Shown here: one piece after another, positions 1 through 64,000 of the stretch
Layout: each line of letters starts with the position of its first letter
How positions within the stretch are numbered: position 1 is the stretch's first letter
Notes under the pieces: generated by a model
What the model was told of the DNA's origin: nothing
What the model saw: only the letters and a program-made list of their open reading frames with translations
The model's database searches: none
Position numbers and translations under genes: made by a program
Assembly: GCA_016650295.1 (NCBI GenBank)
Contig: JAENWA010000114.1
Span: 62,001-126,000, forward strand
Reading direction: 5' to 3'
Length of the DNA stretch: 64,000 bases
Origin: Desulfuromonadales bacterium
Lineage (GTDB): Bacteria > Desulfobacterota > Desulfuromonadia > Geobacterales > Pseudopelobacteraceae

Positions 1-1
1 T

Positions 2-2173
2 ACGAGTGAAAGAATAGTCTTACGTGGGAAGTCTCCTCATGTAGATATGCTGAAGGAATATGGAGATATTGATATAGCTCTTGATCCATTTCCTTTTTCT
101 GGAGGTATGACATCCTGTGAGGCTCTCTGGATGGGTGTTCCAGTTTTAACCCTGTTGGGGAATAAGCCTGCTGGGCGCCAGACATCAGGCTTTTTGCGGA
201 CGATTGGTTTGCCGGAGTGGGTGACTATTTCGGTGGAACAATTTTTGTCCCGTGCTCAGGAGGTTGCGTCTGAATATGAAAAATTGAAATCGATCCGTTT
301 TGAGTTGCGGAAACGGATGATTGCTTCGACACTCTGTGATGGTGTTAGCTTCACGAGCCATCTGGAAGCAAGATTCCGAAGTATGTGGCAAACATGGGTG
401 ACAAATCAATCTGAAGTTTTTTTACAGATGGCTCAAGAGATGATCCTAGCTCATCGATATACAGAAGCGGAAGACTTTTGTGAGCGTGCAGTGGATGTAA
501 TACCTTGTAATCCGAAGGCATACTGCTTGATGGGAGATGCAAACAAGTTTCTTCTGAGGTTTGAAGATGCTGAAGCATGTTATCAACTGGCGTATCAGAT
601 GCAGCCTGAAAATCCGTTGTACCTCTTCAATGTTGCCATGTTGCAGCGTGATCGCGGGATTTTCCTACAGGCGATTGAAACGTTTATGCTAGTACTTGCC
701 TCTCATCCGGATCATGCAGAGTCATTGTCTGCGTTAGGTTATTGCCTGATGTATCTCGGACGTTATTATGAGGCTGCTAATTATTGTTCTCAAGCTGTAG
801 AACTATGCCCTGCTTCAGCTGAATATATTGTGAATCTGGGTGCCGTGCTCTTTTATTCCGGGGAAGCAGAAAAGGCGACAGTACTATTTCAACGTGCCAT
901 GAATGTTGACCCTGGATATTCCAGAGCACTTTCCAGTTTTCTGTTTATTATGAATTATCATCAGGGTATGTCGCAGGCGGAGTTGTTCGAAAAAACAAAA
1001 AAATGGGATCATCTGTATGGAGAACGTTTTACTAAGATATGTCACATTCCAGAAAGATTGCTCGATAATGGCAAAATACTTAATATTGGATTTGTGTCTC
1101 CTGATTTTGGGCGGCATCCGATTGGTTTTTTTCTTCAACATCCCTTTGAATTTCATGATAGGGCACGTTTCAAATATTTCTGCTATTCCGACAGATTGAG
1201 TGAAGACGATGTTACGACTCGCTTGCGTGAAAATTCTGATGAATGGCGAGTAACTCTGTACATGGATGACCATTCACTCAGTCGTCAGATACAAGCCGAT
1301 GAAATTGATATTTTGGTAGACCTGACAGGACATGCGGCAAAAAATCGGCTTTGTTTGTTTTCCATGAAGCCGGCACCGGTTCAAGTTACCTGGGCTGGAT
1401 ATGCAGGAACAACTGGCCTTTCAGCTATGGACTGGTTATTATCTGATCACTTTGAATCACCGATCGGTGCAGAACTTTATTGCAGTGAGCAAATTTATCG
1501 CATGCCAAGGGATTATATTTCATATCGGCCACCTGATTATGCACCATTTGTGTCGGTTTTGCCGGCGACCATCAATGGTTTTGTTACATTCGGATGTTTC
1601 AATAATCTTGTTAAAATCAACCAGGCGGTGCTTCAGCTTTGGGGTGAAATTCTGAAGAGCGTACCATCATCCAAGTTGTTTGTAAAAACCCGTGAGCTTA
1701 ATGATCCGGACAGGAAGCAGCGCTTCCTTGATTCATGTATTACTGCTGGAATTTCTGCTGATGTGCTTATTTTGGAGGGTGGCTCACCACATGCTGAACT
1801 TCTTGCTGCGTATCAACGTGTAGACATTGCGCTTGATCCATTTCCCTATTCCGGCGGACTGACTACTCTTGAGTCTTTGTGGATGGGAGTGCCTGTTGTG
1901 ACACTGACAGGTAACAGATTTTGTTCACGTCACTCCTTAACTCACTTGAGTAATGTTAACTTGTCATACCTCGCCGCAGAAACGCCAGAAGAGTATGTTG
2001 AATTGTCCTGCCGACTTGCCGTCGATATTCAGAAACTGGAGAACTTACGTCTGGCACTTCGCTCAAAAATGGCGATATCCGCCATCTGTAACGGTTCCAA
2101 ATTTGCGGAGAATCTTGACTATGCCTTTAGATTTATCTGGAAAAACCGATGCGGAACATATCTTGATGAATGA
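2..2173 (+). CDS. Partial (5' end outside window) GT41 / SPINDLY-OGT-like TPR glycosyltransferase with two catalytic C-lobes
   Basis: The frame stays open upstream of the listed ATG (TSERIVLRGKSPHVDMLKEY...). Two copies of the GT41 C-lobe motif: DIALDPFPFSGGMTSCEALWMGVPVLTL and DIALDPFPYSGGLTTLESLWMGVPVVTL, separated by TPR repeats and an N-lobe (IGFVSPDFGRHPIGFF). Confidence 0.9.
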   Translation, partial: TSERIVLRGKSPHVDMLKEYGDIDIALDPFPFSGGMTSCEALWMGVPVLTLLGNKPAGRQTSGFLRTIGLPEWVTISVEQFLSRAQEVASEYEKLKSIRFELRKRMIASTLCDGVSFTSHLEARFRSMWQTWVTNQSEVFLQMAQEMILAHRYTEAEDFCERAVDVIPCNPKAYCLMGDANKFLLRFEDAEACYQLAYQMQPENPLYLFNVAMLQRDRGIFLQAIETFMLVLASHPDHAESLSALGYCLMYLGRYYEAANYCSQAVELCPASAEYIVNLGAVLFYSGEAEKATVLFQRAMNVDPGYSRALSSFLFIMNYHQGMSQAELFEKTKKWDHLYGERFTKICHIPERLLDNGKILNIGFVSPDFGRHPIGFFLQHPFEFHDRARFKYFCYSDRLSEDDVTTRLRENSDEWRVTLYMDDHSLSRQIQADEIDILVDLTGHAAKNRLCLFSMKPAPVQVTWAGYAGTTGLSAMDWLLSDHFESPIGAELYCSEQIYRMPRDYISYRPPDYAPFVSVLPATINGFVTFGCFNNLVKINQAVLQLWGEILKSVPSSKLFVKTRELNDPDRKQRFLDSCITAGISADVLILEGGSPHAELLAAYQRVDIALDPFPYSGGLTTLESLWMGVPVVTLTGNRFCSRHSLTHLSNVNLSYLAAETPEEYVELSCRLAVDIQKLENLRLALRSKMAISAICNGSKFAENLDYAFRFIWKNRCGTYLDE

Positions 2174-2194
2174 TATTTAAGAATAACTTAATAT

Positions 2195-4174
2195 GTGGAG
2201 TGGTTGTTGATGCATTTACGGCATAAATTAATTCCTGAAAAAACGGTCTATCGCATCCTGCTGCTCTGCATACTGGTACTGCTGATCTATTACCCTGCCA
2301 TTAACGCAGAAATATCCCTCATTGATGACCTGGATATGGTCAATGCGATGTTGAATACTGAAACAATGAGTTTCTGGAATATCTTTATTCCCAGATCTGC
2401 CGGAGGGGGGTATTATCGACCACTTTTAGGACTCAGCCAATATATAGACAATAGATTCTGGATGATGGGCAGTACGTTCATGCATCTTGAAAACATCCTG
2501 TTTCATCTTGTCAATTCAATTCTAGTCTACTTTCTAGCTCTCAGACTGTCCGTGCGACTATCTTTTAAATCGGACAGTTTATTACCGTTAGCAGCCGCTC
2601 TCGTTTTTGCAATTCATCCAATAACCACTGAATCAGTAAACTGGATATCTGGCAGAACAGATATCATGGCCTGTAATTTCATTCTTATCAGCGTCATTTT
2701 CTTATTCCGTTATCGTGATGATGCTAAGAAGCTGAATTTAGTCTTTTCCGGTGCGGCACTATTGCTTTCGCTTTTTGCAAAAGAGGTTGCGTTTGGATAT
2801 ATTCTGGCACTTCCCTTTTTATTCTCACTTACCAGGTCGGATGCACCTCAAACAATTGAACCAATGGTTATGTCAGCCAGGAAGGCCTTTCACCCGTTTA
2901 TAACGTTTTTACTTTTCTATTCTGTTTCAGTTATCGTTGTTCTGTACGTAAGTTCGTACTGGTCCGTGTTGTTTTTAGGATGCTGCTATCTGCTGTATTC
3001 TCTTTGGTTGGATAGTGGCAGAAATTCGTTTCAAGTAACAATTAGAGAACATTTTGCTGCTACAAGTTTACTTACTTTAGTTGTGCTGGCAACATTAGCT
3101 CTATTTTTTGTATTTCGAAAAATAGCATTTACATCAAATATTGATCGTATTTCTAATACGCTACGGCTCATATTTCAAGATACCAGCTATGCAATCTCTA
3201 TTTTTTTAGGAGCTGCCGGGTTTTATGTCAAAAAGTTTTTCCTGCCTTTGCCGCTCAATTTTTTTATTCTGGAAATTAATCCGCTATATGATCTTCTCGG
3301 CATAGCTGTTTTTTTATTGGCACTTTGGCTTATTCTGAAACGAAATACGATCTCTGCTTTGGCAATTATGGGTATGTGCTGTGTTTTGCCAGCCTTTCCT
3401 TTTGCTTTCGGTACAATTGCCTGGACTGGCTACGCCGAGAGATACATCTATGTTGCGTCGGCATTCTGGAGTATTGCCACTACTCTCTTTGTTGCCCAGG
3501 TTTGTGCAGAACTAAATATTCAGAATAAGCTTGGAGCTATTGTGAATGCGGGTGTTTTTTCCCTTCTAATAGTCATGGCTATCATCACGTACAAAAGAAA
3601 TATTACCTGGCAGACCAATATGGCTCTTATTTCTGATACTGTTACCCAAAATCCTCGCCAGAAGGAACTTCGCGGACTGTATATGCTGGCATTAATCCGT
3701 ATGGGAGATTTGAAGTCTGCCAGAGAACAATATCGAATAGCTTCATCACTCCACAGCATTAAATATTTGGAAAGTTTTGATTTGAATATGGCGGGAATCG
3801 AGGCATCGGAGGGAAATAAAACTGAAGCAGAGACCTTGTTGAATAAAGTTCTAAGTGATTCTCGTGCAAAGCCTCTTATAGCTCTCCAATTTTATATCAA
3901 TTTTTTGGAAAACGAACTTTCTATTGCAAAAGATCCGGCTGATATTATGTCACTCCAGAATAAAATCATTTCCTTGTATAATCGATCATATAAATTAAAT
4001 AAGGATCCATTTATCCTCTATCGTCTGGGTCAAATTTACATTGCGAGAAAAGATAATCAGGCAGCTCTTAAAATGTTTGAACGGGCTGCACAAACATACC
4101 CACCCGGAAGTATGTACGGTGATAATTCATCTAAAATAGCACAAAAACTGAAAAACAAGATGCAGCCATTATGA
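2195..4174 (+). CDS. Multi-pass membrane protein with C-terminal TPRs, TMTC/GT-C (protein O-mannosyltransferase-like)
   Basis: Many hydrophobic segments. YYRPLLGLSQYID, HLVNSILVYFLALRL and HPITTESVNWISGRTDIMA are TMTC-like; C-terminal TPR-like helices. GTG start at 2195 or ATG at 2210. Confidence 0.75.
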   Translation: MEWLLMHLRHKLIPEKTVYRILLLCILVLLIYYPAINAEISLIDDLDMVNAMLNTETMSFWNIFIPRSAGGGYYRPLLGLSQYIDNRFWMMGSTFMHLENILFHLVNSILVYFLALRLSVRLSFKSDSLLPLAAALVFAIHPITTESVNWISGRTDIMACNFILISVIFLFRYRDDAKKLNLVFSGAALLLSLFAKEVAFGYILALPFLFSLTRSDAPQTIEPMVMSARKAFHPFITFLLFYSVSVIVVLYVSSYWSVLFLGCCYLLYSLWLDSGRNSFQVTIREHFAATSLLTLVVLATLALFFVFRKIAFTSNIDRISNTLRLIFQDTSYAISIFLGAAGFYVKKFFLPLPLNFFILEINPLYDLLGIAVFLLALWLILKRNTISALAIMGMCCVLPAFPFAFGTIAWTGYAERYIYVASAFWSIATTLFVAQVCAELNIQNKLGAIVNAGVFSLLIVMAIITYKRNITWQTNMALISDTVTQNPRQKELRGLYMLALIRMGDLKSAREQYRIASSLHSIKYLESFDLNMAGIEASEGNKTEAETLLNKVLSDSRAKPLIALQFYINFLENELSIAKDPADIMSLQNKIISLYNRSYKLNKDPFILYRLGQIYIARKDNQAALKMFERAAQTYPPGSMYGDNSSKIAQKLKNKMQPL

Positions 4175-4187
4175 AAGGTTAGCAAAT

Positions 4188-4793
4188 ATGACATCATTAA
4201 CAAGCGAATGTCCATGTGCAGTGCTTAACGTTGGCGGAAATTCCAAAGCTATTGAAATACCAGAATGCTTTAAGGGATGGCGGCATGATCTGCTTGATAT
4301 TGATCCGAGCGGTTATCCTGATGTGTTATGCGATGCGCGTGAGTTGTGGAAGCTTCCTTCTCGCCAGTATGATGCAATCTATTGTTCGCACAATCTTGAG
4401 CATTTTTACGCTCACGATGTTGTCAAAGTGCTTAAGGGGTTCAGGATGGTTTTAAAGAAGGGAGGGTTTGCTTATATACGTGTCCCTGATCTTCTTGAAG
4501 TCATGAAGGCTGTTGTGGAAAAAGGAATGGGACTTGAGGACGTGCTCTATGAAGCACCCAGCGGATCCATCCTGGTTCGGGATGTGATTTACGGTTACCA
4601 ACGCCAGATAGAGCAGAGTGGCAATGATTTTTTTGCTCATAAAACTGGTTTTACCGAAGAAACTCTGACAAAAACTCTGATTGAAAACGGTTTTCCATAT
4701 GTCTTTACAGATGTTGACAATATTGAGATTATGGCTTTGGCCTTTATGGATAAACCGATTCCATGGCAGGTTGAATTGTTAAAAATTAAATAG
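4188..4793 (+). CDS. SAM-dependent class I methyltransferase
   Basis: Methyltransferase_11-like: LNVGGNSK...DLLDIDPSG...YDAIYCSHNLEHF...LKKGGFAYIRVPD. Confidence 0.8.
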   Translation: MTSLTSECPCAVLNVGGNSKAIEIPECFKGWRHDLLDIDPSGYPDVLCDARELWKLPSRQYDAIYCSHNLEHFYAHDVVKVLKGFRMVLKKGGFAYIRVPDLLEVMKAVVEKGMGLEDVLYEAPSGSILVRDVIYGYQRQIEQSGNDFFAHKTGFTEETLTKTLIENGFPYVFTDVDNIEIMALAFMDKPIPWQVELLKIK

Positions 4794-4825
4794 TTTCCAT
4801 ATTTGCCTACACTTTTGAAGGCGGA

Positions 4826-6301
4826 GTGACCTCTATGAGACCGACGGCGACCATTAAAATTCAAGATGGAAGCAAGATTGTCGTACCCGATGATATTTCA
4901 GTATTGACCACATTCGTACTGCGCGAACAAGAAGACTGTTTTGAAGATGAAATCCATTTTGCCCGTAGAATGGTTTTTCCGGGCATGAAAAGCATTGATA
5001 TTGGTGCGAGTTACGGCCTGTACACTATGGCGCTTGCAAAGGGATCAGGTGAAGAAGGGAGGGTGATTTCATTCGAACCGACTCCTGAAACTGCTGATTG
5101 TCTCACCGAAACACTTTGTTTGAACGGCATTGGCAACGTTGAGCTCAAGCGGATGGCAGTATCTGAAACATCAGGAAAGCGTAACCTTTATTTTAGCCCA
5201 AGTACCGAAAGTAATCATCTTGGTACGGATGCAGTGCCAGATTCGGAAACCCAGTATATTGAAGTATATGCAACAAGCATTGATGAAATACGAAGTACCC
5301 TTCCCGCAGGAATTGATTTTATGAAAATCGATGCAGAGGGTGAGGAAGAGTCTATTTTACGTGGTGCTCGAAGCTTTCTTCAAAAGGAATCACCACTGGT
5401 AATGTTTGAGTTGAATGGAGAAAAACGGTGCGATAGTTCATTTTTCGCCCTTCTTAGAGATTGGAAATATCCAGCTTATCGTTTGTTACCTGGGCTCAAT
5501 GTATTGGTGCCATTACCTTTGGACGGTCAGCTACCCCATTATCTGCTCAATGTGTTCTGTTGTAAGGATGATAGAGCTTCTCGTCTACAGGACCGAGGCT
5601 TGTTACTAATGGACGATGAAGATAGTTCGAGTATAGATGTGGAGGATGGGGCATGGGCACAAAAATGCAGGAGTGTTGCAGCAACACGGCCTTATGTAGA
5701 TCGCTGGATTCAGGCAACTTCAAAACCCACAGCACGGATGAAACGATATTTGAACGCGTTGGATTTGGTGGTTATGGCAGAAGATGATAAATATTCATCC
5801 GCTGTCAGGGTCTCTGCGCTAAAAAAGGCTGCGATGCTGCTTTCTATGCTTTGCGATGTTGAAGCAACAGTGCCACGTCTGTCTTCATTGGCACGAGTGC
5901 TGGCAGCTTTAGGCGAAAAAACGTTAGCCTGTGAGGCCATTCAGAAGGCTCTTAATCTCTGTCCCGATCTTGAATTTGAACTTGGTGACGAGCCATTTCT
6001 TCTGCCAGCACCTCGGGTTGAGTGGAGAGAGTCTACTGCAGAGCCGGGAAGATTTTTAGTACTTGCTCTTTTTGAACAGTTGCAGCGGCTTTATTGTTTT
6101 TCTACTATAATTTGTCCGCAATTTTATCTTGAAATCATAGATGATTTTACAAGTAAATACATTTTGACCCCTGAACTGGAGCGTCGAAGACAATTAGCTC
6201 TGATGTTTCTGCAATTACAGAAGGCTCCATTATCAAGTGAACTTCTGGAAAGGCTCACTCCTGATAACATGAATCCAGGATACTGGAACTGTGGCAGCTG
6301 A
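4826..6301 (+). CDS. FkbM family methyltransferase with C-terminal helical extension
   Basis: GMKSIDIGASYGLYTMALAKG...FEPTPETADCL...FMKIDAEGEEESILRGA is FkbM-type. Confidence 0.85.
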   Translation: MTSMRPTATIKIQDGSKIVVPDDISVLTTFVLREQEDCFEDEIHFARRMVFPGMKSIDIGASYGLYTMALAKGSGEEGRVISFEPTPETADCLTETLCLNGIGNVELKRMAVSETSGKRNLYFSPSTESNHLGTDAVPDSETQYIEVYATSIDEIRSTLPAGIDFMKIDAEGEEESILRGARSFLQKESPLVMFELNGEKRCDSSFFALLRDWKYPAYRLLPGLNVLVPLPLDGQLPHYLLNVFCCKDDRASRLQDRGLLLMDDEDSSSIDVEDGAWAQKCRSVAATRPYVDRWIQATSKPTARMKRYLNALDLVVMAEDDKYSSAVRVSALKKAAMLLSMLCDVEATVPRLSSLARVLAALGEKTLACEAIQKALNLCPDLEFELGDEPFLLPAPRVEWRESTAEPGRFLVLALFEQLQRLYCFSTIICPQFYLEIIDDFTSKYILTPELERRRQLALMFLQLQKAPLSSELLERLTPDNMNPGYWNCGS

Positions 6302-6341
6302 ATTGTTGTCAATGTAACAATAAATATGATTCCATTACGCA

Positions 6342-8021
6342 TTGCAGAGGATTTGCAGTATGTTTCCAGATGTTGAAAAACAAATGAACTCAACTAGAGC
6401 AATCGGCATACTTATATTGATTTGCCTTCTCTGTCTTGTCCCGTTTCTAAATAAAGCCTTTAATATTGACGATCCTACCTTCATTGGAATGGCCAAGCAT
6501 ATTCAATCGAATCCATTGGATTATTTTGGCTATTATATGCAATTTTCTCCCCCTGTAATTACTAATCCTCCATTAGTTGCTTATTTCATTGCAATAGCAG
6601 GTTATTTTTTTGGATATAGTGAAATATCACTTCATGCAGCTTTTCTGTTGCCTGCGTGCGCTGTAATAGTGGGTACATATCTTTTGGCCCGAGATTTATG
6701 TACGAATCCATTCATTGCTGCGTTAGCTGCTTTGTGTACACCCGTGTTTATTGTTTCAAGTACGACAGTGATGTGTGATGTACTTATGTTGTCATTCTGG
6801 GTATTTAGTATTTATTATTGGAGACGTGGAATAATCGAGGATAAAAGGGTATTTTTACTAATTGCTTCAGCGTTGATAACTTTTTGTATCTTGACTAAAT
6901 ATTCCGGGATATGCCTTGTGCCACTATTGTTGGCATATTCATTATACGAAAAAAGAAAACCGGGAGAATGGTTGATATATTTGCTGCTGCCGATTGCATC
7001 GATACTATTATTTGATCAAATTACCTATATTAAATACGGATTAAGGCAACTCAGCTACATAGAATCATTTTCTATTTATAATCAGAACACATCGCATAAA
7101 AATACCTTAGCTAATATTGTTTCCGGGCTTTCTTTTTTGGGTGGTTGTATTTTAATTCAATGGCTATATTTTGTTGTTCACACCAAAAAACTACTCATTT
7201 TTTTGTATCTAGCTGCAATAGTATCAATGTTGATAATATTTATTAAATTTAATTTATTGAATTATTATCCAATTACTACTCCTGATGGCATAAATTGGGT
7301 CTTTGTAGCACAGCTGCCGTTTTTTGTTTTTGCAGGCGTGAGTTTCATATTTATTGTTGCTTCTGATTTTTCGCGAAACAGAGATTCTGATTCCTTATTG
7401 TTATTTCTTTGGGTCATGGGAACATTTGCCTTCACAATTTTTGTAAATTGGTCAGTTAATGCTCGCAGTATACTTCCGATAGCACCGATTGCAGGGATAA
7501 TGGCGATGCGACATCTGAGGCAATTAAACAAGCTGAATGTAAATGTTATGCGAGGTTTGTATGCTCCGATAATTCTGTCATTGTTTATGGCTTTGATTGT
7601 GACAAGTGCTGATTATAGTTTGGCAAACTCTGCACGTACAGCGGCTCATACAATACATAAAACAATAATAAATTTTCCCGGAAAAGTATGGCTCGAAGGG
7701 CATTGGGGGTTTCAGTATTACATTGAAAGTACTGGTGGAGTTAAATCGCTTAATTATGATAATCCTTCACTGAAAAAAGGTGATCTTGTCATAATTCCCG
7801 GTAACAATACTAATACAAAACTGTTATACAAACATTTGGCAATTTTGAAAAATGAGTTTGAATTTGATGTATCAAAAAAAATATCAACAATGAATGTTAG
7901 TACAGGTGCCGGTTTTTACTCGGATTTATCTGGGCCACTTCCGTTTGCAGTTGGGTATACTCCTGAGAAATACTATGTTTACGAGATGGTCATTGATAAG
8001 AAAACAAAATTTACTTACTGA
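6342..8021 (+). CDS. Glycosyltransferase family 39-like membrane protein
   Basis: Multi-pass hydrophobic protein with N-terminal FNIDDPTFIGMAKHIQSNP and GT39/ArnT-like topology. Confidence 0.65.
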   Translation: MQRICSMFPDVEKQMNSTRAIGILILICLLCLVPFLNKAFNIDDPTFIGMAKHIQSNPLDYFGYYMQFSPPVITNPPLVAYFIAIAGYFFGYSEISLHAAFLLPACAVIVGTYLLARDLCTNPFIAALAALCTPVFIVSSTTVMCDVLMLSFWVFSIYYWRRGIIEDKRVFLLIASALITFCILTKYSGICLVPLLLAYSLYEKRKPGEWLIYLLLPIASILLFDQITYIKYGLRQLSYIESFSIYNQNTSHKNTLANIVSGLSFLGGCILIQWLYFVVHTKKLLIFLYLAAIVSMLIIFIKFNLLNYYPITTPDGINWVFVAQLPFFVFAGVSFIFIVASDFSRNRDSDSLLLFLWVMGTFAFTIFVNWSVNARSILPIAPIAGIMAMRHLRQLNKLNVNVMRGLYAPIILSLFMALIVTSADYSLANSARTAAHTIHKTIINFPGKVWLEGHWGFQYYIESTGGVKSLNYDNPSLKKGDLVIIPGNNTNTKLLYKHLAILKNEFEFDVSKKISTMNVSTGAGFYSDLSGPLPFAVGYTPEKYYVYEMVIDKKTKFTY

Positions 8022-8136
8022 CAATATTAAAAAACTTATCACAACAATAGCTGTGATATGTGATTCAGCTTGAAACCAGTGTGCATTTTTATTGATAGAC
8101 GAACATAATCCATCAACAACAGGAGGTCATTGATAC

Positions 8137-8931
8137 ATGGCGACAATTATACACATTACCCTCAAAGGTATCTTTCGTGATCGGGTATTCCAGGGTATCA
8201 TGGTGCTGGCTGTGTTGTTTCTCTTCATTCCTTCAGCAGCATCTCTCTCCATGCGCCAGATGACGGAGCTGACAACAACGCTCTCGCTATCTCTGATATC
8301 GTTCATCATGTTGTTGCTGGCGGTTTTTCTGGGCGCGACATCAATCTGGAAAGATATTGAGCGCCGCTATACATTCAGCGTGTTGAGTCTGCCCATCAGC
8401 CGTACCACGTATCTATGGGGACGTTTTTTTGGAATTGCCCTGTTTATGCTGATGACAACAGTTTTTCTTGGAGCAATGGCACTGATTGCCATAAAAGCAG
8501 CTACATTCGGATATCCGCCGTCTCGCCCGGTTGTCTGGAGTACGATAATCGTAACGATCCTGTTCGATGCACTCAAGTACATCCTGGTGGTGGCAGTTGC
8601 CATGCTGCTGGCTACGGTGAGTACTTCATTTTTTCTGCCGGTTTTCGGTGCGATCAGTGTCTTCCTGGCTGGTACCGCCACCCAACCGGTCTACGATTAT
8701 CTGCAAACCCCATCAGTGCAAGCGGCTGTGTCGGTTATCGTACGTAAGGCAGCAGAAACGTTGTATTACCTACTCCCTAATCTGAGCGGTTTTGATCTCA
8801 AGGTTCACGCTATTTATTCTATCCCGTTTAATGTCCAGGGGCTTATACTGACTTCTATTTATTTCGCAGGTTATACACTGATCATATTGAGCATTGGTTC
8901 ATTTCTGTTTGCCTGGAGAGAGATGAAATGA
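8137..8931 (+). CDS. ABC-2 type transporter permease
   Basis: About six hydrophobic segments. IWKDIERRYTFSVLSLPISRTTYLWGRFFGI is typical of ABC-2 permeases. An ABC ATPase lies two genes downstream; AGGAGG-like RBS. Confidence 0.8.
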   Translation: MATIIHITLKGIFRDRVFQGIMVLAVLFLFIPSAASLSMRQMTELTTTLSLSLISFIMLLLAVFLGATSIWKDIERRYTFSVLSLPISRTTYLWGRFFGIALFMLMTTVFLGAMALIAIKAATFGYPPSRPVVWSTIIVTILFDALKYILVVAVAMLLATVSTSFFLPVFGAISVFLAGTATQPVYDYLQTPSVQAAVSVIVRKAAETLYYLLPNLSGFDLKVHAIYSIPFNVQGLILTSIYFAGYTLIILSIGSFLFAWREMK

Positions 8932-9815
8932 GCGTCCTGCAACGACCTGTAACTGCTCTGCTGGTCGGGCTGCTTGCCTATGGCGTGGTCCTTGGTCCGT
9001 TTACGGCATATATGAAGCAGAAGCCGATTGAAGAGAAGTTTGGTTATCTTCCCAGCATCAATGTATTGAGGTACGTTAGTGTCGATCACAAGGAGCTTGT
9101 AGGTGCTTCGCTGGTAATGAAGGTTATCATGTACTTTGGGGGTGTCGCCGAGAAACAGCAGGCCAACGTCATTGTCCAGCCGCCTGACTATGCCAGGATG
9201 TCGGGTATCCTGCATGGCGCGGTACAACTGGACCCCTACAATATGGATGCCTATTACTTTGCACAGTCGTTTCTGACCTGGGAGGTCAAACAGTATCAGA
9301 TGGCCAATAACCTGCTGGATTATGGCATGAAATACCGCACTTGGGACTGGATGCTGCCTTTTTTTGCAGGATTCAACAGCGCCTATTTCCTGAAGGATTA
9401 CAAACAGGCGGCTGAATATTTCAAGCGTGCTGGAGAAATTAATGGTAACGAGCTTAATATAAGCTTGGCTGGTCGCTACATGCAAGCATCCGGGCAGACT
9501 GAACTTGCCATCGCCTACCTCGGTGCAATGGAAAAAAGTGAGAGGAACCAGGCCGTCAAGAAGAATTACCAGATTCGGTTGAAGGCATTCAATGAGGTGC
9601 GTCGGATCGAGCTGGCGCGCGATCGTTATAAAAATACTGAGGGAGTGCTACCTGTAACACTGGATACATTGGTCCGCTCCGGATTACTTTCGCCGCCGCC
9701 ATCAGATCCTTACGGCGGGCAGTTTTTCCTTGAACCGGACGGCAAGGTTGCAACTACCAGTAAGTTTACTTTTGCTGGTGCAGGTAATGTCAGTACCCCG
9801 AAAGTGAGTAAATAA
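8928..9815 (+). CDS. Membrane-anchored TPR-like protein of the ABC locus
   Basis: N-terminal TM segment then helical repeats (LDPYNMDAYYFAQ...YKQAAEYFKRAGEI). 4-bp overlap with the permease. Confidence 0.6.
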   Translation: MSVLQRPVTALLVGLLAYGVVLGPFTAYMKQKPIEEKFGYLPSINVLRYVSVDHKELVGASLVMKVIMYFGGVAEKQQANVIVQPPDYARMSGILHGAVQLDPYNMDAYYFAQSFLTWEVKQYQMANNLLDYGMKYRTWDWMLPFFAGFNSAYFLKDYKQAAEYFKRAGEINGNELNISLAGRYMQASGQTELAIAYLGAMEKSERNQAVKKNYQIRLKAFNEVRRIELARDRYKNTEGVLPVTLDTLVRSGLLSPPPSDPYGGQFFLEPDGKVATTSKFTFAGAGNVSTPKVSK

Positions 9816-9816
9816 G

Positions 9817-10743
9817 ATGAATGCCATTGAGATATCCGGATTATGCAAACAGTTTAAGGGAAAGAGAAGAACCTGCGTAGATGCTCTGAAAAACCTGGAT
9901 CTTCAGATTGAGGCCGGTGAGGTGTTCGGTTTTCTCGGCCCGAACGGCGCTGGGAAAAGTACGACTATCAAGCTTGTAATGGGGCTTCTGCGGCCGACTT
10001 CCGGCACTGCCATTATTATGGGTGTAGACTCAACCCTGGCTGAATCCCGTCGTAAGGTCGGTTTTTTGCCGGAAAATCCCGCCTTTTATGATTATCTGAG
10101 TGCTGAGGAGTATGTAGCTTTTGTCGGATCGCAATTCAAGATGGATACAGCTCTGCTCAAGCGCCGTTCCGATGAAGTAATAAAACAACTGGACCTGTGG
10201 GAAGCCCGTAAACGTCCGATGCGAAGCTACAGCAAAGGTATGATACAAAGGGTCGGTCTGGCGCAGGCCCTTGTTCATGACCCGGATGTGTATATTCTGG
10301 ATGAGCCGATGAGCGGGCTTGATCCTATTGGGCGGGCCCTGGTAAAGGACATCATCCTTGATCTGAAGAAGCGTGGCAAATGTGTCTTTTTCAGTACTCA
10401 TATCACCGATGATGTGGAGAAGGTATGTGACCGGGTAGGGGTGATCGTCAAAGGGAGTCTGGTGGCGATTGACAGAGTAGAAAATATACTGAGAAGTGGC
10501 TTGGAAGGGTATCTTGTCCATCTGCAACTGTCGGATGCAGATGCCGGTACTTTTGCAGGTCTCCAAGCCGTTCGCCGTACCGGTACCGTTTCTGAATTTT
10601 ATGTACCGAGCAGCGTATTTAATGCCTTTATGGGTGCTGTGAACACATCAGGTAAGGAAGTTGTTCTGGTCGAGACAAAACGTAGAGATCTGGAAGATTT
10701 CTTTCTTTCTTTGGTAACATCCTCTGCTCAGGAATCCCGATAG
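9817..10743 (+). CDS. ABC transporter ATP-binding protein
   Basis: Walker A GPNGAGKSTT, signature YSKGMIQRVGLAQAL, Walker B VYILDEPMSGLDP, H-loop STHI. Confidence 0.95.
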   Translation: MNAIEISGLCKQFKGKRRTCVDALKNLDLQIEAGEVFGFLGPNGAGKSTTIKLVMGLLRPTSGTAIIMGVDSTLAESRRKVGFLPENPAFYDYLSAEEYVAFVGSQFKMDTALLKRRSDEVIKQLDLWEARKRPMRSYSKGMIQRVGLAQALVHDPDVYILDEPMSGLDPIGRALVKDIILDLKKRGKCVFFSTHITDDVEKVCDRVGVIVKGSLVAIDRVENILRSGLEGYLVHLQLSDADAGTFAGLQAVRRTGTVSEFYVPSSVFNAFMGAVNTSGKEVVLVETKRRDLEDFFLSLVTSSAQESR

Positions 10744-10746
10744 ACA

Positions 10747-11598
10747 ATGATAGTGAACACTTTTAGACTTTTGAGAATCCACCAGTGGTTGAAGAACCTG
10801 ATGCTGTTCTTCCCGCCTTTTCTAGGTGGGACTTTTTTTTCTGATTGTCTAGTTCCCCGGGCGCTGCTCCCTTTCATTGCATTTTGCACGGCCTCAAGTG
10901 CCACTTACATCCTTAACGACCTTTTTGACAAAGAGAATGACCGTCATCATCCTGAAAAGCGCACAAGACCAATCGCTTCCGGGGGCGTTTCTGCAGTCCC
11001 CGCACTATTGCTTGTTGCAGTGTTACTGGTTTGTAGCGTGTTGCTTGCATGGAATGTTTCCAGTATGTTCCTGCTCATGTTGGCAGTATATTTTGTTGTC
11101 TCATTAGCCTACAGTGTAAAGCTTAAAGAAATTGTCCTGGTGGATATCTTCTGTATATCGGCAGGATTTCTGCTGCGTCTGCAAGCAGGTGGTGTAGCCT
11201 TTAACGTTCCAATCTCCGAATGGCTGTTTTTAAGTGTATTCCTGCTTTCGGTCTTCTTGAGCACGGGCAAGAGGTTGGCTGAAAAACAACGCCTGGGAGA
11301 TGTGGAGCACCACCATCGCAAAGCGCTGCTGGCCTATCCGAAGGGATTTCTTGACGGCATCATGTACATGACCGGCAGCGCGGTGCTGGTAACCTACGCC
11401 ATGTACGTCATCTCGCGGCACTCGCCCTTGTTGCTCTACTCGGTACCGTTATGCTGTTTCGGGTTGTTGCGTTACATACTCCGGGTTCAGACCGGAAAGG
11501 GCGGAGATCCGACTGAATCGCTGACACAGGATGTACCGCTGCTGATTGTTGGTGTTGTGTGGGCATTTTTGGTGGGGTGGGGGATCTACGGGCGATGA
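10747..11598 (+). CDS. UbiA-family prenyltransferase, decaprenyl-phosphate phosphoribosyltransferase-like
   Basis: LLRIHQWLKNLMLFFPPFLGG...YILNDLFDKENDRHHPEKRTRPIASG. Confidence 0.88.
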   Translation: MIVNTFRLLRIHQWLKNLMLFFPPFLGGTFFSDCLVPRALLPFIAFCTASSATYILNDLFDKENDRHHPEKRTRPIASGGVSAVPALLLVAVLLVCSVLLAWNVSSMFLLMLAVYFVVSLAYSVKLKEIVLVDIFCISAGFLLRLQAGGVAFNVPISEWLFLSVFLLSVFLSTGKRLAEKQRLGDVEHHHRKALLAYPKGFLDGIMYMTGSAVLVTYAMYVISRHSPLLLYSVPLCCFGLLRYILRVQTGKGGDPTESLTQDVPLLIVGVVWAFLVGWGIYGR

Positions 11599-12497
11599 GA
11601 CAGCATGCACTGAAGTGGCTTTATAAACGATTTCCTTTCGATTTGAGGGGCGATTGTGGCGTCCCTCCCGCACAGGGAGGAATCAGAATTTCCTGTGTCA
11701 TTAATTTCTACGGCAGACTTGATCTCTTGGCTGGAATTCTGCATTCGTTATTGCAACAAAGTTTTGCCCCCAGTTTATTCGAAGTCGTTCTAGTAGAAGA
11801 CAGAAACGGGACCGATGCCGGTCGCCAGATGGCAGGCCAGTTCAGCGATCGCCTGCCAATTGTTTATCTGCCTCTTGATGACAATTTTGGAAAGATGGGG
11901 TACTCAAGGAATTTTGGCCTGAAGCATTCAAGAGGCGATATTGTTCTTTTTCTTGATGATGATACAGTTATTACGCAGGAGAATTTTCTGGAAACACTGG
12001 TATCTGTCTTCAATAACAATCCTGACTCGGAAGCAGTTGTTCCCCATGGACATGCCAGCTATTCTCTTCTAAAAGACAAGTATGATTTTCACGATCCGTA
12101 TTTCATGACCAGTCGCTGTACTGCCTATCGCCGATCAACCATGCAAGAGTTGGGAGGGTTCATGGATTATTTTGTCGGACAGGAAGATGTTGAATTCGTT
12201 ACTCGATTCACCATAGCCGGTAAGCATAGTTTGAATAGCGATGACCTGCATTATTTTCATCCGCCCTTGTTGGTACCGAACACCCGCAAACCAAGAGCTG
12301 TCGGATTCTCGTTTTACGGTCTAAACAAACGGTATTCCTGGCCAGTCTGGCTGATACTTCTTGGTAATTGTTCACGTCATGCTCCGTTGATATTGCTCCC
12401 AGCGCGCAGATGTAGGGAACAAGGGCGTTTCGGACTTGGTTTTATCTGCGGAATTTACGATGGTATATTCGGAAAACAAATGCAGAGGTATGGATGA
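11595..12497 (+). CDS. Glycosyltransferase family 2
   Basis: CVINFYGRLDLLAGILHSL...VVLVEDRNGTD...GDIVLFLDDDTVI. The start is probably ATG 11595 (ATGA overlap with the upstream stop), not the ORF-track start at 11559. Confidence 0.85.
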   Translation: MRQHALKWLYKRFPFDLRGDCGVPPAQGGIRISCVINFYGRLDLLAGILHSLLQQSFAPSLFEVVLVEDRNGTDAGRQMAGQFSDRLPIVYLPLDDNFGKMGYSRNFGLKHSRGDIVLFLDDDTVITQENFLETLVSVFNNNPDSEAVVPHGHASYSLLKDKYDFHDPYFMTSRCTAYRRSTMQELGGFMDYFVGQEDVEFVTRFTIAGKHSLNSDDLHYFHPPLLVPNTRKPRAVGFSFYGLNKRYSWPVWLILLGNCSRHAPLILLPARRCREQGRFGLGFICGIYDGIFGKQMQRYG

Positions 12498-12654
12498 ACA
12501 GTGATACGACATGATACCGGGACCAGGGAGCATTGCATGAGTATGTTCATAAATGTTGTAAATAAATGTTGTAAATAATATGAACACGGATTATCACCCA
12601 GATGAGTCTTGATATTTGTTCTGAATAAAGTAAATCAAATTTACACTGAGTTAG

Positions 12655-13671
<1,017 letters not shown>

Positions 13672-13680
13672 CGAGTCGAT

Positions 13681-14850
13681 ATGAAAAGATTATCAATTCC
13701 ATATGGTCGACAATCCATATCAGATGAAGATATACAGGCTGTTGTAGAAGTTCTTCGCTCAGACTGGCTTACCCAAGGCCCGACAGTGGAGCTGTTTGAA
13801 CGGGCCATTGCCGAATACTGCGGTGCAGAATATGCCGTAGCTGTCTCCAGTGCAACATCTGCCCTGCATCTTGCTTGTCTTGCCGCCGGTCTTGGTCCCG
13901 GGGATATTTTCTGGACATCCCCCAATACATTTGTTGCCTCTGCAAATTGTGGTTTGTATTGTGGGGCAGATGTAGATTTTGTAGATATTGACTTTCATAC
14001 CTACAATCTTGACGTAGAGCAGCTTGAAGAAAAGCTCGTAGCCGCTGCATCTCTCGGCAGCCTGCCAAAACTAGTGATCCCGGTCCATTTCTCCGGGCAG
14101 TCCTGCGCTATGGAACGGATTCGAGAGTTGTCCGGAAAGTATGGATTCAGCGTGATCGAGGATGCCTCTCATGCCATCGGTGGCAGATATAAAGACCATA
14201 CTATTGGAAGTTGCTTCTTATCAGACATGGCAGTGTTCAGCTTTCATCCGGTGAAAATCATCACTACCGGCGAGGGGGGGATGGTACTGACCAATCGCAG
14301 AGAACTGTATGAAAAGCTGGTACGGCTCCGTAGCCACGGTATCACCCGCAACCCTGATCTGATGCAGGGGGAGAGCCACGGCCCCTGGTATTATCAGCAG
14401 ATCGAGCTTGGCTTCAACTATCGCATGACCGACATCCAGGCAGCTCTCGGCTTGAGCCAGATGCAGCGGCTTGACGAGTTTGTTGTACGGCGGCATGAAC
14501 TGGCGCAAAGATACAGTGATGCGTTTATTGATCTTCCTTTGACAACCCCATGGCAGAGCCCTGATTCCTATTCGGCATTTCATCTTTATGTAATACGCTT
14601 GCAACTTGACAAAATACGGATAACTCATAAGCAGTTTTTTGAATATCTGCTGGAGCGAGGTATCCTTGTAAACCTGCACTACATCCCGGTACACACACAA
14701 CCTTATTACGCCGACCTCGGTTTCCGGCAGGGGGATTTTCCCCAGTCTGAGCATTTTTATAAGGAGGCTGTAACTATCCCTCTTTATCCAGCCATGACCG
14801 AAGAACAGCAGGACCATGTCATTACTGTCATGCGTAAGGCGCTGCTGTGA
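13681..14850 (+). CDS. pseC: UDP-4-amino-4,6-dideoxy-L-AltNAc transaminase, PseC
   Basis: DegT/DnrJ family: IPYGRQSISDEDIQAVVEVLRSDWLTQGPTVE; SFHPVKIITTGEGGM; adjacent to pseB. Confidence 0.95.
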   Translation: MKRLSIPYGRQSISDEDIQAVVEVLRSDWLTQGPTVELFERAIAEYCGAEYAVAVSSATSALHLACLAAGLGPGDIFWTSPNTFVASANCGLYCGADVDFVDIDFHTYNLDVEQLEEKLVAAASLGSLPKLVIPVHFSGQSCAMERIRELSGKYGFSVIEDASHAIGGRYKDHTIGSCFLSDMAVFSFHPVKIITTGEGGMVLTNRRELYEKLVRLRSHGITRNPDLMQGESHGPWYYQQIELGFNYRMTDIQAALGLSQMQRLDEFVVRRHELAQRYSDAFIDLPLTTPWQSPDSYSAFHLYVIRLQLDKIRITHKQFFEYLLERGILVNLHYIPVHTQPYYADLGFRQGDFPQSEHFYKEAVTIPLYPAMTEEQQDHVITVMRKALL

Positions 14851-15731
14851 AGCTGGGGCTTGGAACAGTACAGTTCGGGATGGGATACGGCATCTCAAAC
14901 CAGCAGGGACAAACCCCCGTTGATGAAGTTGCCAGAATCCTTTCCGTGGCACAGCGCAACAATATCCGGATAGTTGATACCGCTGCCTTGTATGGTACCA
15001 GTGAAGAGTCGCTGGGTATGGTGATGCCGGCAGGGCATACATTCAGGATCGTAACAAAGACTGTTCGATTCGATGCGCCCAGGCCCAGCATAACGTTGCA
15101 CGATGCGGAGCTGCTGGAAAGCAGCTTTGAACGCTCTTTGCAGAAATTAAAGAGTCCTACGCTTTATGGGTTATTGCTGCACAATGTTAAGGATCTTCTC
15201 GCCAGTGGCGGTAATCTGCTATATGAGCGGATGGTAACAGTTAAAAACAGGGGTTTGGTTTCAAAAATAGGTGTTTCAGTTTATGCTGCGGAGGAGATCG
15301 ACAGGGTTCTGGATGCATATGACATAGACCTGATCCAGCTGCCTGTTAATGTGCTTGATCAGCGGCTCATCACCGGTGGCCAGCTGAAAAAACTCAAGGC
15401 AGCCGGGGTGGAAATACATGCCAGGTCACCATTACTCCAGGGCTTGCTGCTGATGGAACCGGAAACGCTGTCCCCTTTTTTTGATTCGGTGAAAGCGCAT
15501 CTTAAGATGTACCGTGCATTTCTTTCAAAAAACGGCATTACTCCTGTGCAGGCAGCAGTTGGGTTTGCCGCTGCCGTTGAGGAGATTGATGCGGTTATCT
15601 GTGGTGTGAATAACCACCGGCAACTTGAGGAGCTGTGTGCTGCTCCTGCCTTGAACAACATGAATTTCCATCAATTTGCAATAAATGATGACACTATTCT
15701 TAATCCGTCCAAGTGGTTAACTAATCCATAA
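14847..15731 (+). CDS. Aldo/keto reductase family protein
   Basis: LGLGTVQFGMGYGISN...IRIVDTAALYGTSEESLG; 4-bp overlap with pseC. Confidence 0.88.
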   Translation: MKLGLGTVQFGMGYGISNQQGQTPVDEVARILSVAQRNNIRIVDTAALYGTSEESLGMVMPAGHTFRIVTKTVRFDAPRPSITLHDAELLESSFERSLQKLKSPTLYGLLLHNVKDLLASGGNLLYERMVTVKNRGLVSKIGVSVYAAEEIDRVLDAYDIDLIQLPVNVLDQRLITGGQLKKLKAAGVEIHARSPLLQGLLLMEPETLSPFFDSVKAHLKMYRAFLSKNGITPVQAAVGFAAAVEEIDAVICGVNNHRQLEELCAAPALNNMNFHQFAINDDTILNPSKWLTNP

Positions 15732-15748
15732 GGAGCCATGATCCTACG

Positions 15749-17776
15749 ATGAAAACGGTTGCAATCGTTCAGGCCCGAATGGGCTCCACCCGTCTGCCCA
15801 ACAAGGTCATGCGCACCATCAATGGAATTCCCCTGATTGAGCTGCTGCTTAAAAGGCTCGCAGGTGCAAAACGCATTGACAGAATAGTACTGGCAACGTC
15901 GGATGATCCTCTTAACAAGCCATTGGTTGACCACGTACAAACTCTCGGCTATGACGTCTTCCAGGGAAGCGAAACTGATGTGCTTGACCGCTACTATCAG
16001 GCTGCCAGTCCGTATCACCCCGATACGGTGGTACGTATTACCGGTGACTGCCCTTTGATTGATCCGCAGGTTGTTGATCGGGCGATTGTCGAGTATGAAG
16101 CGCAGGGAGCGGATTATCTGAGCAACACCGCACCTCCGACTTATCCGGATGGCCTGGATACGGAGGTGTTTTCCTATCATGCATTGCAACTAGCCGCTCA
16201 ACAGTCCGTTAACCCAGGCGATCGCGAGCATGTCACCCCGTTCATCAGAACTTCCGGTCAATTCAAAACCGGCAACTTCGCCCATGAAACCGACTACTCA
16301 GCGGAGCGCTGGACCGTAGATGAACTGGTTGATTTTGAGGTCATTTCATCTGTGTTCGGCCACTTTCACCCACGCACCGACTTTGGCTGGCTGGAAGTAA
16401 TGGCGCTTCGTCAGGCGCAACCGGCACTATTCCAGGCCAATCAACACCTGATTCGGAATGAAGGAGCAGTCATGGGTACCGGACAAAAGCTCTGGAAGCG
16501 CGCCAAACAGGTCATACCCGGCGGCAACATGCTGCTGTCCAAACGTGCGGAAATGTTCCTGCCGGACCAGTGGCCTGCCTATTTCAGCAAGGCAAAGGGG
16601 TGCAAGGTCTGGGATCTGGACGGCAAGGAATATATCGATATGTCCATCATGGGTATCGGCACAAATACCCTGGGATACGGCCATCCGGAAGTTGACGAAG
16701 CGGTGCGGAAGACTATCGATGCCGGCAATATGTCCACATTCAACTGCCCGGAAGAGGTGTATCTGGCTGAAAAGCTGATTGAGCTGCACCCCTGGGCAGA
16801 CATGGTTCGCCTGGCTCGTACGGGTGGTGAGGCCAATGCTATTGCCATCAGGATAGCCCGTGCAGCTACCGGCAAGGATAAGGTTGCCATCTGCGGGTAC
16901 CATGGCTGGCATGACTGGTATCTATCCGCCAATCTGGGTGATGATGAGAACCTGTCCGGCCACCTGCTTCCCGGTCTCGAACCGAAAGGTGTCCCCCAAA
17001 GTCTGCGTGGTACAGTATTTCCATTCAATTACAACGACTTTGCTCAGCTGGAAGCACTGGTGACTGTCAACGACATTGGAGTTATCAAGATGGAAGTGGC
17101 CCGCAATATGGGGCCGGAAGATAATTTTCTGCATAAAGTCCGTCAGCTTGCAACCGAACGCGGAATTGTGCTGATATTTGATGAATGCACCTCCGGTTTC
17201 CGGGAAACCTTTGGCGGGGTGCACAAAAAATACGGTGTTGAACCCGATATGGCCATGTTTGGCAAAGCCTTGGGCAACGGGTACGCCATAACCGCCACTC
17301 TTGGCCGCCGGGAAATCATGGAGGCCGCTCAATCCACCTTTATCAGCAGTACCTTCTGGACAGAACGGATCGGACCCACTGCGGCCCTGAAAACCCTGGA
17401 GGTGATGGAGAAGCTGCAGTCTTGGGAGACCATTACCCAGACAGGGAACCAGATTAGGCAACGCTGGCAGCAGCTTGCCGACAGGCACGGGATCAGCATT
17501 GCTCACTGGGGTTTGCCGGCTTTAGCCGGATTCACCATCAACAGCCCAAATGCGTTGGCGTATAAAACCTTGATCACCCAGGAGATGCTGTCGAAAGGGT
17601 ATCTCGCCGGAACCAGCGTATATGTGTGCACAGAGCACACCGCTGAAGTGGTGGACTGTTTCTTCAAAGAACTGGATCCTGTGTTTGCATGTATCAGGGA
17701 GTGTGAAGATGGAAGGGATGTCATGGGGTTACTGAAAGGACCGGTGTGTCACGCCGGGTTTAAACGGCTTAACTGA
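15749..17776 (+). CDS. Fusion: cytidylyltransferase (PseF/SpsF-like) + class III (GSA-type) aminotransferase
   Basis: N-terminal VAIVQARMGSTRLPNKVMRTINGIPLIELLLKRL; C-terminal GNMLLSKRAEMFLPDQWPAYFSKAKGCKVWDLDGKEYID...LIFDECTSGFRETFGG...MFGKALGNGYAITA. Boundary near nt 16470. Confidence 0.93.
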   Translation: MKTVAIVQARMGSTRLPNKVMRTINGIPLIELLLKRLAGAKRIDRIVLATSDDPLNKPLVDHVQTLGYDVFQGSETDVLDRYYQAASPYHPDTVVRITGDCPLIDPQVVDRAIVEYEAQGADYLSNTAPPTYPDGLDTEVFSYHALQLAAQQSVNPGDREHVTPFIRTSGQFKTGNFAHETDYSAERWTVDELVDFEVISSVFGHFHPRTDFGWLEVMALRQAQPALFQANQHLIRNEGAVMGTGQKLWKRAKQVIPGGNMLLSKRAEMFLPDQWPAYFSKAKGCKVWDLDGKEYIDMSIMGIGTNTLGYGHPEVDEAVRKTIDAGNMSTFNCPEEVYLAEKLIELHPWADMVRLARTGGEANAIAIRIARAATGKDKVAICGYHGWHDWYLSANLGDDENLSGHLLPGLEPKGVPQSLRGTVFPFNYNDFAQLEALVTVNDIGVIKMEVARNMGPEDNFLHKVRQLATERGIVLIFDECTSGFRETFGGVHKKYGVEPDMAMFGKALGNGYAITATLGRREIMEAAQSTFISSTFWTERIGPTAALKTLEVMEKLQSWETITQTGNQIRQRWQQLADRHGISIAHWGLPALAGFTINSPNALAYKTLITQEMLSKGYLAGTSVYVCTEHTAEVVDCFFKELDPVFACIRECEDGRDVMGLLKGPVCHAGFKRLN

Positions 17777-19302
17777 TGTCGCATATTTCGGTCATCTTCC
17801 GTACAGACGCATCGTTGCAGATCGGCAGCGGACATGTCATACGCTGTCTCACCCTTGCCGATGAACTGCGGCAGCGTGGGGCGAAGGTCATGTTCATCTG
17901 TCGTGAACACCCTGGCAACCTGATCGGCCTGATTGAAGGGAAGGGGTATCAGGTGGCGCGTCTGCCGCATCCAGAGGCTGCATATGACGCCGCCGCAGAC
18001 GATGTCCGCCATGCTGCATGGCTGGGTGTTCCGTGGGCACAGGATGCCGCGGACACCAGTGCAGCGATGGGGAATATGCTCCCCCAGTGGCTGATCGTCG
18101 ACCACTATGCAATTGACTGTCGCTGGGAGGAAAAACTGCGATTGCTGGCCGGCAGGATCATGGTAATTGATGATCTGGCTGATCGCCCCCATGACTGTGA
18201 CCTGCTGCTGGACCAGAATCTGTATCAGGAAATGGGTAACCGCTACGAAATCCTTGTTCCCCCCGGCTGTCACAAGCTGCTTGGACCCGGGTATGCTCTG
18301 TTACGGCCTGAATTTGCCGCTGTCCGCACAAACCTTCGCCAGCGTGACGGGCAGGTACGGCGGGTGCTGGTTTTTTTTGGCGGCGTGGATGCGACCAACG
18401 AAACGGAAAAGGCCATCAAAGTCCTGACAGGGATTGTTGATCGGCAGTTTGCAGTTGATGTCGTGGTGGGTGGAGGGAACCTTTATAAAGAGCAGATTCA
18501 GAAATTATGTGCAGGCCTCCATGGTTTTCACTATCACTGCCAGGTTGAAAACATGGCGGCAATCATGGCGGCGGCGGATCTGGCCATCGGCGCCGGCGGT
18601 ACTGCTACCTGGGAGCGATGCGCTATGGGGCTCCCTTCGATCGTAACTGCCCTTGCTGATAACCAAAGGAAACTTGCCAGAGCGGGAGCAAGGAATGGTC
18701 TGCTTTTCTATCTTGGTGAAGCAGGATCTGATTCATTGGAGCACCTGTTACCTGTACTGATATCTTGCACAAGCGCACCGGAAACCATGCTGTATTATTC
18801 TGCCACCTGTCTCAAGACGGTTGATGCGCGGGGCGTCAACAGGGTGGCAAATCTGTTGTTCCCGCCGCAGATTGCGGTGCGGCGAGCGACCCTTGAGGAT
18901 TGCGATGCCGTTTATGAATGGCGAAATGCTGAAGAAACCAGGCGGTATATTTTTCATGCTGATACAATTCCGCTTGATACCCATCGGGAATGGTATCGTC
19001 GCACCCTTGAAAATGCGGACAGAATCCTGCTTATTGGTGAAATCGATAACAAACCGGTAGGTGTCCTGCGGTATGATCTGACACAGCACACAGCTCTCAT
19101 CTCGGTTTATCTGGTGCCTGGCTGTCAAGGACAGGGTGCCGGTGCACAGATCGTTCGTAGAGGATCCCAATGGCTTCGGGAACATTGCCCGCAAATAAGC
19201 GTTGTGAATGCTGAAATTTCCCCGGAAAACAGTGCCTCGTTACGTGCCTTTGAATCGGCCAGGTTTAAAGAACACCACCTGATTTTCCAGGAGGTTCTGT
19301 AA
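17776..19302 (+). CDS. Fusion: PseG UDP-sugar hydrolase + PseH-like GNAT N-acetyltransferase
   Basis: IVFRTDASLQIGSGHVIRCLTLADELRQRG (PseG); AIGAGGTATWERCAMGLPSIV; C-terminal VRRATLEDCDAVYEWRN...VYLVPGCQGQGAGAQIV (GNAT). Confidence 0.92.
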   Translation: MSHISVIFRTDASLQIGSGHVIRCLTLADELRQRGAKVMFICREHPGNLIGLIEGKGYQVARLPHPEAAYDAAADDVRHAAWLGVPWAQDAADTSAAMGNMLPQWLIVDHYAIDCRWEEKLRLLAGRIMVIDDLADRPHDCDLLLDQNLYQEMGNRYEILVPPGCHKLLGPGYALLRPEFAAVRTNLRQRDGQVRRVLVFFGGVDATNETEKAIKVLTGIVDRQFAVDVVVGGGNLYKEQIQKLCAGLHGFHYHCQVENMAAIMAAADLAIGAGGTATWERCAMGLPSIVTALADNQRKLARAGARNGLLFYLGEAGSDSLEHLLPVLISCTSAPETMLYYSATCLKTVDARGVNRVANLLFPPQIAVRRATLEDCDAVYEWRNAEETRRYIFHADTIPLDTHREWYRRTLENADRILLIGEIDNKPVGVLRYDLTQHTALISVYLVPGCQGQGAGAQIVRRGSQWLREHCPQISVVNAEISPENSASLRAFESARFKEHHLIFQEVL

Positions 19303-20366
19303 TGGACAGGGAACAGTCGATACAGATCGCCGATCTACGTATCGGATTGAATTATCCGCCGTTTATCATTGCCGAGATGTCTGGGAATCATAACCAGTCT
19401 CTGGAGCGCGCCCTTGCGATTGTTGACGCGGCTGCGGCGGCTGGTGCCCATGCCCTGAAACTTCAGACCTATACCGCCGATACCATGACATTGGATATCA
19501 GTGAGGGGGAGTTTTTCATCAAGGACCCCACCAGTCTCTGGAAAGGGCGTTCACTGTATGACCTGTATCAGGAGGCTCATACCCCCTGGGAGTGGCATAA
19601 ACCGATCTTTGACCGCTGCCGTGAACGCGGCATGCTCTGCTTCAGTACCCCCTTTGACGATACGGCAGTTGATTTTCTCGAAGAGCTCGAATCCCCCTGC
19701 TACAAGATCGCCTCATTCGAGAACAGTGACCTGCCCCTGATTCGCAAGGTAGCGGCCACGGGCAAGCCGTTGATCATCTCTACCGGCATGGCTACGGTGG
19801 CTGAACTGGATGAAACCGTTAGTGCCGCCCGTGAATCCGGGTGCAAAGATCTGATCCTGCTGAAATGCACCAGCAGCTACCCGGCTACCCCGGAGCATTC
19901 CAATATCAGGACTATCCCTCATCTCCGTGAGCTGTTCGACTGCGAAGTCGGTCTTTCAGATCACACAATGGGCATAGGGGGGGCTCTGGCGGCTGTAGCT
20001 CTGGGGGCTACAGTCATTGAAAAGCATTTCACATCAAGCCGTAGTGACGGCGGGGTTGATGCCTCATTCTCAATGGAGCCGGATGAATTCAGCCGGTTAG
20101 TGGTGGAAAGCGAGCGGGGGTGGCAGTCCTTGGGAACAATATCTTACGGTAAGACGGCAAGTGAGGCAAATTCAGCACAGTTCCGCAGGTCTGTGTATGT
20201 GGTCAAGGATATTCGGGAGGGAGAGTGCTTTACTTCTGATAACATAAAAGTGATTCGACCCGGGCTGGGCCTTGAACCAAAATATTTGGATGTATTACTC
20301 GGCAAAAAGTCGTCGAGTGCGATTTCTCGAGGAACTCCCATATCATGGGATTTAGTGCTCCGTTAG
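19302..20366 (+). CDS. pseI: Pseudaminic acid synthase, PseI
   Basis: NeuB family: PPFIIAEMSGNHNQSLERALAIVDAAAAAGAHALKLQTYTADTMTLD; C-terminal SAF domain. Confidence 0.95.
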   Translation: MDREQSIQIADLRIGLNYPPFIIAEMSGNHNQSLERALAIVDAAAAAGAHALKLQTYTADTMTLDISEGEFFIKDPTSLWKGRSLYDLYQEAHTPWEWHKPIFDRCRERGMLCFSTPFDDTAVDFLEELESPCYKIASFENSDLPLIRKVAATGKPLIISTGMATVAELDETVSAARESGCKDLILLKCTSSYPATPEHSNIRTIPHLRELFDCEVGLSDHTMGIGGALAAVALGATVIEKHFTSSRSDGGVDASFSMEPDEFSRLVVESERGWQSLGTISYGKTASEANSAQFRRSVYVVKDIREGECFTSDNIKVIRPGLGLEPKYLDVLLGKKSSSAISRGTPISWDLVLR

Positions 20367-20455
20367 GGGTTTTGTTATGATATTGTCATCGAATACCAGC
20401 CGCACACCACTAGCCAACAGTTCATTCGCAGTTGCTGTGGTCGGGAGATTTTGTA

Positions 20456-21442
20456 ATGGCATTTTCGGGTAATCTTTTGCAACGGTTTCGCCGCAATCTC
20501 CGGTCAAACAACGCTGTGAGGAAATATATATTAATGCCTCGGATGCGACGTCTGATTGATGCGATGCAGTCACCGCAGAGGCTTATCATCGAGCCGATCA
20601 ACCTTTGCAACTTTGCCTGTCCCAAATGCCTATATCCCTCCATGGAACGCCCGAAAACCTCACTGGATCCTGAAGCCTTCCGTCGGTTTCTTCATGCCTG
20701 GATAGAACGGTTTGGCGGGTTCGAGAGTATCGAGTTTACTGGTGCTGGCGAAGTATTAGCGTTGTATGCATTTGAAGATATTGTTTCCGTTGCAGCTGCA
20801 GCGATGCCGGAATGTCTTCTTACGACGACCACAAACCTGTATCTGCTTGACCCGGAGCGGGCTACAGCCCTGGTGACCCGAGGCCTGAGAAAATGGCAGG
20901 TTTCTCTTGATACCGTTGATGCCGACGAGTATCGATCCGCTACCGGGAGCAGCAGCGACATAGACAGAACTCTGCATAATCTCCAGTTGCTTTTCGATGA
21001 ACTTAACAGAGTTCCCGATACGCGCAATGAACTTGTCGTCGTTGTGCACTACTTTTCCGAACGGGGTAGTGAGGAGATGGTAAGAAAGATCATTGAACGT
21101 GTCACCCCGATCTGTCACAGAGTTCAGTCCTCACCCTTCAATACGTTGAACGGAAGAATAACCGATGATCGATATAGTGCTTCGGAGAGTGAGAGTTATC
21201 CAAACCAGATTCCTGTCCCGTGTGATTATTTATGGAAAGATCTTGTTGTCGTCAGTAATGGGGACGTGAGGATCTGCTGCGTCGACATGTTTGACACGTC
21301 CATTGACCTTGGCAACGTCTTCACGGATACTCCTGACCAGATCATTGATAACCGCAACAGGCGCCTCCTCCAGAAGACTATCTATAACTGTGATTACGGT
21401 TGCATCCCATTCTGCAGTCGGTGCCATGCCCCCTTCTACTGA
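20456..21442 (+). CDS. Radical SAM protein with SPASM-like C-terminal Cys cluster
   Basis: CNFACPKC (CX3CX2C); C-terminal CPVPCDYLWKDLVVVSNGDVRICCVD-like region then CDYGCIPFCSRCH. Likely start ATG 20456. Confidence 0.85.
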   Translation: MAFSGNLLQRFRRNLRSNNAVRKYILMPRMRRLIDAMQSPQRLIIEPINLCNFACPKCLYPSMERPKTSLDPEAFRRFLHAWIERFGGFESIEFTGAGEVLALYAFEDIVSVAAAAMPECLLTTTTNLYLLDPERATALVTRGLRKWQVSLDTVDADEYRSATGSSSDIDRTLHNLQLLFDELNRVPDTRNELVVVVHYFSERGSEEMVRKIIERVTPICHRVQSSPFNTLNGRITDDRYSASESESYPNQIPVPCDYLWKDLVVVSNGDVRICCVDMFDTSIDLGNVFTDTPDQIIDNRNRRLLQKTIYNCDYGCIPFCSRCHAPFY

Positions 21443-23000
21443 AATTAAAATACCGGTAAACGATGGTCGCCATGCCATGCAATCCGCGTCATTTATGACT
21501 GTTGGCCGGAATGTCATTGCCGGGTTCATATCACTATTCCTGCGCATCGGGGTGAGCCTCATCCTGACGCCGTATCTTATCCTGCGTCTCGGTAAGGATT
21601 TATATGGCATCTGGACGCTTTGCCTTTCCTTCAGTATATCCGGGATCTTTTCTCTGTTTTCTCTGGGGCTTCAAGGGGGACTGGTCAAGTATGTGGCAGA
21701 GTACCACGCCTTGGCACGGTTTCGAGAACTGAACGAGGTATTCACTGCGACCATTGCCATTTATGCCGGAATGGCAGTCATCGGAGCCATCGGGCTTTTT
21801 TGCGGTGCCGGGATCTTTGCGCAGTCAGTCCTAACTGTTCCCTACGAGCAGGTGGCTGTTGTGACGATACTTCTGCGTATCCTTGCAGTGCAGATTCTTT
21901 TTGAACTGCCGGCGCTGGCGGCCGATGCGGTTGTTGCCGGGATGCAGCGGTTCGACCTCCTGGGGCTGCTGGAAACCATCCGGTTTCTGGTATTATCAGC
22001 GTTGATTGTTATTATGGTGCAGTTTACAACCGATCTCGTGTCCTTGGGGGTGGCGGCAGCCGGGGTGGCAGTTGCCTATTCTCTAATGCTCGCGTTCTTT
22101 GCAAAGAGAGTTCTTCCGGAACTCAGACTGGTTCGCCGCATATCCCGTGAACTGTTCGAACGGATGGCCAGATTTACCGGTAACCTTTTTCTCCTGCGCA
22201 TTAATGCCGTGGTGTACAACAACATGGACAGTCTGCTCATCGGTGCGCTTGTTACCACGACGGCGGTGACCGATTACGACATTGCCAACCGCATTCATGG
22301 GATCGTGGTGACAGTTATGGGTATTGCCCCCATGGTGGTACTGCCTGCTGCCTCTTCATTTGCGGGGAAGGACGATGTCGATTCGTTGAGGAAGCTCGTG
22401 ATCATGGGAACCAAGTACACCATGGCACTTACGCTCCCCTTGTGCCTGATCGTGGGTGTTCTTGCTGAAGAGATTATACGATTCTGGATATCGCCTGCGT
22501 TTGTGGGAAATGCTGCACTGGTGAGGCTTTTTCTCGTTTACCTGCTATTCTGGCCCATCCAGGGGGTTGGGTGGAACATGCTGATCGGCGTTGGGGAAAC
22601 TGCCGCTTTGACCAGGATCCAGGTAGTTTCAGTTTTCGTCAATCTTGTTATTACCACTGTGCTGCTCCGTTACGTTGGAACCGCCGGTGCCATGATCGGG
22701 ACAGTCCTAGGCAACCTTGTGGCGTTTATTCCGTACCTGCGGCTCATCCTGCGGCGCTTTGACGTCGATCCGCGGGAGTTCTGGTCTGAGGCGGTGTGGA
22801 AGACCTATCCTCAAGCAGTGATCGTGGCAGTTTTACTTGCCGTTGTCGTTCACTACCGCACGGCAGCTTCGCTGGCAGAGGTTATCGGGTACATGGTTCT
22901 GTCACTGGCATGCTTCTATCTCTTGTTTGCAGTCACCGGCCTGAATCGAGATGAACGTATTTTACTGCGGCAGCTGGTTTTCGCAAAGGTTTTCAAATGA
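21426..23000 (+). CDS. Wzx-like polysaccharide flippase
   Basis: Multi-pass: LRIGVSLILTPYLILRLGKDLYGIWTLCLSFSISGIFSLFSLGLQGGLVKYVAEY. Start probably 21426 rather than 21291, which would overlap the upstream gene by 150 nt. Confidence 0.85.
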   Translation: MPPSTEIKIPVNDGRHAMQSASFMTVGRNVIAGFISLFLRIGVSLILTPYLILRLGKDLYGIWTLCLSFSISGIFSLFSLGLQGGLVKYVAEYHALARFRELNEVFTATIAIYAGMAVIGAIGLFCGAGIFAQSVLTVPYEQVAVVTILLRILAVQILFELPALAADAVVAGMQRFDLLGLLETIRFLVLSALIVIMVQFTTDLVSLGVAAAGVAVAYSLMLAFFAKRVLPELRLVRRISRELFERMARFTGNLFLLRINAVVYNNMDSLLIGALVTTTAVTDYDIANRIHGIVVTVMGIAPMVVLPAASSFAGKDDVDSLRKLVIMGTKYTMALTLPLCLIVGVLAEEIIRFWISPAFVGNAALVRLFLVYLLFWPIQGVGWNMLIGVGETAALTRIQVVSVFVNLVITTVLLRYVGTAGAMIGTVLGNLVAFIPYLRLILRRFDVDPREFWSEAVWKTYPQAVIVAVLLAVVVHYRTAASLAEVIGYMVLSLACFYLLFAVTGLNRDERILLRQLVFAKVFK

Positions 23001-24319
23001 CTCCGGCTCAGGTTGAACAATTGTTGCTGAAGATGGCGCGGGTAGTGACCAGCGCTCTGGGAATATACCGGCCCATAACGGTTGCCATAGTGGCATTTCG
23101 GATCGCCTTCGCATATCTGCGGCAGCGAAACGCTGCCGTCGGCACTCCGGTTGCAATCATTGATCACAACTTTATCCAAGACATAGAGATGCTCAAGGTG
23201 GCCGGCGGTGAGGCAGAAATCAACCTGATCAGTTTTTCATACCTCCCGCTCTACAAGCTGGCTGAAGGACATTTCCCGGCGGAGATTCGGGACGGTTCTT
23301 ATATGGTTCCGGAGATGGAACCCTGCAAGACAGGATACCGCAAGGTTCTTGCCCGCTTACTGCAGTTATGGAAACCAGAGAAAAGAATCAGCTGTTTCAT
23401 TGCGCCCTCGGACTCCTTTTTCTGGATCAGAGAGCTTATTGACTTGATGAAGGAACGTGGTATCCCGACAATTGTTGTTGATAAGGAAGGCACCATCTCT
23501 CCCCACAGTATGGAGCATCACTCCAGTCAGATCAGATCGTTTTATCCGTTCATTTCCGATTACATAATGGTCTGGAGTGAAAGACAGAAATCGTTCTGGC
23601 AAAAAACCGGGGCAGTAATCGACAATATCTTTGTGGCGGGGCAGCCGCGGTCAGATTTTTTCTTTAAAAGAGATTCCTGGCTCCCCACGGATAAACTCCC
23701 TTTTACATGCGGACAGACTCTGGTCCTTTATTTTACATTTGAAACCGATGCCTATGCACCGACACCCGGAGATCATATCTGGAGTGACCTGCGCAATGAT
23801 ATCGATACTGCTTTGATCATATTGGCTAAAAAACATGCTGATGTTACTTTTGTCATAAAAACCCATCCCCAGCAGCAGGACAGGTTATTGGTCGATAGTA
23901 AATTTACGGCAGCAGGACAGAAAAATATCGTTGTGTGTCATGGTGCCGAATTGTCACGCCACCTTATTGTGAGAGCTGATGTCGTCGTCGGGTTTCAGAC
24001 AACAGCCTTGATTGAAGCCATGCTCGCGGGCAAACGGGTTGTATATACTGAATGGAGTGATGCCGTGCGCGAAAATCTGCACAACCTTATTCCACTGCAT
24101 GAAGCCCCTGGCATTGACATTGCCCGTAACAAACATGAACTTGAACAGTTGCTGGACAAAACCCTCACGAACAAAGAGTTTGCTGTTACCACGGAAACAA
24201 TGACAATGAGGAAACCATTTATCGATATTTTTATTCCCAATGCAGATGGCAATGTGTCCAACAGGGTCATGCGGCAGGTACATGCAATAATCGAAAATCA
24301 TAACGAAGGCAGAGCGTAG
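22997..24319 (+). CDS. GT-B-like surface polysaccharide / CDP-glycerol-phosphotransferase-like protein
   Basis: C-terminal VVGFQTTALIEAMLAGKRVVYTEWSD and FVIKTHPQQQDR resemble capsule/CDP-glycerol transferases. Confidence 0.55.
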   Translation: MTPAQVEQLLLKMARVVTSALGIYRPITVAIVAFRIAFAYLRQRNAAVGTPVAIIDHNFIQDIEMLKVAGGEAEINLISFSYLPLYKLAEGHFPAEIRDGSYMVPEMEPCKTGYRKVLARLLQLWKPEKRISCFIAPSDSFFWIRELIDLMKERGIPTIVVDKEGTISPHSMEHHSSQIRSFYPFISDYIMVWSERQKSFWQKTGAVIDNIFVAGQPRSDFFFKRDSWLPTDKLPFTCGQTLVLYFTFETDAYAPTPGDHIWSDLRNDIDTALIILAKKHADVTFVIKTHPQQQDRLLVDSKFTAAGQKNIVVCHGAELSRHLIVRADVVVGFQTTALIEAMLAGKRVVYTEWSDAVRENLHNLIPLHEAPGIDIARNKHELEQLLDKTLTNKEFAVTTETMTMRKPFIDIFIPNADGNVSNRVMRQVHAIIENHNEGRA

Positions 24320-24321
24320 GC

Positions 24322-25815
24322 GTGGCAACCCCAAAGAAAATACTTATATATGCACCATATGCTATCTGGGGACCGCATTTCGAGACGGATCTGGAATTGG
24401 CGCAAAGGTGTCTCGATGCCGGCAATGAGGTGATATTCCTCGGATGCCGTGGCGGGCTGTTAACCTGTTTTCCCAATCAGACGCATCGCCAAAGCGTTTG
24501 CCGGATGTGTATGTCCCGATTCCGGAAGGGGATGAAGTGGCTGGGCACATCCAATGCTGCTGTCAAGGATTTCCTGAACCTTACTGTGCAGCAGCAGCAG
24601 GAAATAGACAAACTTCGTACGATGGAACTTTCATCATGTGATGAAGTCCGTTCGATCGTGCTTGAAGGTGCTGATATCGGAGTCGCTGCGATCAGTTCAG
24701 TTATAAGTATTTTGCGTGAACCAAAACCCGACATTTTAGAGCACATGGAGCTTGTTCGCATAAATCTGATATCCGCGGCCAGAGTATTCTTTTCGCTCCT
24801 CAACCATATCCGGGCAGAGCATCCACATACATTGATCGTGTTTAACGGCAGATATGCGCAGCTGCGTCCGGCGCTCAGTGCAGCCCGTTTGCTTGAAGTT
24901 GAGACATGCGTACATGAAAGGGCTAGTGTCCTGGACCGCTTCAGCCTTTCCATCAATACGACCACTCACGATCTGGGCGCCATGCAGCAAGAGATGCTGC
25001 GGATATCAAAAACCTCAGAGTTGGATGAATCCGAAAAGCAAAAGCTGGCCTTTGAGTGGTATGAGGAACGGAGAGGGAATGTAACACAAGGGTGGGAATC
25101 ATATACTGCACACCAGCAATGGGGGCATCTCCCTGAACTTGCCACCGATCGACTCAATCTGGTGATTTTTATTTCATCAGAGGATGAGCTTGAGGCGTTC
25201 GAGGAGTGGCGTAACCCTTATTATCCGGACCAGAATGAAGGGATAGAGCTACTGCTTTCCGATGCACGTCTTGCCGGTAAGTTTAAAATATTTGTTCGCG
25301 AACATCCGAATTTGCAGGGTATTGATAATTCCCAGACGCGCCGGATCCGGAACCTGGCAGAAAGATATCCTGATTTTCAACTGATCTCGGCAGAATCTCC
25401 TGTCAGTACATATTCGCTTTTGGATCAGTCTGATGTGGTTCTTACATTCGGCTCAACGGTCGGGATTGAAGCCGTATACAAGGGGAAGCCCTCATTTCTC
25501 ATCGGCAGAGCATATTACGAAAATCTTGGCTGTTGCGTACAGCCTGCATCCCATGAAGAACTGATAACGCTTTTGTGCGCTTTCGCTGTAGGCGACAGAA
25601 CCATGTTGCCGCCTGCTGAACTGTGTCGTGAAGCTGTAGTTACGTATGGATTGTACAGCAAGCTGTGGGGACAGACATTCAATTATGTGAAGGTTCACGG
25701 ATTACGCACTGTGACGATGACGCGCGGTGACAGAATTAAGCTGTTACGCCCCTCTCTTTTTTCATGGCTGGTGTTTCAATGTGAAACATTATTTAAACGA
25801 GGCCGGATTTCATGA
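24322..25815 (+). CDS. GT-B-like capsule polysaccharide biosynthesis protein
   Basis: KILIYAPYAIWGPHFETDLELAQRCLDAGNEVIFLGCRG; VVLTFGSTVGIEAVYKGKPSFLIG. GTG start. Confidence 0.6.
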   Translation: MATPKKILIYAPYAIWGPHFETDLELAQRCLDAGNEVIFLGCRGGLLTCFPNQTHRQSVCRMCMSRFRKGMKWLGTSNAAVKDFLNLTVQQQQEIDKLRTMELSSCDEVRSIVLEGADIGVAAISSVISILREPKPDILEHMELVRINLISAARVFFSLLNHIRAEHPHTLIVFNGRYAQLRPALSAARLLEVETCVHERASVLDRFSLSINTTTHDLGAMQQEMLRISKTSELDESEKQKLAFEWYEERRGNVTQGWESYTAHQQWGHLPELATDRLNLVIFISSEDELEAFEEWRNPYYPDQNEGIELLLSDARLAGKFKIFVREHPNLQGIDNSQTRRIRNLAERYPDFQLISAESPVSTYSLLDQSDVVLTFGSTVGIEAVYKGKPSFLIGRAYYENLGCCVQPASHEELITLLCAFAVGDRTMLPPAELCREAVVTYGLYSKLWGQTFNYVKVHGLRTVTMTRGDRIKLLRPSLFSWLVFQCETLFKRGRIS

Positions 25816-26777
25816 CTTCGATGCCTTTGGTTTCGGTAATAATAACCTGCTTTAACATTCGGGACTATATTTCGGATGCAATTCGTTCTGTTCAGGCGCA
25901 ATCCTACGATAATCTGGAAATACTGGTTGTTGACGATGGCTCAACCGACGGGACGCATGATGTATTAGCTTCATGTTTATTATTAGATAATATCAGGTAC
26001 CTGAAGAAGGAAAATGGTGGGCCGTCTTCCGCCCGCAACTTAGGTATTACAGAGGCAAAGGGGGATTTTGTTGCTTTTCTTGATGGTGATGATATCTGGG
26101 AACCTGATAAATTGAAACTTCAGGTCGATGCGTTATTGAATAATCCGTCAGCTGGAATGATATTTTCAGATTTTACTACTTTCTATAATTCAGGTTCTTT
26201 TGTGACCAGTAAAAATAAAAGCATGTTCAATGGACTTGAGCCAGTTAAATACGAATATCTCTTTTCTAGAAACAATTTTATCTATCCTACAACGGTCATA
26301 GTGAAAAAAAAGTGTTTCGAAGTGTGTGGTGTGTTTGATGAAGCTTTGCGTGGACCAGAAGACTGGGATATGTGGTTACGCATAGTGCATCATTTTGAAA
26401 TTATAGGAATTGCTGCTCCTTTGGCTAGAATTCGCCAACATTTATCAAATATAAGTATGAATGTACCAGCAATGCTGGAAAATGAGCGTAGAGCAATTGA
26501 CAAGCAGCGTTCGTATATTAGCAAGTTAGATTATAGCAAACGAGTTGCACGGCTTTATTTGTTGAATGCAGATCGCAGCGTTCATAACGGCAATCGATCA
26601 CAAGCTTTTCTTTTGGTACAAAAAGGACTGAGCTACTATCCATTTCTGTTTTTGCCGATTTGTATAGTCCTGATAAAAGTTGTTTTTGGTGGAAAATTAA
26701 CTGAAACGTTGAGACGCGGTATTGACAAAAAAAAATATTTTCGCAAATTATTTGAAATTATCTATAAAAGATACTGA
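25812..26777 (+). CDS. Glycosyltransferase family 2
   Basis: VSVIITCFNIRDYISDAIRSVQAQSYDNLEILVVDDGSTDGT; FLDGDDIWEPDKL. Confidence 0.95.
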   Translation: MTSMPLVSVIITCFNIRDYISDAIRSVQAQSYDNLEILVVDDGSTDGTHDVLASCLLLDNIRYLKKENGGPSSARNLGITEAKGDFVAFLDGDDIWEPDKLKLQVDALLNNPSAGMIFSDFTTFYNSGSFVTSKNKSMFNGLEPVKYEYLFSRNNFIYPTTVIVKKKCFEVCGVFDEALRGPEDWDMWLRIVHHFEIIGIAAPLARIRQHLSNISMNVPAMLENERRAIDKQRSYISKLDYSKRVARLYLLNADRSVHNGNRSQAFLLVQKGLSYYPFLFLPICIVLIKVVFGGKLTETLRRGIDKKKYFRKLFEIIYKRY

Positions 26778-26791
26778 AAATCATTGGAACC

Positions 26792-28147
26792 ATGAAAATA
26801 ATAATCATTGGCGCCGGCCCCTGCGGATTGGGCGCAGCCTATCATCTCAACGAGCTTGGCCATACGGATTGGCGGCTATATGAACGCAACGACCATGTTG
26901 GTGGCCTGTCAGCTTCATTTCTAGACGACAACGGTTTTACCTGGGACGTGGGCGGTCATGTGCTTTTCTCCCATTACGACTATTTCGACAGAGCGGTCGT
27001 GGAGGCTCTGGGAGATGCCTGGTATGAACATCAACGGGAAAGCTGGATCCGTATCCTGCAGCGTTGGGTGCCGTATCCCTTTCAAAACAATGTCAGATAT
27101 CTTCCGGTTGATGCTCTCCATGAATGCGTCTCCGGTTTGCGAGAATTATCGGGCTCCCCCGAAAGAACGACAAATTTCAGGGAGTGGATGGATACGGTCT
27201 TCGGTCGCGGCATTGTCAAACACTTCATGGAACCCTACAACCGCAAGGTATGGGGCGTGCCGCTGGAGTCCATGAGCAAGGCCTGGATCGCCGAGCGAGT
27301 CAGTGTGGTCGATCTGGCCCGCATAGAACAAAACATTGCCGAGCAGCGCGATGATTTGAGTTGGGGCCCGAATAATGTCTTCAAATTTCCGAAATATGGA
27401 GGCACGGGTGCTATTTACAAAGGTATTGCTAAACCGTTGCATGAGAGAATTCATCTGCAGCATGAGATGATAGACCTGGACCTGGATCAGAAGATTGTGA
27501 CATTTTCCAATGGCCGGATTGAACGCTACGATGTCCTGATCAATACATCGCCACTTGACCTGCTGGTCTCAAAGTGCCGTGCGGTTCCTGAATTGGTTTC
27601 AGATGCTGCTGGTGACCTGGTTCACAATGGCGGCCTGATAGCCGGGCTAGGGTTTGAGGGCAGGCGGGATGACTCAAAGTGCTGGATGTATTTTCCTGAA
27701 AACAATTCACCCTTCTACCGGGTGACCAACTTTCACAACTATTCCCGTTTTAATGTACCGGATGGAGACACGGAGCATTTTTTCTCGCTGATGTGCGAAA
27801 CCACCTATTCGCCACATAAGCCGGAAGACAAGAGCCGAATTGTTGAACAAACGCTTGCGGGGCTTGTTGACAGCGGCATGATCGATGAAGGCCAAAAGGA
27901 GCGAATTGCAAGCCGCTACCTGATCGATATCCCGTATTCCTACCCGGTTCCGACGTTGGGACGTGACAAGGCGCTCGCCGCAATTCAGCCCTATCTGGAA
28001 TCCAGATCCGTCTATTCGCGGGGTCGGTTTGGCGCCTGGAAATACGAGGTCGGCAATATGGACCATTCCTTTATGCAGGGGGTGGAGGTGGTTGAACGGA
28101 TATTGAATGACAACGAAGAACGTACCTTGAACGGTGTTGCAGGGTGA
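26792..28147 (+). CDS. FAD/NAD(P)-dependent amine-oxidase-like (protoporphyrinogen oxidase / UDP-galactopyranose mutase-like) protein
   Basis: Rossmann IIIIGAGPCGLGAAYHL; ERNDHVGGLSASF; WDVGGHVLFSHYDYF. Confidence 0.85.
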   Translation: MKIIIIGAGPCGLGAAYHLNELGHTDWRLYERNDHVGGLSASFLDDNGFTWDVGGHVLFSHYDYFDRAVVEALGDAWYEHQRESWIRILQRWVPYPFQNNVRYLPVDALHECVSGLRELSGSPERTTNFREWMDTVFGRGIVKHFMEPYNRKVWGVPLESMSKAWIAERVSVVDLARIEQNIAEQRDDLSWGPNNVFKFPKYGGTGAIYKGIAKPLHERIHLQHEMIDLDLDQKIVTFSNGRIERYDVLINTSPLDLLVSKCRAVPELVSDAAGDLVHNGGLIAGLGFEGRRDDSKCWMYFPENNSPFYRVTNFHNYSRFNVPDGDTEHFFSLMCETTYSPHKPEDKSRIVEQTLAGLVDSGMIDEGQKERIASRYLIDIPYSYPVPTLGRDKALAAIQPYLESRSVYSRGRFGAWKYEVGNMDHSFMQGVEVVERILNDNEERTLNGVAG

Positions 28148-29274
28148 ATATCCGCCTGATAAAAAAGCTGGATGCTGTTTTTGGGTTCGTGGCAGCCTCC
28201 ACATTCCCACCGCCGGTGCACAGGGAATTGTCTCCCTCAATTAACTCCCTGCTCCTAATTCGTCCCGGCGGCATCGGCGATGCGGTGCTTCTGGCCCCTG
28301 CAATCCGCCTCCTCAAAAACACCTACCCAGCTATTAATATTACGGTCCTGGCTGAACAGCGCAATGCCGGAGTGTTCACGTTGATTCCCGGCGTGGACCG
28401 GCTGCTCTGTTACGATCATCCCCGTGAGCTGCTTCAGGCCCTGCGAAGCAGCTACGATGTAGTGATTGATACCGAACAGTGGCACCGCCTTTCGGCGATT
28501 GTGGCGCGAATCGTATCGGCGCCGGTCAAAATCGGCTTCGATACCAACGAGCGACGGCGGATGTTCACGCATACCGTCCCGTATTCGCATGATGACTATG
28601 AGTCGCTCAGTTTTACCCACCTGCTGGCCCCGCTGGGGATCGCAACGGAGACTGTGGAGACGGTGACACCGTTCCTCTCCCTCCCTGATACCGCTTGTAG
28701 CAAGGTTGCCGATCTTCTGGAACCGCTTTGTGACCAGCCTTTTGTGACGGTCTTTCCCGGAGCCAGTATCCCGGAGCGCCGCTGGGGGGCGGATCGTTTT
28801 CGTCAGTTGGCTGATAAACTGGCACTGTTTGGGATGAAGACAGTTGTCGTGGGTGGGAAAGATGATAGCCGGCAGGGAGACGTGATTGTTGGCGGTGGCT
28901 CAGGACTGAATCTGGCGGGTCCGACTTCCTTGCCAGAAACCGCTGCGGTCATTCATAAGAGTGCCTTGTTGCTCAGCGGCGATTCGGGTGTGCTGCACAT
29001 TGCTGTTGGCCTGGATATTCCGACGGTTTCTTTGTTCGGGCCCGGAAGGGCCAAAAAATGGGCCCCACAGGGGGGGCGTCATATAGTCATCAACAGGGGG
29101 CTGGACTGCTCCCCCTGTACCACCTTCGGAACCACGCCTCCCTGTCCGATTGATGCTCGCTGCCTGCGGGATATCAGCGTTGATGAAGTGGTCAACGCCG
29201 TCACAATGCTCCTGACCAGCCTGGGGACCATACCTTCCCGCTGTTGCAAGCGGGACTGGATTGAAATGGCGTAA
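28144..29274 (+). CDS. Glycosyltransferase family 9 (heptosyltransferase-like)
   Basis: LLLIRPGGIGDAVLLAPAIRLLKNTYPAINITVLAE; GDSGVLHIAVGLDIPTVSLFGP. Confidence 0.92.
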   Translation: MNIRLIKKLDAVFGFVAASTFPPPVHRELSPSINSLLLIRPGGIGDAVLLAPAIRLLKNTYPAINITVLAEQRNAGVFTLIPGVDRLLCYDHPRELLQALRSSYDVVIDTEQWHRLSAIVARIVSAPVKIGFDTNERRRMFTHTVPYSHDDYESLSFTHLLAPLGIATETVETVTPFLSLPDTACSKVADLLEPLCDQPFVTVFPGASIPERRWGADRFRQLADKLALFGMKTVVVGGKDDSRQGDVIVGGGSGLNLAGPTSLPETAAVIHKSALLLSGDSGVLHIAVGLDIPTVSLFGPGRAKKWAPQGGRHIVINRGLDCSPCTTFGTTPPCPIDARCLRDISVDEVVNAVTMLLTSLGTIPSRCCKRDWIEMA

Positions 29275-29283
29275 TTGTCCTTC

Positions 29284-30804
29284 TTACCCCTCAATCCTCG
29301 GAAACAGGGCTTCGGCCTTGGTTATCGTTGTCCCGGCACTAAGCTCGCCCCACACGAGAGAATCCCTGGAAATCTCTTCTTTCCACCCCAGTGAACAGAG
29401 CGCCTTTGCGGCAGTAGTCGGCATGAAGGCCGACAGGATGCTGTGCACCATGCGCTGAGATTCTAGCAGGCAGTACATGACCGTTTCCAGGCGTTCTCTC
29501 TGGGCCGGGTCCTTGGCCAGGGTCCAGGGGGCCGCATCATCGATGTATTTGTTGCCGGCCGAGATGACCTCCCAGATGGCCTGGAGTGCCTTGCTGAAGG
29601 CCATTTCATCCATCAGTCTGTCCACGGATGAAATCATCTCCACCGTGCGTGTTTTCAAGGCGGTGTCCATTTCGGTCAGCTCTGCCGGTGCCGGCAAAAC
29701 TCCGTCGAAATATTTGACGGCCATGGCGGTGGAACGGCTGAGCAGGTTGCCGATGTCGTTGGCCAGGTCGGAGTTGATCCGCTGAACCAGGGCGGTGTGG
29801 GAGAAGTCTCCGTCCAGGCCGAAGGGGACCTCGCGCAGCAGAAAATATCTGACCGCATCGACGCCGTACTTGTCTATCAGCATGTTCGGTTCGACCACAT
29901 TCTGCAGGCTCTTGCTCATCTTCTGCCCTTCCACTGTCCACCAGCCGTGGGCAAAAACCTTCTTCGGCAGGGGCAGGCCGGCCGCCATCAGGAAGGTCGG
30001 CCAGTAGACGGCATGGAAACGCAGGATGTCCTTGCCGATCAGGTGCACATCCACCGGCCAGTAGCGGCCGTAGTTACCGGTTTCATCCGGATAGCCCAGA
30101 GCGGTGATGTAGTTGGTCAGGGCGTCAAACCAGACATAAATAATGTGCTTCTCGTTGCCGGGGACCGGAATGCCCCAGGAAAAGGTAGTGCGTGACACCG
30201 ACAGGTCGCGCAGACCCTCCTTGACGAAGGAGATAATCTCGTTGCGCTTGCTCTTGGGCTGGATGAAATCAGGATTGGCGTCGATATGGGCCAGCAGCTG
30301 TTCCTGGTACTTGCTCATGCGGAAGAAATAGGATTCCTCCTTGAGCTTTTCCACCGGACGGTTGCAGTCCGGGCAGCGCCCTTCAATCAGCTGGGTCTCG
30401 GTCCAGAAGGTTTCGCAGGGGGTGCAGTACCAGTCTTCGTACTCCCCCAGGTAGATGTCCCCTTTTTCGAGGATGTCGGTGAATATTTGGGTCACGCCTT
30501 TTTTGTGGCGTTCCTGGGTGGTGCGGATGAAGTCGTTATGGGAGATGCCCAGTCGTTCCCAGAGGGCCTGAAAACGTTTGACGACTCGGTCGGCCAGTTC
30601 CAGCGGAGTTTCGCCGGCAGTGGTGGCGGCCTTCTCCACTTTCTGGCCATGCTCGTCACTGCCGGTCAGAAAATAGACATCAAAACCCATCAACCGTTTG
30701 TAGCGGGCCAGTACATCGGCAGCCACGGTGGTATAGGCGTGGCCGATGTGCGGCACGTCGTTGACGTAATAGATCGGGGTGGTGACGTAGAAGGTCGGTT
30801 TCAT
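29284..30804 (-). CDS. metG: Methionyl-tRNA synthetase
   Basis: TTPIYYVNDVPHIGHAYTTVAADVLARYKRLMG; GHWWTVEGQKMSKS-type KMSKS motif (HGWWTVEGQKMSKS). Confidence 0.97.
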   Translation of the reverse strand: MKPTFYVTTPIYYVNDVPHIGHAYTTVAADVLARYKRLMGFDVYFLTGSDEHGQKVEKAATTAGETPLELADRVVKRFQALWERLGISHNDFIRTTQERHKKGVTQIFTDILEKGDIYLGEYEDWYCTPCETFWTETQLIEGRCPDCNRPVEKLKEESYFFRMSKYQEQLLAHIDANPDFIQPKSKRNEIISFVKEGLRDLSVSRTTFSWGIPVPGNEKHIIYVWFDALTNYITALGYPDETGNYGRYWPVDVHLIGKDILRFHAVYWPTFLMAAGLPLPKKVFAHGWWTVEGQKMSKSLQNVVEPNMLIDKYGVDAVRYFLLREVPFGLDGDFSHTALVQRINSDLANDIGNLLSRSTAMAVKYFDGVLPAPAELTEMDTALKTRTVEMISSVDRLMDEMAFSKALQAIWEVISAGNKYIDDAAPWTLAKDPAQRERLETVMYCLLESQRMVHSILSAFMPTTAAKALCSLGWKEEISRDSLVWGELSAGTTITKAEALFPRIEG

Positions 30805-31901
30805 GGTTCACTCCTCTTGGGGTCGCTGCCAGGGGCGCCGGCTGCCGGAGCTGCTGCTTCACCAGGTTTACGGTGTCCGTGCCTGCGGTTGCGGTTCTTG
30901 CGCTTGCCCGGTTTCGGCTGAGCGCCTTCCTCCGGCACCTTCTGCTCTTTTGGTGGAGCTTCGGTCTTTGCGGCAAGCGCCTCGATAGATTCGACTTTCT
31001 TGACGGGATTGCGCGGGGCGGGACGTTGCGGCCGCTGGCGTTCCCGCTGCTGTTCCTGACGCACGGCAGGTTTTACTGCCGTCGCAACGGGTGTCTCTTC
31101 GACGGAAGCATCTCCCAGTACCTCTTCCCGTCTGACGACGATCTGCTTGCCGTCATCCATGCGGAGAGTAATGGTACCGGTCAGGATATTCAGCTTGTCG
31201 ATGACGCCGTTGGCTGACGCGGTGCGAACCCGCTTTCCGCACTTGGGAAAGGTTTTGCGCAGACTGCAGTATGTTTCGTATTCGTAATCGAGGCAGCAGA
31301 GCAAACGACCGCACTGTCCCGAGATCTTGTTGGGATTGAGGGCCAGATTCTGCTCCTTGGCCATCTTGACCGATACCGGCTGAAAATCCCGCAACCAGGA
31401 ACTGCAGCAGAGTTCACGCCCGCAGATGCCGAGACCGCCGGTAATCTTGGATTCGTCGCGAACGCCGATCTGACGCATCTCGATACGGGTATGAAAGGTG
31501 TGGGCCAAATCCTTGACCAGGTCGCGGAAATCCACCCGCCCGTCGGCAGTGAAGAAAAAGACTGCCTTGCTGCCGTCGAACTGATATTCAACCCGGACCA
31601 GTTTCATCTGCATGTTGCGCTCGACAATCCGGCGCAGACAGAAATCGAAGGCTTCCTGCTCCTTGTGCGTGTTGCGTTCCAGTGTTGCAAGGTCATCAGA
31701 GGTGGCTTTGCGTTTAATGGTGACGATTTTTTCATCGGCAGCCACCTCGCGCTCAACCGGACCACGCATGACCTGACCGACGCTGAGGCCGCGCTCGGTC
31801 TCAACCACGACGCGGTCACCGGCGGAAATCTCCATCTCACCGGCGTTAAAATCATACAGCTTGCTGGCTGTAGAAAACTGAATAGAAATAATACGTGACA
31901 A
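30801..31901 (-). CDS. PSP1 domain protein (RicT/YaaT-like)
   Basis: PSP1 features: VETERGLSVGQVM...IGVRDESKITGGLGICGRELCCSSWL...CGRLLCCLDYEYETY. Confidence 0.93.
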   Translation of the reverse strand: MSRIISIQFSTASKLYDFNAGEMEISAGDRVVVETERGLSVGQVMRGPVEREVAADEKIVTIKRKATSDDLATLERNTHKEQEAFDFCLRRIVERNMQMKLVRVEYQFDGSKAVFFFTADGRVDFRDLVKDLAHTFHTRIEMRQIGVRDESKITGGLGICGRELCCSSWLRDFQPVSVKMAKEQNLALNPNKISGQCGRLLCCLDYEYETYCSLRKTFPKCGKRVRTASANGVIDKLNILTGTITLRMDDGKQIVVRREEVLGDASVEETPVATAVKPAVRQEQQRERQRPQRPAPRNPVKKVESIEALAAKTEAPPKEQKVPEEGAQPKPGKRKNRNRRHGHRKPGEAAAPAAGAPGSDPKRSEP

Positions 31902-31960
31902 TCAATCCTCCTTATTACGTTAACGCACTAATCCTGTTTATCAGGGCTGTTTCAGGTATT

Positions 31961-32941
31961 TCAGGCAATGGCCTCGGCCATCTTCATGAACAGGCACTCA
32001 AGGGCCAATTTATTGTTGGCGTTGCGCTGGATCGCCCGCCGTGTTTCAATAATATCACCCAGCATCTGCAGGGCACAATCCAGTGTGCACCCGGCGGCAA
32101 AGGATTCCAGGGCCGGGCGGATGGCGGTGTTGACGATATCCGTGCAGCCGGCGTTCAGATAGACCGTATCACGGGCCACGGAAAGCAGCAGATCCAGTGA
32201 TTCCAGCGTCTCGTCCCGATTGCCGGCAAGTTCCTCGGCAGTATCAAAGATCGTTCTGATCCGACCGAGATCCAGAGCTGCAAGATGGGTGAGCAACGTC
32301 TCGCGGCGCATGACCAGGGTGTCATTGTCAAGTTCTCCGGCGCGTTTCATGCTCCCTTCCGACAGAGGCGCCAGCAGTTCGGCCACATCGGCTGAAAGAC
32401 CGCTCTGCTCCAGCAGCAGGCGGACATTCTCCGGCGAGAGCGATGAAAAGCGGATCAGTTGGCAGCGTGAGCGGATAGTCGGAAGCAGCATCTCGGCGTT
32501 CTCGGTCAAGAGGATGATAATCGCATTGCCGGGCGGTTCTTCCAATGTTTTGAGCAGTGAATTGGCAGCATTCACGCTCATGCGTTCGGCCGGTTCCATG
32601 ATACAGGCCTTGCGCGGCGCTTCGTACGGCCGCAGAGCCAGTTCACGCTGGATTTCCCTGAGCTGGTCGATGGAGATGTCGCGCTTGTCGGGCAACGGTT
32701 CCACAAAGTGAATATCACCGTGATTCCCGCCGGCAACCTTACGACAGGACGGGCAGACACCGCAGGCATCGTCAGCGACGGCTTTGCAGAACAGGGCCTG
32801 GATCAGGGCCAGAGCCGTTTTTTTACGTCCGCAGCCCGGTATTCCCTCGAAGATATATGAATGGGGGGTCTTGCCGGAACGGACGGAGCGCCGGAAAACC
32901 TCCACGATGCGTTCATGTCCGATTATATCAGCAAATGGCAC
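31961..32941 (-). CDS. holB: DNA polymerase III delta' subunit
   Basis: IIGHERIVEVFRRSVRSGKTPHSYIFEGIPGCGRKKTALALIQALFC; MEPAERMSVNAANSLLKTLEEPP. Confidence 0.93.
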   Translation of the reverse strand: MPFADIIGHERIVEVFRRSVRSGKTPHSYIFEGIPGCGRKKTALALIQALFCKAVADDACGVCPSCRKVAGGNHGDIHFVEPLPDKRDISIDQLREIQRELALRPYEAPRKACIMEPAERMSVNAANSLLKTLEEPPGNAIIILLTENAEMLLPTIRSRCQLIRFSSLSPENVRLLLEQSGLSADVAELLAPLSEGSMKRAGELDNDTLVMRRETLLTHLAALDLGRIRTIFDTAEELAGNRDETLESLDLLLSVARDTVYLNAGCTDIVNTAIRPALESFAAGCTLDCALQMLGDIIETRRAIQRNANNKLALECLFMKMAEAIA

Positions 32942-32953
32942 GCGCGCTTTCCT

Positions 32954-33601
32954 TTAGCCTGTTTTCAGGGCAAGCCGTTCCAGCACCCGCTCCGTAATCT
33001 CGCGGGAAATTTCATCGATCGTCCCGCTGGCGCTGATTGTCAGAAAGCGGTTTGGCTGGTCGGCCGCCAAGCGAAGGTAGCCGTCCCGGACACGCTGGTG
33101 AAACGGGAGGGCCTCCAGCTCGAAGCGTTCCTCGCGAGGGCCGCTGGCACCCTCGATGCGTCTTTTAGCCCGAGCCAGGCCCGTGGCGACATCACAATCC
33201 ATCAGCACGGTCAGATCGGGGCTCAGGGACTGGCAGGCCAGGCTGTTGAGCGAATCAATCGTGGCGCGCTCGATGCCTCTTCCGTTGTGCTGGTAGGCGA
33301 TCGTGGCATCGGTAAACCGGTCGCAGAGCACAATCGCTCCGGAATTCATGGCCGGAACAATCACCTCGGCCACATGCTGGGCGCGGGCGGCTGCATACAG
33401 CAGCAGTTCCGTCAACGGCACCATTCCCTGATTTTCGGCGTCCAGCAGGATGGCACGGATTTTGTCGGCGATCCGGCAGCCGCCCGGCTCCCGGGTCAAA
33501 AGAGTGTTGTAACCGGCGACCGTCAGGCGATCAGACAGGTTCCTGATCTGGGTCGTTTTACCGCATCCCTCGATGCCTTCGAATGTGATGAAAAAACCCA
33601 T
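32954..33601 (-). CDS. tmk: Thymidylate kinase
   Basis: MGFFITFEGIEGCGKTTQIRNLSDRL; TREPGGCRIADKIR. Start trimmed from ORF-track 33730 to the conserved MGFFITFEG (ATG at 33601). Confidence 0.95.
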   Translation of the reverse strand: MGFFITFEGIEGCGKTTQIRNLSDRLTVAGYNTLLTREPGGCRIADKIRAILLDAENQGMVPLTELLLYAAARAQHVAEVIVPAMNSGAIVLCDRFTDATIAYQHNGRGIERATIDSLNSLACQSLSPDLTVLMDCDVATGLARAKRRIEGASGPREERFELEALPFHQRVRDGYLRLAADQPNRFLTISASGTIDEISREITERVLERLALKTG

Positions 33602-33728
33602 GCCGCGCCGCCTCGAAACTCTGTTCAGAAATGCTGAATTATAGGGAACAGCGCGCTTTTTATCAACTGAATTCAGCACAATGACTTTCTGTTGCCAAAT
33701 ACGGCCGGCCTGGCATATAGTTTGACCC

Positions 33729-34463
33729 ATGACCCCGGATACCCGTCTCGAGACACATACCGATACACTCCGACAGCTCCAGGACAGCCTGGCCTACCGT
33801 TTTACGGAGCACGAGCGCGTCATTCAGGCCCTGACCCATCCCTCATTTCACAACGAGCAGCAGATCGGGGCTGGTGACTACCAGCGGCTTGAATTTTTCG
33901 GCGACGCCATCCTGGGGATGCTGCTGGCGGAAATCCTGCTGGCGCGATTTCCCGAGGCAGCCGAAGGCGAACTGTCCCGCTCCCGTGCCCAGCTGGCCGA
34001 GCAGGGCACGCTGGCCGGGATCGCCCGCAGCATGGGTTTTGGCCGGTTCATACGGCTTGGCCGTGGGGAGGAGCTGACCGGCGGGCGTGACAAGGATTCC
34101 ATACTGGCCGATGTTGTTGAATCGCTGATCGCGGCCGTGTACCTGGATGGCGGGCTGGAAGCGGCCCGGCGACTGGTGGTTCGCATGTTTGACGACCTGC
34201 TGGCCCTGTCGCAGGAAGAGGCCGCAGCCAGGGATTCGAAGAGCGAATTGCAGGAAGCCTTGTCGGCCCGCGGCCTGTTACCGCCCGAATACCGTCTGGC
34301 CGAGGAATCCGGACCGCCCCATGATCGCCAGTTCAGGTTTCTGGTATTGATTGAAGGGCGTGTGGCGGGTGAAGGGCAGGGGCGCTCCAAGAAGATTGCC
34401 CAGCAGCAGGCGGCCGGTCAGGCCCTGGAACGGCTGTTGGCAGGCGGAGTTCCTGCGGTGTGA
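33729..34463 (+). CDS. rnc: Ribonuclease III
   Basis: NEQQIGAGDYQRLEFFGDAILGMLLAEIL signature; C-terminal dsRBD (GEGQGRSKKIAQQQAAGQALERL). Confidence 0.95.
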   Translation: MTPDTRLETHTDTLRQLQDSLAYRFTEHERVIQALTHPSFHNEQQIGAGDYQRLEFFGDAILGMLLAEILLARFPEAAEGELSRSRAQLAEQGTLAGIARSMGFGRFIRLGRGEELTGGRDKDSILADVVESLIAAVYLDGGLEAARRLVVRMFDDLLALSQEEAAARDSKSELQEALSARGLLPPEYRLAEESGPPHDRQFRFLVLIEGRVAGEGQGRSKKIAQQQAAGQALERLLAGGVPAV

Positions 34464-35428
34464 AAAAGGTAACGGTGCCTTTTTTTATCAGCCATCAGGG
34501 CTGTCCCCATACCTGTGTTTTTTGCGACCAGCGCACCATCTCCGGTTCAACGGGCGAATTACCGTCAACACATGACCTCCTATCCAAGGTCGATTCCTGG
34601 CGCCGGACAGCCGGTGAGCGCCCGCTGGAAGTGGCCTTTTTCGGCGGCACGTTCACCGCGCTGCCGGTGGCGGTTCAGGACAAACTCCTTCAGCCCTTGC
34701 AGCGCCTTCTGGCATCGGGCGAGATCAGGTCAATACGGATCTCGACCCGCTCGGACTGCATCGATGATACAACGGTCACACGGCTGGCAGGGCAGGGGGT
34801 GACCGTTATAGAGCTGGGCGTGCAGTCCATGGATGACGGTGTGCTTGAACGTTCGGGGCGCGGTCACACTGCCGCCGACAGCCAGGCGGCCATCCGCTGC
34901 ATCAGGAAGGGCGGACTTACCGTCGGAGCCCAGCTGATGCCCGGCCTGCCGGGAGATACGTCTGCTAAATCCCTCCATTCACTGCAACGGGTCATTGCTG
35001 CCGGTGCCGGTTTTGTCAGGATCTATCCGGTTGTTGTGCTGCGCGGCACCGAGCTGGCGCGGCGCTTTCAGGCCGGTGAGTTCAGCCCGTTAAGCCTTGA
35101 TGAGGGTGTGCAGCTCTGCAAGGTACTGCTTCACGAGTCAATCAAAGCGGCCATCCCGGTGATCCGGATCGGCCTGCAGGCCGACGACGGCTTGAACGCG
35201 GACACAGTGCTGGCCGGCTGCCGGCACCCGGCGCTGGGGCAGCTGGTCCGTTCGGAGCTCTATTTTGATCTGCTCTGTAAACTGGTTTTGGAACTGCCGG
35301 ACGGCCAAACCTTTTCGATCCGTTGTCACCCGTCGCGGGTCTCGGATGTCGCCGGTCCTGGCCGGACCAGCCTGGCGCGTGTGGGAGGCGGATGCTGTCC
35401 GCCCGAATTGTTCCTGAACCGGCCTTGA
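34460..35428 (+). CDS. Radical SAM protein, Elp3/YhcC-like
   Basis: VPFFISHQGCPHTCVFCDQRTISG; IELGVQSMDDGVLERSGRGHT. Confidence 0.9.
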   Translation: MKKVTVPFFISHQGCPHTCVFCDQRTISGSTGELPSTHDLLSKVDSWRRTAGERPLEVAFFGGTFTALPVAVQDKLLQPLQRLLASGEIRSIRISTRSDCIDDTTVTRLAGQGVTVIELGVQSMDDGVLERSGRGHTAADSQAAIRCIRKGGLTVGAQLMPGLPGDTSAKSLHSLQRVIAAGAGFVRIYPVVVLRGTELARRFQAGEFSPLSLDEGVQLCKVLLHESIKAAIPVIRIGLQADDGLNADTVLAGCRHPALGQLVRSELYFDLLCKLVLELPDGQTFSIRCHPSRVSDVAGPGRTSLARVGGGCCPPELFLNRP

Positions 35429-35520
35429 TGAAAGAGGAAATCGTACTCGAAACATTAAACAACAGCGTAAAGGGAAATATAATAACTGATCTGAATTACA
35501 CACGAAAAGAGGAATAATGC

Positions 35521-36594
35521 ATGCGTAAGGAATCCCTGAAATTTCTTGAAAAACTGCTGGATGCCCCCAGTCCCTCCGGTTACGAACAGCCTGCCCAGCG
35601 GGTCTTCCGTGAGTACGTGACCCCTCACTGCGATGAGGTCACTACCGATGTCATGGGCAATGTTATTGCCAGGGTAGCCGGCAAGGGCAAGGATCTGCCG
35701 AAGATCATGATTGTCGGACATACCGATGAGATCGGGCTGCAGATCAAATATATCGACGACAAGGGCTTTCTCTACTTTGCCGCGGTCGGAGGCGTTGATG
35801 CCCATCTGACACCCGGCAAACGGGTCAATGTCCACACCGCCGCCGGACCCTTGGCGGGGGTCATCGGCAAAAAACCGATCCACCTGATGGACGCCAAGGA
35901 CCGTGAAACAGTGGTCAAGCTGGAGTCCCAGTACATCGATATCGGCGCCACGGACAAGAAAGAGGCCCAGAAACTGGTCAGGGTAGGGGATGCGGTTACC
36001 TTCGATAGCGTCTTTACCCGTCTGCACGGCGACCGGGTGGCATCACGCGGCTTTGACGACAAGGCCGGCTGTTTCGTGGTGGCCGAGGTGCTGCGCCTGG
36101 TCAAGGATTCGGGCAAGAAGCTGAATGTGGACCTGTACGGCGTCTCCTCGGTCCAGGAGGAGATTGGTCTGCGCGGCGGCACCACCAGCTGTTATACGAT
36201 CAACCCGGATGTGGGCATCTGCGTGGAAGTGGATTTTGCCACCGACCAGCCGGACGTGGAAAAGAAGCACAACGGTGAGGTGGGGCTGGGCAAGGGGCCG
36301 ATCCTGGCCCGCGGCGCCAATATCAATCCACATCTGTTCGAGCTGCTCTCAACTGCTGCGGATAAAGAGAAGATTGCCATTCAGCACACCGCCAGTCCGC
36401 GCGCCACCGGCACGGATGCCAATGTCATGCAGATCTCACGGGGGGGAGTCGCCACCGCCCTGGTCAAAATCCCGCTGCGCTACATGCATACATCGGTGGA
36501 AACGGTTTCACTGGGGGATCTGGAGGATGCGGCCAGGCTGATCGTGGCGGTCTTGGGGAGGATTACGTCGAAGGAAGAATTTATTCCACGTTAG
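35521..36594 (+). CDS. M42 family metallopeptidase
   Basis: LDAPSPSGYEQPAQRVFREYV; GHTDEIGLQIKYI; SSVQEEIGLRGG. Confidence 0.93.
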   Translation: MRKESLKFLEKLLDAPSPSGYEQPAQRVFREYVTPHCDEVTTDVMGNVIARVAGKGKDLPKIMIVGHTDEIGLQIKYIDDKGFLYFAAVGGVDAHLTPGKRVNVHTAAGPLAGVIGKKPIHLMDAKDRETVVKLESQYIDIGATDKKEAQKLVRVGDAVTFDSVFTRLHGDRVASRGFDDKAGCFVVAEVLRLVKDSGKKLNVDLYGVSSVQEEIGLRGGTTSCYTINPDVGICVEVDFATDQPDVEKKHNGEVGLGKGPILARGANINPHLFELLSTAADKEKIAIQHTASPRATGTDANVMQISRGGVATALVKIPLRYMHTSVETVSLGDLEDAARLIVAVLGRITSKEEFIPR

Positions 36595-36755
36595 GAGCCT
36601 GTCGGACTTAGGAAATCGTAGCGAAAATCCGCCTGTGCGGTCCATATTTCACCGCTTTCTTGGTCAATAGAACGACTATTGACCTGCAAAATCGGCAAAA
36701 TCTGTCCTCGCCCAGTCGAATTTTAGCTACGATTTCCTAAGTCCGACAGACTCCT
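36593..36755. repeat. 163-bp imperfect palindrome (MITE/REP-like element)
   Basis: Left terminus AGGAGCCTGTCGGACTTAGGAAATCGTAGC is the inverted complement of right terminus GCTACGATTTCCTAAGTCCGACAGACTCCT. Central hairpin GGTCAATAG-aacga-CTATTGACC. Confidence 0.88.
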
Positions 36756-36931
36756 GGGGTGGACTCGATTCCTGTATACAAAACAATCGCTTTGCAGCAG
36801 GATTTCCTTCTGTGAAATCAGTTTGTCCGCACTGCATTTAACTATTGACAAAACCGGACCGGTGTTGTTCTACTTCCACTTAAACGTTTAGCCTTCCATC
36901 CATTACGGATGCGACAATAACCAGGAGGAAT

Positions 36932-38239
36932 ATGATGAATCCATTAGCCCAGGAACTCAACGATCAGCTTGCGCAGCACAGTCCGCACGCCTTGGAGATG
37001 CTGTCCGATCTCGGTAAAAACCTGTTTTTCCCCAAGGGTATTTTGACCCAGTCGGCCGAAGCCAAGGATAAAGCGCACAAATATAACGCTACCATCGGCA
37101 TTGCCACTGAAAACGGCGGTCCGATGTTCCTGCAGTGCATCCAGGACAAGCTCTCCGCCTTTGATCCGAAGGACATCTACCCCTATGCCCCTCCGGCCGG
37201 CAAGCCCGAACTGCGCGCGCTGTGGCGCGAGAAGATGCTGCGGGAAAATCCGAGCCAGAACAACAAGCATTTCAGCAATCCGATCGTCACCAACGCTCTG
37301 ACCCACGGCCTCTCCATCGTCGGCGACATGTTCGTCGATAAAGGCGACCACCTGATCCTGCCCGATATGCTGTGGGGCAACTACAACCTGACCTTCGGCA
37401 CCTGCAACGGCGCCATCGTCAAGAAACACCCGACCTTCACCGCCACCGGCGGCTATGATGTGGATGCCTTCAAGGCAACCCTGAAGAACACCGCCGAGGA
37501 AAAAGGGAAGGCGATTGTCCTGCTCAACTTCCCCAACAATCCCAGCGGCTACACGCCGACCGTGGCCGAAGGCGACGCCATCGTGGCGGCGATCAAGGAA
37601 GTGGCCGAAGCCGGCTGCAACGTCGTTGCGATCGCCGATGACGCCTATTTCGGTCTGTTCTACGAGGACAGCCTGAAGGAGTCGCTGTTCGGCAAACTGG
37701 CCAACCTGCATCCGCGCATCCTGGCGATCAAGCTGGACGGCGCCACCAAGGAAGAGTTCGTCTGGGGCTTCCGTACCGGCTTCATTACCTTCGCCGACGG
37801 CAATGAGTATGAAAACACGCCGGTCATCACCGCCCTGGAGAAAAAGGCCATGGGTATCATCCGCGCTAAGATCTCCAACTGCCCGCACCCCTCACAGACG
37901 TTTGTCATCGAGGCGCTCCGTTCACCCCAGTTTCTGGCCCAGAAGGAAGAAAAATTCCAGGTGATGAAGGGTCGCGCCCTGAAAACCAAACAGGTACTCA
38001 ACAGCGACAAATATGCGAAGGCCTGGGATTACTACCCTTTCAACTCCGGTTATTTCATGTGTCTGAAACTGAAAACCGTGGAAGCTGAGAAGCTGCGAAT
38101 CCATCTGCTGGATAAATACGGGGTTGGCGCCATTTCCACCACCAAGACGGACCTGCGTATCGCGTTTTCCTGTATTGCCGAGGAAAATATCCAGGAACTG
38201 TTCGACATCATTTATCAGGGAGTTCAGGATCTGGCCTGA
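36932..38239 (+). CDS. PLP-dependent aminotransferase class I/II
   Basis: VLLNFPNNPSGYTPT; AIKLDGATKEEFVWGFRTGFITF (PLP-Lys region). AGGAGG RBS at 36922. Confidence 0.88.
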   Translation: MMNPLAQELNDQLAQHSPHALEMLSDLGKNLFFPKGILTQSAEAKDKAHKYNATIGIATENGGPMFLQCIQDKLSAFDPKDIYPYAPPAGKPELRALWREKMLRENPSQNNKHFSNPIVTNALTHGLSIVGDMFVDKGDHLILPDMLWGNYNLTFGTCNGAIVKKHPTFTATGGYDVDAFKATLKNTAEEKGKAIVLLNFPNNPSGYTPTVAEGDAIVAAIKEVAEAGCNVVAIADDAYFGLFYEDSLKESLFGKLANLHPRILAIKLDGATKEEFVWGFRTGFITFADGNEYENTPVITALEKKAMGIIRAKISNCPHPSQTFVIEALRSPQFLAQKEEKFQVMKGRALKTKQVLNSDKYAKAWDYYPFNSGYFMCLKLKTVEAEKLRIHLLDKYGVGAISTTKTDLRIAFSCIAEENIQELFDIIYQGVQDLA

Positions 38240-38270
38240 GTGATTTGATACTTCAAGGTAATGAACATGC

Positions 38271-38301
38271 AAAAAGGCCCGCCATTGGTGGGCCTTTTTT
38301 T
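38271..38301 (+). terminator. Rho-independent terminator after the aminotransferase
   Basis: AAAAAGGCCCGCCATTGGTGGGCCTTTTTTT: GC stem with T-tract. Confidence 0.88.
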
Positions 38302-38602
38302 GTAAGCTGACGGTTCCAGTGCTAATCGGCGCGTAGTTTTTTTGCTCGTCCGGTTGAGCGAGTTGTTTGCTGTTCCGACTGTACGTCAGCGTAGGAATCG
38401 AGCAATTGCCGGATCATTCGCTGATATTGAGTATGATATTTTTCAGGCGTGACAAACTGATTAATCAGGAAACCTGCTTGGACTGGGGAAGGCCAAGGGA
38501 ACATTCTTAACAAGTCTATTTTCTAGTACGGAAAAGGTTAGTTGGCGGTTATTTTAGTATGTTCCCGCTGGATTCCCTCCATAATGCAACACATCGGAAA
38601 AA

Positions 38603-39481
38603 TCACTCCACGTTCTGAACCTGTTCGCGCATCTTCTCCATCTCGGCCTCGATCTGGATCACCAGTGACGCAATGGCCGCATCGTTAGCCTTGGAGCCGA
38701 TCGTATTAACCTCGCGGTTCATCTCTTGCATCAGGAAATCCAGCTTGCGCCCCACCGGTTCCTTCAGCCGCAAGGCTTCGTCAAACTGTTTGAAATGGCT
38801 GGAAAGCCGCACCAGCTCCTCGGTGATGTCGCAGCGGTCGGCCAATAAAGCCACCTCCTGGGCCAGTCGGGCCGGGTCCATCTCCACATCGCCCAACAGC
38901 TGTTCCAGGCGCGTCGCCAGTTTCTGCTTGTACTCCGCCACCATCAGCGGGGTACGCTCCCGGATCTGTTCGACCCATTCGGCAATCTGCTTGCGGCGGG
39001 CAAGCAGGTCGGCGGCCAGCGCCTCTCCTTCGCGTGTGCGCATGCCGTCGATGGCGCTCAAGGCCGACTGGACCGACTGGGTCAGTTGCGGCAACAGTCC
39101 GGCTTCATCAACCGTAACTCCGTTGTCGCGCATGACACCCTTCTGGGCCAGTATCAGCGCCAGCGGCACCTCGCCCGGCAGCCCCAGTTTTGCTGACAGC
39201 AGGTTGAAGGCATCGCAATACCCTTGGGCCAGTTCACTGTTCAGCTGCGGTATGGCATCGACCCCCGAGGCCTCATCCCACTGGACAGTCACATCGATCT
39301 TGCCCCGTTTGAGGGTTGAAGAAACCAGGCGCTTGATCTCGTTTTCCTGGGAGAGGAAGGCCCGCGGCAGACGCACGGAGACCTCCCCGTAACGGTGGTT
39401 CACCGAGCGGATCTCCACGCTGAAACCGCCCTGTTCCGATGTTGCATCCCCTTTGCCGTAGCCGGTCATGCTTTTTATCAT
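38603..39481 (-). CDS. yicC: YicC family protein
   Basis: MIKSMTGYGKGDATSEQGGFSVEIRSVNHRYGEVSVRLPR; C-terminal EMNREVNTIGSKANDAAI. Confidence 0.95.
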   Translation of the reverse strand: MIKSMTGYGKGDATSEQGGFSVEIRSVNHRYGEVSVRLPRAFLSQENEIKRLVSSTLKRGKIDVTVQWDEASGVDAIPQLNSELAQGYCDAFNLLSAKLGLPGEVPLALILAQKGVMRDNGVTVDEAGLLPQLTQSVQSALSAIDGMRTREGEALAADLLARRKQIAEWVEQIRERTPLMVAEYKQKLATRLEQLLGDVEMDPARLAQEVALLADRCDITEELVRLSSHFKQFDEALRLKEPVGRKLDFLMQEMNREVNTIGSKANDAAIASLVIQIEAEMEKMREQVQNVE

Positions 39482-39541
39482 TTAATGCCCTCCTTCAAGT
39501 ATTTTATGCGTATAGTTTTTTGTATCGGCAAGTTACATCCC

Positions 39542-42500
39542 TTACGCCGCCGCCTTTAGCTCAATATCTTCCAGCAAATGAATAATCTTCGTTGCACCAA
39601 CATCCCCAAAAACCCCATCCAGACCTTCATTGTGAATGTCGGTAAAGGGTGGCTCATACAGCAGGCCGGGGTTCATGGTGCCGTTCTGGGTCAGGTAGCT
39701 GACCACCTGGTCGATGAACCTGATCTGGGTGGCCGAGTAGGTCGAGTTGTGCAGGAACTCGGCAAAGGCCTCGCTGGCTGCCCCGCGATCAAGACCTACA
39801 AGTTTGCGGATAAACGCCCCGAGGCTTTGCTGGTGGCCAAAAACCTTCTCGAAGCGCTCCCGATTGCCCACCTCTTCTGCTGTGAACAGCAGGCGCTCCA
39901 ACTCCTCCAGGTCCTGCCGGGTGATCTGTCGATTCATGCGCAACTTGTTGATGGTGATGTGGTTGGCATGGTCGCGGATGAACCGTTCTACCTTCAACCG
40001 GTACTGGCGCATTTCCTCGGCGCTGGCATAGCCCGGCACGTAGATCTCCGCATGCTCACCGATGGTGTCCTCAAAGTCGGTATAGACGATGGTCGCCTCG
40101 CTCTTGTCCAGGAATTTGATCAGCTCCCTCAGGCGCAGGCGCAGATCCTCCAGCAGCGGCAGGGTGATACCGGTCCACCAACTCTCGGTCTGCAGATCCA
40201 AGATCAGCTCCATCTGCTGGGCCACCATCGGGATAGTTCCTTTTCCCTCCAGTCGGGCGGCGATCTCCATAACCTTGTCCCGGTTGCGGGCAAAGGAGCT
40301 GGATTTCTCCAGCAGTGCCAACTGTAGATTCAGCAGCAGCAGGTCGAAGCGCTTGGCAGTCTCGTCCTTCTGGGGGAGTTCCACCGGCAGTCCTGCCAGG
40401 TGGAGTCTCACTTCAAGCTCATCCTCGGCACTCAGCCTGGACCAGTGATCTCTGACCGCGAATTTCTCCAGGTGACGGCGATGGGGCCGGACGATGAAGT
40501 TGTTCGGGTTCATCAGGGTCACCTCGCCATGCAGGGTATCCTCTATGCTCCCACGCAGACGCTGTACTCCATCTCCCGTCGGTATGTCCGGCTGTTGCAG
40601 CTGCAGCAGCAGGTTCAGCCGCTGTTTGAAGATCTTCTTGCCCAGCGATTCCTGGCTTGCGCCTTCGATACCTTCCGGGTTTTCGGCAAAGAACTCGAAG
40701 TTCTGGCAATAGTCGAAGACGTAGAAGTTCTGCTTATCCTGACCCGGTCCGAACAGGTCTTTGCAGAGCCGGGTGCCGCGTCCCATCATTTGGTGGAACT
40801 TGGTCTTGGAGCGGACCAGTTTGAAGAAGACCAGGTTGACGATCTCCGGCACGTCGATGCCGGTATCCAGCATATCCACCGAGATGGCGATGATCGGGTC
40901 GTCGTCCTTCTGGGAGAAGTCCTCAATCAGAGTCTGGGCGTAGGTCTCATAGTTGTCGATCACCCGGCAGAACTTGCCCTTCAGGTGGGGATAGCTCTTG
41001 TCGAAGCGCTCCTGGATGAAGAGGGCGTGGTTGTGGTTCTTGGCAAAGATGATGGTCTTGCCCAGCCGGTCGCCTCCCGCCACCTTGACGCCATAACGCA
41101 TCAGGTGCTCCAGCACCTTGTCCACCGTGTCCTCGTTGAACAGCCAGTTGTTTAGCGCCGACGACTCAATCTTCTCCGGCATGCCGCCGTTTTCCTCGTC
41201 CCAGAATTTCTCCTCGTACTCGGCCTGTTCCTCCGGGGAGAGTTCGTTGTACTTGACCCCTTCGCGCTGGAACTTGAGCGGCACGGAATGCGCCCTGGGC
41301 GGCACCAGGAAGCCGTCCGCCACCGCCTTTTCCAGTTCGTAATAAAAGGTCGGGACACCCTTCTCCAGCTCGAAGAGCGAGTAGGTGTTACGGTCCACTT
41401 CGGAGCGCGGCGTGGCGGTCAGGCCAAGCAGCAGTGAGTCGAAATACTCGAAGATGGCGCGGTACTTCTGATAGACCGAGCGGTGGGCCTCGTCGATCAC
41501 GATCAGATCGAAATGGCCGGGGCTGAAGCGCTTGTTGCCCCCCTTGGCGTCGTCGATGCAGTTCATCATGGTCGGATAGGTGGAGAGCACAATGCGGCTG
41601 GTGGTGTCGTCCTTAATCCTGGTGATGTTGACCGGGCTGGAGTGGGGCAGGTGCTCCTTGAAGGCGTTGCCGGCCTGGGTCAGCAGTGCGGTCCGGTCGG
41701 CCAGGAACAGCACCCGCTTGATCCAGTTGCACTTTTGCAGTAGTTCGATCAGGGCGATGACGGTGCGGGTCTTGCCGGTGCCGGTGGCCATGACCAGCAG
41801 CGCCTTGCGCAGCTTGCGCCGCTGGAAGTCCTCGGCGGTGCGGCGGATGGCCTCGTGCTGGTAGTAGCGCTCCACGATGGACTTGTTGATGGTCGCGCTG
41901 GTGATCTCCCGGATGCTGGTGCGGCGGTTGATCAGCAGTTGCAGTTCGTCCTTCTTGTAGAAGCCCTGTACCTTGCGGGGCGGATAGTTCAGGTCATCCC
42001 AGAGCCAGGTTTCGTAGCCATTAGTGAAGAAGATGATCGGGCGTTGCCCCTTCATCCGTTCCAGGCAGTCGGCGTACAGCTTGGCCTGCTGCTGGCCGAT
42101 GCGCGAGTCCTTCCTGGTTCGTTTGGCCTCCACCACCGCCAGGGGTAGGCCGTCGTCGCCCCACAGGACATAATCGACAAAGCCTTCGCCCTTGTCGTTG
42201 GGCATGCCGGTCACCGGGTACTCCAGCACATCCGGGGCCGTCAGGTCCCAGCCCGACTCCTTCAGCAGCAGATCGATGAAGTAATCCCTTGTTTCCGCCT
42301 CGGAATAATCATGGTCGTCGGGGGTCTGGCTGTTGCGTTCCTTGTATTCCTGAATCCTGGCCTTGAGAGCGGCGATCTCTTCTATCGTCCTGGCCAGCTC
42401 CGCTTCCTTGGCGGCCAGCCGGTCGTCCTTATCCGATTGTTCGGCCTGCAGTTTGGCCAGCTGTTCGGTGTTGCGGTCGGCAACGGCGCTATCCTTCTGC

Positions 42501-42922
42501 GGAATGCGGGTGATGTCGAAGAGCGGCTTGCCGATGGCTGCCGCGGACGGGGAATAGCTGCGGGCCAGCCAGTAGAGGACGTGGAAGAGTTCTTTGAGGG
42601 TGTGGAGGGAATCGCTGCTGCTGATCGGTTTGTCGCTATGGACGGCCAGGTTGCCGATTTTCTGGATAGTGAGGATCTTGGGGAAGAGGCAGGGTTCCAG
42701 GTTCTCCCGGAAGGTCGGTTCGTGGATCAAGGCGGCCAGGTTATCGGCATAGGGTTGCTTGAGGTAAGAGTCATTGGCATAGAGCCACTTCACTGCCCGT
42801 TCCAATGAGCGCCGCGCATAGAAACAACTGGTCCGCGGGGCACTATTGACGTTCTGCTCGGCTTCGCGGGCGGTGTCGAAGAGTTCGGGCCAGTCGGTTT
42901 TCAGGAACGTGAAGTTGGACAT
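39542..42922 (-). CDS. hsdR: Type I restriction enzyme R subunit (HsdR)
   Basis: HsdR_N nuclease region (VVEAKRTRKDSRIGQQQAKLYAD), Walker A MATGTGKTRTVIAL, Walker B VIDEAHRSVY. Confidence 0.95.
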   Translation of the reverse strand: MSNFTFLKTDWPELFDTAREAEQNVNSAPRTSCFYARRSLERAVKWLYANDSYLKQPYADNLAALIHEPTFRENLEPCLFPKILTIQKIGNLAVHSDKPISSSDSLHTLKELFHVLYWLARSYSPSAAAIGKPLFDITRIPQKDSAVADRNTEQLAKLQAEQSDKDDRLAAKEAELARTIEEIAALKARIQEYKERNSQTPDDHDYSEAETRDYFIDLLLKESGWDLTAPDVLEYPVTGMPNDKGEGFVDYVLWGDDGLPLAVVEAKRTRKDSRIGQQQAKLYADCLERMKGQRPIIFFTNGYETWLWDDLNYPPRKVQGFYKKDELQLLINRRTSIREITSATINKSIVERYYQHEAIRRTAEDFQRRKLRKALLVMATGTGKTRTVIALIELLQKCNWIKRVLFLADRTALLTQAGNAFKEHLPHSSPVNITRIKDDTTSRIVLSTYPTMMNCIDDAKGGNKRFSPGHFDLIVIDEAHRSVYQKYRAIFEYFDSLLLGLTATPRSEVDRNTYSLFELEKGVPTFYYELEKAVADGFLVPPRAHSVPLKFQREGVKYNELSPEEQAEYEEKFWDEENGGMPEKIESSALNNWLFNEDTVDKVLEHLMRYGVKVAGGDRLGKTIIFAKNHNHALFIQERFDKSYPHLKGKFCRVIDNYETYAQTLIEDFSQKDDDPIIAISVDMLDTGIDVPEIVNLVFFKLVRSKTKFHQMMGRGTRLCKDLFGPGQDKQNFYVFDYCQNFEFFAENPEGIEGASQESLGKKIFKQRLNLLLQLQQPDIPTGDGVQRLRGSIEDTLHGEVTLMNPNNFIVRPHRRHLEKFAVRDHWSRLSAEDELEVRLHLAGLPVELPQKDETAKRFDLLLLNLQLALLEKSSSFARNRDKVMEIAARLEGKGTIPMVAQQMELILDLQTESWWTGITLPLLEDLRLRLRELIKFLDKSEATIVYTDFEDTIGEHAEIYVPGYASAEEMRQYRLKVERFIRDHANHITINKLRMNRQITRQDLEELERLLFTAEEVGNRERFEKVFGHQQSLGAFIRKLVGLDRGAASEAFAEFLHNSTYSATQIRFIDQVVSYLTQNGTMNPGLLYEPPFTDIHNEGLDGVFGDVGATKIIHLLEDIELKAAA

Positions 42923-43049
42923 TTGCGACTCCGTCGCATCAGGTTATTGTCATATCTGCTGCGCATTATGCGCACTATAAATAGCATTCATTCGCTTTGA
43001 AGTTTTCTGCCACTGCACATAACGTCCATCTACAGAAAATACGCTACAG

Positions 43050-44036
43050 CTAGTCATTGCTCCGGTTTATCAGATTGACAATCACCTTGACGATGGTTTC
43101 TTTCTCCTCCGGCCTGCTTTCAGCAATCAGCAAGGTCAACGCCACCAGGGCGTTATCAGCCAGACGCTTGCTGCCGTCGCCTCGATAGAGAATAGCGTTC
43201 ATGCCAAGGAAATAGATGAACAGGGCGGCGGCAATCCGCTTGTTGCCATCACTGAATGCGTGGTTTTTGACGACAAAGTAAAGGAGGTTTGCTCCCTTTT
43301 CTTCTACGCTCGGGTAGAGTTCCTCGCCTCCGAAAGTCTGATAGATGGTTCCAAGGGCACTTTTGAAGCCCTGATCCTTTTCGATGCCGAACAGGCCGTC
43401 AAATTCCCCTTTCATGGAGGCAACAATCCCGATTGCTTCGTCGTAGTTAATAACGTGCAGCGCTTGTCGGGTAGTTTCCTCAATGGCTAAGGTACCGTGG
43501 TCGTAACGATCCAATAGGTTCAGGGCATAAGCGTAGTCGGTGATGACCCGCAGTACATCCTTGCCGGTTTCGCTGACCAGTTCCTGATTGGCCAGGGTGC
43601 GGGCCAGTAGTTCTACAGTCTGACGCATTTCGGCCAGTTTTTCGGACTGATCACGGAAGCGCTGTTCGTTGATTGAGTATCCCTTGACGATGTAGTCGCG
43701 CAGAACACGCGTGGCCCACTGGCGGAATCGGGTTGCCTGATAGCTGTTGACCCGGTAGCCTACGGCGATTATTGCATCGAGATTATAGTATCTAGTCTTA
43801 TAGTTTTTGCCATCGGCGGCAGTTGTTTCCAAAATGGAAATAACTGCCGCCTCTATCAACTCACGAGCAGAAAATATGTTTTTCAGATGTTTGTTAATTG
43901 CAGGGACTTTGACAGAAAATAATTCGGCCAATTGTGCTTGAGTCAGCCATACCGTATCGTGATCAAGGTGGACTTCGAGGGAAGCTGCGCCGCTTTCAGA
44001 CTGATAGATGACAATGTCGCTTTTTTCAGCACTCAT
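43050..44036 (-). CDS. RhuM-family protein with C-terminal Fic/Doc domain
   Basis: N-terminal RhuM: WLTQAQLAELFSVKVPAINKHLKNIF...YYNLDAIIAVGYRVNSYQATRFRQWATRVLRDYIVKGY. C-terminal Fic/Doc motif VVKNHAFSDGNKRIAAALF. Confidence 0.9.
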   Translation of the reverse strand: MSAEKSDIVIYQSESGAASLEVHLDHDTVWLTQAQLAELFSVKVPAINKHLKNIFSARELIEAAVISILETTAADGKNYKTRYYNLDAIIAVGYRVNSYQATRFRQWATRVLRDYIVKGYSINEQRFRDQSEKLAEMRQTVELLARTLANQELVSETGKDVLRVITDYAYALNLLDRYDHGTLAIEETTRQALHVINYDEAIGIVASMKGEFDGLFGIEKDQGFKSALGTIYQTFGGEELYPSVEEKGANLLYFVVKNHAFSDGNKRIAAALFIYFLGMNAILYRGDGSKRLADNALVALTLLIAESRPEEKETIVKVIVNLINRSND

Positions 44037-44314
44037 GACGTTGATCCCCGTTGAACGGTATTACCGCTGTGGACGGCCTGGTTACCGATTTTCTGAACTC
44101 TTTCCATTTTGGAAACAGTTGCCGATGCATCAAGCTCTCCGCTTCCCAGTATATTACGGACATGCTTCGAGACAGCAGGAACATTCACGTCAAACAGTTC
44201 TGCAAGCTGAGACTGTGCAAGCCAGTTTGTATCTTCATGAAGGCTTACCTCAAGGCGAGTAGTGCCATCCGGACTCTTGTACAGGATGATTTCATCGGGA
44301 GATTGGCGTATCAT
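44033..44314 (-). pseudogene. Chimeric remnant: RhuM N-terminus joined to an hsdR-like fragment
   Basis: MIRQSPDEIILYKSPDGTTRLEVSLHEDTNWLAQSQLAELFDVNVPAVSKHVRNILGSGELDASATVSKMERV (RhuM-like), then QKIGNQAVHSG, matching QKIGNLAVHSD of intact HsdR, then an early stop. Confidence 0.75.
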
Positions 44315-44655
44315 GGGAAACTCCTGCGAGTTCGTGCAAAAAATGCAGCAACTGAAAATAGTGGATCTATTTGTCGAGAAGTTACGGGGATATGGACCGG
44401 ACTGATGTTCTCGCAGTAGATTCTTTCCCAGGTCCGATAGAGTCCTGAATTGTCGGCGTAGGGTTGCTTGAGGTAGGAGTCATTGGCATAGAGCCACTTC
44501 ACCGCCCGTTCCAGCGAGCGTCGGGCGTACAACCGGTGGCTGAGCTGTAGGGTGAGCGGAGTCGAGCCCGAAGTCGAAGCCACGTTCTGCCCGGCTTCAC
44601 GGGCGGTTTCGTACAGTTCGGGCCAGTCGGTTTTCAGGAAAGTGAAATTACTCAT
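44311..44655 (-). pseudogene. Truncated duplicate of the hsdR 5' end with a REP-like insertion
   Basis: MSNFTFLKTDWPELYETAREAGQNVAS...YARRSLERAVKWLYANDSYLKQPYADN matches the N-terminus of HsdR (39542..42922) apart from the inserted STSGSTPLTLQLSHRL; unrelated sequence follows ADN. Confidence 0.88.
44535..44583. repeat. REP-like palindromic insertion in the truncated hsdR copy
   Basis: GGTGGCTGAGCTGTAGGGTGAGCGGAGTCGAGCCCGAAGTCGAAGCCAC; same core GAGCGGAGTCGA as the elements in hsdM. Confidence 0.7.
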
Positions 44656-44668
44656 TTCTACTCCACAC

Positions 44669-44820
44669 TCATTCTGTTATGCACGACTTAATTGCAATGT
44701 GCATATTTTGCATATTGCTTTTTTCATTCAGTTCCTCGTCCTTGAAAACATTCCGAATATGACGGGAGATAACTGACTGGTCACAGGCAATCAAATTAAC
44801 CGCCCGCTCCAGCGAGCCAA
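44669..44820 (-). pseudogene. Second chimeric remnant: hsdR fragment (SLERAV) joined to a RhuM fragment
   Basis: Minus-strand reading: *LGSLERAVNLIACDQSVISRHIRNVFKDEELNEKSNMQNMHIAIKSCITE*. SLERAV is HsdR-like; QSVISRHIRNVFKDEELNEKSN is RhuM-like. Absent from the ORF track. Confidence 0.7.
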
Positions 44821-44821
44821 G

Positions 44822-46219
44822 CTACTTCAGTATTTCCCAACGCCCGGCTTTAGTAGCGCCAGTGTGTTTCAAGACACCTTTGGCTTTAAGCTTTTTTATG
44901 TGATAGTAGACGCCATCTTCAGTCAGCCCCATCTGTACTGCCAGCTCTTTCTGGGTGATAACAGGATTTGCTGCAAGTATTTCAATAACAATTTTTTCAG
45001 CGGTTCTCAGTTCCTTATTCGTAGTTTCTTCCGTAGTTTCTTCCGTAGTTTCTTCCGTAGTTTCTTTGATAGTTCTATGGCGTTTCTTTGGCGTTTCTTT
45101 GGTGTTTTCTCCCGTAGTACCCACAGTTTCTTCTTCCTCCACGAACGAAGGCCGGTCAAAGCTGGCGATAAAGATATGGGAGATTTCACGAAATTTGACG
45201 TCCGGGGCGTTCTTCAGAATAAGCGGCATGCCGCGCCCCCATGCCTCTACCATCTGGATACGGCGCAACAAATTGGCGATGAGCGGATTGCGGCGTTTGG
45301 AAACATTTCCGTGCAGCATTTTTTCGATGGTCATGTCGTCATACAATCCACCGGGGCTGCGAATTTCGACACGATTTTTGAACACGGCAATCTGCACATA
45401 GTCCGGATCACGGTAGTCACGATGACAGAAGGCGTTGATGATGGCCTCCCGCATGGCTTCGCTGGATATTTCCGGCACATCTTCGCGGTAGAGCCCCTTC
45501 AGACGCATGCCGATGTGGATGTTCTTGAGGATATACTTCTGGGCTTCCTCGATCAGTTCAAGCATATCGCCGTCGAAGTCGTGACGGTCGATTATGGTGG
45601 CGCTATCGGTTGTGGCAAAGACGGCGCAGCGCAGTTGCATGGGGGCGGTTTTGGCAAAAAACAACGATGCTGCATTGAACAGCCGCCCCTCCTTTGTCAC
45701 GCCAAGCTTTTCCAGCGCATTCGCTGGCGAGTCCCAGGTGAGCCCGGCCCGTTCGACAAAACGTTTGAGTTTGACATCGTCCAGATCTTCAAACGCGACT
45801 GTACTGGTTTCGCTATCCCAGTGGAGAAGATCACGGTTCTTGGCAAGGATAAGATTTTCAAGCTCTTTGGCGCTGATTTGCCGGTCTTCATCGGCAACAC
45901 GCATGTAGGCTCTGCCGTAGGCGAAATAGGGGGCTTCCCTGCCCTTGAAGGTAACCTTTATGCAGGCCACTCCGTCGCGGCTGACAATTTCAACAGTGGG
46001 GTAAATTCTCGGCTCGATATGCGCGGCAATGGACTGGGAGATGTCCCGCAAGGTCTTTTCGCTGGCATCAAGCCCGACCGCCTTGCCATCATTGCGTATC
46101 CCGAACCAGAGCTCGCCATGCTTGTGCTTGTTCAAAATGGCAACAATGGAAATGAGCCCTTCTTTCAGCTCGGCAAGGCTCTTTTTGTATTCGATTGTTT
46201 CGGTTTCGGTTTTGGTCAT
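44822..46219 (-). CDS. AlbA_2 / Schlafen-like (AAA_4, COG2865-type) ATP-binding protein with C-terminal winged helix
   Basis: ETIEYKKSLAELKEGLISIVAILNKHKHGELWFGIRNDGKAVGLD...INAFCHRDYRDPDYVQIAVFKNRVEIRSPGGLYDD...RRNPLIANLLRRIQMVEAWGRGMP; C-terminal HTH VITQKELAVQMGLTEDGVYYHIKKL. Confidence 0.88.
   Translation of the reverse strand: MTKTETETIEYKKSLAELKEGLISIVAILNKHKHGELWFGIRNDGKAVGLDASEKTLRDISQSIAAHIEPRIYPTVEIVSRDGVACIKVTFKGREAPYFAYGRAYMRVADEDRQISAKELENLILAKNRDLLHWDSETSTVAFEDLDDVKLKRFVERAGLTWDSPANALEKLGVTKEGRLFNAASLFFAKTAPMQLRCAVFATTDSATIIDRHDFDGDMLELIEEAQKYILKNIHIGMRLKGLYREDVPEISSEAMREAIINAFCHRDYRDPDYVQIAVFKNRVEIRSPGGLYDDMTIEKMLHGNVSKRRNPLIANLLRRIQMVEAWGRGMPLILKNAPDVKFREISHIFIASFDRPSFVEEEETVGTTGENTKETPKKRHRTIKETTEETTEETTEETTNKELRTAEKIVIEILAANPVITQKELAVQMGLTEDGVYYHIKKLKAKGVLKHTGATKAGRWEILK
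45021..45068 (-). repeat. 12-bp tandem repeat (4 units, last one diverged), encodes EETT/KETT
   Basis: gtagtttcttcc x3 then gtagtttctttg; translated KETTEETTEETTEETT. Confidence 0.9.
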
Positions 46220-46267
46220 GGCTACATTTCCAATATTGCTTCTGCGAACGCCTGATATCTTTACCGT

Positions 46268-46320
46268 TGGCTGAGCGGAGTCGAAGCCAGGTTCTGCTTG
46301 GCTTAGCGTGCGGTTTCTCC
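46268..46320 (-). pseudogene. Third decayed hsdR 5' fragment carrying a REP-like insert
   Basis: Minus strand gaaaccgcacgctaagccaagcagaacctggcttcgactccgctcagcca = ETAR*AKQNLASTPLSQ, versus ETAREAGQNVASTSGSTPL in the 44311..44655 copy. Confidence 0.65.
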
Positions 46321-46326
46321 TCGTTG

Positions 46327-49300
46327 TTAATGCCCCTTCTCTTTGTCATCGTTTTTAGGCAACTCCTCTTCAATCAACTTAGTTGCCTTTTCAACAAGTT
46401 TAATATTCGGATGCTTTGCCCCCGTGGAATGCTTTGCAACAGACATACCTGCCAATCGTAGCAACTGTTGTCGAGTCCTCTCAGTGGAAAAACTGGCATT
46501 GTATTCATGCCGGAGTGCTGCGTAAACCCTACTCAAATAAAACGAATTTTTATGTGTTCGCACTACAAAACTTTCAATCTCCTTCTCCCAACCAGGAGGT
46601 CTTTGCATTGCCATTACCAATAGAACCATCATTTCTCCAAGTGTTCCTTGGTTGGCTTGAACATAGCCGCTCAATAACGCACCCATCTTTTTGGAAAATA
46701 GATCTTCTTGAAACCACTTCACGACGTTATCAGCTAGTACAGCCATGATAGCTTCCCATCGTTCTCTATCGGTTTTTTTATTATCAAAGTCCTTTGTCAA
46801 ATAGAAACCCATCCCCTCAAAATTTGCACTTCTTCGTTCGGCTAAAAGCGGAGAGAGAATAACCAAAATTTGACAGACCCGAATCCAACAGCGTAGAACC
46901 TCATTAAGCAATTCATTCTTTAAACTTGGCAAGACATGATCACTATTTCGTAGCGCACGAGCGGCCCCCTTCATCGTTTGAACCATTTGCAAGAGCGTTG
47001 ACTCGTTAATAAACTTTGCCAACTCCTGGTTATATGGTTTCCCACGATTATAACCTTTATCTGCTATCGCATCTTTAATGGCTGCGGGGAGGGATGAATC
47101 AGCCACACTTTCGGCAACATGGCGTTCCATATCCTCTAAAGACTTTTCACTCGGCTTCCATTGCGCATCCTGATATGGATTAAACGTTTCGGTAATTCCT
47201 GTCCGGTTCAAAAAATCAGAATTCATTCGCTTTAAATCCTCTGTTAAGCGACTAACTGCATCCGACCTCCTCCTGTCAATGCCTGTATAAAATTCGATGA
47301 TCTCAGGAATTGCTGAGTATCGACCTTCACTGAGAATAAATTCTGCAAATGTTGAATCATGGTGCATCCGATGTGCTGCGAAAAAATAGAGCCAGTAACT
47401 AAACCGAAATTCAAACATAAAACCCTTACGGATTAGGATGTTTTCAGAGACTAAAAATGCGAAAAGCACTTCACGATCCAAATCGAGTATTTGGGTTTTA
47501 CAATATTCCTGCACCTTGCTGTAAAATTCATTTTTTGTAAACGAGGCCTTTCTGGAGCGAATGAGCCACTCACAAACATAACCAAGGGCGTATTCACAGT
47601 CTTTTAAGTCGGGTCTTGTCGCATATCGCGGAATTTTGTCAAACTGATAAAACAGTAAGTAAAGAACTCTACCAATCATTTCTGTTCTATTAACAGGACT
47701 ATCATCAAAGGATTGCTCTAAAAGCTTTAGAATTAATAAACAGTTTAGTGGGGTTCTATGGATATTGAGAGCATCAATGTCATCTATAAGTTTCTTTGTT
47801 ACCAGATTATCATCCAGAGAGCTCAAATCTTTGATGTAGTCAACAACGAGACCCCGAATACTCGCTCGCGTTAGTGCCCAGAGGTAAAGAGCTTCAAATT
47901 CTGTAACTTCATCCGATTCAATACTGTTAGCGATTTCTGAGCAATCGTCGAGACCATGAAGAATCACAATTGGAATGCTTGGAAATTCAGCTTGGATCTC
48001 ACGTAACGCACGTTTTGCACTCTTATCATTCTGCCAATTATCAAGGAGGATGCCAGCTAAGGCCGCACGATCAATGTTTAGCTCTGTGCACCTATCAACA
48101 ATATGATTGATTACTCCTTGTTTGTGGGAAGGCATTGAAGAAGTATCAACCATCGCAATTGCAGTACCGTTGGCAGCTTGACGATGATGTTCTAATGCAA
48201 TGAAACGACCAATACAGGTTAGTCCAAATTGTTTAGGCGCTCGAATGATGCAAGAACGCAAATCTAAGCTGATGTCACTAGGACTTATCATTACAATAGC
48301 TTCTTTTTCGTTTGTGGTTTCTGGCTTATTTGCTAAATCTCTTTCGACCCATATCTGTTTTTTTGAAGAATAACAGGTAATCGCCTCATCAAACTCAGCC
48401 TGAAGCACAGCTCGTGTATCAATAGGCCGCGAAATAGGAGGCATAACTTCTATTATTTCGTCATTATAATTGCAGGCAGAAAACTCTCTTGTACCCGTAT
48501 CATTGTCAGCCAAAGCAGTTCCAAGCACAAACTTATGCGTCTGAGTCCATTGCCTGTAGAGGACTTCAATTTCCCCACTGCTAGTCTCAACACTTACGAA
48601 CGAATAGCCCAATAGATCTGATTTTTTTGAAAACAATTGAGGAGCAGCGCAATGAACAAAACCACCCATCCCTCGCGACGAGAAAGTAGCCGTTCCCTGG
48701 TGTCTATGGCCGGACAGAACTAATGTGAATTTTTCTGCGATGATATTCTCAAGTTCATTCTTTGCCCAATCAACTAACCAATCTAAAGGGTGATGCATAA
48801 CCAAAACTCGAACGTTAGAATTATTTTCAGCCAGCCATTTTTGGAGGGAGCGAGTATCTATATGAAGTCGTTCTTTGTCTGAAAAAGGTTTACCAGAAGA
48901 GTCCTCCAATCCTCCAAGCGAACAAAGAGCGGTATTGAGGCAATACACACCAATTCCGTTATTCAAATCCCATCCAGTGCCCCCCAAGTGTCCCGCGCAA
49001 CAGGTATGATGTGCAAACTTCGCTTCACAAGAAACATAGTTTTTGAAATTCTCTGCAAAAAACATTTTTGATAACTGGGGAAGAGTGTCATTGAACGTTC
49101 GCTCATCTTTGATGGCGGTTAAAGCACCTTCCTGTATGAGAACCAATGGTTTGAGCGCACTTCGTGATATATCGTGATTTCCTGGCACACTGATACGCCG
49201 TTCACGTGGCAACCCAATTGAATCTAATACTTTTGAGAATTTCCCCAGAAAAGCAGCGTACTGTGCGTCGTGTTCACCCTTTAACACGAGATCTCCTGAA

Positions 49301-49437
49301 AAAATCAAATATACACTTTCAAACTTACGTATCTGAGAAGTGATGTCTTCGAAGAACTTATTGCAAACCAACTCTGATTCTTCATGCCATTCTGGTCTGT
49401 AGTGAAGGTCGGAAATATGAAGGAATGTATGTTTCAT
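46327..49437 (-). CDS. Calcineurin-like metallophosphoesterase fused to a large STAND/NTPase-like C-terminal region
   Basis: Metallophosphoesterase motifs FLHISDLHY, SGDLV, GNHD, MHHP and SGHRHQG in the first ~300 aa. The remaining ~700 aa include RAPKQFGLTCIGRFIALEHH (degenerate P-loop-like) and PIVILHGLDD (Walker B-like). Confidence 0.8.
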   Translation of the reverse strand: MKHTFLHISDLHYRPEWHEESELVCNKFFEDITSQIRKFESVYLIFSGDLVLKGEHDAQYAAFLGKFSKVLDSIGLPRERRISVPGNHDISRSALKPLVLIQEGALTAIKDERTFNDTLPQLSKMFFAENFKNYVSCEAKFAHHTCCAGHLGGTGWDLNNGIGVYCLNTALCSLGGLEDSSGKPFSDKERLHIDTRSLQKWLAENNSNVRVLVMHHPLDWLVDWAKNELENIIAEKFTLVLSGHRHQGTATFSSRGMGGFVHCAAPQLFSKKSDLLGYSFVSVETSSGEIEVLYRQWTQTHKFVLGTALADNDTGTREFSACNYNDEIIEVMPPISRPIDTRAVLQAEFDEAITCYSSKKQIWVERDLANKPETTNEKEAIVMISPSDISLDLRSCIIRAPKQFGLTCIGRFIALEHHRQAANGTAIAMVDTSSMPSHKQGVINHIVDRCTELNIDRAALAGILLDNWQNDKSAKRALREIQAEFPSIPIVILHGLDDCSEIANSIESDEVTEFEALYLWALTRASIRGLVVDYIKDLSSLDDNLVTKKLIDDIDALNIHRTPLNCLLILKLLEQSFDDSPVNRTEMIGRVLYLLFYQFDKIPRYATRPDLKDCEYALGYVCEWLIRSRKASFTKNEFYSKVQEYCKTQILDLDREVLFAFLVSENILIRKGFMFEFRFSYWLYFFAAHRMHHDSTFAEFILSEGRYSAIPEIIEFYTGIDRRRSDAVSRLTEDLKRMNSDFLNRTGITETFNPYQDAQWKPSEKSLEDMERHVAESVADSSLPAAIKDAIADKGYNRGKPYNQELAKFINESTLLQMVQTMKGAARALRNSDHVLPSLKNELLNEVLRCWIRVCQILVILSPLLAERRSANFEGMGFYLTKDFDNKKTDRERWEAIMAVLADNVVKWFQEDLFSKKMGALLSGYVQANQGTLGEMMVLLVMAMQRPPGWEKEIESFVVRTHKNSFYLSRVYAALRHEYNASFSTERTRQQLLRLAGMSVAKHSTGAKHPNIKLVEKATKLIEEELPKNDDKEKGH

Positions 49438-49462
49438 GATGGAAGGTTTCCTTTCGGTGAAT

Positions 49463-50665
49463 CTAAGCTATCCGCGTAAGATTTAATTGCTTCCCTTTAA
49501 AGGCACGTTGTAGAAGGGAGTTAAAGAGTGTGTTCAACTCCACCAGCGCTTCGTTTTGGGAGGTTTTTAGTTTCTCAACGGCAGCAACACGACAGGCGAA
49601 TTCACACTGTTCTTCCATTGCTGGCAGTGGAATGAGAATTTGCTGAATTTGATCCAGATGGAGGTCGGGAACACCGATGCCTTTGATTCTTTTATCTGCC
49701 TGCCTCTTTATGGCTTTTGTTCCCAATACAGCTTTCAAATAATTAGAATCTACCAGCTTTCTGTCGGGTTTGATAAGACAAACACTTACATAAAGTGAAA
49801 ACTCTTGGTCGGTATCAACAATAGCTGGACGACCGTAGGTAGCGCCGACTTTTGTGTAAAGAATATCGAACTGTTCAGCTTTACAACGTTTTGTAAACAT
49901 CTGATGATCTTCCAGACTCACAAATTTACAGTTGTCGAACTTCAGAGCGCCTGTTGTTATGTCTTTAACTGAAATGAATGGTACACCTGTCGAGGTATAG
50001 TTTGGTTTTTGGTGAACTCCGTCGGTAATTCTTGTCGTAATTTCCGATAGCTGAACAATTTTTACGCCCTTCGGATTCGTTTCTGGATCGCCAAACATGT
50101 CCAAAAAAGTCGAACTTAAAAGTTCCTCTGCTAACCGGACCGCCTCCTGCCGCTTGCGCCGGATAGAATCAGCCTTGTCGAGGATGGCAGCGATGCGCTT
50201 TTGTTCGGGGAGTGGGGGGAAAGGGATTTGAAGCTCTTGAAATCGTCCTTTATTGATTATTGGAACTGTTGTTGAGGGAGCAAGATGGATAAGAAGTGGT
50301 TTCAGGGTCTGGCAGTAATGGAAGCCATATCTCGGGGAAACAATTTTTTCATCAAAAACGACCGAATTGATTTGTTGATTAGTCGCTAGCCGAGTACCAG
50401 CGATGCCAATTTTTCCAAGAGAACCAATACAACAGACCATAATTGAATTTTCTGGAATTACCCTGACTTGCTTTGCTCCAAGTTCTGTCAAAGTTACAGG
50501 AGTCTTGGTTACAGGGACTCCACCTTTTAATTCAGTTGGGGTAACAAATGGAATTTCTCCACCAAAATAATCATCGCGTATTGTTGATGGTGTCGAGCCT
50601 GTGACTACTTCCGCAACTTCACAGAATTTCATCATCTTCCAGTGAGTTGGAACGTTTCTGTTCAT
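49463..50665 (-). CDS. hsdS: Type I restriction enzyme specificity subunit (HsdS)
   Basis: Two TRD-like halves: IPFVTPTELKGG...IPFPPLPEQKRIAAILDKADSIRRKRQEA and VPFISVKDITTG...ILIPLPAMEEQ. Confidence 0.95.
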   Translation of the reverse strand: MNRNVPTHWKMMKFCEVAEVVTGSTPSTIRDDYFGGEIPFVTPTELKGGVPVTKTPVTLTELGAKQVRVIPENSIMVCCIGSLGKIGIAGTRLATNQQINSVVFDEKIVSPRYGFHYCQTLKPLLIHLAPSTTVPIINKGRFQELQIPFPPLPEQKRIAAILDKADSIRRKRQEAVRLAEELLSSTFLDMFGDPETNPKGVKIVQLSEITTRITDGVHQKPNYTSTGVPFISVKDITTGALKFDNCKFVSLEDHQMFTKRCKAEQFDILYTKVGATYGRPAIVDTDQEFSLYVSVCLIKPDRKLVDSNYLKAVLGTKAIKRQADKRIKGIGVPDLHLDQIQQILIPLPAMEEQCEFACRVAAVEKLKTSQNEALVELNTLFNSLLQRAFKGKQLNLTRIA

Positions 50666-52215
50666 CCCACCATCCCCTTCAACTCCGCCAACTCCCCGGC
50701 AATCTCCCGCTCCAACGCCTCCAACCGGGCAATGATGACCTGCGGCGGCTCGTAGGCCAACTCCTCATGCTCTACCTTCTTGTAACGATTGATGGAGAGG
50801 TCGTACTTGTTGTCGCGGATCTCCTGCACCGGGACGAGGAAGGATTTACCAGTCCGCCCTTCGACTCCGCTCAGGGCACCGCCCTTCTCCCCACTCTGCA
50901 ACTTAGCATCACCGGTGGCTGAGCGGAGCCGAAGCCACGAAGCCAGCACATCGGGGATATCGTTCTGCTCCACCGGATTGCGCTTGTCATCCAGCGAGAA
51001 ACCATCGGTCTGCATGTCGTAGAACCAGACGTGATCCGTGCCGCCGGAGTTGGTCTTGGTAAAGATCAATATTCCGGTGGAGACGCCCGCATAGGGACGG
51101 AACACGCCGGAAGGCATGGAGATCATCGCCTCCAGCTTGTGGCCGTCCACCAGGATCTTGCGCAAGTCCAGATGCGCCTTGCTGGAACCGAACAGCACCC
51201 CGTCCGGCACGATCACCGCGCAGCGCCCGCCCGGCTTCAACAACCGCAGCATCAGGGCGATGAACAGCAACTCGGTCTTCTTGGTCTTGACCGTGCGCAA
51301 AAGGTCCTTGGCTACGGTCTCTTCATCCAGCGACCCCTTGAATGGCGGATTAGCCAGGATCAGGGTAAAGGCATCGGCAATGTCTCCGGCGCTGTTGGAG
51401 AGGGCGTCACGAGCCTCAATGGCAGGATTCTCCACGCCATGCAGCATCATGTTCATGCTGGCGATGCGCAGCATGGTGGAGTCGAAATCGAAACCGTTGA
51501 AGAGCTTGCCGTTGAAGTGGCGCTTCAGTTCTTCGTTGTGGAACAGGTCGGCATGTTGCTCACGCAGGTATTCACCGGCCGCCACCAGGAAGCCGGCGGT
51601 GCCGCAGGCCGGGTCGCAGATGATGTCGTCGGGGCGGGGCTGCATCAGCTCCACCATCATCTTGATTATATGCCGGGGGGTGCGGAACTGGCCGTTTCTA
51701 CCGGCGGTGGTCAGCTTGGAGAGCATGTACTCGTACAGATCGCCCTTGGTGTCCCGGTCTTCCATCGGCACCTGGCTGATCTGCTCCACCACCCGCTCCA
51801 GCAGGCTGGGGGTGGGGATCATGAAGATGGCGTCCTTCATGTGGCGGGCGTAGGCGGTATCCAGGCCGCCGTGCAGGTTCTTGATGAAGGGGAAGACCTC
51901 CTGGCTGACCACGCGAAACATCTCCTCGGCCTCAAACTCCCGGAAGCGCGACCAGCGCAGATGATCCTGACCTGCGGAGAAGATCGGCTCCTTGATCGGC
52001 TTGCCCAGTCGGTTGGCCTGCTTCTCCCGCGCCGTGTGGATGTCATCCAGCCGCTTGATGAACAGCAGGAAGGAGATCTGCTCGATCACCCGCAGGGGAT
52101 CGGAAATCCCGCCGGACCAGAATGCATCCCATATTTTGTCGATCTTTGATTTGTTTTCACCGGTCAGCACGTGGGTGGGGCTCCTTGGTAGATAGTGGAT
52201 TGTGCTGTGCCGCAT
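50662..52215 (-). CDS. hsdM: Type I restriction-modification methyltransferase (HsdM)
   Basis: GQFRTPRHIIKMMVELMQPRPDDIICDPACGTAGFLVAAGEYL; LANPPFKGS (NPPF). 4-bp overlap with hsdS. Confidence 0.96.
   Translation of the reverse strand: MRHSTIHYLPRSPTHVLTGENKSKIDKIWDAFWSGGISDPLRVIEQISFLLFIKRLDDIHTAREKQANRLGKPIKEPIFSAGQDHLRWSRFREFEAEEMFRVVSQEVFPFIKNLHGGLDTAYARHMKDAIFMIPTPSLLERVVEQISQVPMEDRDTKGDLYEYMLSKLTTAGRNGQFRTPRHIIKMMVELMQPRPDDIICDPACGTAGFLVAAGEYLREQHADLFHNEELKRHFNGKLFNGFDFDSTMLRIASMNMMLHGVENPAIEARDALSNSAGDIADAFTLILANPPFKGSLDEETVAKDLLRTVKTKKTELLFIALMLRLLKPGGRCAVIVPDGVLFGSSKAHLDLRKILVDGHKLEAMISMPSGVFRPYAGVSTGILIFTKTNSGGTDHVWFYDMQTDGFSLDDKRNPVEQNDIPDVLASWLRLRSATGDAKLQSGEKGGALSGVEGRTGKSFLVPVQEIRDNKYDLSINRYKKVEHEELAYEPPQVIIARLEALEREIAGELAELKGMVG
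50856..50877. repeat. REP-like palindrome inside hsdM
   Basis: GCCCTTCGACTCCGCTCAGGGC; translated on the minus strand as ALSGVEG within hsdM. Confidence 0.75.
50915..50938. repeat. REP-like palindrome inside hsdM
   Basis: GTGGCTGAGCGGAGCCGAAGCCAC; translated on the minus strand as WLRLRSAT within hsdM. Core shared with 50856..50877 in opposite orientation. Confidence 0.75.
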
Positions 52216-52548
52216 TCAACAGACATTGGCGGTGAGGTGATCCAGTTGTTCATTCAGCCAACTGTTGATACTTTCGCCTGACTGCTTGGCCGCCACGTAC
52301 ACCTTGCGGTGCAGATCCGGGGTCAGGCGCAGCATGAACTTGCCGGTGAACGGTTTTTCAGGAGCCTGGCCAAGTTGGACACAGAAATCAAGATAATCAT
52401 CCACCGACTCCCTGAAAGCCTGCTTGATTTCGTCAACCGTCTTACCTTGAAAAGTAATAACGTCGCGTAGACCGATAACCTCACCATGAAAGATTTCCGC
52501 CTCATCGTCATACTCAACTCTTCCGGAATAGCCTTTGTACTGCATCAT
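52216..52548 (-). CDS. hicB: HicB-family antitoxin with C-terminal RHH/Arc-like domain
   Basis: YKGYSGRVEYDDEAEIFHGEVIGLRDVITFQGKTVDEIKQAFRESVDDYLDFC; GKFMLRLTPDLHRKVYVAAKQSGESINSWLNEQL. Confidence 0.93.
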   Translation of the reverse strand: MMQYKGYSGRVEYDDEAEIFHGEVIGLRDVITFQGKTVDEIKQAFRESVDDYLDFCVQLGQAPEKPFTGKFMLRLTPDLHRKVYVAAKQSGESINSWLNEQLDHLTANVC

Positions 52549-52799
52549 GGACGTATACCTCCTTCTTCCAGAAAACGTCTGACTGACTTCACCGCGCCTT
52601 TATCGGTTTCTTTCTGCGGATGAGGCCGGTGAAACGTGGCTTTGATTCCATTCAAAAGAAACCTGACGCGGGAACCGTTCCCTTCGTATCGCTCTGCACC
52701 AAGCGCTATGAATAATGCCTCGATGTCATCCCAGATAATGCTGGAGTTCACCGGGTCATGGAATATTGCTTTCAGCGTTTTGCGGTGCTTGCTGGTCAT
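52545..52799 (-). CDS. hicA: HicA-family toxin
   Basis: KHRKTLKAIFHDPVNSSIIWDDIEALFIALGAERYEGNGSRVRFLLNGIKATFHRPHPQKETDKGAVKSVRRFLEEGG; overlaps hicB by 4 bp. Confidence 0.93.
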   Translation of the reverse strand: MTSKHRKTLKAIFHDPVNSSIIWDDIEALFIALGAERYEGNGSRVRFLLNGIKATFHRPHPQKETDKGAVKSVRRFLEEGGIRP

Positions 52800-52807
52800 A
52801 AGGAATT

Positions 52808-52826
52808 GGTATCACTTTCTGATACC
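52808..52826. promoter_or_regulatory. Candidate HicB operator (inverted repeat)
   Basis: GGTATCA-CTTTC-TGATACC, a perfect 7-bp inverted repeat 8 bp upstream of the hicA start. Confidence 0.55.
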
Positions 52827-52901
52827 GGTGTAAATGATTTTATCACGAATGTTTTCCCGTCAGCACAAGCCCCACATTACGCTTGTTTGTCCAGCCATTG
52901 T

Positions 52902-53028
52902 ATTCCAGTTCAAAATCATGGATGAAATCAAGGCGGCGAGGATTGAGGCGACGAATGCGTACAGATACGTACGTTGAGGCGCCGAAGACGAGCCAACGAA
53001 GATAGCGTCTTGATTTGGAATTGGAATC
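52902..53028. repeat. ~127-bp imperfect palindromic intergenic repeat
   Basis: Left ATTCCAGTTCAAAATC...AAATCAAGGCG complements right CGTCTTGATTTGGAATTGGAAT; centre GTACAGATACGTAC. The 3' 41 bp recur at 63036..63076. Confidence 0.7.
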
Positions 53029-53045
53029 GGGTATAGTCTGCACCT

Positions 53046-56000
53046 ATGCCAACTTTCACCGTCCATACCAGCAGCTCCCTGACCCGCCTGGCTGCGGCCC
53101 TGGCCGGGACCTTGGCAGCGGATCCGGCCCCGCCGCTGGTCCGCGAACCGGTGGTGGTGCTCAGTAACGGCATGGGGCGCTGGCTCTCCATGGAACTGGC
53201 CGCCACGGACGGCGTCTCGGCCGGCATGGAGTTCAGCTTCCCCAACGACACGCTGGATGCCTGTTTCCGCAGCATGATCCCCGGCCTGCCCGAGTCGTCC
53301 CCCTTTACCCTGGACACCATGGCCTGGCGCATCGCAGCGCTTCTGCCCGCGCATCTGCAGCGCCCCGGATTCGAGAGCATCGCCGGCTACCTGGGGGACC
53401 GCGGCGACGACCGCCGGCTGCTGCAGCTCTCCCGCAAACTGGCCGACACCTTTGACCAGTACACTATCTTCCGGCCGCAGATGGTCCTGGGGTGGGATAA
53501 CGGCCAGGGGAGCGACTGGCAGGCCGAACTATGGCGCTCACTGACAGCGGGCTGCGGCGGCCTGCACCGGGCGGCCCTGTTGCGCATATTCCGGCAGCGG
53601 CTGAACTCCGGCGTTGCTGAAGATTCTCTCCCGCGGCGCATCAGCCTGTTCGGCATCTCGTTCCTGCCCCCCTTCCACCTGGAGTTCTTTTCAATCCTGT
53701 CCCGAGTTACGCAGGTGGATTTTTACCTGCTCAACCCCTGCGGCAGCTACTGGGGCGACATCTTTTCCGAACGGCGCAAGGCCGAACTAGCCCTGAACCC
53801 GGACCTCCCGCCCGAGGCCCTGGAGTACTACGAAACCGGTAATCCGCTGCTCTCGTCGCTGGGCACACAGGGTCAGGAGTTCTTCAGCCTGCTGCTGGAT
53901 ATGGATACGGACTGGAATGACCTGGACAGTGTCCGGACGCCACAGGCCGGCGGTCTGCTGGCCACGATCCAAAGCGATATCCTGGAGCTGAGCAACCGTG
54001 GCGTCACGACCGGACGGGCCACGATGGCGGACAACGATCTTTCCCTGCAGATCCACTCCTGCCATGGTCCGCTGCGCGAGATGGAGATTCTCTACGACAA
54101 TCTGCTGCGCATGTTTGATGATCATCCCGACCTGGAACCGCGCGACATCTGCGTCATGACGCCGGATATCGGCGCCTGTGCCCCCTACATAACGGCCACC
54201 TTCGGCACGCGCTGCGGCGGACGCCCGGCCATACCCTTCACCATCGCCGACCAGAGTCGGCGCCGGGAGAATCCGGTCCTGGATACCTTTCTGAAGATCC
54301 TGGAGCTGCCGGCCGGCCGCTTCGGCATCAACGGCATGCTGGAGGTACTGGAGTGCCCGCAGGTCATGGCCCGTTTCGAGATCACGTCCGACGAGCTGGA
54401 TCGTATCCGGGAGTGGCTGCAGTCCAGCGGGGTGCGCTGGGGCATCGACGGGACCCACCGTGCCTCGCTCGGTTTCCCGGACTTCGGCGAGTTCAGCTGG
54501 CGGGCGGGTCTGGAACGTATGCTGCTCGGCTATGCCCTGGCGCCCGACGGCGACCGTCTGTTTGCCGGGATCATGCCCTGCGACAACATTGAAGGACGTC
54601 AGGCCCTGGCCCTAGGCAAGCTGGCCACGTTCATCAACGCAGCCGAAGGCTTGGCTGACGCTCTTTCGGACCGCCTGACTCTGACCCGCTGGGCGGACAC
54701 ATTGACAACCATCACGGACCGGATGCTCAGCCCGCTGGACGGCAACGATACCAGCTGCGTGCCGCTCCATGCCGCCTTCCAGAGTCTGCGCGAATCCGGG
54801 GAACGCTCCGGATTTGACGCCCCCATCGGGCTGGAGGCGGTGCGGGACTGCCTGACGGGTCTGCTGGATGAAAGCGGTGAATCCTTCGGTTTTCTGGGGG
54901 GGCGGGTCACCTTCTGCGCCATGCTCCCCATGCGCAGCATCCCGCTGCGGGTGGTCTGCCTGGTCGGCATGAATGACGGCATTTTCCCCCGCAACCAGCG
55001 TCTGCCGGCCTTCAGCCTGATGAACGGTGCCCGCAGACGGGGCGACCGCTCTATCAGGGACGAGGACCGCTACCTGTTTCTGGAGGCGCTCCTGTCGGCG
55101 CGGGATACATTCTACATCAGCTACACCGGCCAGAATGACCGGGACAACAGCAGCCTGCCCCCCTCGGTGGTCGTGGCGGAGCTGCTTGATTATGTCCGGC
55201 GCGGATTCGGGCGGGCAGAGGCCCCGGATACGCCGCCCGAAATCGTTACCCGCCACCGTTTGCAGGCCTTCAGCAGCGAGTACTTTTCCGGCGACCAGGA
55301 CGCCCGGCTGTTCAGCTACTCAACGGAATACCGGGATGCCCTGGAATCCGGCCGCGCCTCCGGCCGGCCGAGACGTGAATTCATCCACAACCCCCTGGAG
55401 GATGATCCGCTCCTGACGCAAGAGCTGGATCTTCAGCAGCTGACCCGCTTCCTGGGCAATCCGGCCAGGACCTTTCTGTCCCGCAGCCTGGGCGTGCTCC
55501 CCTACAACCTGGAGGATGAGATCGAGGAACGGGAGCCCTTCGCCCTGGAGAGCCTGGCCGGGTATGCGCTTCGGCAGGAGCTAACCGGGAGACTGCTCAA
55601 CAACGAATCCTGCGACGGCCTGTATGAATCCGTCCGGGCCCGCTCGATCCTGCCGCCGCTGGCTGCCGGCAGGATCGCCTTCGATGCCGCCCTGACCGAA
55701 TGCAGCGAATTTGCCCGCCTGGTTGCAGCACAGCTTTCTCCGGCTCTGGAGCCGTTGCCGTTCTCACTGGACCTGCACGGCGCCACCCTGAACGGGGTGC
55801 TGAAGGAGCTGCACCAGGACCGACACCTGCGCTGGCGTTGTGCCACCATGAAAGGCAAGGATCGCCTGGCGCTGTGGTGCGAACACCTGATCCTCAACAC
55901 TGTTCAACCGGAGGGCTGCCCCCGTGAGAGCCGAATGGTCTGCAAGGATGTAACCGTTACCCTGCAACCTCTGGATAATGCCCGCGAGCTGCTGGCCGGA

Positions 56001-56264
56001 CTGCTGGAACTGTACCGCCAGGGTCTGTGCCGGCCGCTGCACTTCTTCCCGCAGGCATCCTGGCTGTACCTCAGCGATGGTATGGCCAAGGCCGAAGAGC
56101 GCTGGCTGGGAAGCGATTACTCACTCTCACCGGCCGAATCGACGGACCCGTCCTTTAACCTCTGCTTCAACGGCCACAACGTGCTGGATGATGAATTCGT
56201 CGTCCTGGCAGAGCGGATCTACGGCCCGCTTCGGGACGTTGCAACCGAAGAGAAGAGCGTATGA
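53046..56264 (+). CDS. recC: Exodeoxyribonuclease V gamma subunit (RecC)
   Basis: VVVLSNGMGRWLSMELA; LFGISFLPPFHLEFFSILSRVTQVDFYLLNPCGSYWGDI; CLVGMNDGIFPRNQRLPAFSLM. Confidence 0.95.
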   Translation: MPTFTVHTSSSLTRLAAALAGTLAADPAPPLVREPVVVLSNGMGRWLSMELAATDGVSAGMEFSFPNDTLDACFRSMIPGLPESSPFTLDTMAWRIAALLPAHLQRPGFESIAGYLGDRGDDRRLLQLSRKLADTFDQYTIFRPQMVLGWDNGQGSDWQAELWRSLTAGCGGLHRAALLRIFRQRLNSGVAEDSLPRRISLFGISFLPPFHLEFFSILSRVTQVDFYLLNPCGSYWGDIFSERRKAELALNPDLPPEALEYYETGNPLLSSLGTQGQEFFSLLLDMDTDWNDLDSVRTPQAGGLLATIQSDILELSNRGVTTGRATMADNDLSLQIHSCHGPLREMEILYDNLLRMFDDHPDLEPRDICVMTPDIGACAPYITATFGTRCGGRPAIPFTIADQSRRRENPVLDTFLKILELPAGRFGINGMLEVLECPQVMARFEITSDELDRIREWLQSSGVRWGIDGTHRASLGFPDFGEFSWRAGLERMLLGYALAPDGDRLFAGIMPCDNIEGRQALALGKLATFINAAEGLADALSDRLTLTRWADTLTTITDRMLSPLDGNDTSCVPLHAAFQSLRESGERSGFDAPIGLEAVRDCLTGLLDESGESFGFLGGRVTFCAMLPMRSIPLRVVCLVGMNDGIFPRNQRLPAFSLMNGARRRGDRSIRDEDRYLFLEALLSARDTFYISYTGQNDRDNSSLPPSVVVAELLDYVRRGFGRAEAPDTPPEIVTRHRLQAFSSEYFSGDQDARLFSYSTEYRDALESGRASGRPRREFIHNPLEDDPLLTQELDLQQLTRFLGNPARTFLSRSLGVLPYNLEDEIEEREPFALESLAGYALRQELTGRLLNNESCDGLYESVRARSILPPLAAGRIAFDAALTECSEFARLVAAQLSPALEPLPFSLDLHGATLNGVLKELHQDRHLRWRCATMKGKDRLALWCEHLILNTVQPEGCPRESRMVCKDVTVTLQPLDNARELLAGLLELYRQGLCRPLHFFPQASWLYLSDGMAKAEERWLGSDYSLSPAESTDPSFNLCFNGHNVLDDEFVVLAERIYGPLRDVATEEKSV

Positions 56265-59200
56265 AGAACCTGAATCTGGCAACCATCGAAACCTCCGGGC
56301 AACATCTGATCGAGGCCAGCGCCGGCACCGGCAAGACCTGGACCATTGCCGCCCTGTACATCCTGCTGTTGCTGGAAAACCGGCTGCGTCCGGAAGAGAT
56401 CCTGGTGGTGACCTATACCAAGGCGGCCACCGCCGAACTGCGCGACCGGATCAGGCAGCGCATCAGCCAGACCCTGGAGCTGTACAGCAGCGGGCGGACA
56501 GCCGGGGATGATCTGGAACAGATTCTGCTCACAGCACGGATAACGGACAGTGCAACGGCCGTCAAACTGCTCACTCGTGCGCTCTATTCCTTCGACGATG
56601 CCGCCATCTTCACCATCCACGGCTTCTGCCAGCGTGCGCTGAGTGACAACGCCTTTGAAAGCGGTTCCCTGTTCGACACCGGGATGGTCAGCGATCAGAG
56701 CGGCATTGTGCGCGAGGCCTGTGACGACTATTGGCGGTCACGGATCCTCGGCCAGCCGGATGAATTCCTGGAGCAGCTGATTGCCGCGCGCTGCACTCCG
56801 GACAGCCTGGCAAAGCCGTTTCGGGGACAGTACCAGAATCCGGATCTGACGATCATCCCGGCGACCGGTGACCCTGATCTGGCTCCGCTGACCGCCCGGC
56901 GCGACACGCTCTTTCCGCAACTGAAAACGCTCTGGCTCGCTGAGCGGGAAACCATTCTCAACCTGCTGGCGGCAGCCAACCTGAGCCAGACCAGCTACAA
57001 GCCGGCCCAGATCCATAAGGCGGCCGGAGCCCTGGACAACTGGTTCAGTGCGGGGGATGGAAAGCAAGGATGTCCGGGTTTGAAACTGTTCACCCGTGAT
57101 GCACTGCTGAAAGGACAGAAGAAAGGTTCCACCCTCCTCTCGCACCCCTTATTCGACCTGTGCCAGGAGATGCACGACACAATGTTACTGATTGATGAGG
57201 CCTTCCGGGCAAAGCTGATCCATCACCAGACCGCCCTGCACAGCTGGCTGAAGACCGAACTTACCCGCCGCAAGCGGAGTCAGAACCTGCGCTGTTTCGA
57301 TGACCTGCTGCTGGATCTGCATCAGGCGCTGGCCGGCAGCGGCGGCGATCAGCTGGCCCAAAGCCTGGGCGGACACTACCGGGCGGCCCTGATCGACGAG
57401 TTTCAGGATACCGACCAGCTGCAATGGCAGATCTTTGCCCGTCTGGCTGGGCTTGATACGGGAGAGGCATCATATCCCTTGTTCCTGATCGGCGACCCCA
57501 AACAGGCCATCTACAGCTTTCGCGGGGCCGACATCTTTGCCTACATCGCTGCATCACGTGCAATCGACAATGCACGGAAATGCACCCTGGACACCAACCG
57601 CCGCTCGACGGAGCCCCTGGTGGCGGCTGTCAACCGACTGTTCCAGTCAGCGGACGATCCCTTTCTCTGCCGCGATATCGCCTTTAAACCGGTCAAATCC
57701 GGCCGGGAGCCGGAGCAGAACCTGTTGCGAAACGGCCAACCGCTCGAGCAGCCCTTGCAGCTCTGGGTCCATCCCCGAGACGACCAGTCCACCCTCGTCA
57801 GAAAAGGGGAGGCCTGCCGGACGGTTGTCCGCTGTGTGGCGGAAGAGATCGCCCGCCTGCTGGACGGGACGGTCGAGATTATCGACCGCAAGGGGCGCCG
57901 CAGCCTCAAACCGGGCGACATCGCCGTACTGGTCAAGGCCCATTACCAGGCCGACCTGGTTCAGGGAGCCCTCGTGGAGCTTGGGATACCATCGGTGCAG
58001 CACGGCAGCGCCACCATCTTCGAATCAGCCGAGGCGCTGGATCTGCTGCGAATCCTGCGGGCGGTGCATGAACCATCACGGGAACGCCTGCTGCGCGAGG
58101 CGCTCCTGACCGCCAGCATGGGATTGTCCGCCAACGACGTGGCCGGATATCTCGGAGAGGCGGCCAACGATACTGCCTGGGAAGAGTGGCTGCGGCGTTT
58201 CCGGGATCTGAACGGAGCCGCCCGAACGGGGGGAGTCATTTCACTGGCAGAGCGGCTGCTGGGGGAATGCGGCGTACGGAGGCGGGCTCTTTCACGGGCC
58301 GGAGGGGAACGGACCCTGACCAATATCCTACATTGCGTCGAACTGCTCCACCAGGCGGAACAGGAGCGAGCCTGCGGGCTGGAGGGGCTGATCATCTGGC
58401 TGGAGCGGCACATCGTCGGGAACGTGGAAGATGAAACAGCCCTGCTGCGACTGGAAACCGACGCTGATGCGGTTCAGCTCTCCACCATCCACGCCAGCAA
58501 AGGTCTGGAGTATCCGGTGGTCTTTCTCCCCTTTGCCTGGGACAGCCCGTCGGCCAGAACCGATCAGGTCATCTTCCATGACGATGACAACAGACTGACC
58601 CTCGACCTCGGGTCCGACAGTCTGGAGGCCAACAAGGCTATCGCCCGGTCGGAACGCGCCGCCGAGGCGGCCCGGCTGCTGTACGTGTCCGTCACCCGGG
58701 CAGAATTTCTCTGCTACCTGGCCTGGGGATGCATCAGCGACGCCCACAACTCGCCGCTCTTCCCGCTGTTGCACGGCCGGACAATCGAGGATCCGAAGCA
58801 GTTCAAAAGCTGTTCCGACGCTAGTATTCTGGAAGACATCCGCCTGCTCGGCACCCCGGACAGCGGACTGGCGGCGGACTTCATGCCGGTAGACGCCCCG
58901 GCGCCCCCCTATCGTCCCCAGCAAGAGAACCAGGGCGCCTTCACCTGTCGCAGCCTGAAACAGCCCATTGCAAGCGACTGGCGGGTTTCCAGCTTCAGCA
59001 GCCTGGCCGCCGGTAGTGAACGAAGCCTCCAGCCGCGTGATTACGATGCCCTGACCTTCACTGCAGCGGAGAGCGCGCCGGACGAAACTGCTGTCCGCCC
59101 GGCCGGAAATTCGATCTTTGATTTCCCGCGCGGTTCCTCGGCCGGCACCTGCCTGCACGAGATTCTGGAGCGGCTGGATTTCGCAGCCCTCACTGATGCG

Positions 59201-59845
59201 CAGATCGAGCAGGTCAGCGGCTCACGGCTGCGGGCCAACGGCTACGGAGATGAGTGGCTTGCGGCGGTCGGCAGCATGGTCGCTTCGGTGACGCAGGCGT
59301 GGCTGATCGGTGAAGATCAGCAGTTCAACCTGTCACAGCTGAAAAAGGGGGCCTGGCAGACGGAGCTGGAGTTTTTCCTGCCGGTCGCGCTCCTGTCTCC
59401 GGAATACCTGCGCCAGGCCTTTGACGGCCTACTGAAGCCGTCTCTTCACGGAAACTATCAGGAACTGCTGGATGCGCTTACCTTCCAGCAGAGCCGCGGC
59501 ATGCTGCATGGCTTCATTGATCTGGTGTTCGAACATACCGGTCGCTATTACATCCTCGACTGGAAATCCAATCACCTGGGCTTCAGCGAAACGGACTACT
59601 CCCGCGACAACATGACCCGCTCCATGGCCGATCATTCCTACATCCTGCAATACCACCTCTACTCCCTGGCGCTCCACCGCCACCTGACCCGGCGCCTGCC
59701 GGGCTACAGCTACGAAACACACTTCGGCGGCGCCATCTACGTCTACCTGCGCGGCGTCAACGCAGAAAATCCGGTTCAGGGCATCTATCGGGACAAACCT
59801 CCAACGGAGTTCATCGACCGGGCAAACAGGCTTCTGCTGGCCTAA
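56261..59845 (+). CDS. recB: Exodeoxyribonuclease V beta subunit (RecB)
   Basis: Walker A LIEASAGTGKTWTIAALYILLLLE; ALIDEFQDTDQLQWQIF; FLIGDPKQAIYSFRGADIFAYI; C-terminal nuclease YILDWKSNHLG. Confidence 0.97.
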   Translation: MKNLNLATIETSGQHLIEASAGTGKTWTIAALYILLLLENRLRPEEILVVTYTKAATAELRDRIRQRISQTLELYSSGRTAGDDLEQILLTARITDSATAVKLLTRALYSFDDAAIFTIHGFCQRALSDNAFESGSLFDTGMVSDQSGIVREACDDYWRSRILGQPDEFLEQLIAARCTPDSLAKPFRGQYQNPDLTIIPATGDPDLAPLTARRDTLFPQLKTLWLAERETILNLLAAANLSQTSYKPAQIHKAAGALDNWFSAGDGKQGCPGLKLFTRDALLKGQKKGSTLLSHPLFDLCQEMHDTMLLIDEAFRAKLIHHQTALHSWLKTELTRRKRSQNLRCFDDLLLDLHQALAGSGGDQLAQSLGGHYRAALIDEFQDTDQLQWQIFARLAGLDTGEASYPLFLIGDPKQAIYSFRGADIFAYIAASRAIDNARKCTLDTNRRSTEPLVAAVNRLFQSADDPFLCRDIAFKPVKSGREPEQNLLRNGQPLEQPLQLWVHPRDDQSTLVRKGEACRTVVRCVAEEIARLLDGTVEIIDRKGRRSLKPGDIAVLVKAHYQADLVQGALVELGIPSVQHGSATIFESAEALDLLRILRAVHEPSRERLLREALLTASMGLSANDVAGYLGEAANDTAWEEWLRRFRDLNGAARTGGVISLAERLLGECGVRRRALSRAGGERTLTNILHCVELLHQAEQERACGLEGLIIWLERHIVGNVEDETALLRLETDADAVQLSTIHASKGLEYPVVFLPFAWDSPSARTDQVIFHDDDNRLTLDLGSDSLEANKAIARSERAAEAARLLYVSVTRAEFLCYLAWGCISDAHNSPLFPLLHGRTIEDPKQFKSCSDASILEDIRLLGTPDSGLAADFMPVDAPAPPYRPQQENQGAFTCRSLKQPIASDWRVSSFSSLAAGSERSLQPRDYDALTFTAAESAPDETAVRPAGNSIFDFPRGSSAGTCLHEILERLDFAALTDAQIEQVSGSRLRANGYGDEWLAAVGSMVASVTQAWLIGEDQQFNLSQLKKGAWQTELEFFLPVALLSPEYLRQAFDGLLKPSLHGNYQELLDALTFQQSRGMLHGFIDLVFEHTGRYYILDWKSNHLGFSETDYSRDNMTRSMADHSYILQYHLYSLALHRHLTRRLPGYSYETHFGGAIYVYLRGVNAENPVQGIYRDKPPTEFIDRANRLLLA

Positions 59846-59952
59846 GATTCAGGTTTCCGGTTGTTATACACTATGCACCTGACGGAAAATGAATTGGAAA
59901 GAACTGATTTGAGGAGTAAACTCAAATTGAAAGAGGTGGACGAGGAGGGATT

Positions 59953-60396
59953 GTGCGGATACAAGTTTTAATAATGTGCGCCCTGCTGGCAAGCGCCGCT
60001 ATCTCAGCGGCACAGGATGACCGCCCCATAGGTCTTGTAAAGACGGCCTCTGGTGAAGTCTTCATACTGCGGGACGGTCGACGTATGGCGGCACTCCCCG
60101 GCCATCAGCTGGTCTTGGGAGATGAACTTTCAACCGGAGCCACCGGTGCGCTGGGGGTCATCCTGCGGGATGATACCGTCCTGTCACTAGGCCCGTCGAC
60201 TGAAACCCGAATCGAACAGTTTGCCTTCGAACCTGTGGATCAGAAGCTTGGCATGGTGCTGCGGGTGACGCGGGGTCTGATAGAGTATCTTTCAGGAAAG
60301 ATATCCAAGCTGGCACCCGGCTCGGTCCGGATAGAAACTCCGGTTGCGACACTGGGGGTCAGGGGCACACGTTTTGTCGCCAGGATTGTTCCATGA
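59953..60396 (+). CDS. FecR domain periplasmic/secreted protein
   Basis: N-terminal signal-like segment; ALGVILRDDTVLSLGPSTETRIEQFAF; VRIETPVATLGVRGTRFVARI (FecR core). Confidence 0.85.
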   Translation: MRIQVLIMCALLASAAISAAQDDRPIGLVKTASGEVFILRDGRRMAALPGHQLVLGDELSTGATGALGVILRDDTVLSLGPSTETRIEQFAFEPVDQKLGMVLRVTRGLIEYLSGKISKLAPGSVRIETPVATLGVRGTRFVARIVP

Positions 60397-61010
60397 AGGG
60401 TGCCCACTTTCGCCGTCTGGTGCTGTCTTTGTGCTTCTTCGTCAGCGTTCTCCTCTCGGGATGCACTGCTCAAAAGAGCATAATCATACTGCTCCCCGAG
60501 GATGGCAAGGTTTCGGGTGAGGTTACGATAGTTAATGACCAGGGTTCGCAGGTTTTGAACAAGTCGTGGCAGTCAGTGGAGATTTCGGGAACTCAGGGTC
60601 GGCCGGCGAGTCCGATCGTCCTGGACGAGACGACTGTGCAGGATATTTTCGGCGGGGTCATGGCCGCCATGCCTTTGCCGCCGGTCAACTACCTGCTCTA
60701 CTTCAAACATGATTCCGCAGAACTCCTGCCGGATTCTAAGCTCCTCCTGCCCGTGATCGCCAAGGCCATCAAGGAGCGGCATCCGGCGCAACTGTCAGTC
60801 GTCGGGCACACCGATACCATGGGTACGGCCGAATACAACTATCAGCTCGGGCTCCTGCGGGCGCGCACGGTATCTGCGCTGCTTGCTTTGCACGGAGCAG
60901 CACCGGCAGGTACCGAAACCTCCTCCCGTGGCAGCAGCGACCACCTCGTGAAAACCCCGGACCAGACCCTCGAACCGCGCAACCGGCGCGCCGAGGTCTC
61001 TATCCGATGA
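60393..61010 (+). CDS. OmpA-family lipoprotein
   Basis: Lipobox-like LLSGCTAQ; OmpA_C YFKHDSAELLPDSKLLLPVIAKAIKERHPAQLSVVGHTDTMGTAEYNYQLGLLRARTV. Confidence 0.88.
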   Translation: MKGAHFRRLVLSLCFFVSVLLSGCTAQKSIIILLPEDGKVSGEVTIVNDQGSQVLNKSWQSVEISGTQGRPASPIVLDETTVQDIFGGVMAAMPLPPVNYLLYFKHDSAELLPDSKLLLPVIAKAIKERHPAQLSVVGHTDTMGTAEYNYQLGLLRARTVSALLALHGAAPAGTETSSRGSSDHLVKTPDQTLEPRNRRAEVSIR

Positions 61011-61070
61011 TTTCCTGCTCAGGCCGATTGACATGTTGAACCCGGACAACGCGCACACAAGGATGCCGAT

Positions 61071-63062
61071 GTGTCCCCGCTGACCCCCAAAAGTCGCCTG
61101 CCTCTCGTTCGAAGCGGCAATTTGCTGATCCTGACCTCCGGATTAATTCTTACGCTTGCCCTGTGCACCACATTCCTTGTTAGTCCCGCCTTTCTTGCGC
61201 ATCTGGACGGACGGTTTTTCGATAGTCTGTTAACCGACGAACTGCCGCCACGGGAGTACGCGAGCCCGGTCGTAGTGGCTCTGGATGATGAATCGCTGGC
61301 TCGCTTCGGCCGGTGGCCCTGGCCTCGGGCTCTGGTAGCGGAACTGCTGACCCGGATCGCGGCACAGCATCCGGCCAGCGTCGGTATCGATGCCATCTTT
61401 GCGGAACCCGAACTCTCCTCCCCGGTCAATTCACCCTCTGCTGCCGACAGCCTCTCGGATGGGGACACGGCCCTGGCAAAAGCACTGGCCAGCGGCCCCT
61501 TCACGCTCGGCTTCGAACTGACCTTCGCGCCGACGACAGATCGTTCCCAAGTTGAGCGGCTGCTTCATCCGCTTAATATCGTATCGCTTGCCGAGACAGG
61601 GACAGCGGATCCCCGCAGGCGGTTCTGGCAGGCAACCGGGGCCGTGGCCAGTCGTCCGGAGTTCTCCCGTTCCGTTTCTGCCTCGGGTTTTGTCAATGCA
61701 GCCATGGAACAGGACGGTGTACTCCGTCGGATGCCTCTTCTGATACAGCAGGGTGAGAAGGTCTATCCGAGTCTCGCCCTTGCAACCGTCCTGAGAAGCC
61801 AAGCTGTACCGGCCGCACTCCTTGCATCAACCTGGAACGGAGACTGCTCCCTGCAGGTCGGTGAGCGGCGCATCCCACTGGATGACCGGGGCCGCCTCCT
61901 GCTTCGCTACCGGGGATGGCACGGGACGGTCAAAACCCTGTCGGCTTCGGCGCTCCTGGAGGGACGCGTAGCGCAGGGTACACTGCGGGGGCGGGTGGTC
62001 TTTGTCGGCGCTACGGCCACCGGTATGGGGGAGGCCGTGGTGACACCCGTAAACGCCCTGCTGTCGGGGGTTCAAGTCCATGCAATCGCTGCAGAGAATA
62101 TCCTGAACAATGATTTTGCCAGGATCTGCCCGAGGGTTTATCAGCTGCTTGCCACACTTGCGCTGGGCGCTCTCGCCGCGTTCGTCTGCGTTGCCATGCC
62201 GGTCATGCGCGGTGCACTAGTGCTCGGCGTTGCCGCCATCGCTGCCTGGCAAGGATCTGTCTGGCTGTACCAGACCAGCGGACTTTTCCTTTCGCCTGTG
62301 GTACCCGTACTTGCGTTACTGACAAACTTCTCCCTGCTTTCACTGATCCGCTCGTTCTTTGTGGAAAAGAGGCACCAGCGCCAGACGCGCGACCTGGCAA
62401 CGACTCGTGAGTTCATCATGACGTCACTGGCTGCCCTTACCGAAATCCGGGACACCGAGACCGGCGCTCACATCATGCGCACCCAGCGCTACCTGCTTGT
62501 TCTCTGTCAGGAGCTTTCACACTATCCACGGTTTCAGCCTCTGCTGGATCAGGACACCATCGAACTGATTTCGAAACTCGCCCCTCTGCACGACATCGGT
62601 AAGGTAGGCCTCCCCGACAACCTGCTCCACAAGTCCACGGCATTCACGGCCGAGGAATATCAGGAGGTCAAGAAGCACGCCGCATTCGGCAGGGACGCGA
62701 TTGCCAAGGCCGAGTTACGCGCCGGCGTACACGATGACGTACTGCTTCAATATGCCAAGGACATGGCCTATTCCCACCACGAGCGCTGGGACGGTTCGGG
62801 CTACCCGGAAGGTCTGCGAGGTGAGCAGATACCGTGGCCCGGCAGGGTCATGGCTATTGCGGACGCCTACGATGCCATCATATCGAAGAGGGTCTACAAG
62901 GAACCTGTTCCCCATGAATCGGCCGTTCGCATCATCATCGAAGGGAGGGGAATCCTGTTTGATCCCGACATCGTGGATGCCTTCGTAAAGGTAGCGGATC
63001 AGTGGTGGAGGATAGCCTGCGATCTGGCCGATGCGGACGAGCCAACGAAGATAGCGCGTTGA
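61071..63062 (+). CDS. CHASE2 sensor + HD-GYP phosphodiesterase-like protein
   Basis: CHASE2: RFFDSLLTDELPPREYASPVVVALDDESLARFGRWPWPR. HD-GYP: LAPLHDIGKVGLPDNLLHK, HHERWDGSGYPEGLRGEQIPWPGRVMAIADAYDAI. Confidence 0.92.
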   Translation: MSPLTPKSRLPLVRSGNLLILTSGLILTLALCTTFLVSPAFLAHLDGRFFDSLLTDELPPREYASPVVVALDDESLARFGRWPWPRALVAELLTRIAAQHPASVGIDAIFAEPELSSPVNSPSAADSLSDGDTALAKALASGPFTLGFELTFAPTTDRSQVERLLHPLNIVSLAETGTADPRRRFWQATGAVASRPEFSRSVSASGFVNAAMEQDGVLRRMPLLIQQGEKVYPSLALATVLRSQAVPAALLASTWNGDCSLQVGERRIPLDDRGRLLLRYRGWHGTVKTLSASALLEGRVAQGTLRGRVVFVGATATGMGEAVVTPVNALLSGVQVHAIAAENILNNDFARICPRVYQLLATLALGALAAFVCVAMPVMRGALVLGVAAIAAWQGSVWLYQTSGLFLSPVVPVLALLTNFSLLSLIRSFFVEKRHQRQTRDLATTREFIMTSLAALTEIRDTETGAHIMRTQRYLLVLCQELSHYPRFQPLLDQDTIELISKLAPLHDIGKVGLPDNLLHKSTAFTAEEYQEVKKHAAFGRDAIAKAELRAGVHDDVLLQYAKDMAYSHHERWDGSGYPEGLRGEQIPWPGRVMAIADAYDAIISKRVYKEPVPHESAVRIIIEGRGILFDPDIVDAFVKVADQWWRIACDLADADEPTKIAR

Positions 63063-63170
63063 TTTGGAATTGAAATAAGAGAAGTGAAATTCTGCTGTTC
63101 TTTATACCCCATCGAACTGATTACAGTAATAATCAGATACACTCGCCTGATTAAAGATACCTGAGGGGGA

Positions 63171-63371
63171 TCAGACCAACGAGCGGTTCAGGGCGTCAAG
63201 CAGTTCGGGAACGGACACTTTGTGGACTCCGGCGCCATGTTCAAGGGTCTCCAGATCGGCGATCTGGCATTCGTAGCAGTCGAGATTGAATTGCTGGAAT
63301 ACGGGGAGGGTTTCGGGATGCTGCCTGATGATATCGGCGATTATCATGTCTTGCGTGATCATGGTGTGCAC
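63171..63371 (-). CDS. DUF1858-like small protein
   Basis: MITQDMIIADIIRQHPETLPVFQQFNLDCYECQIADLETLEHGAGVHKVSVPELLDALN. Confidence 0.8.
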   Translation of the reverse strand: MHTMITQDMIIADIIRQHPETLPVFQQFNLDCYECQIADLETLEHGAGVHKVSVPELLDALNRSLV

Positions 63372-63408
63372 CTCGTGATGTCAGTGAATACAACATTAAA
63401 GAAATTGT

Positions 63409-63894
63409 TCAGTGCAATCCGTATTTGGCTCGCAGGGCTGCTTTGACTTCGGGAGGGACGAATCCGTCAATGTTGCCGTTCAGTGAACAGACCTCCTTGA
63501 CGATGGATGACGACAGGTAGCCGTACTGGAGCGAGGTCATCATAAAGAGCGTCTCCACATTCTTGCTGATACAGCTGTTCATCTGGGCGATCTGGAACTC
63601 GTATTCAAAATCCGAAATGGCCCGCAAGCCCCTGATGACCACATGGGCCTTCCGGGAGGCGATATAATCTATCAGAAGACCGGTAAAGGTGTCAACCGTG
63701 ACCCTCTCCTGCCCTCCGACGACCTGCGTGATCATGTCAACCCGCTCATCAAAGCTGAACAGTGAATTCTTCTGGGAATTGCAGGCCACCGCCACGATGA
63801 CTTCGTCAAAGACCTTCAGGCCTCGGTTGATAATATCCAGATGACCGTAAGTAATCGGGTCGAATGATCCGGGATAGACTGCGATCTTCTTCAT
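63409..63894 (-). CDS. coaD: Pantetheine-phosphate adenylyltransferase
   Basis: KIAVYPGSFDPITYGHLDIINRGLKVFDEVIVAVACN; SSSIVKEVCSLNGNIDGFVPPEV. Confidence 0.97.
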   Translation of the reverse strand: MKKIAVYPGSFDPITYGHLDIINRGLKVFDEVIVAVACNSQKNSLFSFDERVDMITQVVGGQERVTVDTFTGLLIDYIASRKAHVVIRGLRAISDFEYEFQIAQMNSCISKNVETLFMMTSLQYGYLSSSIVKEVCSLNGNIDGFVPPEVKAALRAKYGLH

Positions 63895-64000
63895 GTAGAC
63901 TCCCTGACAAAGAATTCAAGTGCCGTATCACCATAGATGCGGCTGTCAATCTTTACAAGCTTACCAAACTGTTCAGCCAGCAGACTCCGGGATGAACATT
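63891..64000 (-). CDS. rsmD: Partial (5' end outside window) 16S rRNA (guanine966-N2)-methyltransferase-like C-terminus
   Basis: Minus-strand reading ...SSRSLLAEQFGKLVKIDSRIYGDTALEFFVREST*; the terminal GDTALEFF and linkage to coaD are typical of RsmD. Not in the ORF track. Confidence 0.65.
   Translation of the reverse strand, partial: CSSRSLLAEQFGKLVKIDSRIYGDTALEFFVREST

Follow-up and report, generated by a model that had tools for sequence, protein, structure and literature searches.

A Metallophosphoesterase-NACHT Gene in a Type I RM Operon

The window analyzed here, a 64,000-nucleotide stretch of DNA from a Desulfuromonadales bacterium, carries on its minus strand an intact open reading frame that starts with an ATG at 49437, contains no internal stops and ends with its stop codon at 46327, bearing out the 1036-aa reading frame of the original prediction. 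The gene lies in an operon with the order hicA, hicB, hsdM, hsdS, receptor gene, AlbA_2/recG-C gene, RhuM-Fic gene and hsdR. The gene and its RM context comprise:

46327..49437, minus strand: whole gene, metallophosphoesterase-NACHT with a lysine-less P-loop, 1036 aa (open reading frame and translation, NF053861, PDC-S60)
49447..49454, minus strand: ribosome-binding site AAAGGAAA, 9 nt before the ATG (sequence)
49463..50665, minus strand: HsdS, context, directly upstream of the receptor gene with a 25 nt gap (PADLOC Specificity_I, E 4e-82)
50662..52215, minus strand: HsdM of the type I RM operon, context (PADLOC MTase_I, E 5e-187)
39542..42922, minus strand: HsdR of the type I RM operon, context (PADLOC REase_I, E 4e-183)

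The GC content around the gene is ~40–45%, compared with ~64% in the 53000–56000 flank, and this low-GC stretch together with the seat in a type I RM operon suggests that the gene is likely horizontally acquired cargo. Genes for a HicA toxin and a HicB antitoxin (52216–52799, minus strand) head the operon, and directly downstream of the receptor gene lies a gene for a protein with AlbA_2/Schlafen, recG-C HATPase_c_4 and winged-helix regions (44822–46219, minus strand); AlbA_2 also occurs in 2 of 95 immediate neighbors of homologs elsewhere, among the matches listed. Two short open reading frames at 44033–44655 (minus strand) resemble a degraded older copy of the operon, with 44311–44655 sharing 61% identity over 90 aa with the start of HsdR and 44033–44314 sharing 50% identity over 64 aa with the start of the RhuM-Fic protein.

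Domain Architecture and Predicted Fold

Within the protein, the following domains and motifs were assigned (all on the minus strand):

48697..49428, minus strand: calcineurin-like phosphoesterase, predicted effector, aa 4–247 (PF00149; metal-site motif residues; Lmo2642, 2xmo)
46330..48405, minus strand: shared receptor module, aa 345–1036, present behind several other N-terminal effector types (alignments A1, A2, A4, A6; AlphaFold)
48211..48240, minus strand: degenerate Walker A APKQFGLTCI, aa 400–409, with L406 in place of lysine (alignment)
48040..48054, minus strand: Walker B GILLD, aa 462–466 (alignment, secondary structure)
47944..47973, minus strand: PIVILHGLDD, aa 489–498, beta-4, sensor-1 position (secondary structure order, alignment)
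47740..47769, minus strand: LNIHRTPLNC motif, aa 557–566, at a putative NACHT GxP-like position (alignment)
47377..47544, minus strand: winged-helix domain, aa 632–687, nSTAND_NTPase4 (PF24406)
46423..47370, minus strand: conserved all-helical C-terminal half, aa 690–1005, presumed sensor or lid (conservation, AlphaFold)

The N-terminal Pfam match to PF00149 (aa 4–247, E 1.5e-11, 45.5 bits with the cut-off at 21.5) comes with the full motif set of a calcineurin-like metal site, as had been predicted, and D10, H12, D49, N87, H88, H215, H216, H244, and H246 do not vary among the 22 aligned metallophosphoesterase members. Profile comparison matches this domain to Lmo2642 (2xmo, E 3.8e-10), a cyclic nucleotide phosphodiesterase, and Foldseek matches of the full-length model include YydB (an integrative model entry) and the E. 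coli 5'-nucleotidase UshA. Cleavage of nucleic acid or a nucleotide by the phosphoesterase is plausible.

A PDB sequence search with the single protein returned chance matches only. The AlphaFold and Foldseek comparison proposed earlier for the C-terminal region gave an NLR NACHT fold: the AlphaFold2 model of the module, built with the family alignment from which one plasmid-derived row was left out, has a pLDDT of 84.7 and a pTM of 0.80, and its top PDB matches in Foldseek are NLRP14, the NLRP3 NACHT and NLRC4 (E 2.5e-7 to 4e-7), with NLRP7 next and NOD2 lower in the list. TM-scores over whole proteins are modest (~0.2–0.5), as expected for flexible multi-domain chains, so that the assignment covers the fold class and not the detailed geometry. 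PF24406 matches at aa 632–687 with 29.5 bits, just over the cut-off of 27, and is found in 57 of 60 modules; the helical region EFRFSYWLYFFAAHRM lies at the end of this winged helix, where Pfam places nSTAND_NTPase4. The proposed fusion of a phosphoesterase to a degenerate STAND region is thus supported by Pfam, by the NACHT/NLR fold and by homology to DS-8 (see below), and the C-terminal half is, as judged from alignment and model, a predicted STAND (NACHT) module with a lysine-less P-loop. Median pairwise identity is 0.357 in the C-terminal half compared with 0.341 in the NACHT part, and conservation on a par with the NACHT is unusual for a sensor; this conservation is partly ascertained, since the search patterns were taken from the C-terminal half.

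A P-Loop Lacking the Walker A Lysine

Motif search found no canonical GxxxxGK[ST] anywhere in the 1036-aa protein, in line with the original prediction, which had also placed the P-loop correctly: RAPKQFGLTC follows beta-1 of the predicted NTPase fold and aligns with P-loops of DS-8-like relatives, among them GVKEAGKT, GGKEFGKT, GSKESGKT, and APKDMGKT. The canonical GxxxxGKT stands at this place in five of six DS-8-like outgroup proteins, the sixth having GRT. The reading of PIVILHGLDD as Walker B was mistaken, as this is the following strand, beta-4 (aa 490–496), and Walker B is GILLD ending at D466.

The Walker A lysine is absent from all 68 readable P-loops of the clade (74 loci; L078 was read by eye), which divide into 60 GLT, four GLS, two GAT, one GQT and one GST, and no displaced canonical Walker A was found by motif search in any clade module. 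The clade pattern is [AS]P-x-[QE]-[FY]-G-L-T; among aligned members G405 is invariant, T407 is Thr or Ser and L406 is Leu in 51 of 54, while D466 is invariant (54/54) and is followed mostly by Ser or Asn rather than an acidic residue. In the LNIHRTPLNC motif, N558 and R561 are likewise invariant. The invariance of G405 and D466 indicates that the P-loop site is under constraint, fixed rather than decaying. Because the lysine is lacking in 68 of 68, we regard the module as a NACHT-fold relative and, by motif, not as an active-site-competent NACHT NTPase, its presumed NTPase incompetence following from this one residue. Outside the clade, a DS-8-like phosphoesterase-NACHT protein on a Sinorhizobium plasmid (L096, 2932–6156) has the P-loop SPQEYGRT, with arginine in place of lysine, so that lysine loss is not strictly limited to the clade; this protein is possibly an intermediate or a case of independent loss.

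Relationship to DS-8 and PDC-S60

DS-8, from DefensePredictor (Science 2026), is the closest validated relative, a single-protein metallophosphatase-NACHT defense in which protection is lost on mutation of the metallophosphatase site and likewise of the NACHT site (PMC13092281). The window protein has the same plan, one polypeptide with an N-terminal calcineurin-like metallophosphatase followed by a central NACHT, and the NF053861 DS8_antiphage profile aligns over aa 7–693 (E 3.8e-39). Its full-length score of 134.2 bits falls far under the curated cut-off of 790, which makes it a relative of DS-8 and not a member. The two differ further in that the DS-8 match ends at aa 693, leaving the C-terminal third of the window protein unaligned, and in that DS-8 depends on a residue described as critical to the ATPase activity of its NACHT, whereas the window clade is without the Walker A lysine. 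The NACHT portion of NF053861 alone matches the SIR2, protease and DUF4062 versions of the clade (E 1.9e-7 to 4.9e-15). DS-8 was not found in the E. coli genomes searched through a Klebsiella relative.

Similarly, PADLOC matches the window protein to PDC-S60 (E 7e-52), mainly over the phosphoesterase part (best stretch aa 6–302 of a 1027-position model); the relative L074 matches over 5–838. PDC-S60 (PDLC05050, PDLC05051) is a candidate system, by prediction only, that consists of one DUF4062-front and one phosphoesterase-front model, both of which match clade members, whereas the SIR2 and protease versions of the clade match weakly or not at all. To call the protein uncharacterized was therefore an overstatement, as DS-8 and PDC-S60 already cover its kind, and the clade to which it belongs is a distinct sister clade.

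One Module, Interchangeable Effectors

A plain genome scan with the full-length protein recovered no relatives, and a genome-wide scan with the C-terminal module alignment as the query recovered 71 loci. The module was first met behind DUF4062 in Chryseobacterium and behind SIR2 in genome G221, in plasmid and genome searches, and its hosts include Bacteroidota, Pseudomonadota, Planctomycetota, Verrucomicrobiota, Chloroflexota and Thermodesulfobacteriota, among others. The scan of viral contigs and a phage collection found no relatives, and the gene has accordingly not been seen on phages. In a tree of 63 full-length modules (one duplicate genome, L024/L055, among them), the module follows DUF4062 in 34 cases, the phosphoesterase in 17 and a longer phosphoesterase subfamily in seven; rarer fronts are a trypsin-like protease (two), SIR2 (one), a TIR-like domain (one) and one that is unresolved. 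Effector type changes nine times on the tree over eight groups, outgroup included, and the swapped effectors retain trypsin triad motifs and SIR2 motifs. The proteins with the trypsin-like front, from Shewanella and Oceanobacter (L040, 9398–12034; L044, 3828–6464), have the triad motif set intact, and L040 has no PADLOC model match. Broken copies were found at L003, L088, L090, and L094.

Such exchange of fronts on one module of ~690 aa corresponds to the receptor-effector modularity already seen in STAND proteins. The effector-sensor scaffold proposed earlier gains support from the presence of SIR2, DUF4062 and protease on the same module elsewhere.

Genomic Neighborhoods

That the family might be tied to type I RM was suggested by three of the first four loci, which lay just behind hsdS; this idea was dropped, as no more than 7 of the 74 loci have type I RM genes within ~10 kb, and the argument drawn from RM context in the original prediction was correspondingly too strong. 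With the window excluded, type I RM is near 6 of 73 loci compared with ~0.56 expected (~0.8% by chance), a roughly ten-fold excess. The background was taken from HsdM_N counts in 59 genomes, all from the phylum to which the window belongs, and is only approximate for other phyla. Non-defense genes make up most of the immediate neighbors, among which only HsdS recurs (3/95, among the 25 commonest families listed). Members directly behind hsdS are L061 and L002, both with DUF4062, and L023, with SIR2. The closest relative, L025 (68% identical module), has no type I RM detected within flanks of >8 kb on each side, and L026 (54% identical module) has none in flanks of only ~4.1 kb and 0.5 kb. No NTPase or cyclase partner recurs among the 95 immediate neighbors, among the matches listed, and such heterogeneous surroundings fit a self-sufficient single-gene system and speak against a fixed partner. 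Beside the SIR2 version in L023 (13107–16676), an AAA ATPase precedes a DUF4276-like gene, an arrangement that looks PARIS-like, and there is also an AbiE-like pair; the locus resembles a dense defense island, with all of these assignments made by eye only.

Comparison With Other Systems

STAND modules with eroded NTP-binding motifs have been described: iSTAND, iSTAND2 and one inactive nSTAND2 partner are predicted invader sensors inside multi-gene systems (PMC8195603; Kaur et al., 2021). By their description, iSTAND and iSTAND2 share with the clade the eroded motif, the predicted role in immunity and the variable effectors (PMC8195603). The iSTAND kinds, however, sit in ternary systems with MoxR-vWA or in two-gene systems, together with an active NTPase, whereas the clade has its effector fused, and no MoxR-vWA partner genes occur among the immediate neighbors of homologs, among the matches listed. 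Plant NLRs with degenerate P-loops are also known and have been discussed as helpers (PMC3478704), and LypA of the CARD-NLR-like Lyp system is without Walker residues yet may bind ATP (PMC13236601).

DUF4062, the front of 34 of the 63 tree modules, is in Swarozyc a TIR-like NADase that carries out abortive infection (PMC13174449, preprint). Sensing in Swarozyc falls to a small auxiliary domain, a winged helix that is bound to the phage portal; the clade has the NACHT module instead. Animal NLRs (NLRP3, NLRC4, NOD2) share with the module its predicted NBD-HD1-WHD-HD2 fold; the clade differs from them in having no leucine-rich repeats, ~10% identity and a lysine-less P-loop. In the literature searched, of incomplete coverage, no paper was found on this particular clade of lysine-less single proteins. 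The concept of an inactive STAND is already known, and the new part is the lysine-less single-protein sister clade.

Proposed Mechanism and Alternative Explanations

We consider it fairly probable, by analogy, that the window protein is an NLR-like receptor which, as DS-8 does, works against phages as one protein, in the manner of abortive infection, and that its switch is independent of the lysine and its effector cleaves nucleotides. A defense role is suggested by the homology to DS-8 and by the kinds of effector that have been swapped in; an altered switch, the phosphoesterase as effector and the C-terminal half as sensor are what we infer for its parts. The C-terminal half (helical domain 2 and the conserved helical domain) would sense an infection cue, either directly or via a component of the host; the central NACHT-fold module (NBD, HD1 and winged helix) would serve as a conformational or oligomerization switch; and the metallophosphoesterase, freed from autoinhibition, would kill or arrest the cell, most likely by cleavage of nucleotide or nucleic acid. 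Unlike in most DS-8-type relatives, the lysine is replaced, mostly by leucine, in the whole clade, with the flanking Gly and Thr and the Walker B Asp kept, and this replacement suggests that switching probably proceeds without ordinary lysine-dependent ATP exchange and hydrolysis. More tentatively, and at somewhat less than even likelihood, the clade may be a widespread pseudo-NACHT lineage that stands alone and steers an interchangeable NADase, protease or phosphoesterase, either with no ATP exchange or through a ligand that does not require the lysine.

Other explanations assign the protein a different task. The phosphoesterase may be a regulator that degrades a signaling nucleotide, in the way of human SMPDL3A or of the class III cyclic nucleotide phosphodiesterases, gated by the NACHT module and tuning another immune or stress pathway; the profile match to Lmo2642 (2xmo, E 3.8e-10), the structural match to UshA and the similarity to SMPDL3A to which the DS-8 authors point (PMC13092281) all favor this, but the same module carries NADase-type and protease effectors, which are executioners elsewhere, and no cyclase recurs beside the gene among the matches listed, so that we regard such a role as unlikely. 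The position 25 nt behind hsdS in the window, and that of L061 and L002 (DUF4062) and L023 (SIR2) directly behind hsdS, would suit a guard that, in the manner of the anticodon nuclease PrrC, monitors HsdM/HsdS of its type I RM operon and fires once a phage anti-restriction protein has disabled them. Constant hsd linkage was not found, however, with type I RM within ~10 kb of 7 of 74 loci and none detected around L025 despite its >8 kb flanks, and the module shows the same conservation outside RM operons, which makes a guard of this sort improbable.

It is about as improbable that the protein is an inactive helper that needs an active STAND or AAA+ partner, as do iSTAND/iSTAND2 or P-loop-less plant helper NLRs: although inactive STAND modules have so far been found in multi-component systems (PMC8195603) and a helper role has been considered for degenerate-P-loop plant NLRs (PMC3478704), the 95 immediate neighbors include no recurrent NTPase partner, among the matches listed, and receptor and effector form one polypeptide. 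Finally, the lost Walker A lysine and the four broken copies (L003, L088, L090, and L094) could be taken as signs of a decaying pseudo-receptor without function. Open reading frames are nevertheless intact in several phyla, with G405, D466, N558, R561 and the metal-site residues invariant, a conservation pattern that largely refutes functional decay and leaves it barely credible.

Implications for NACHT Activation

ATP binding via the P-loop lysine is considered a requirement of immune receptors of the NLR and STAND kinds. A clade that spans multiple phyla and combines swappable effectors with a fixed lysine-less P-loop would be a compact system for a direct test of nucleotide-independent NACHT activation. 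Moreover, the same module bears a TIR-like NADase in some members, for which NAD is a likely readout, and a phosphoesterase in others, and comparison of the two could help to reveal the substrate of the DS-8-type phosphoesterase.
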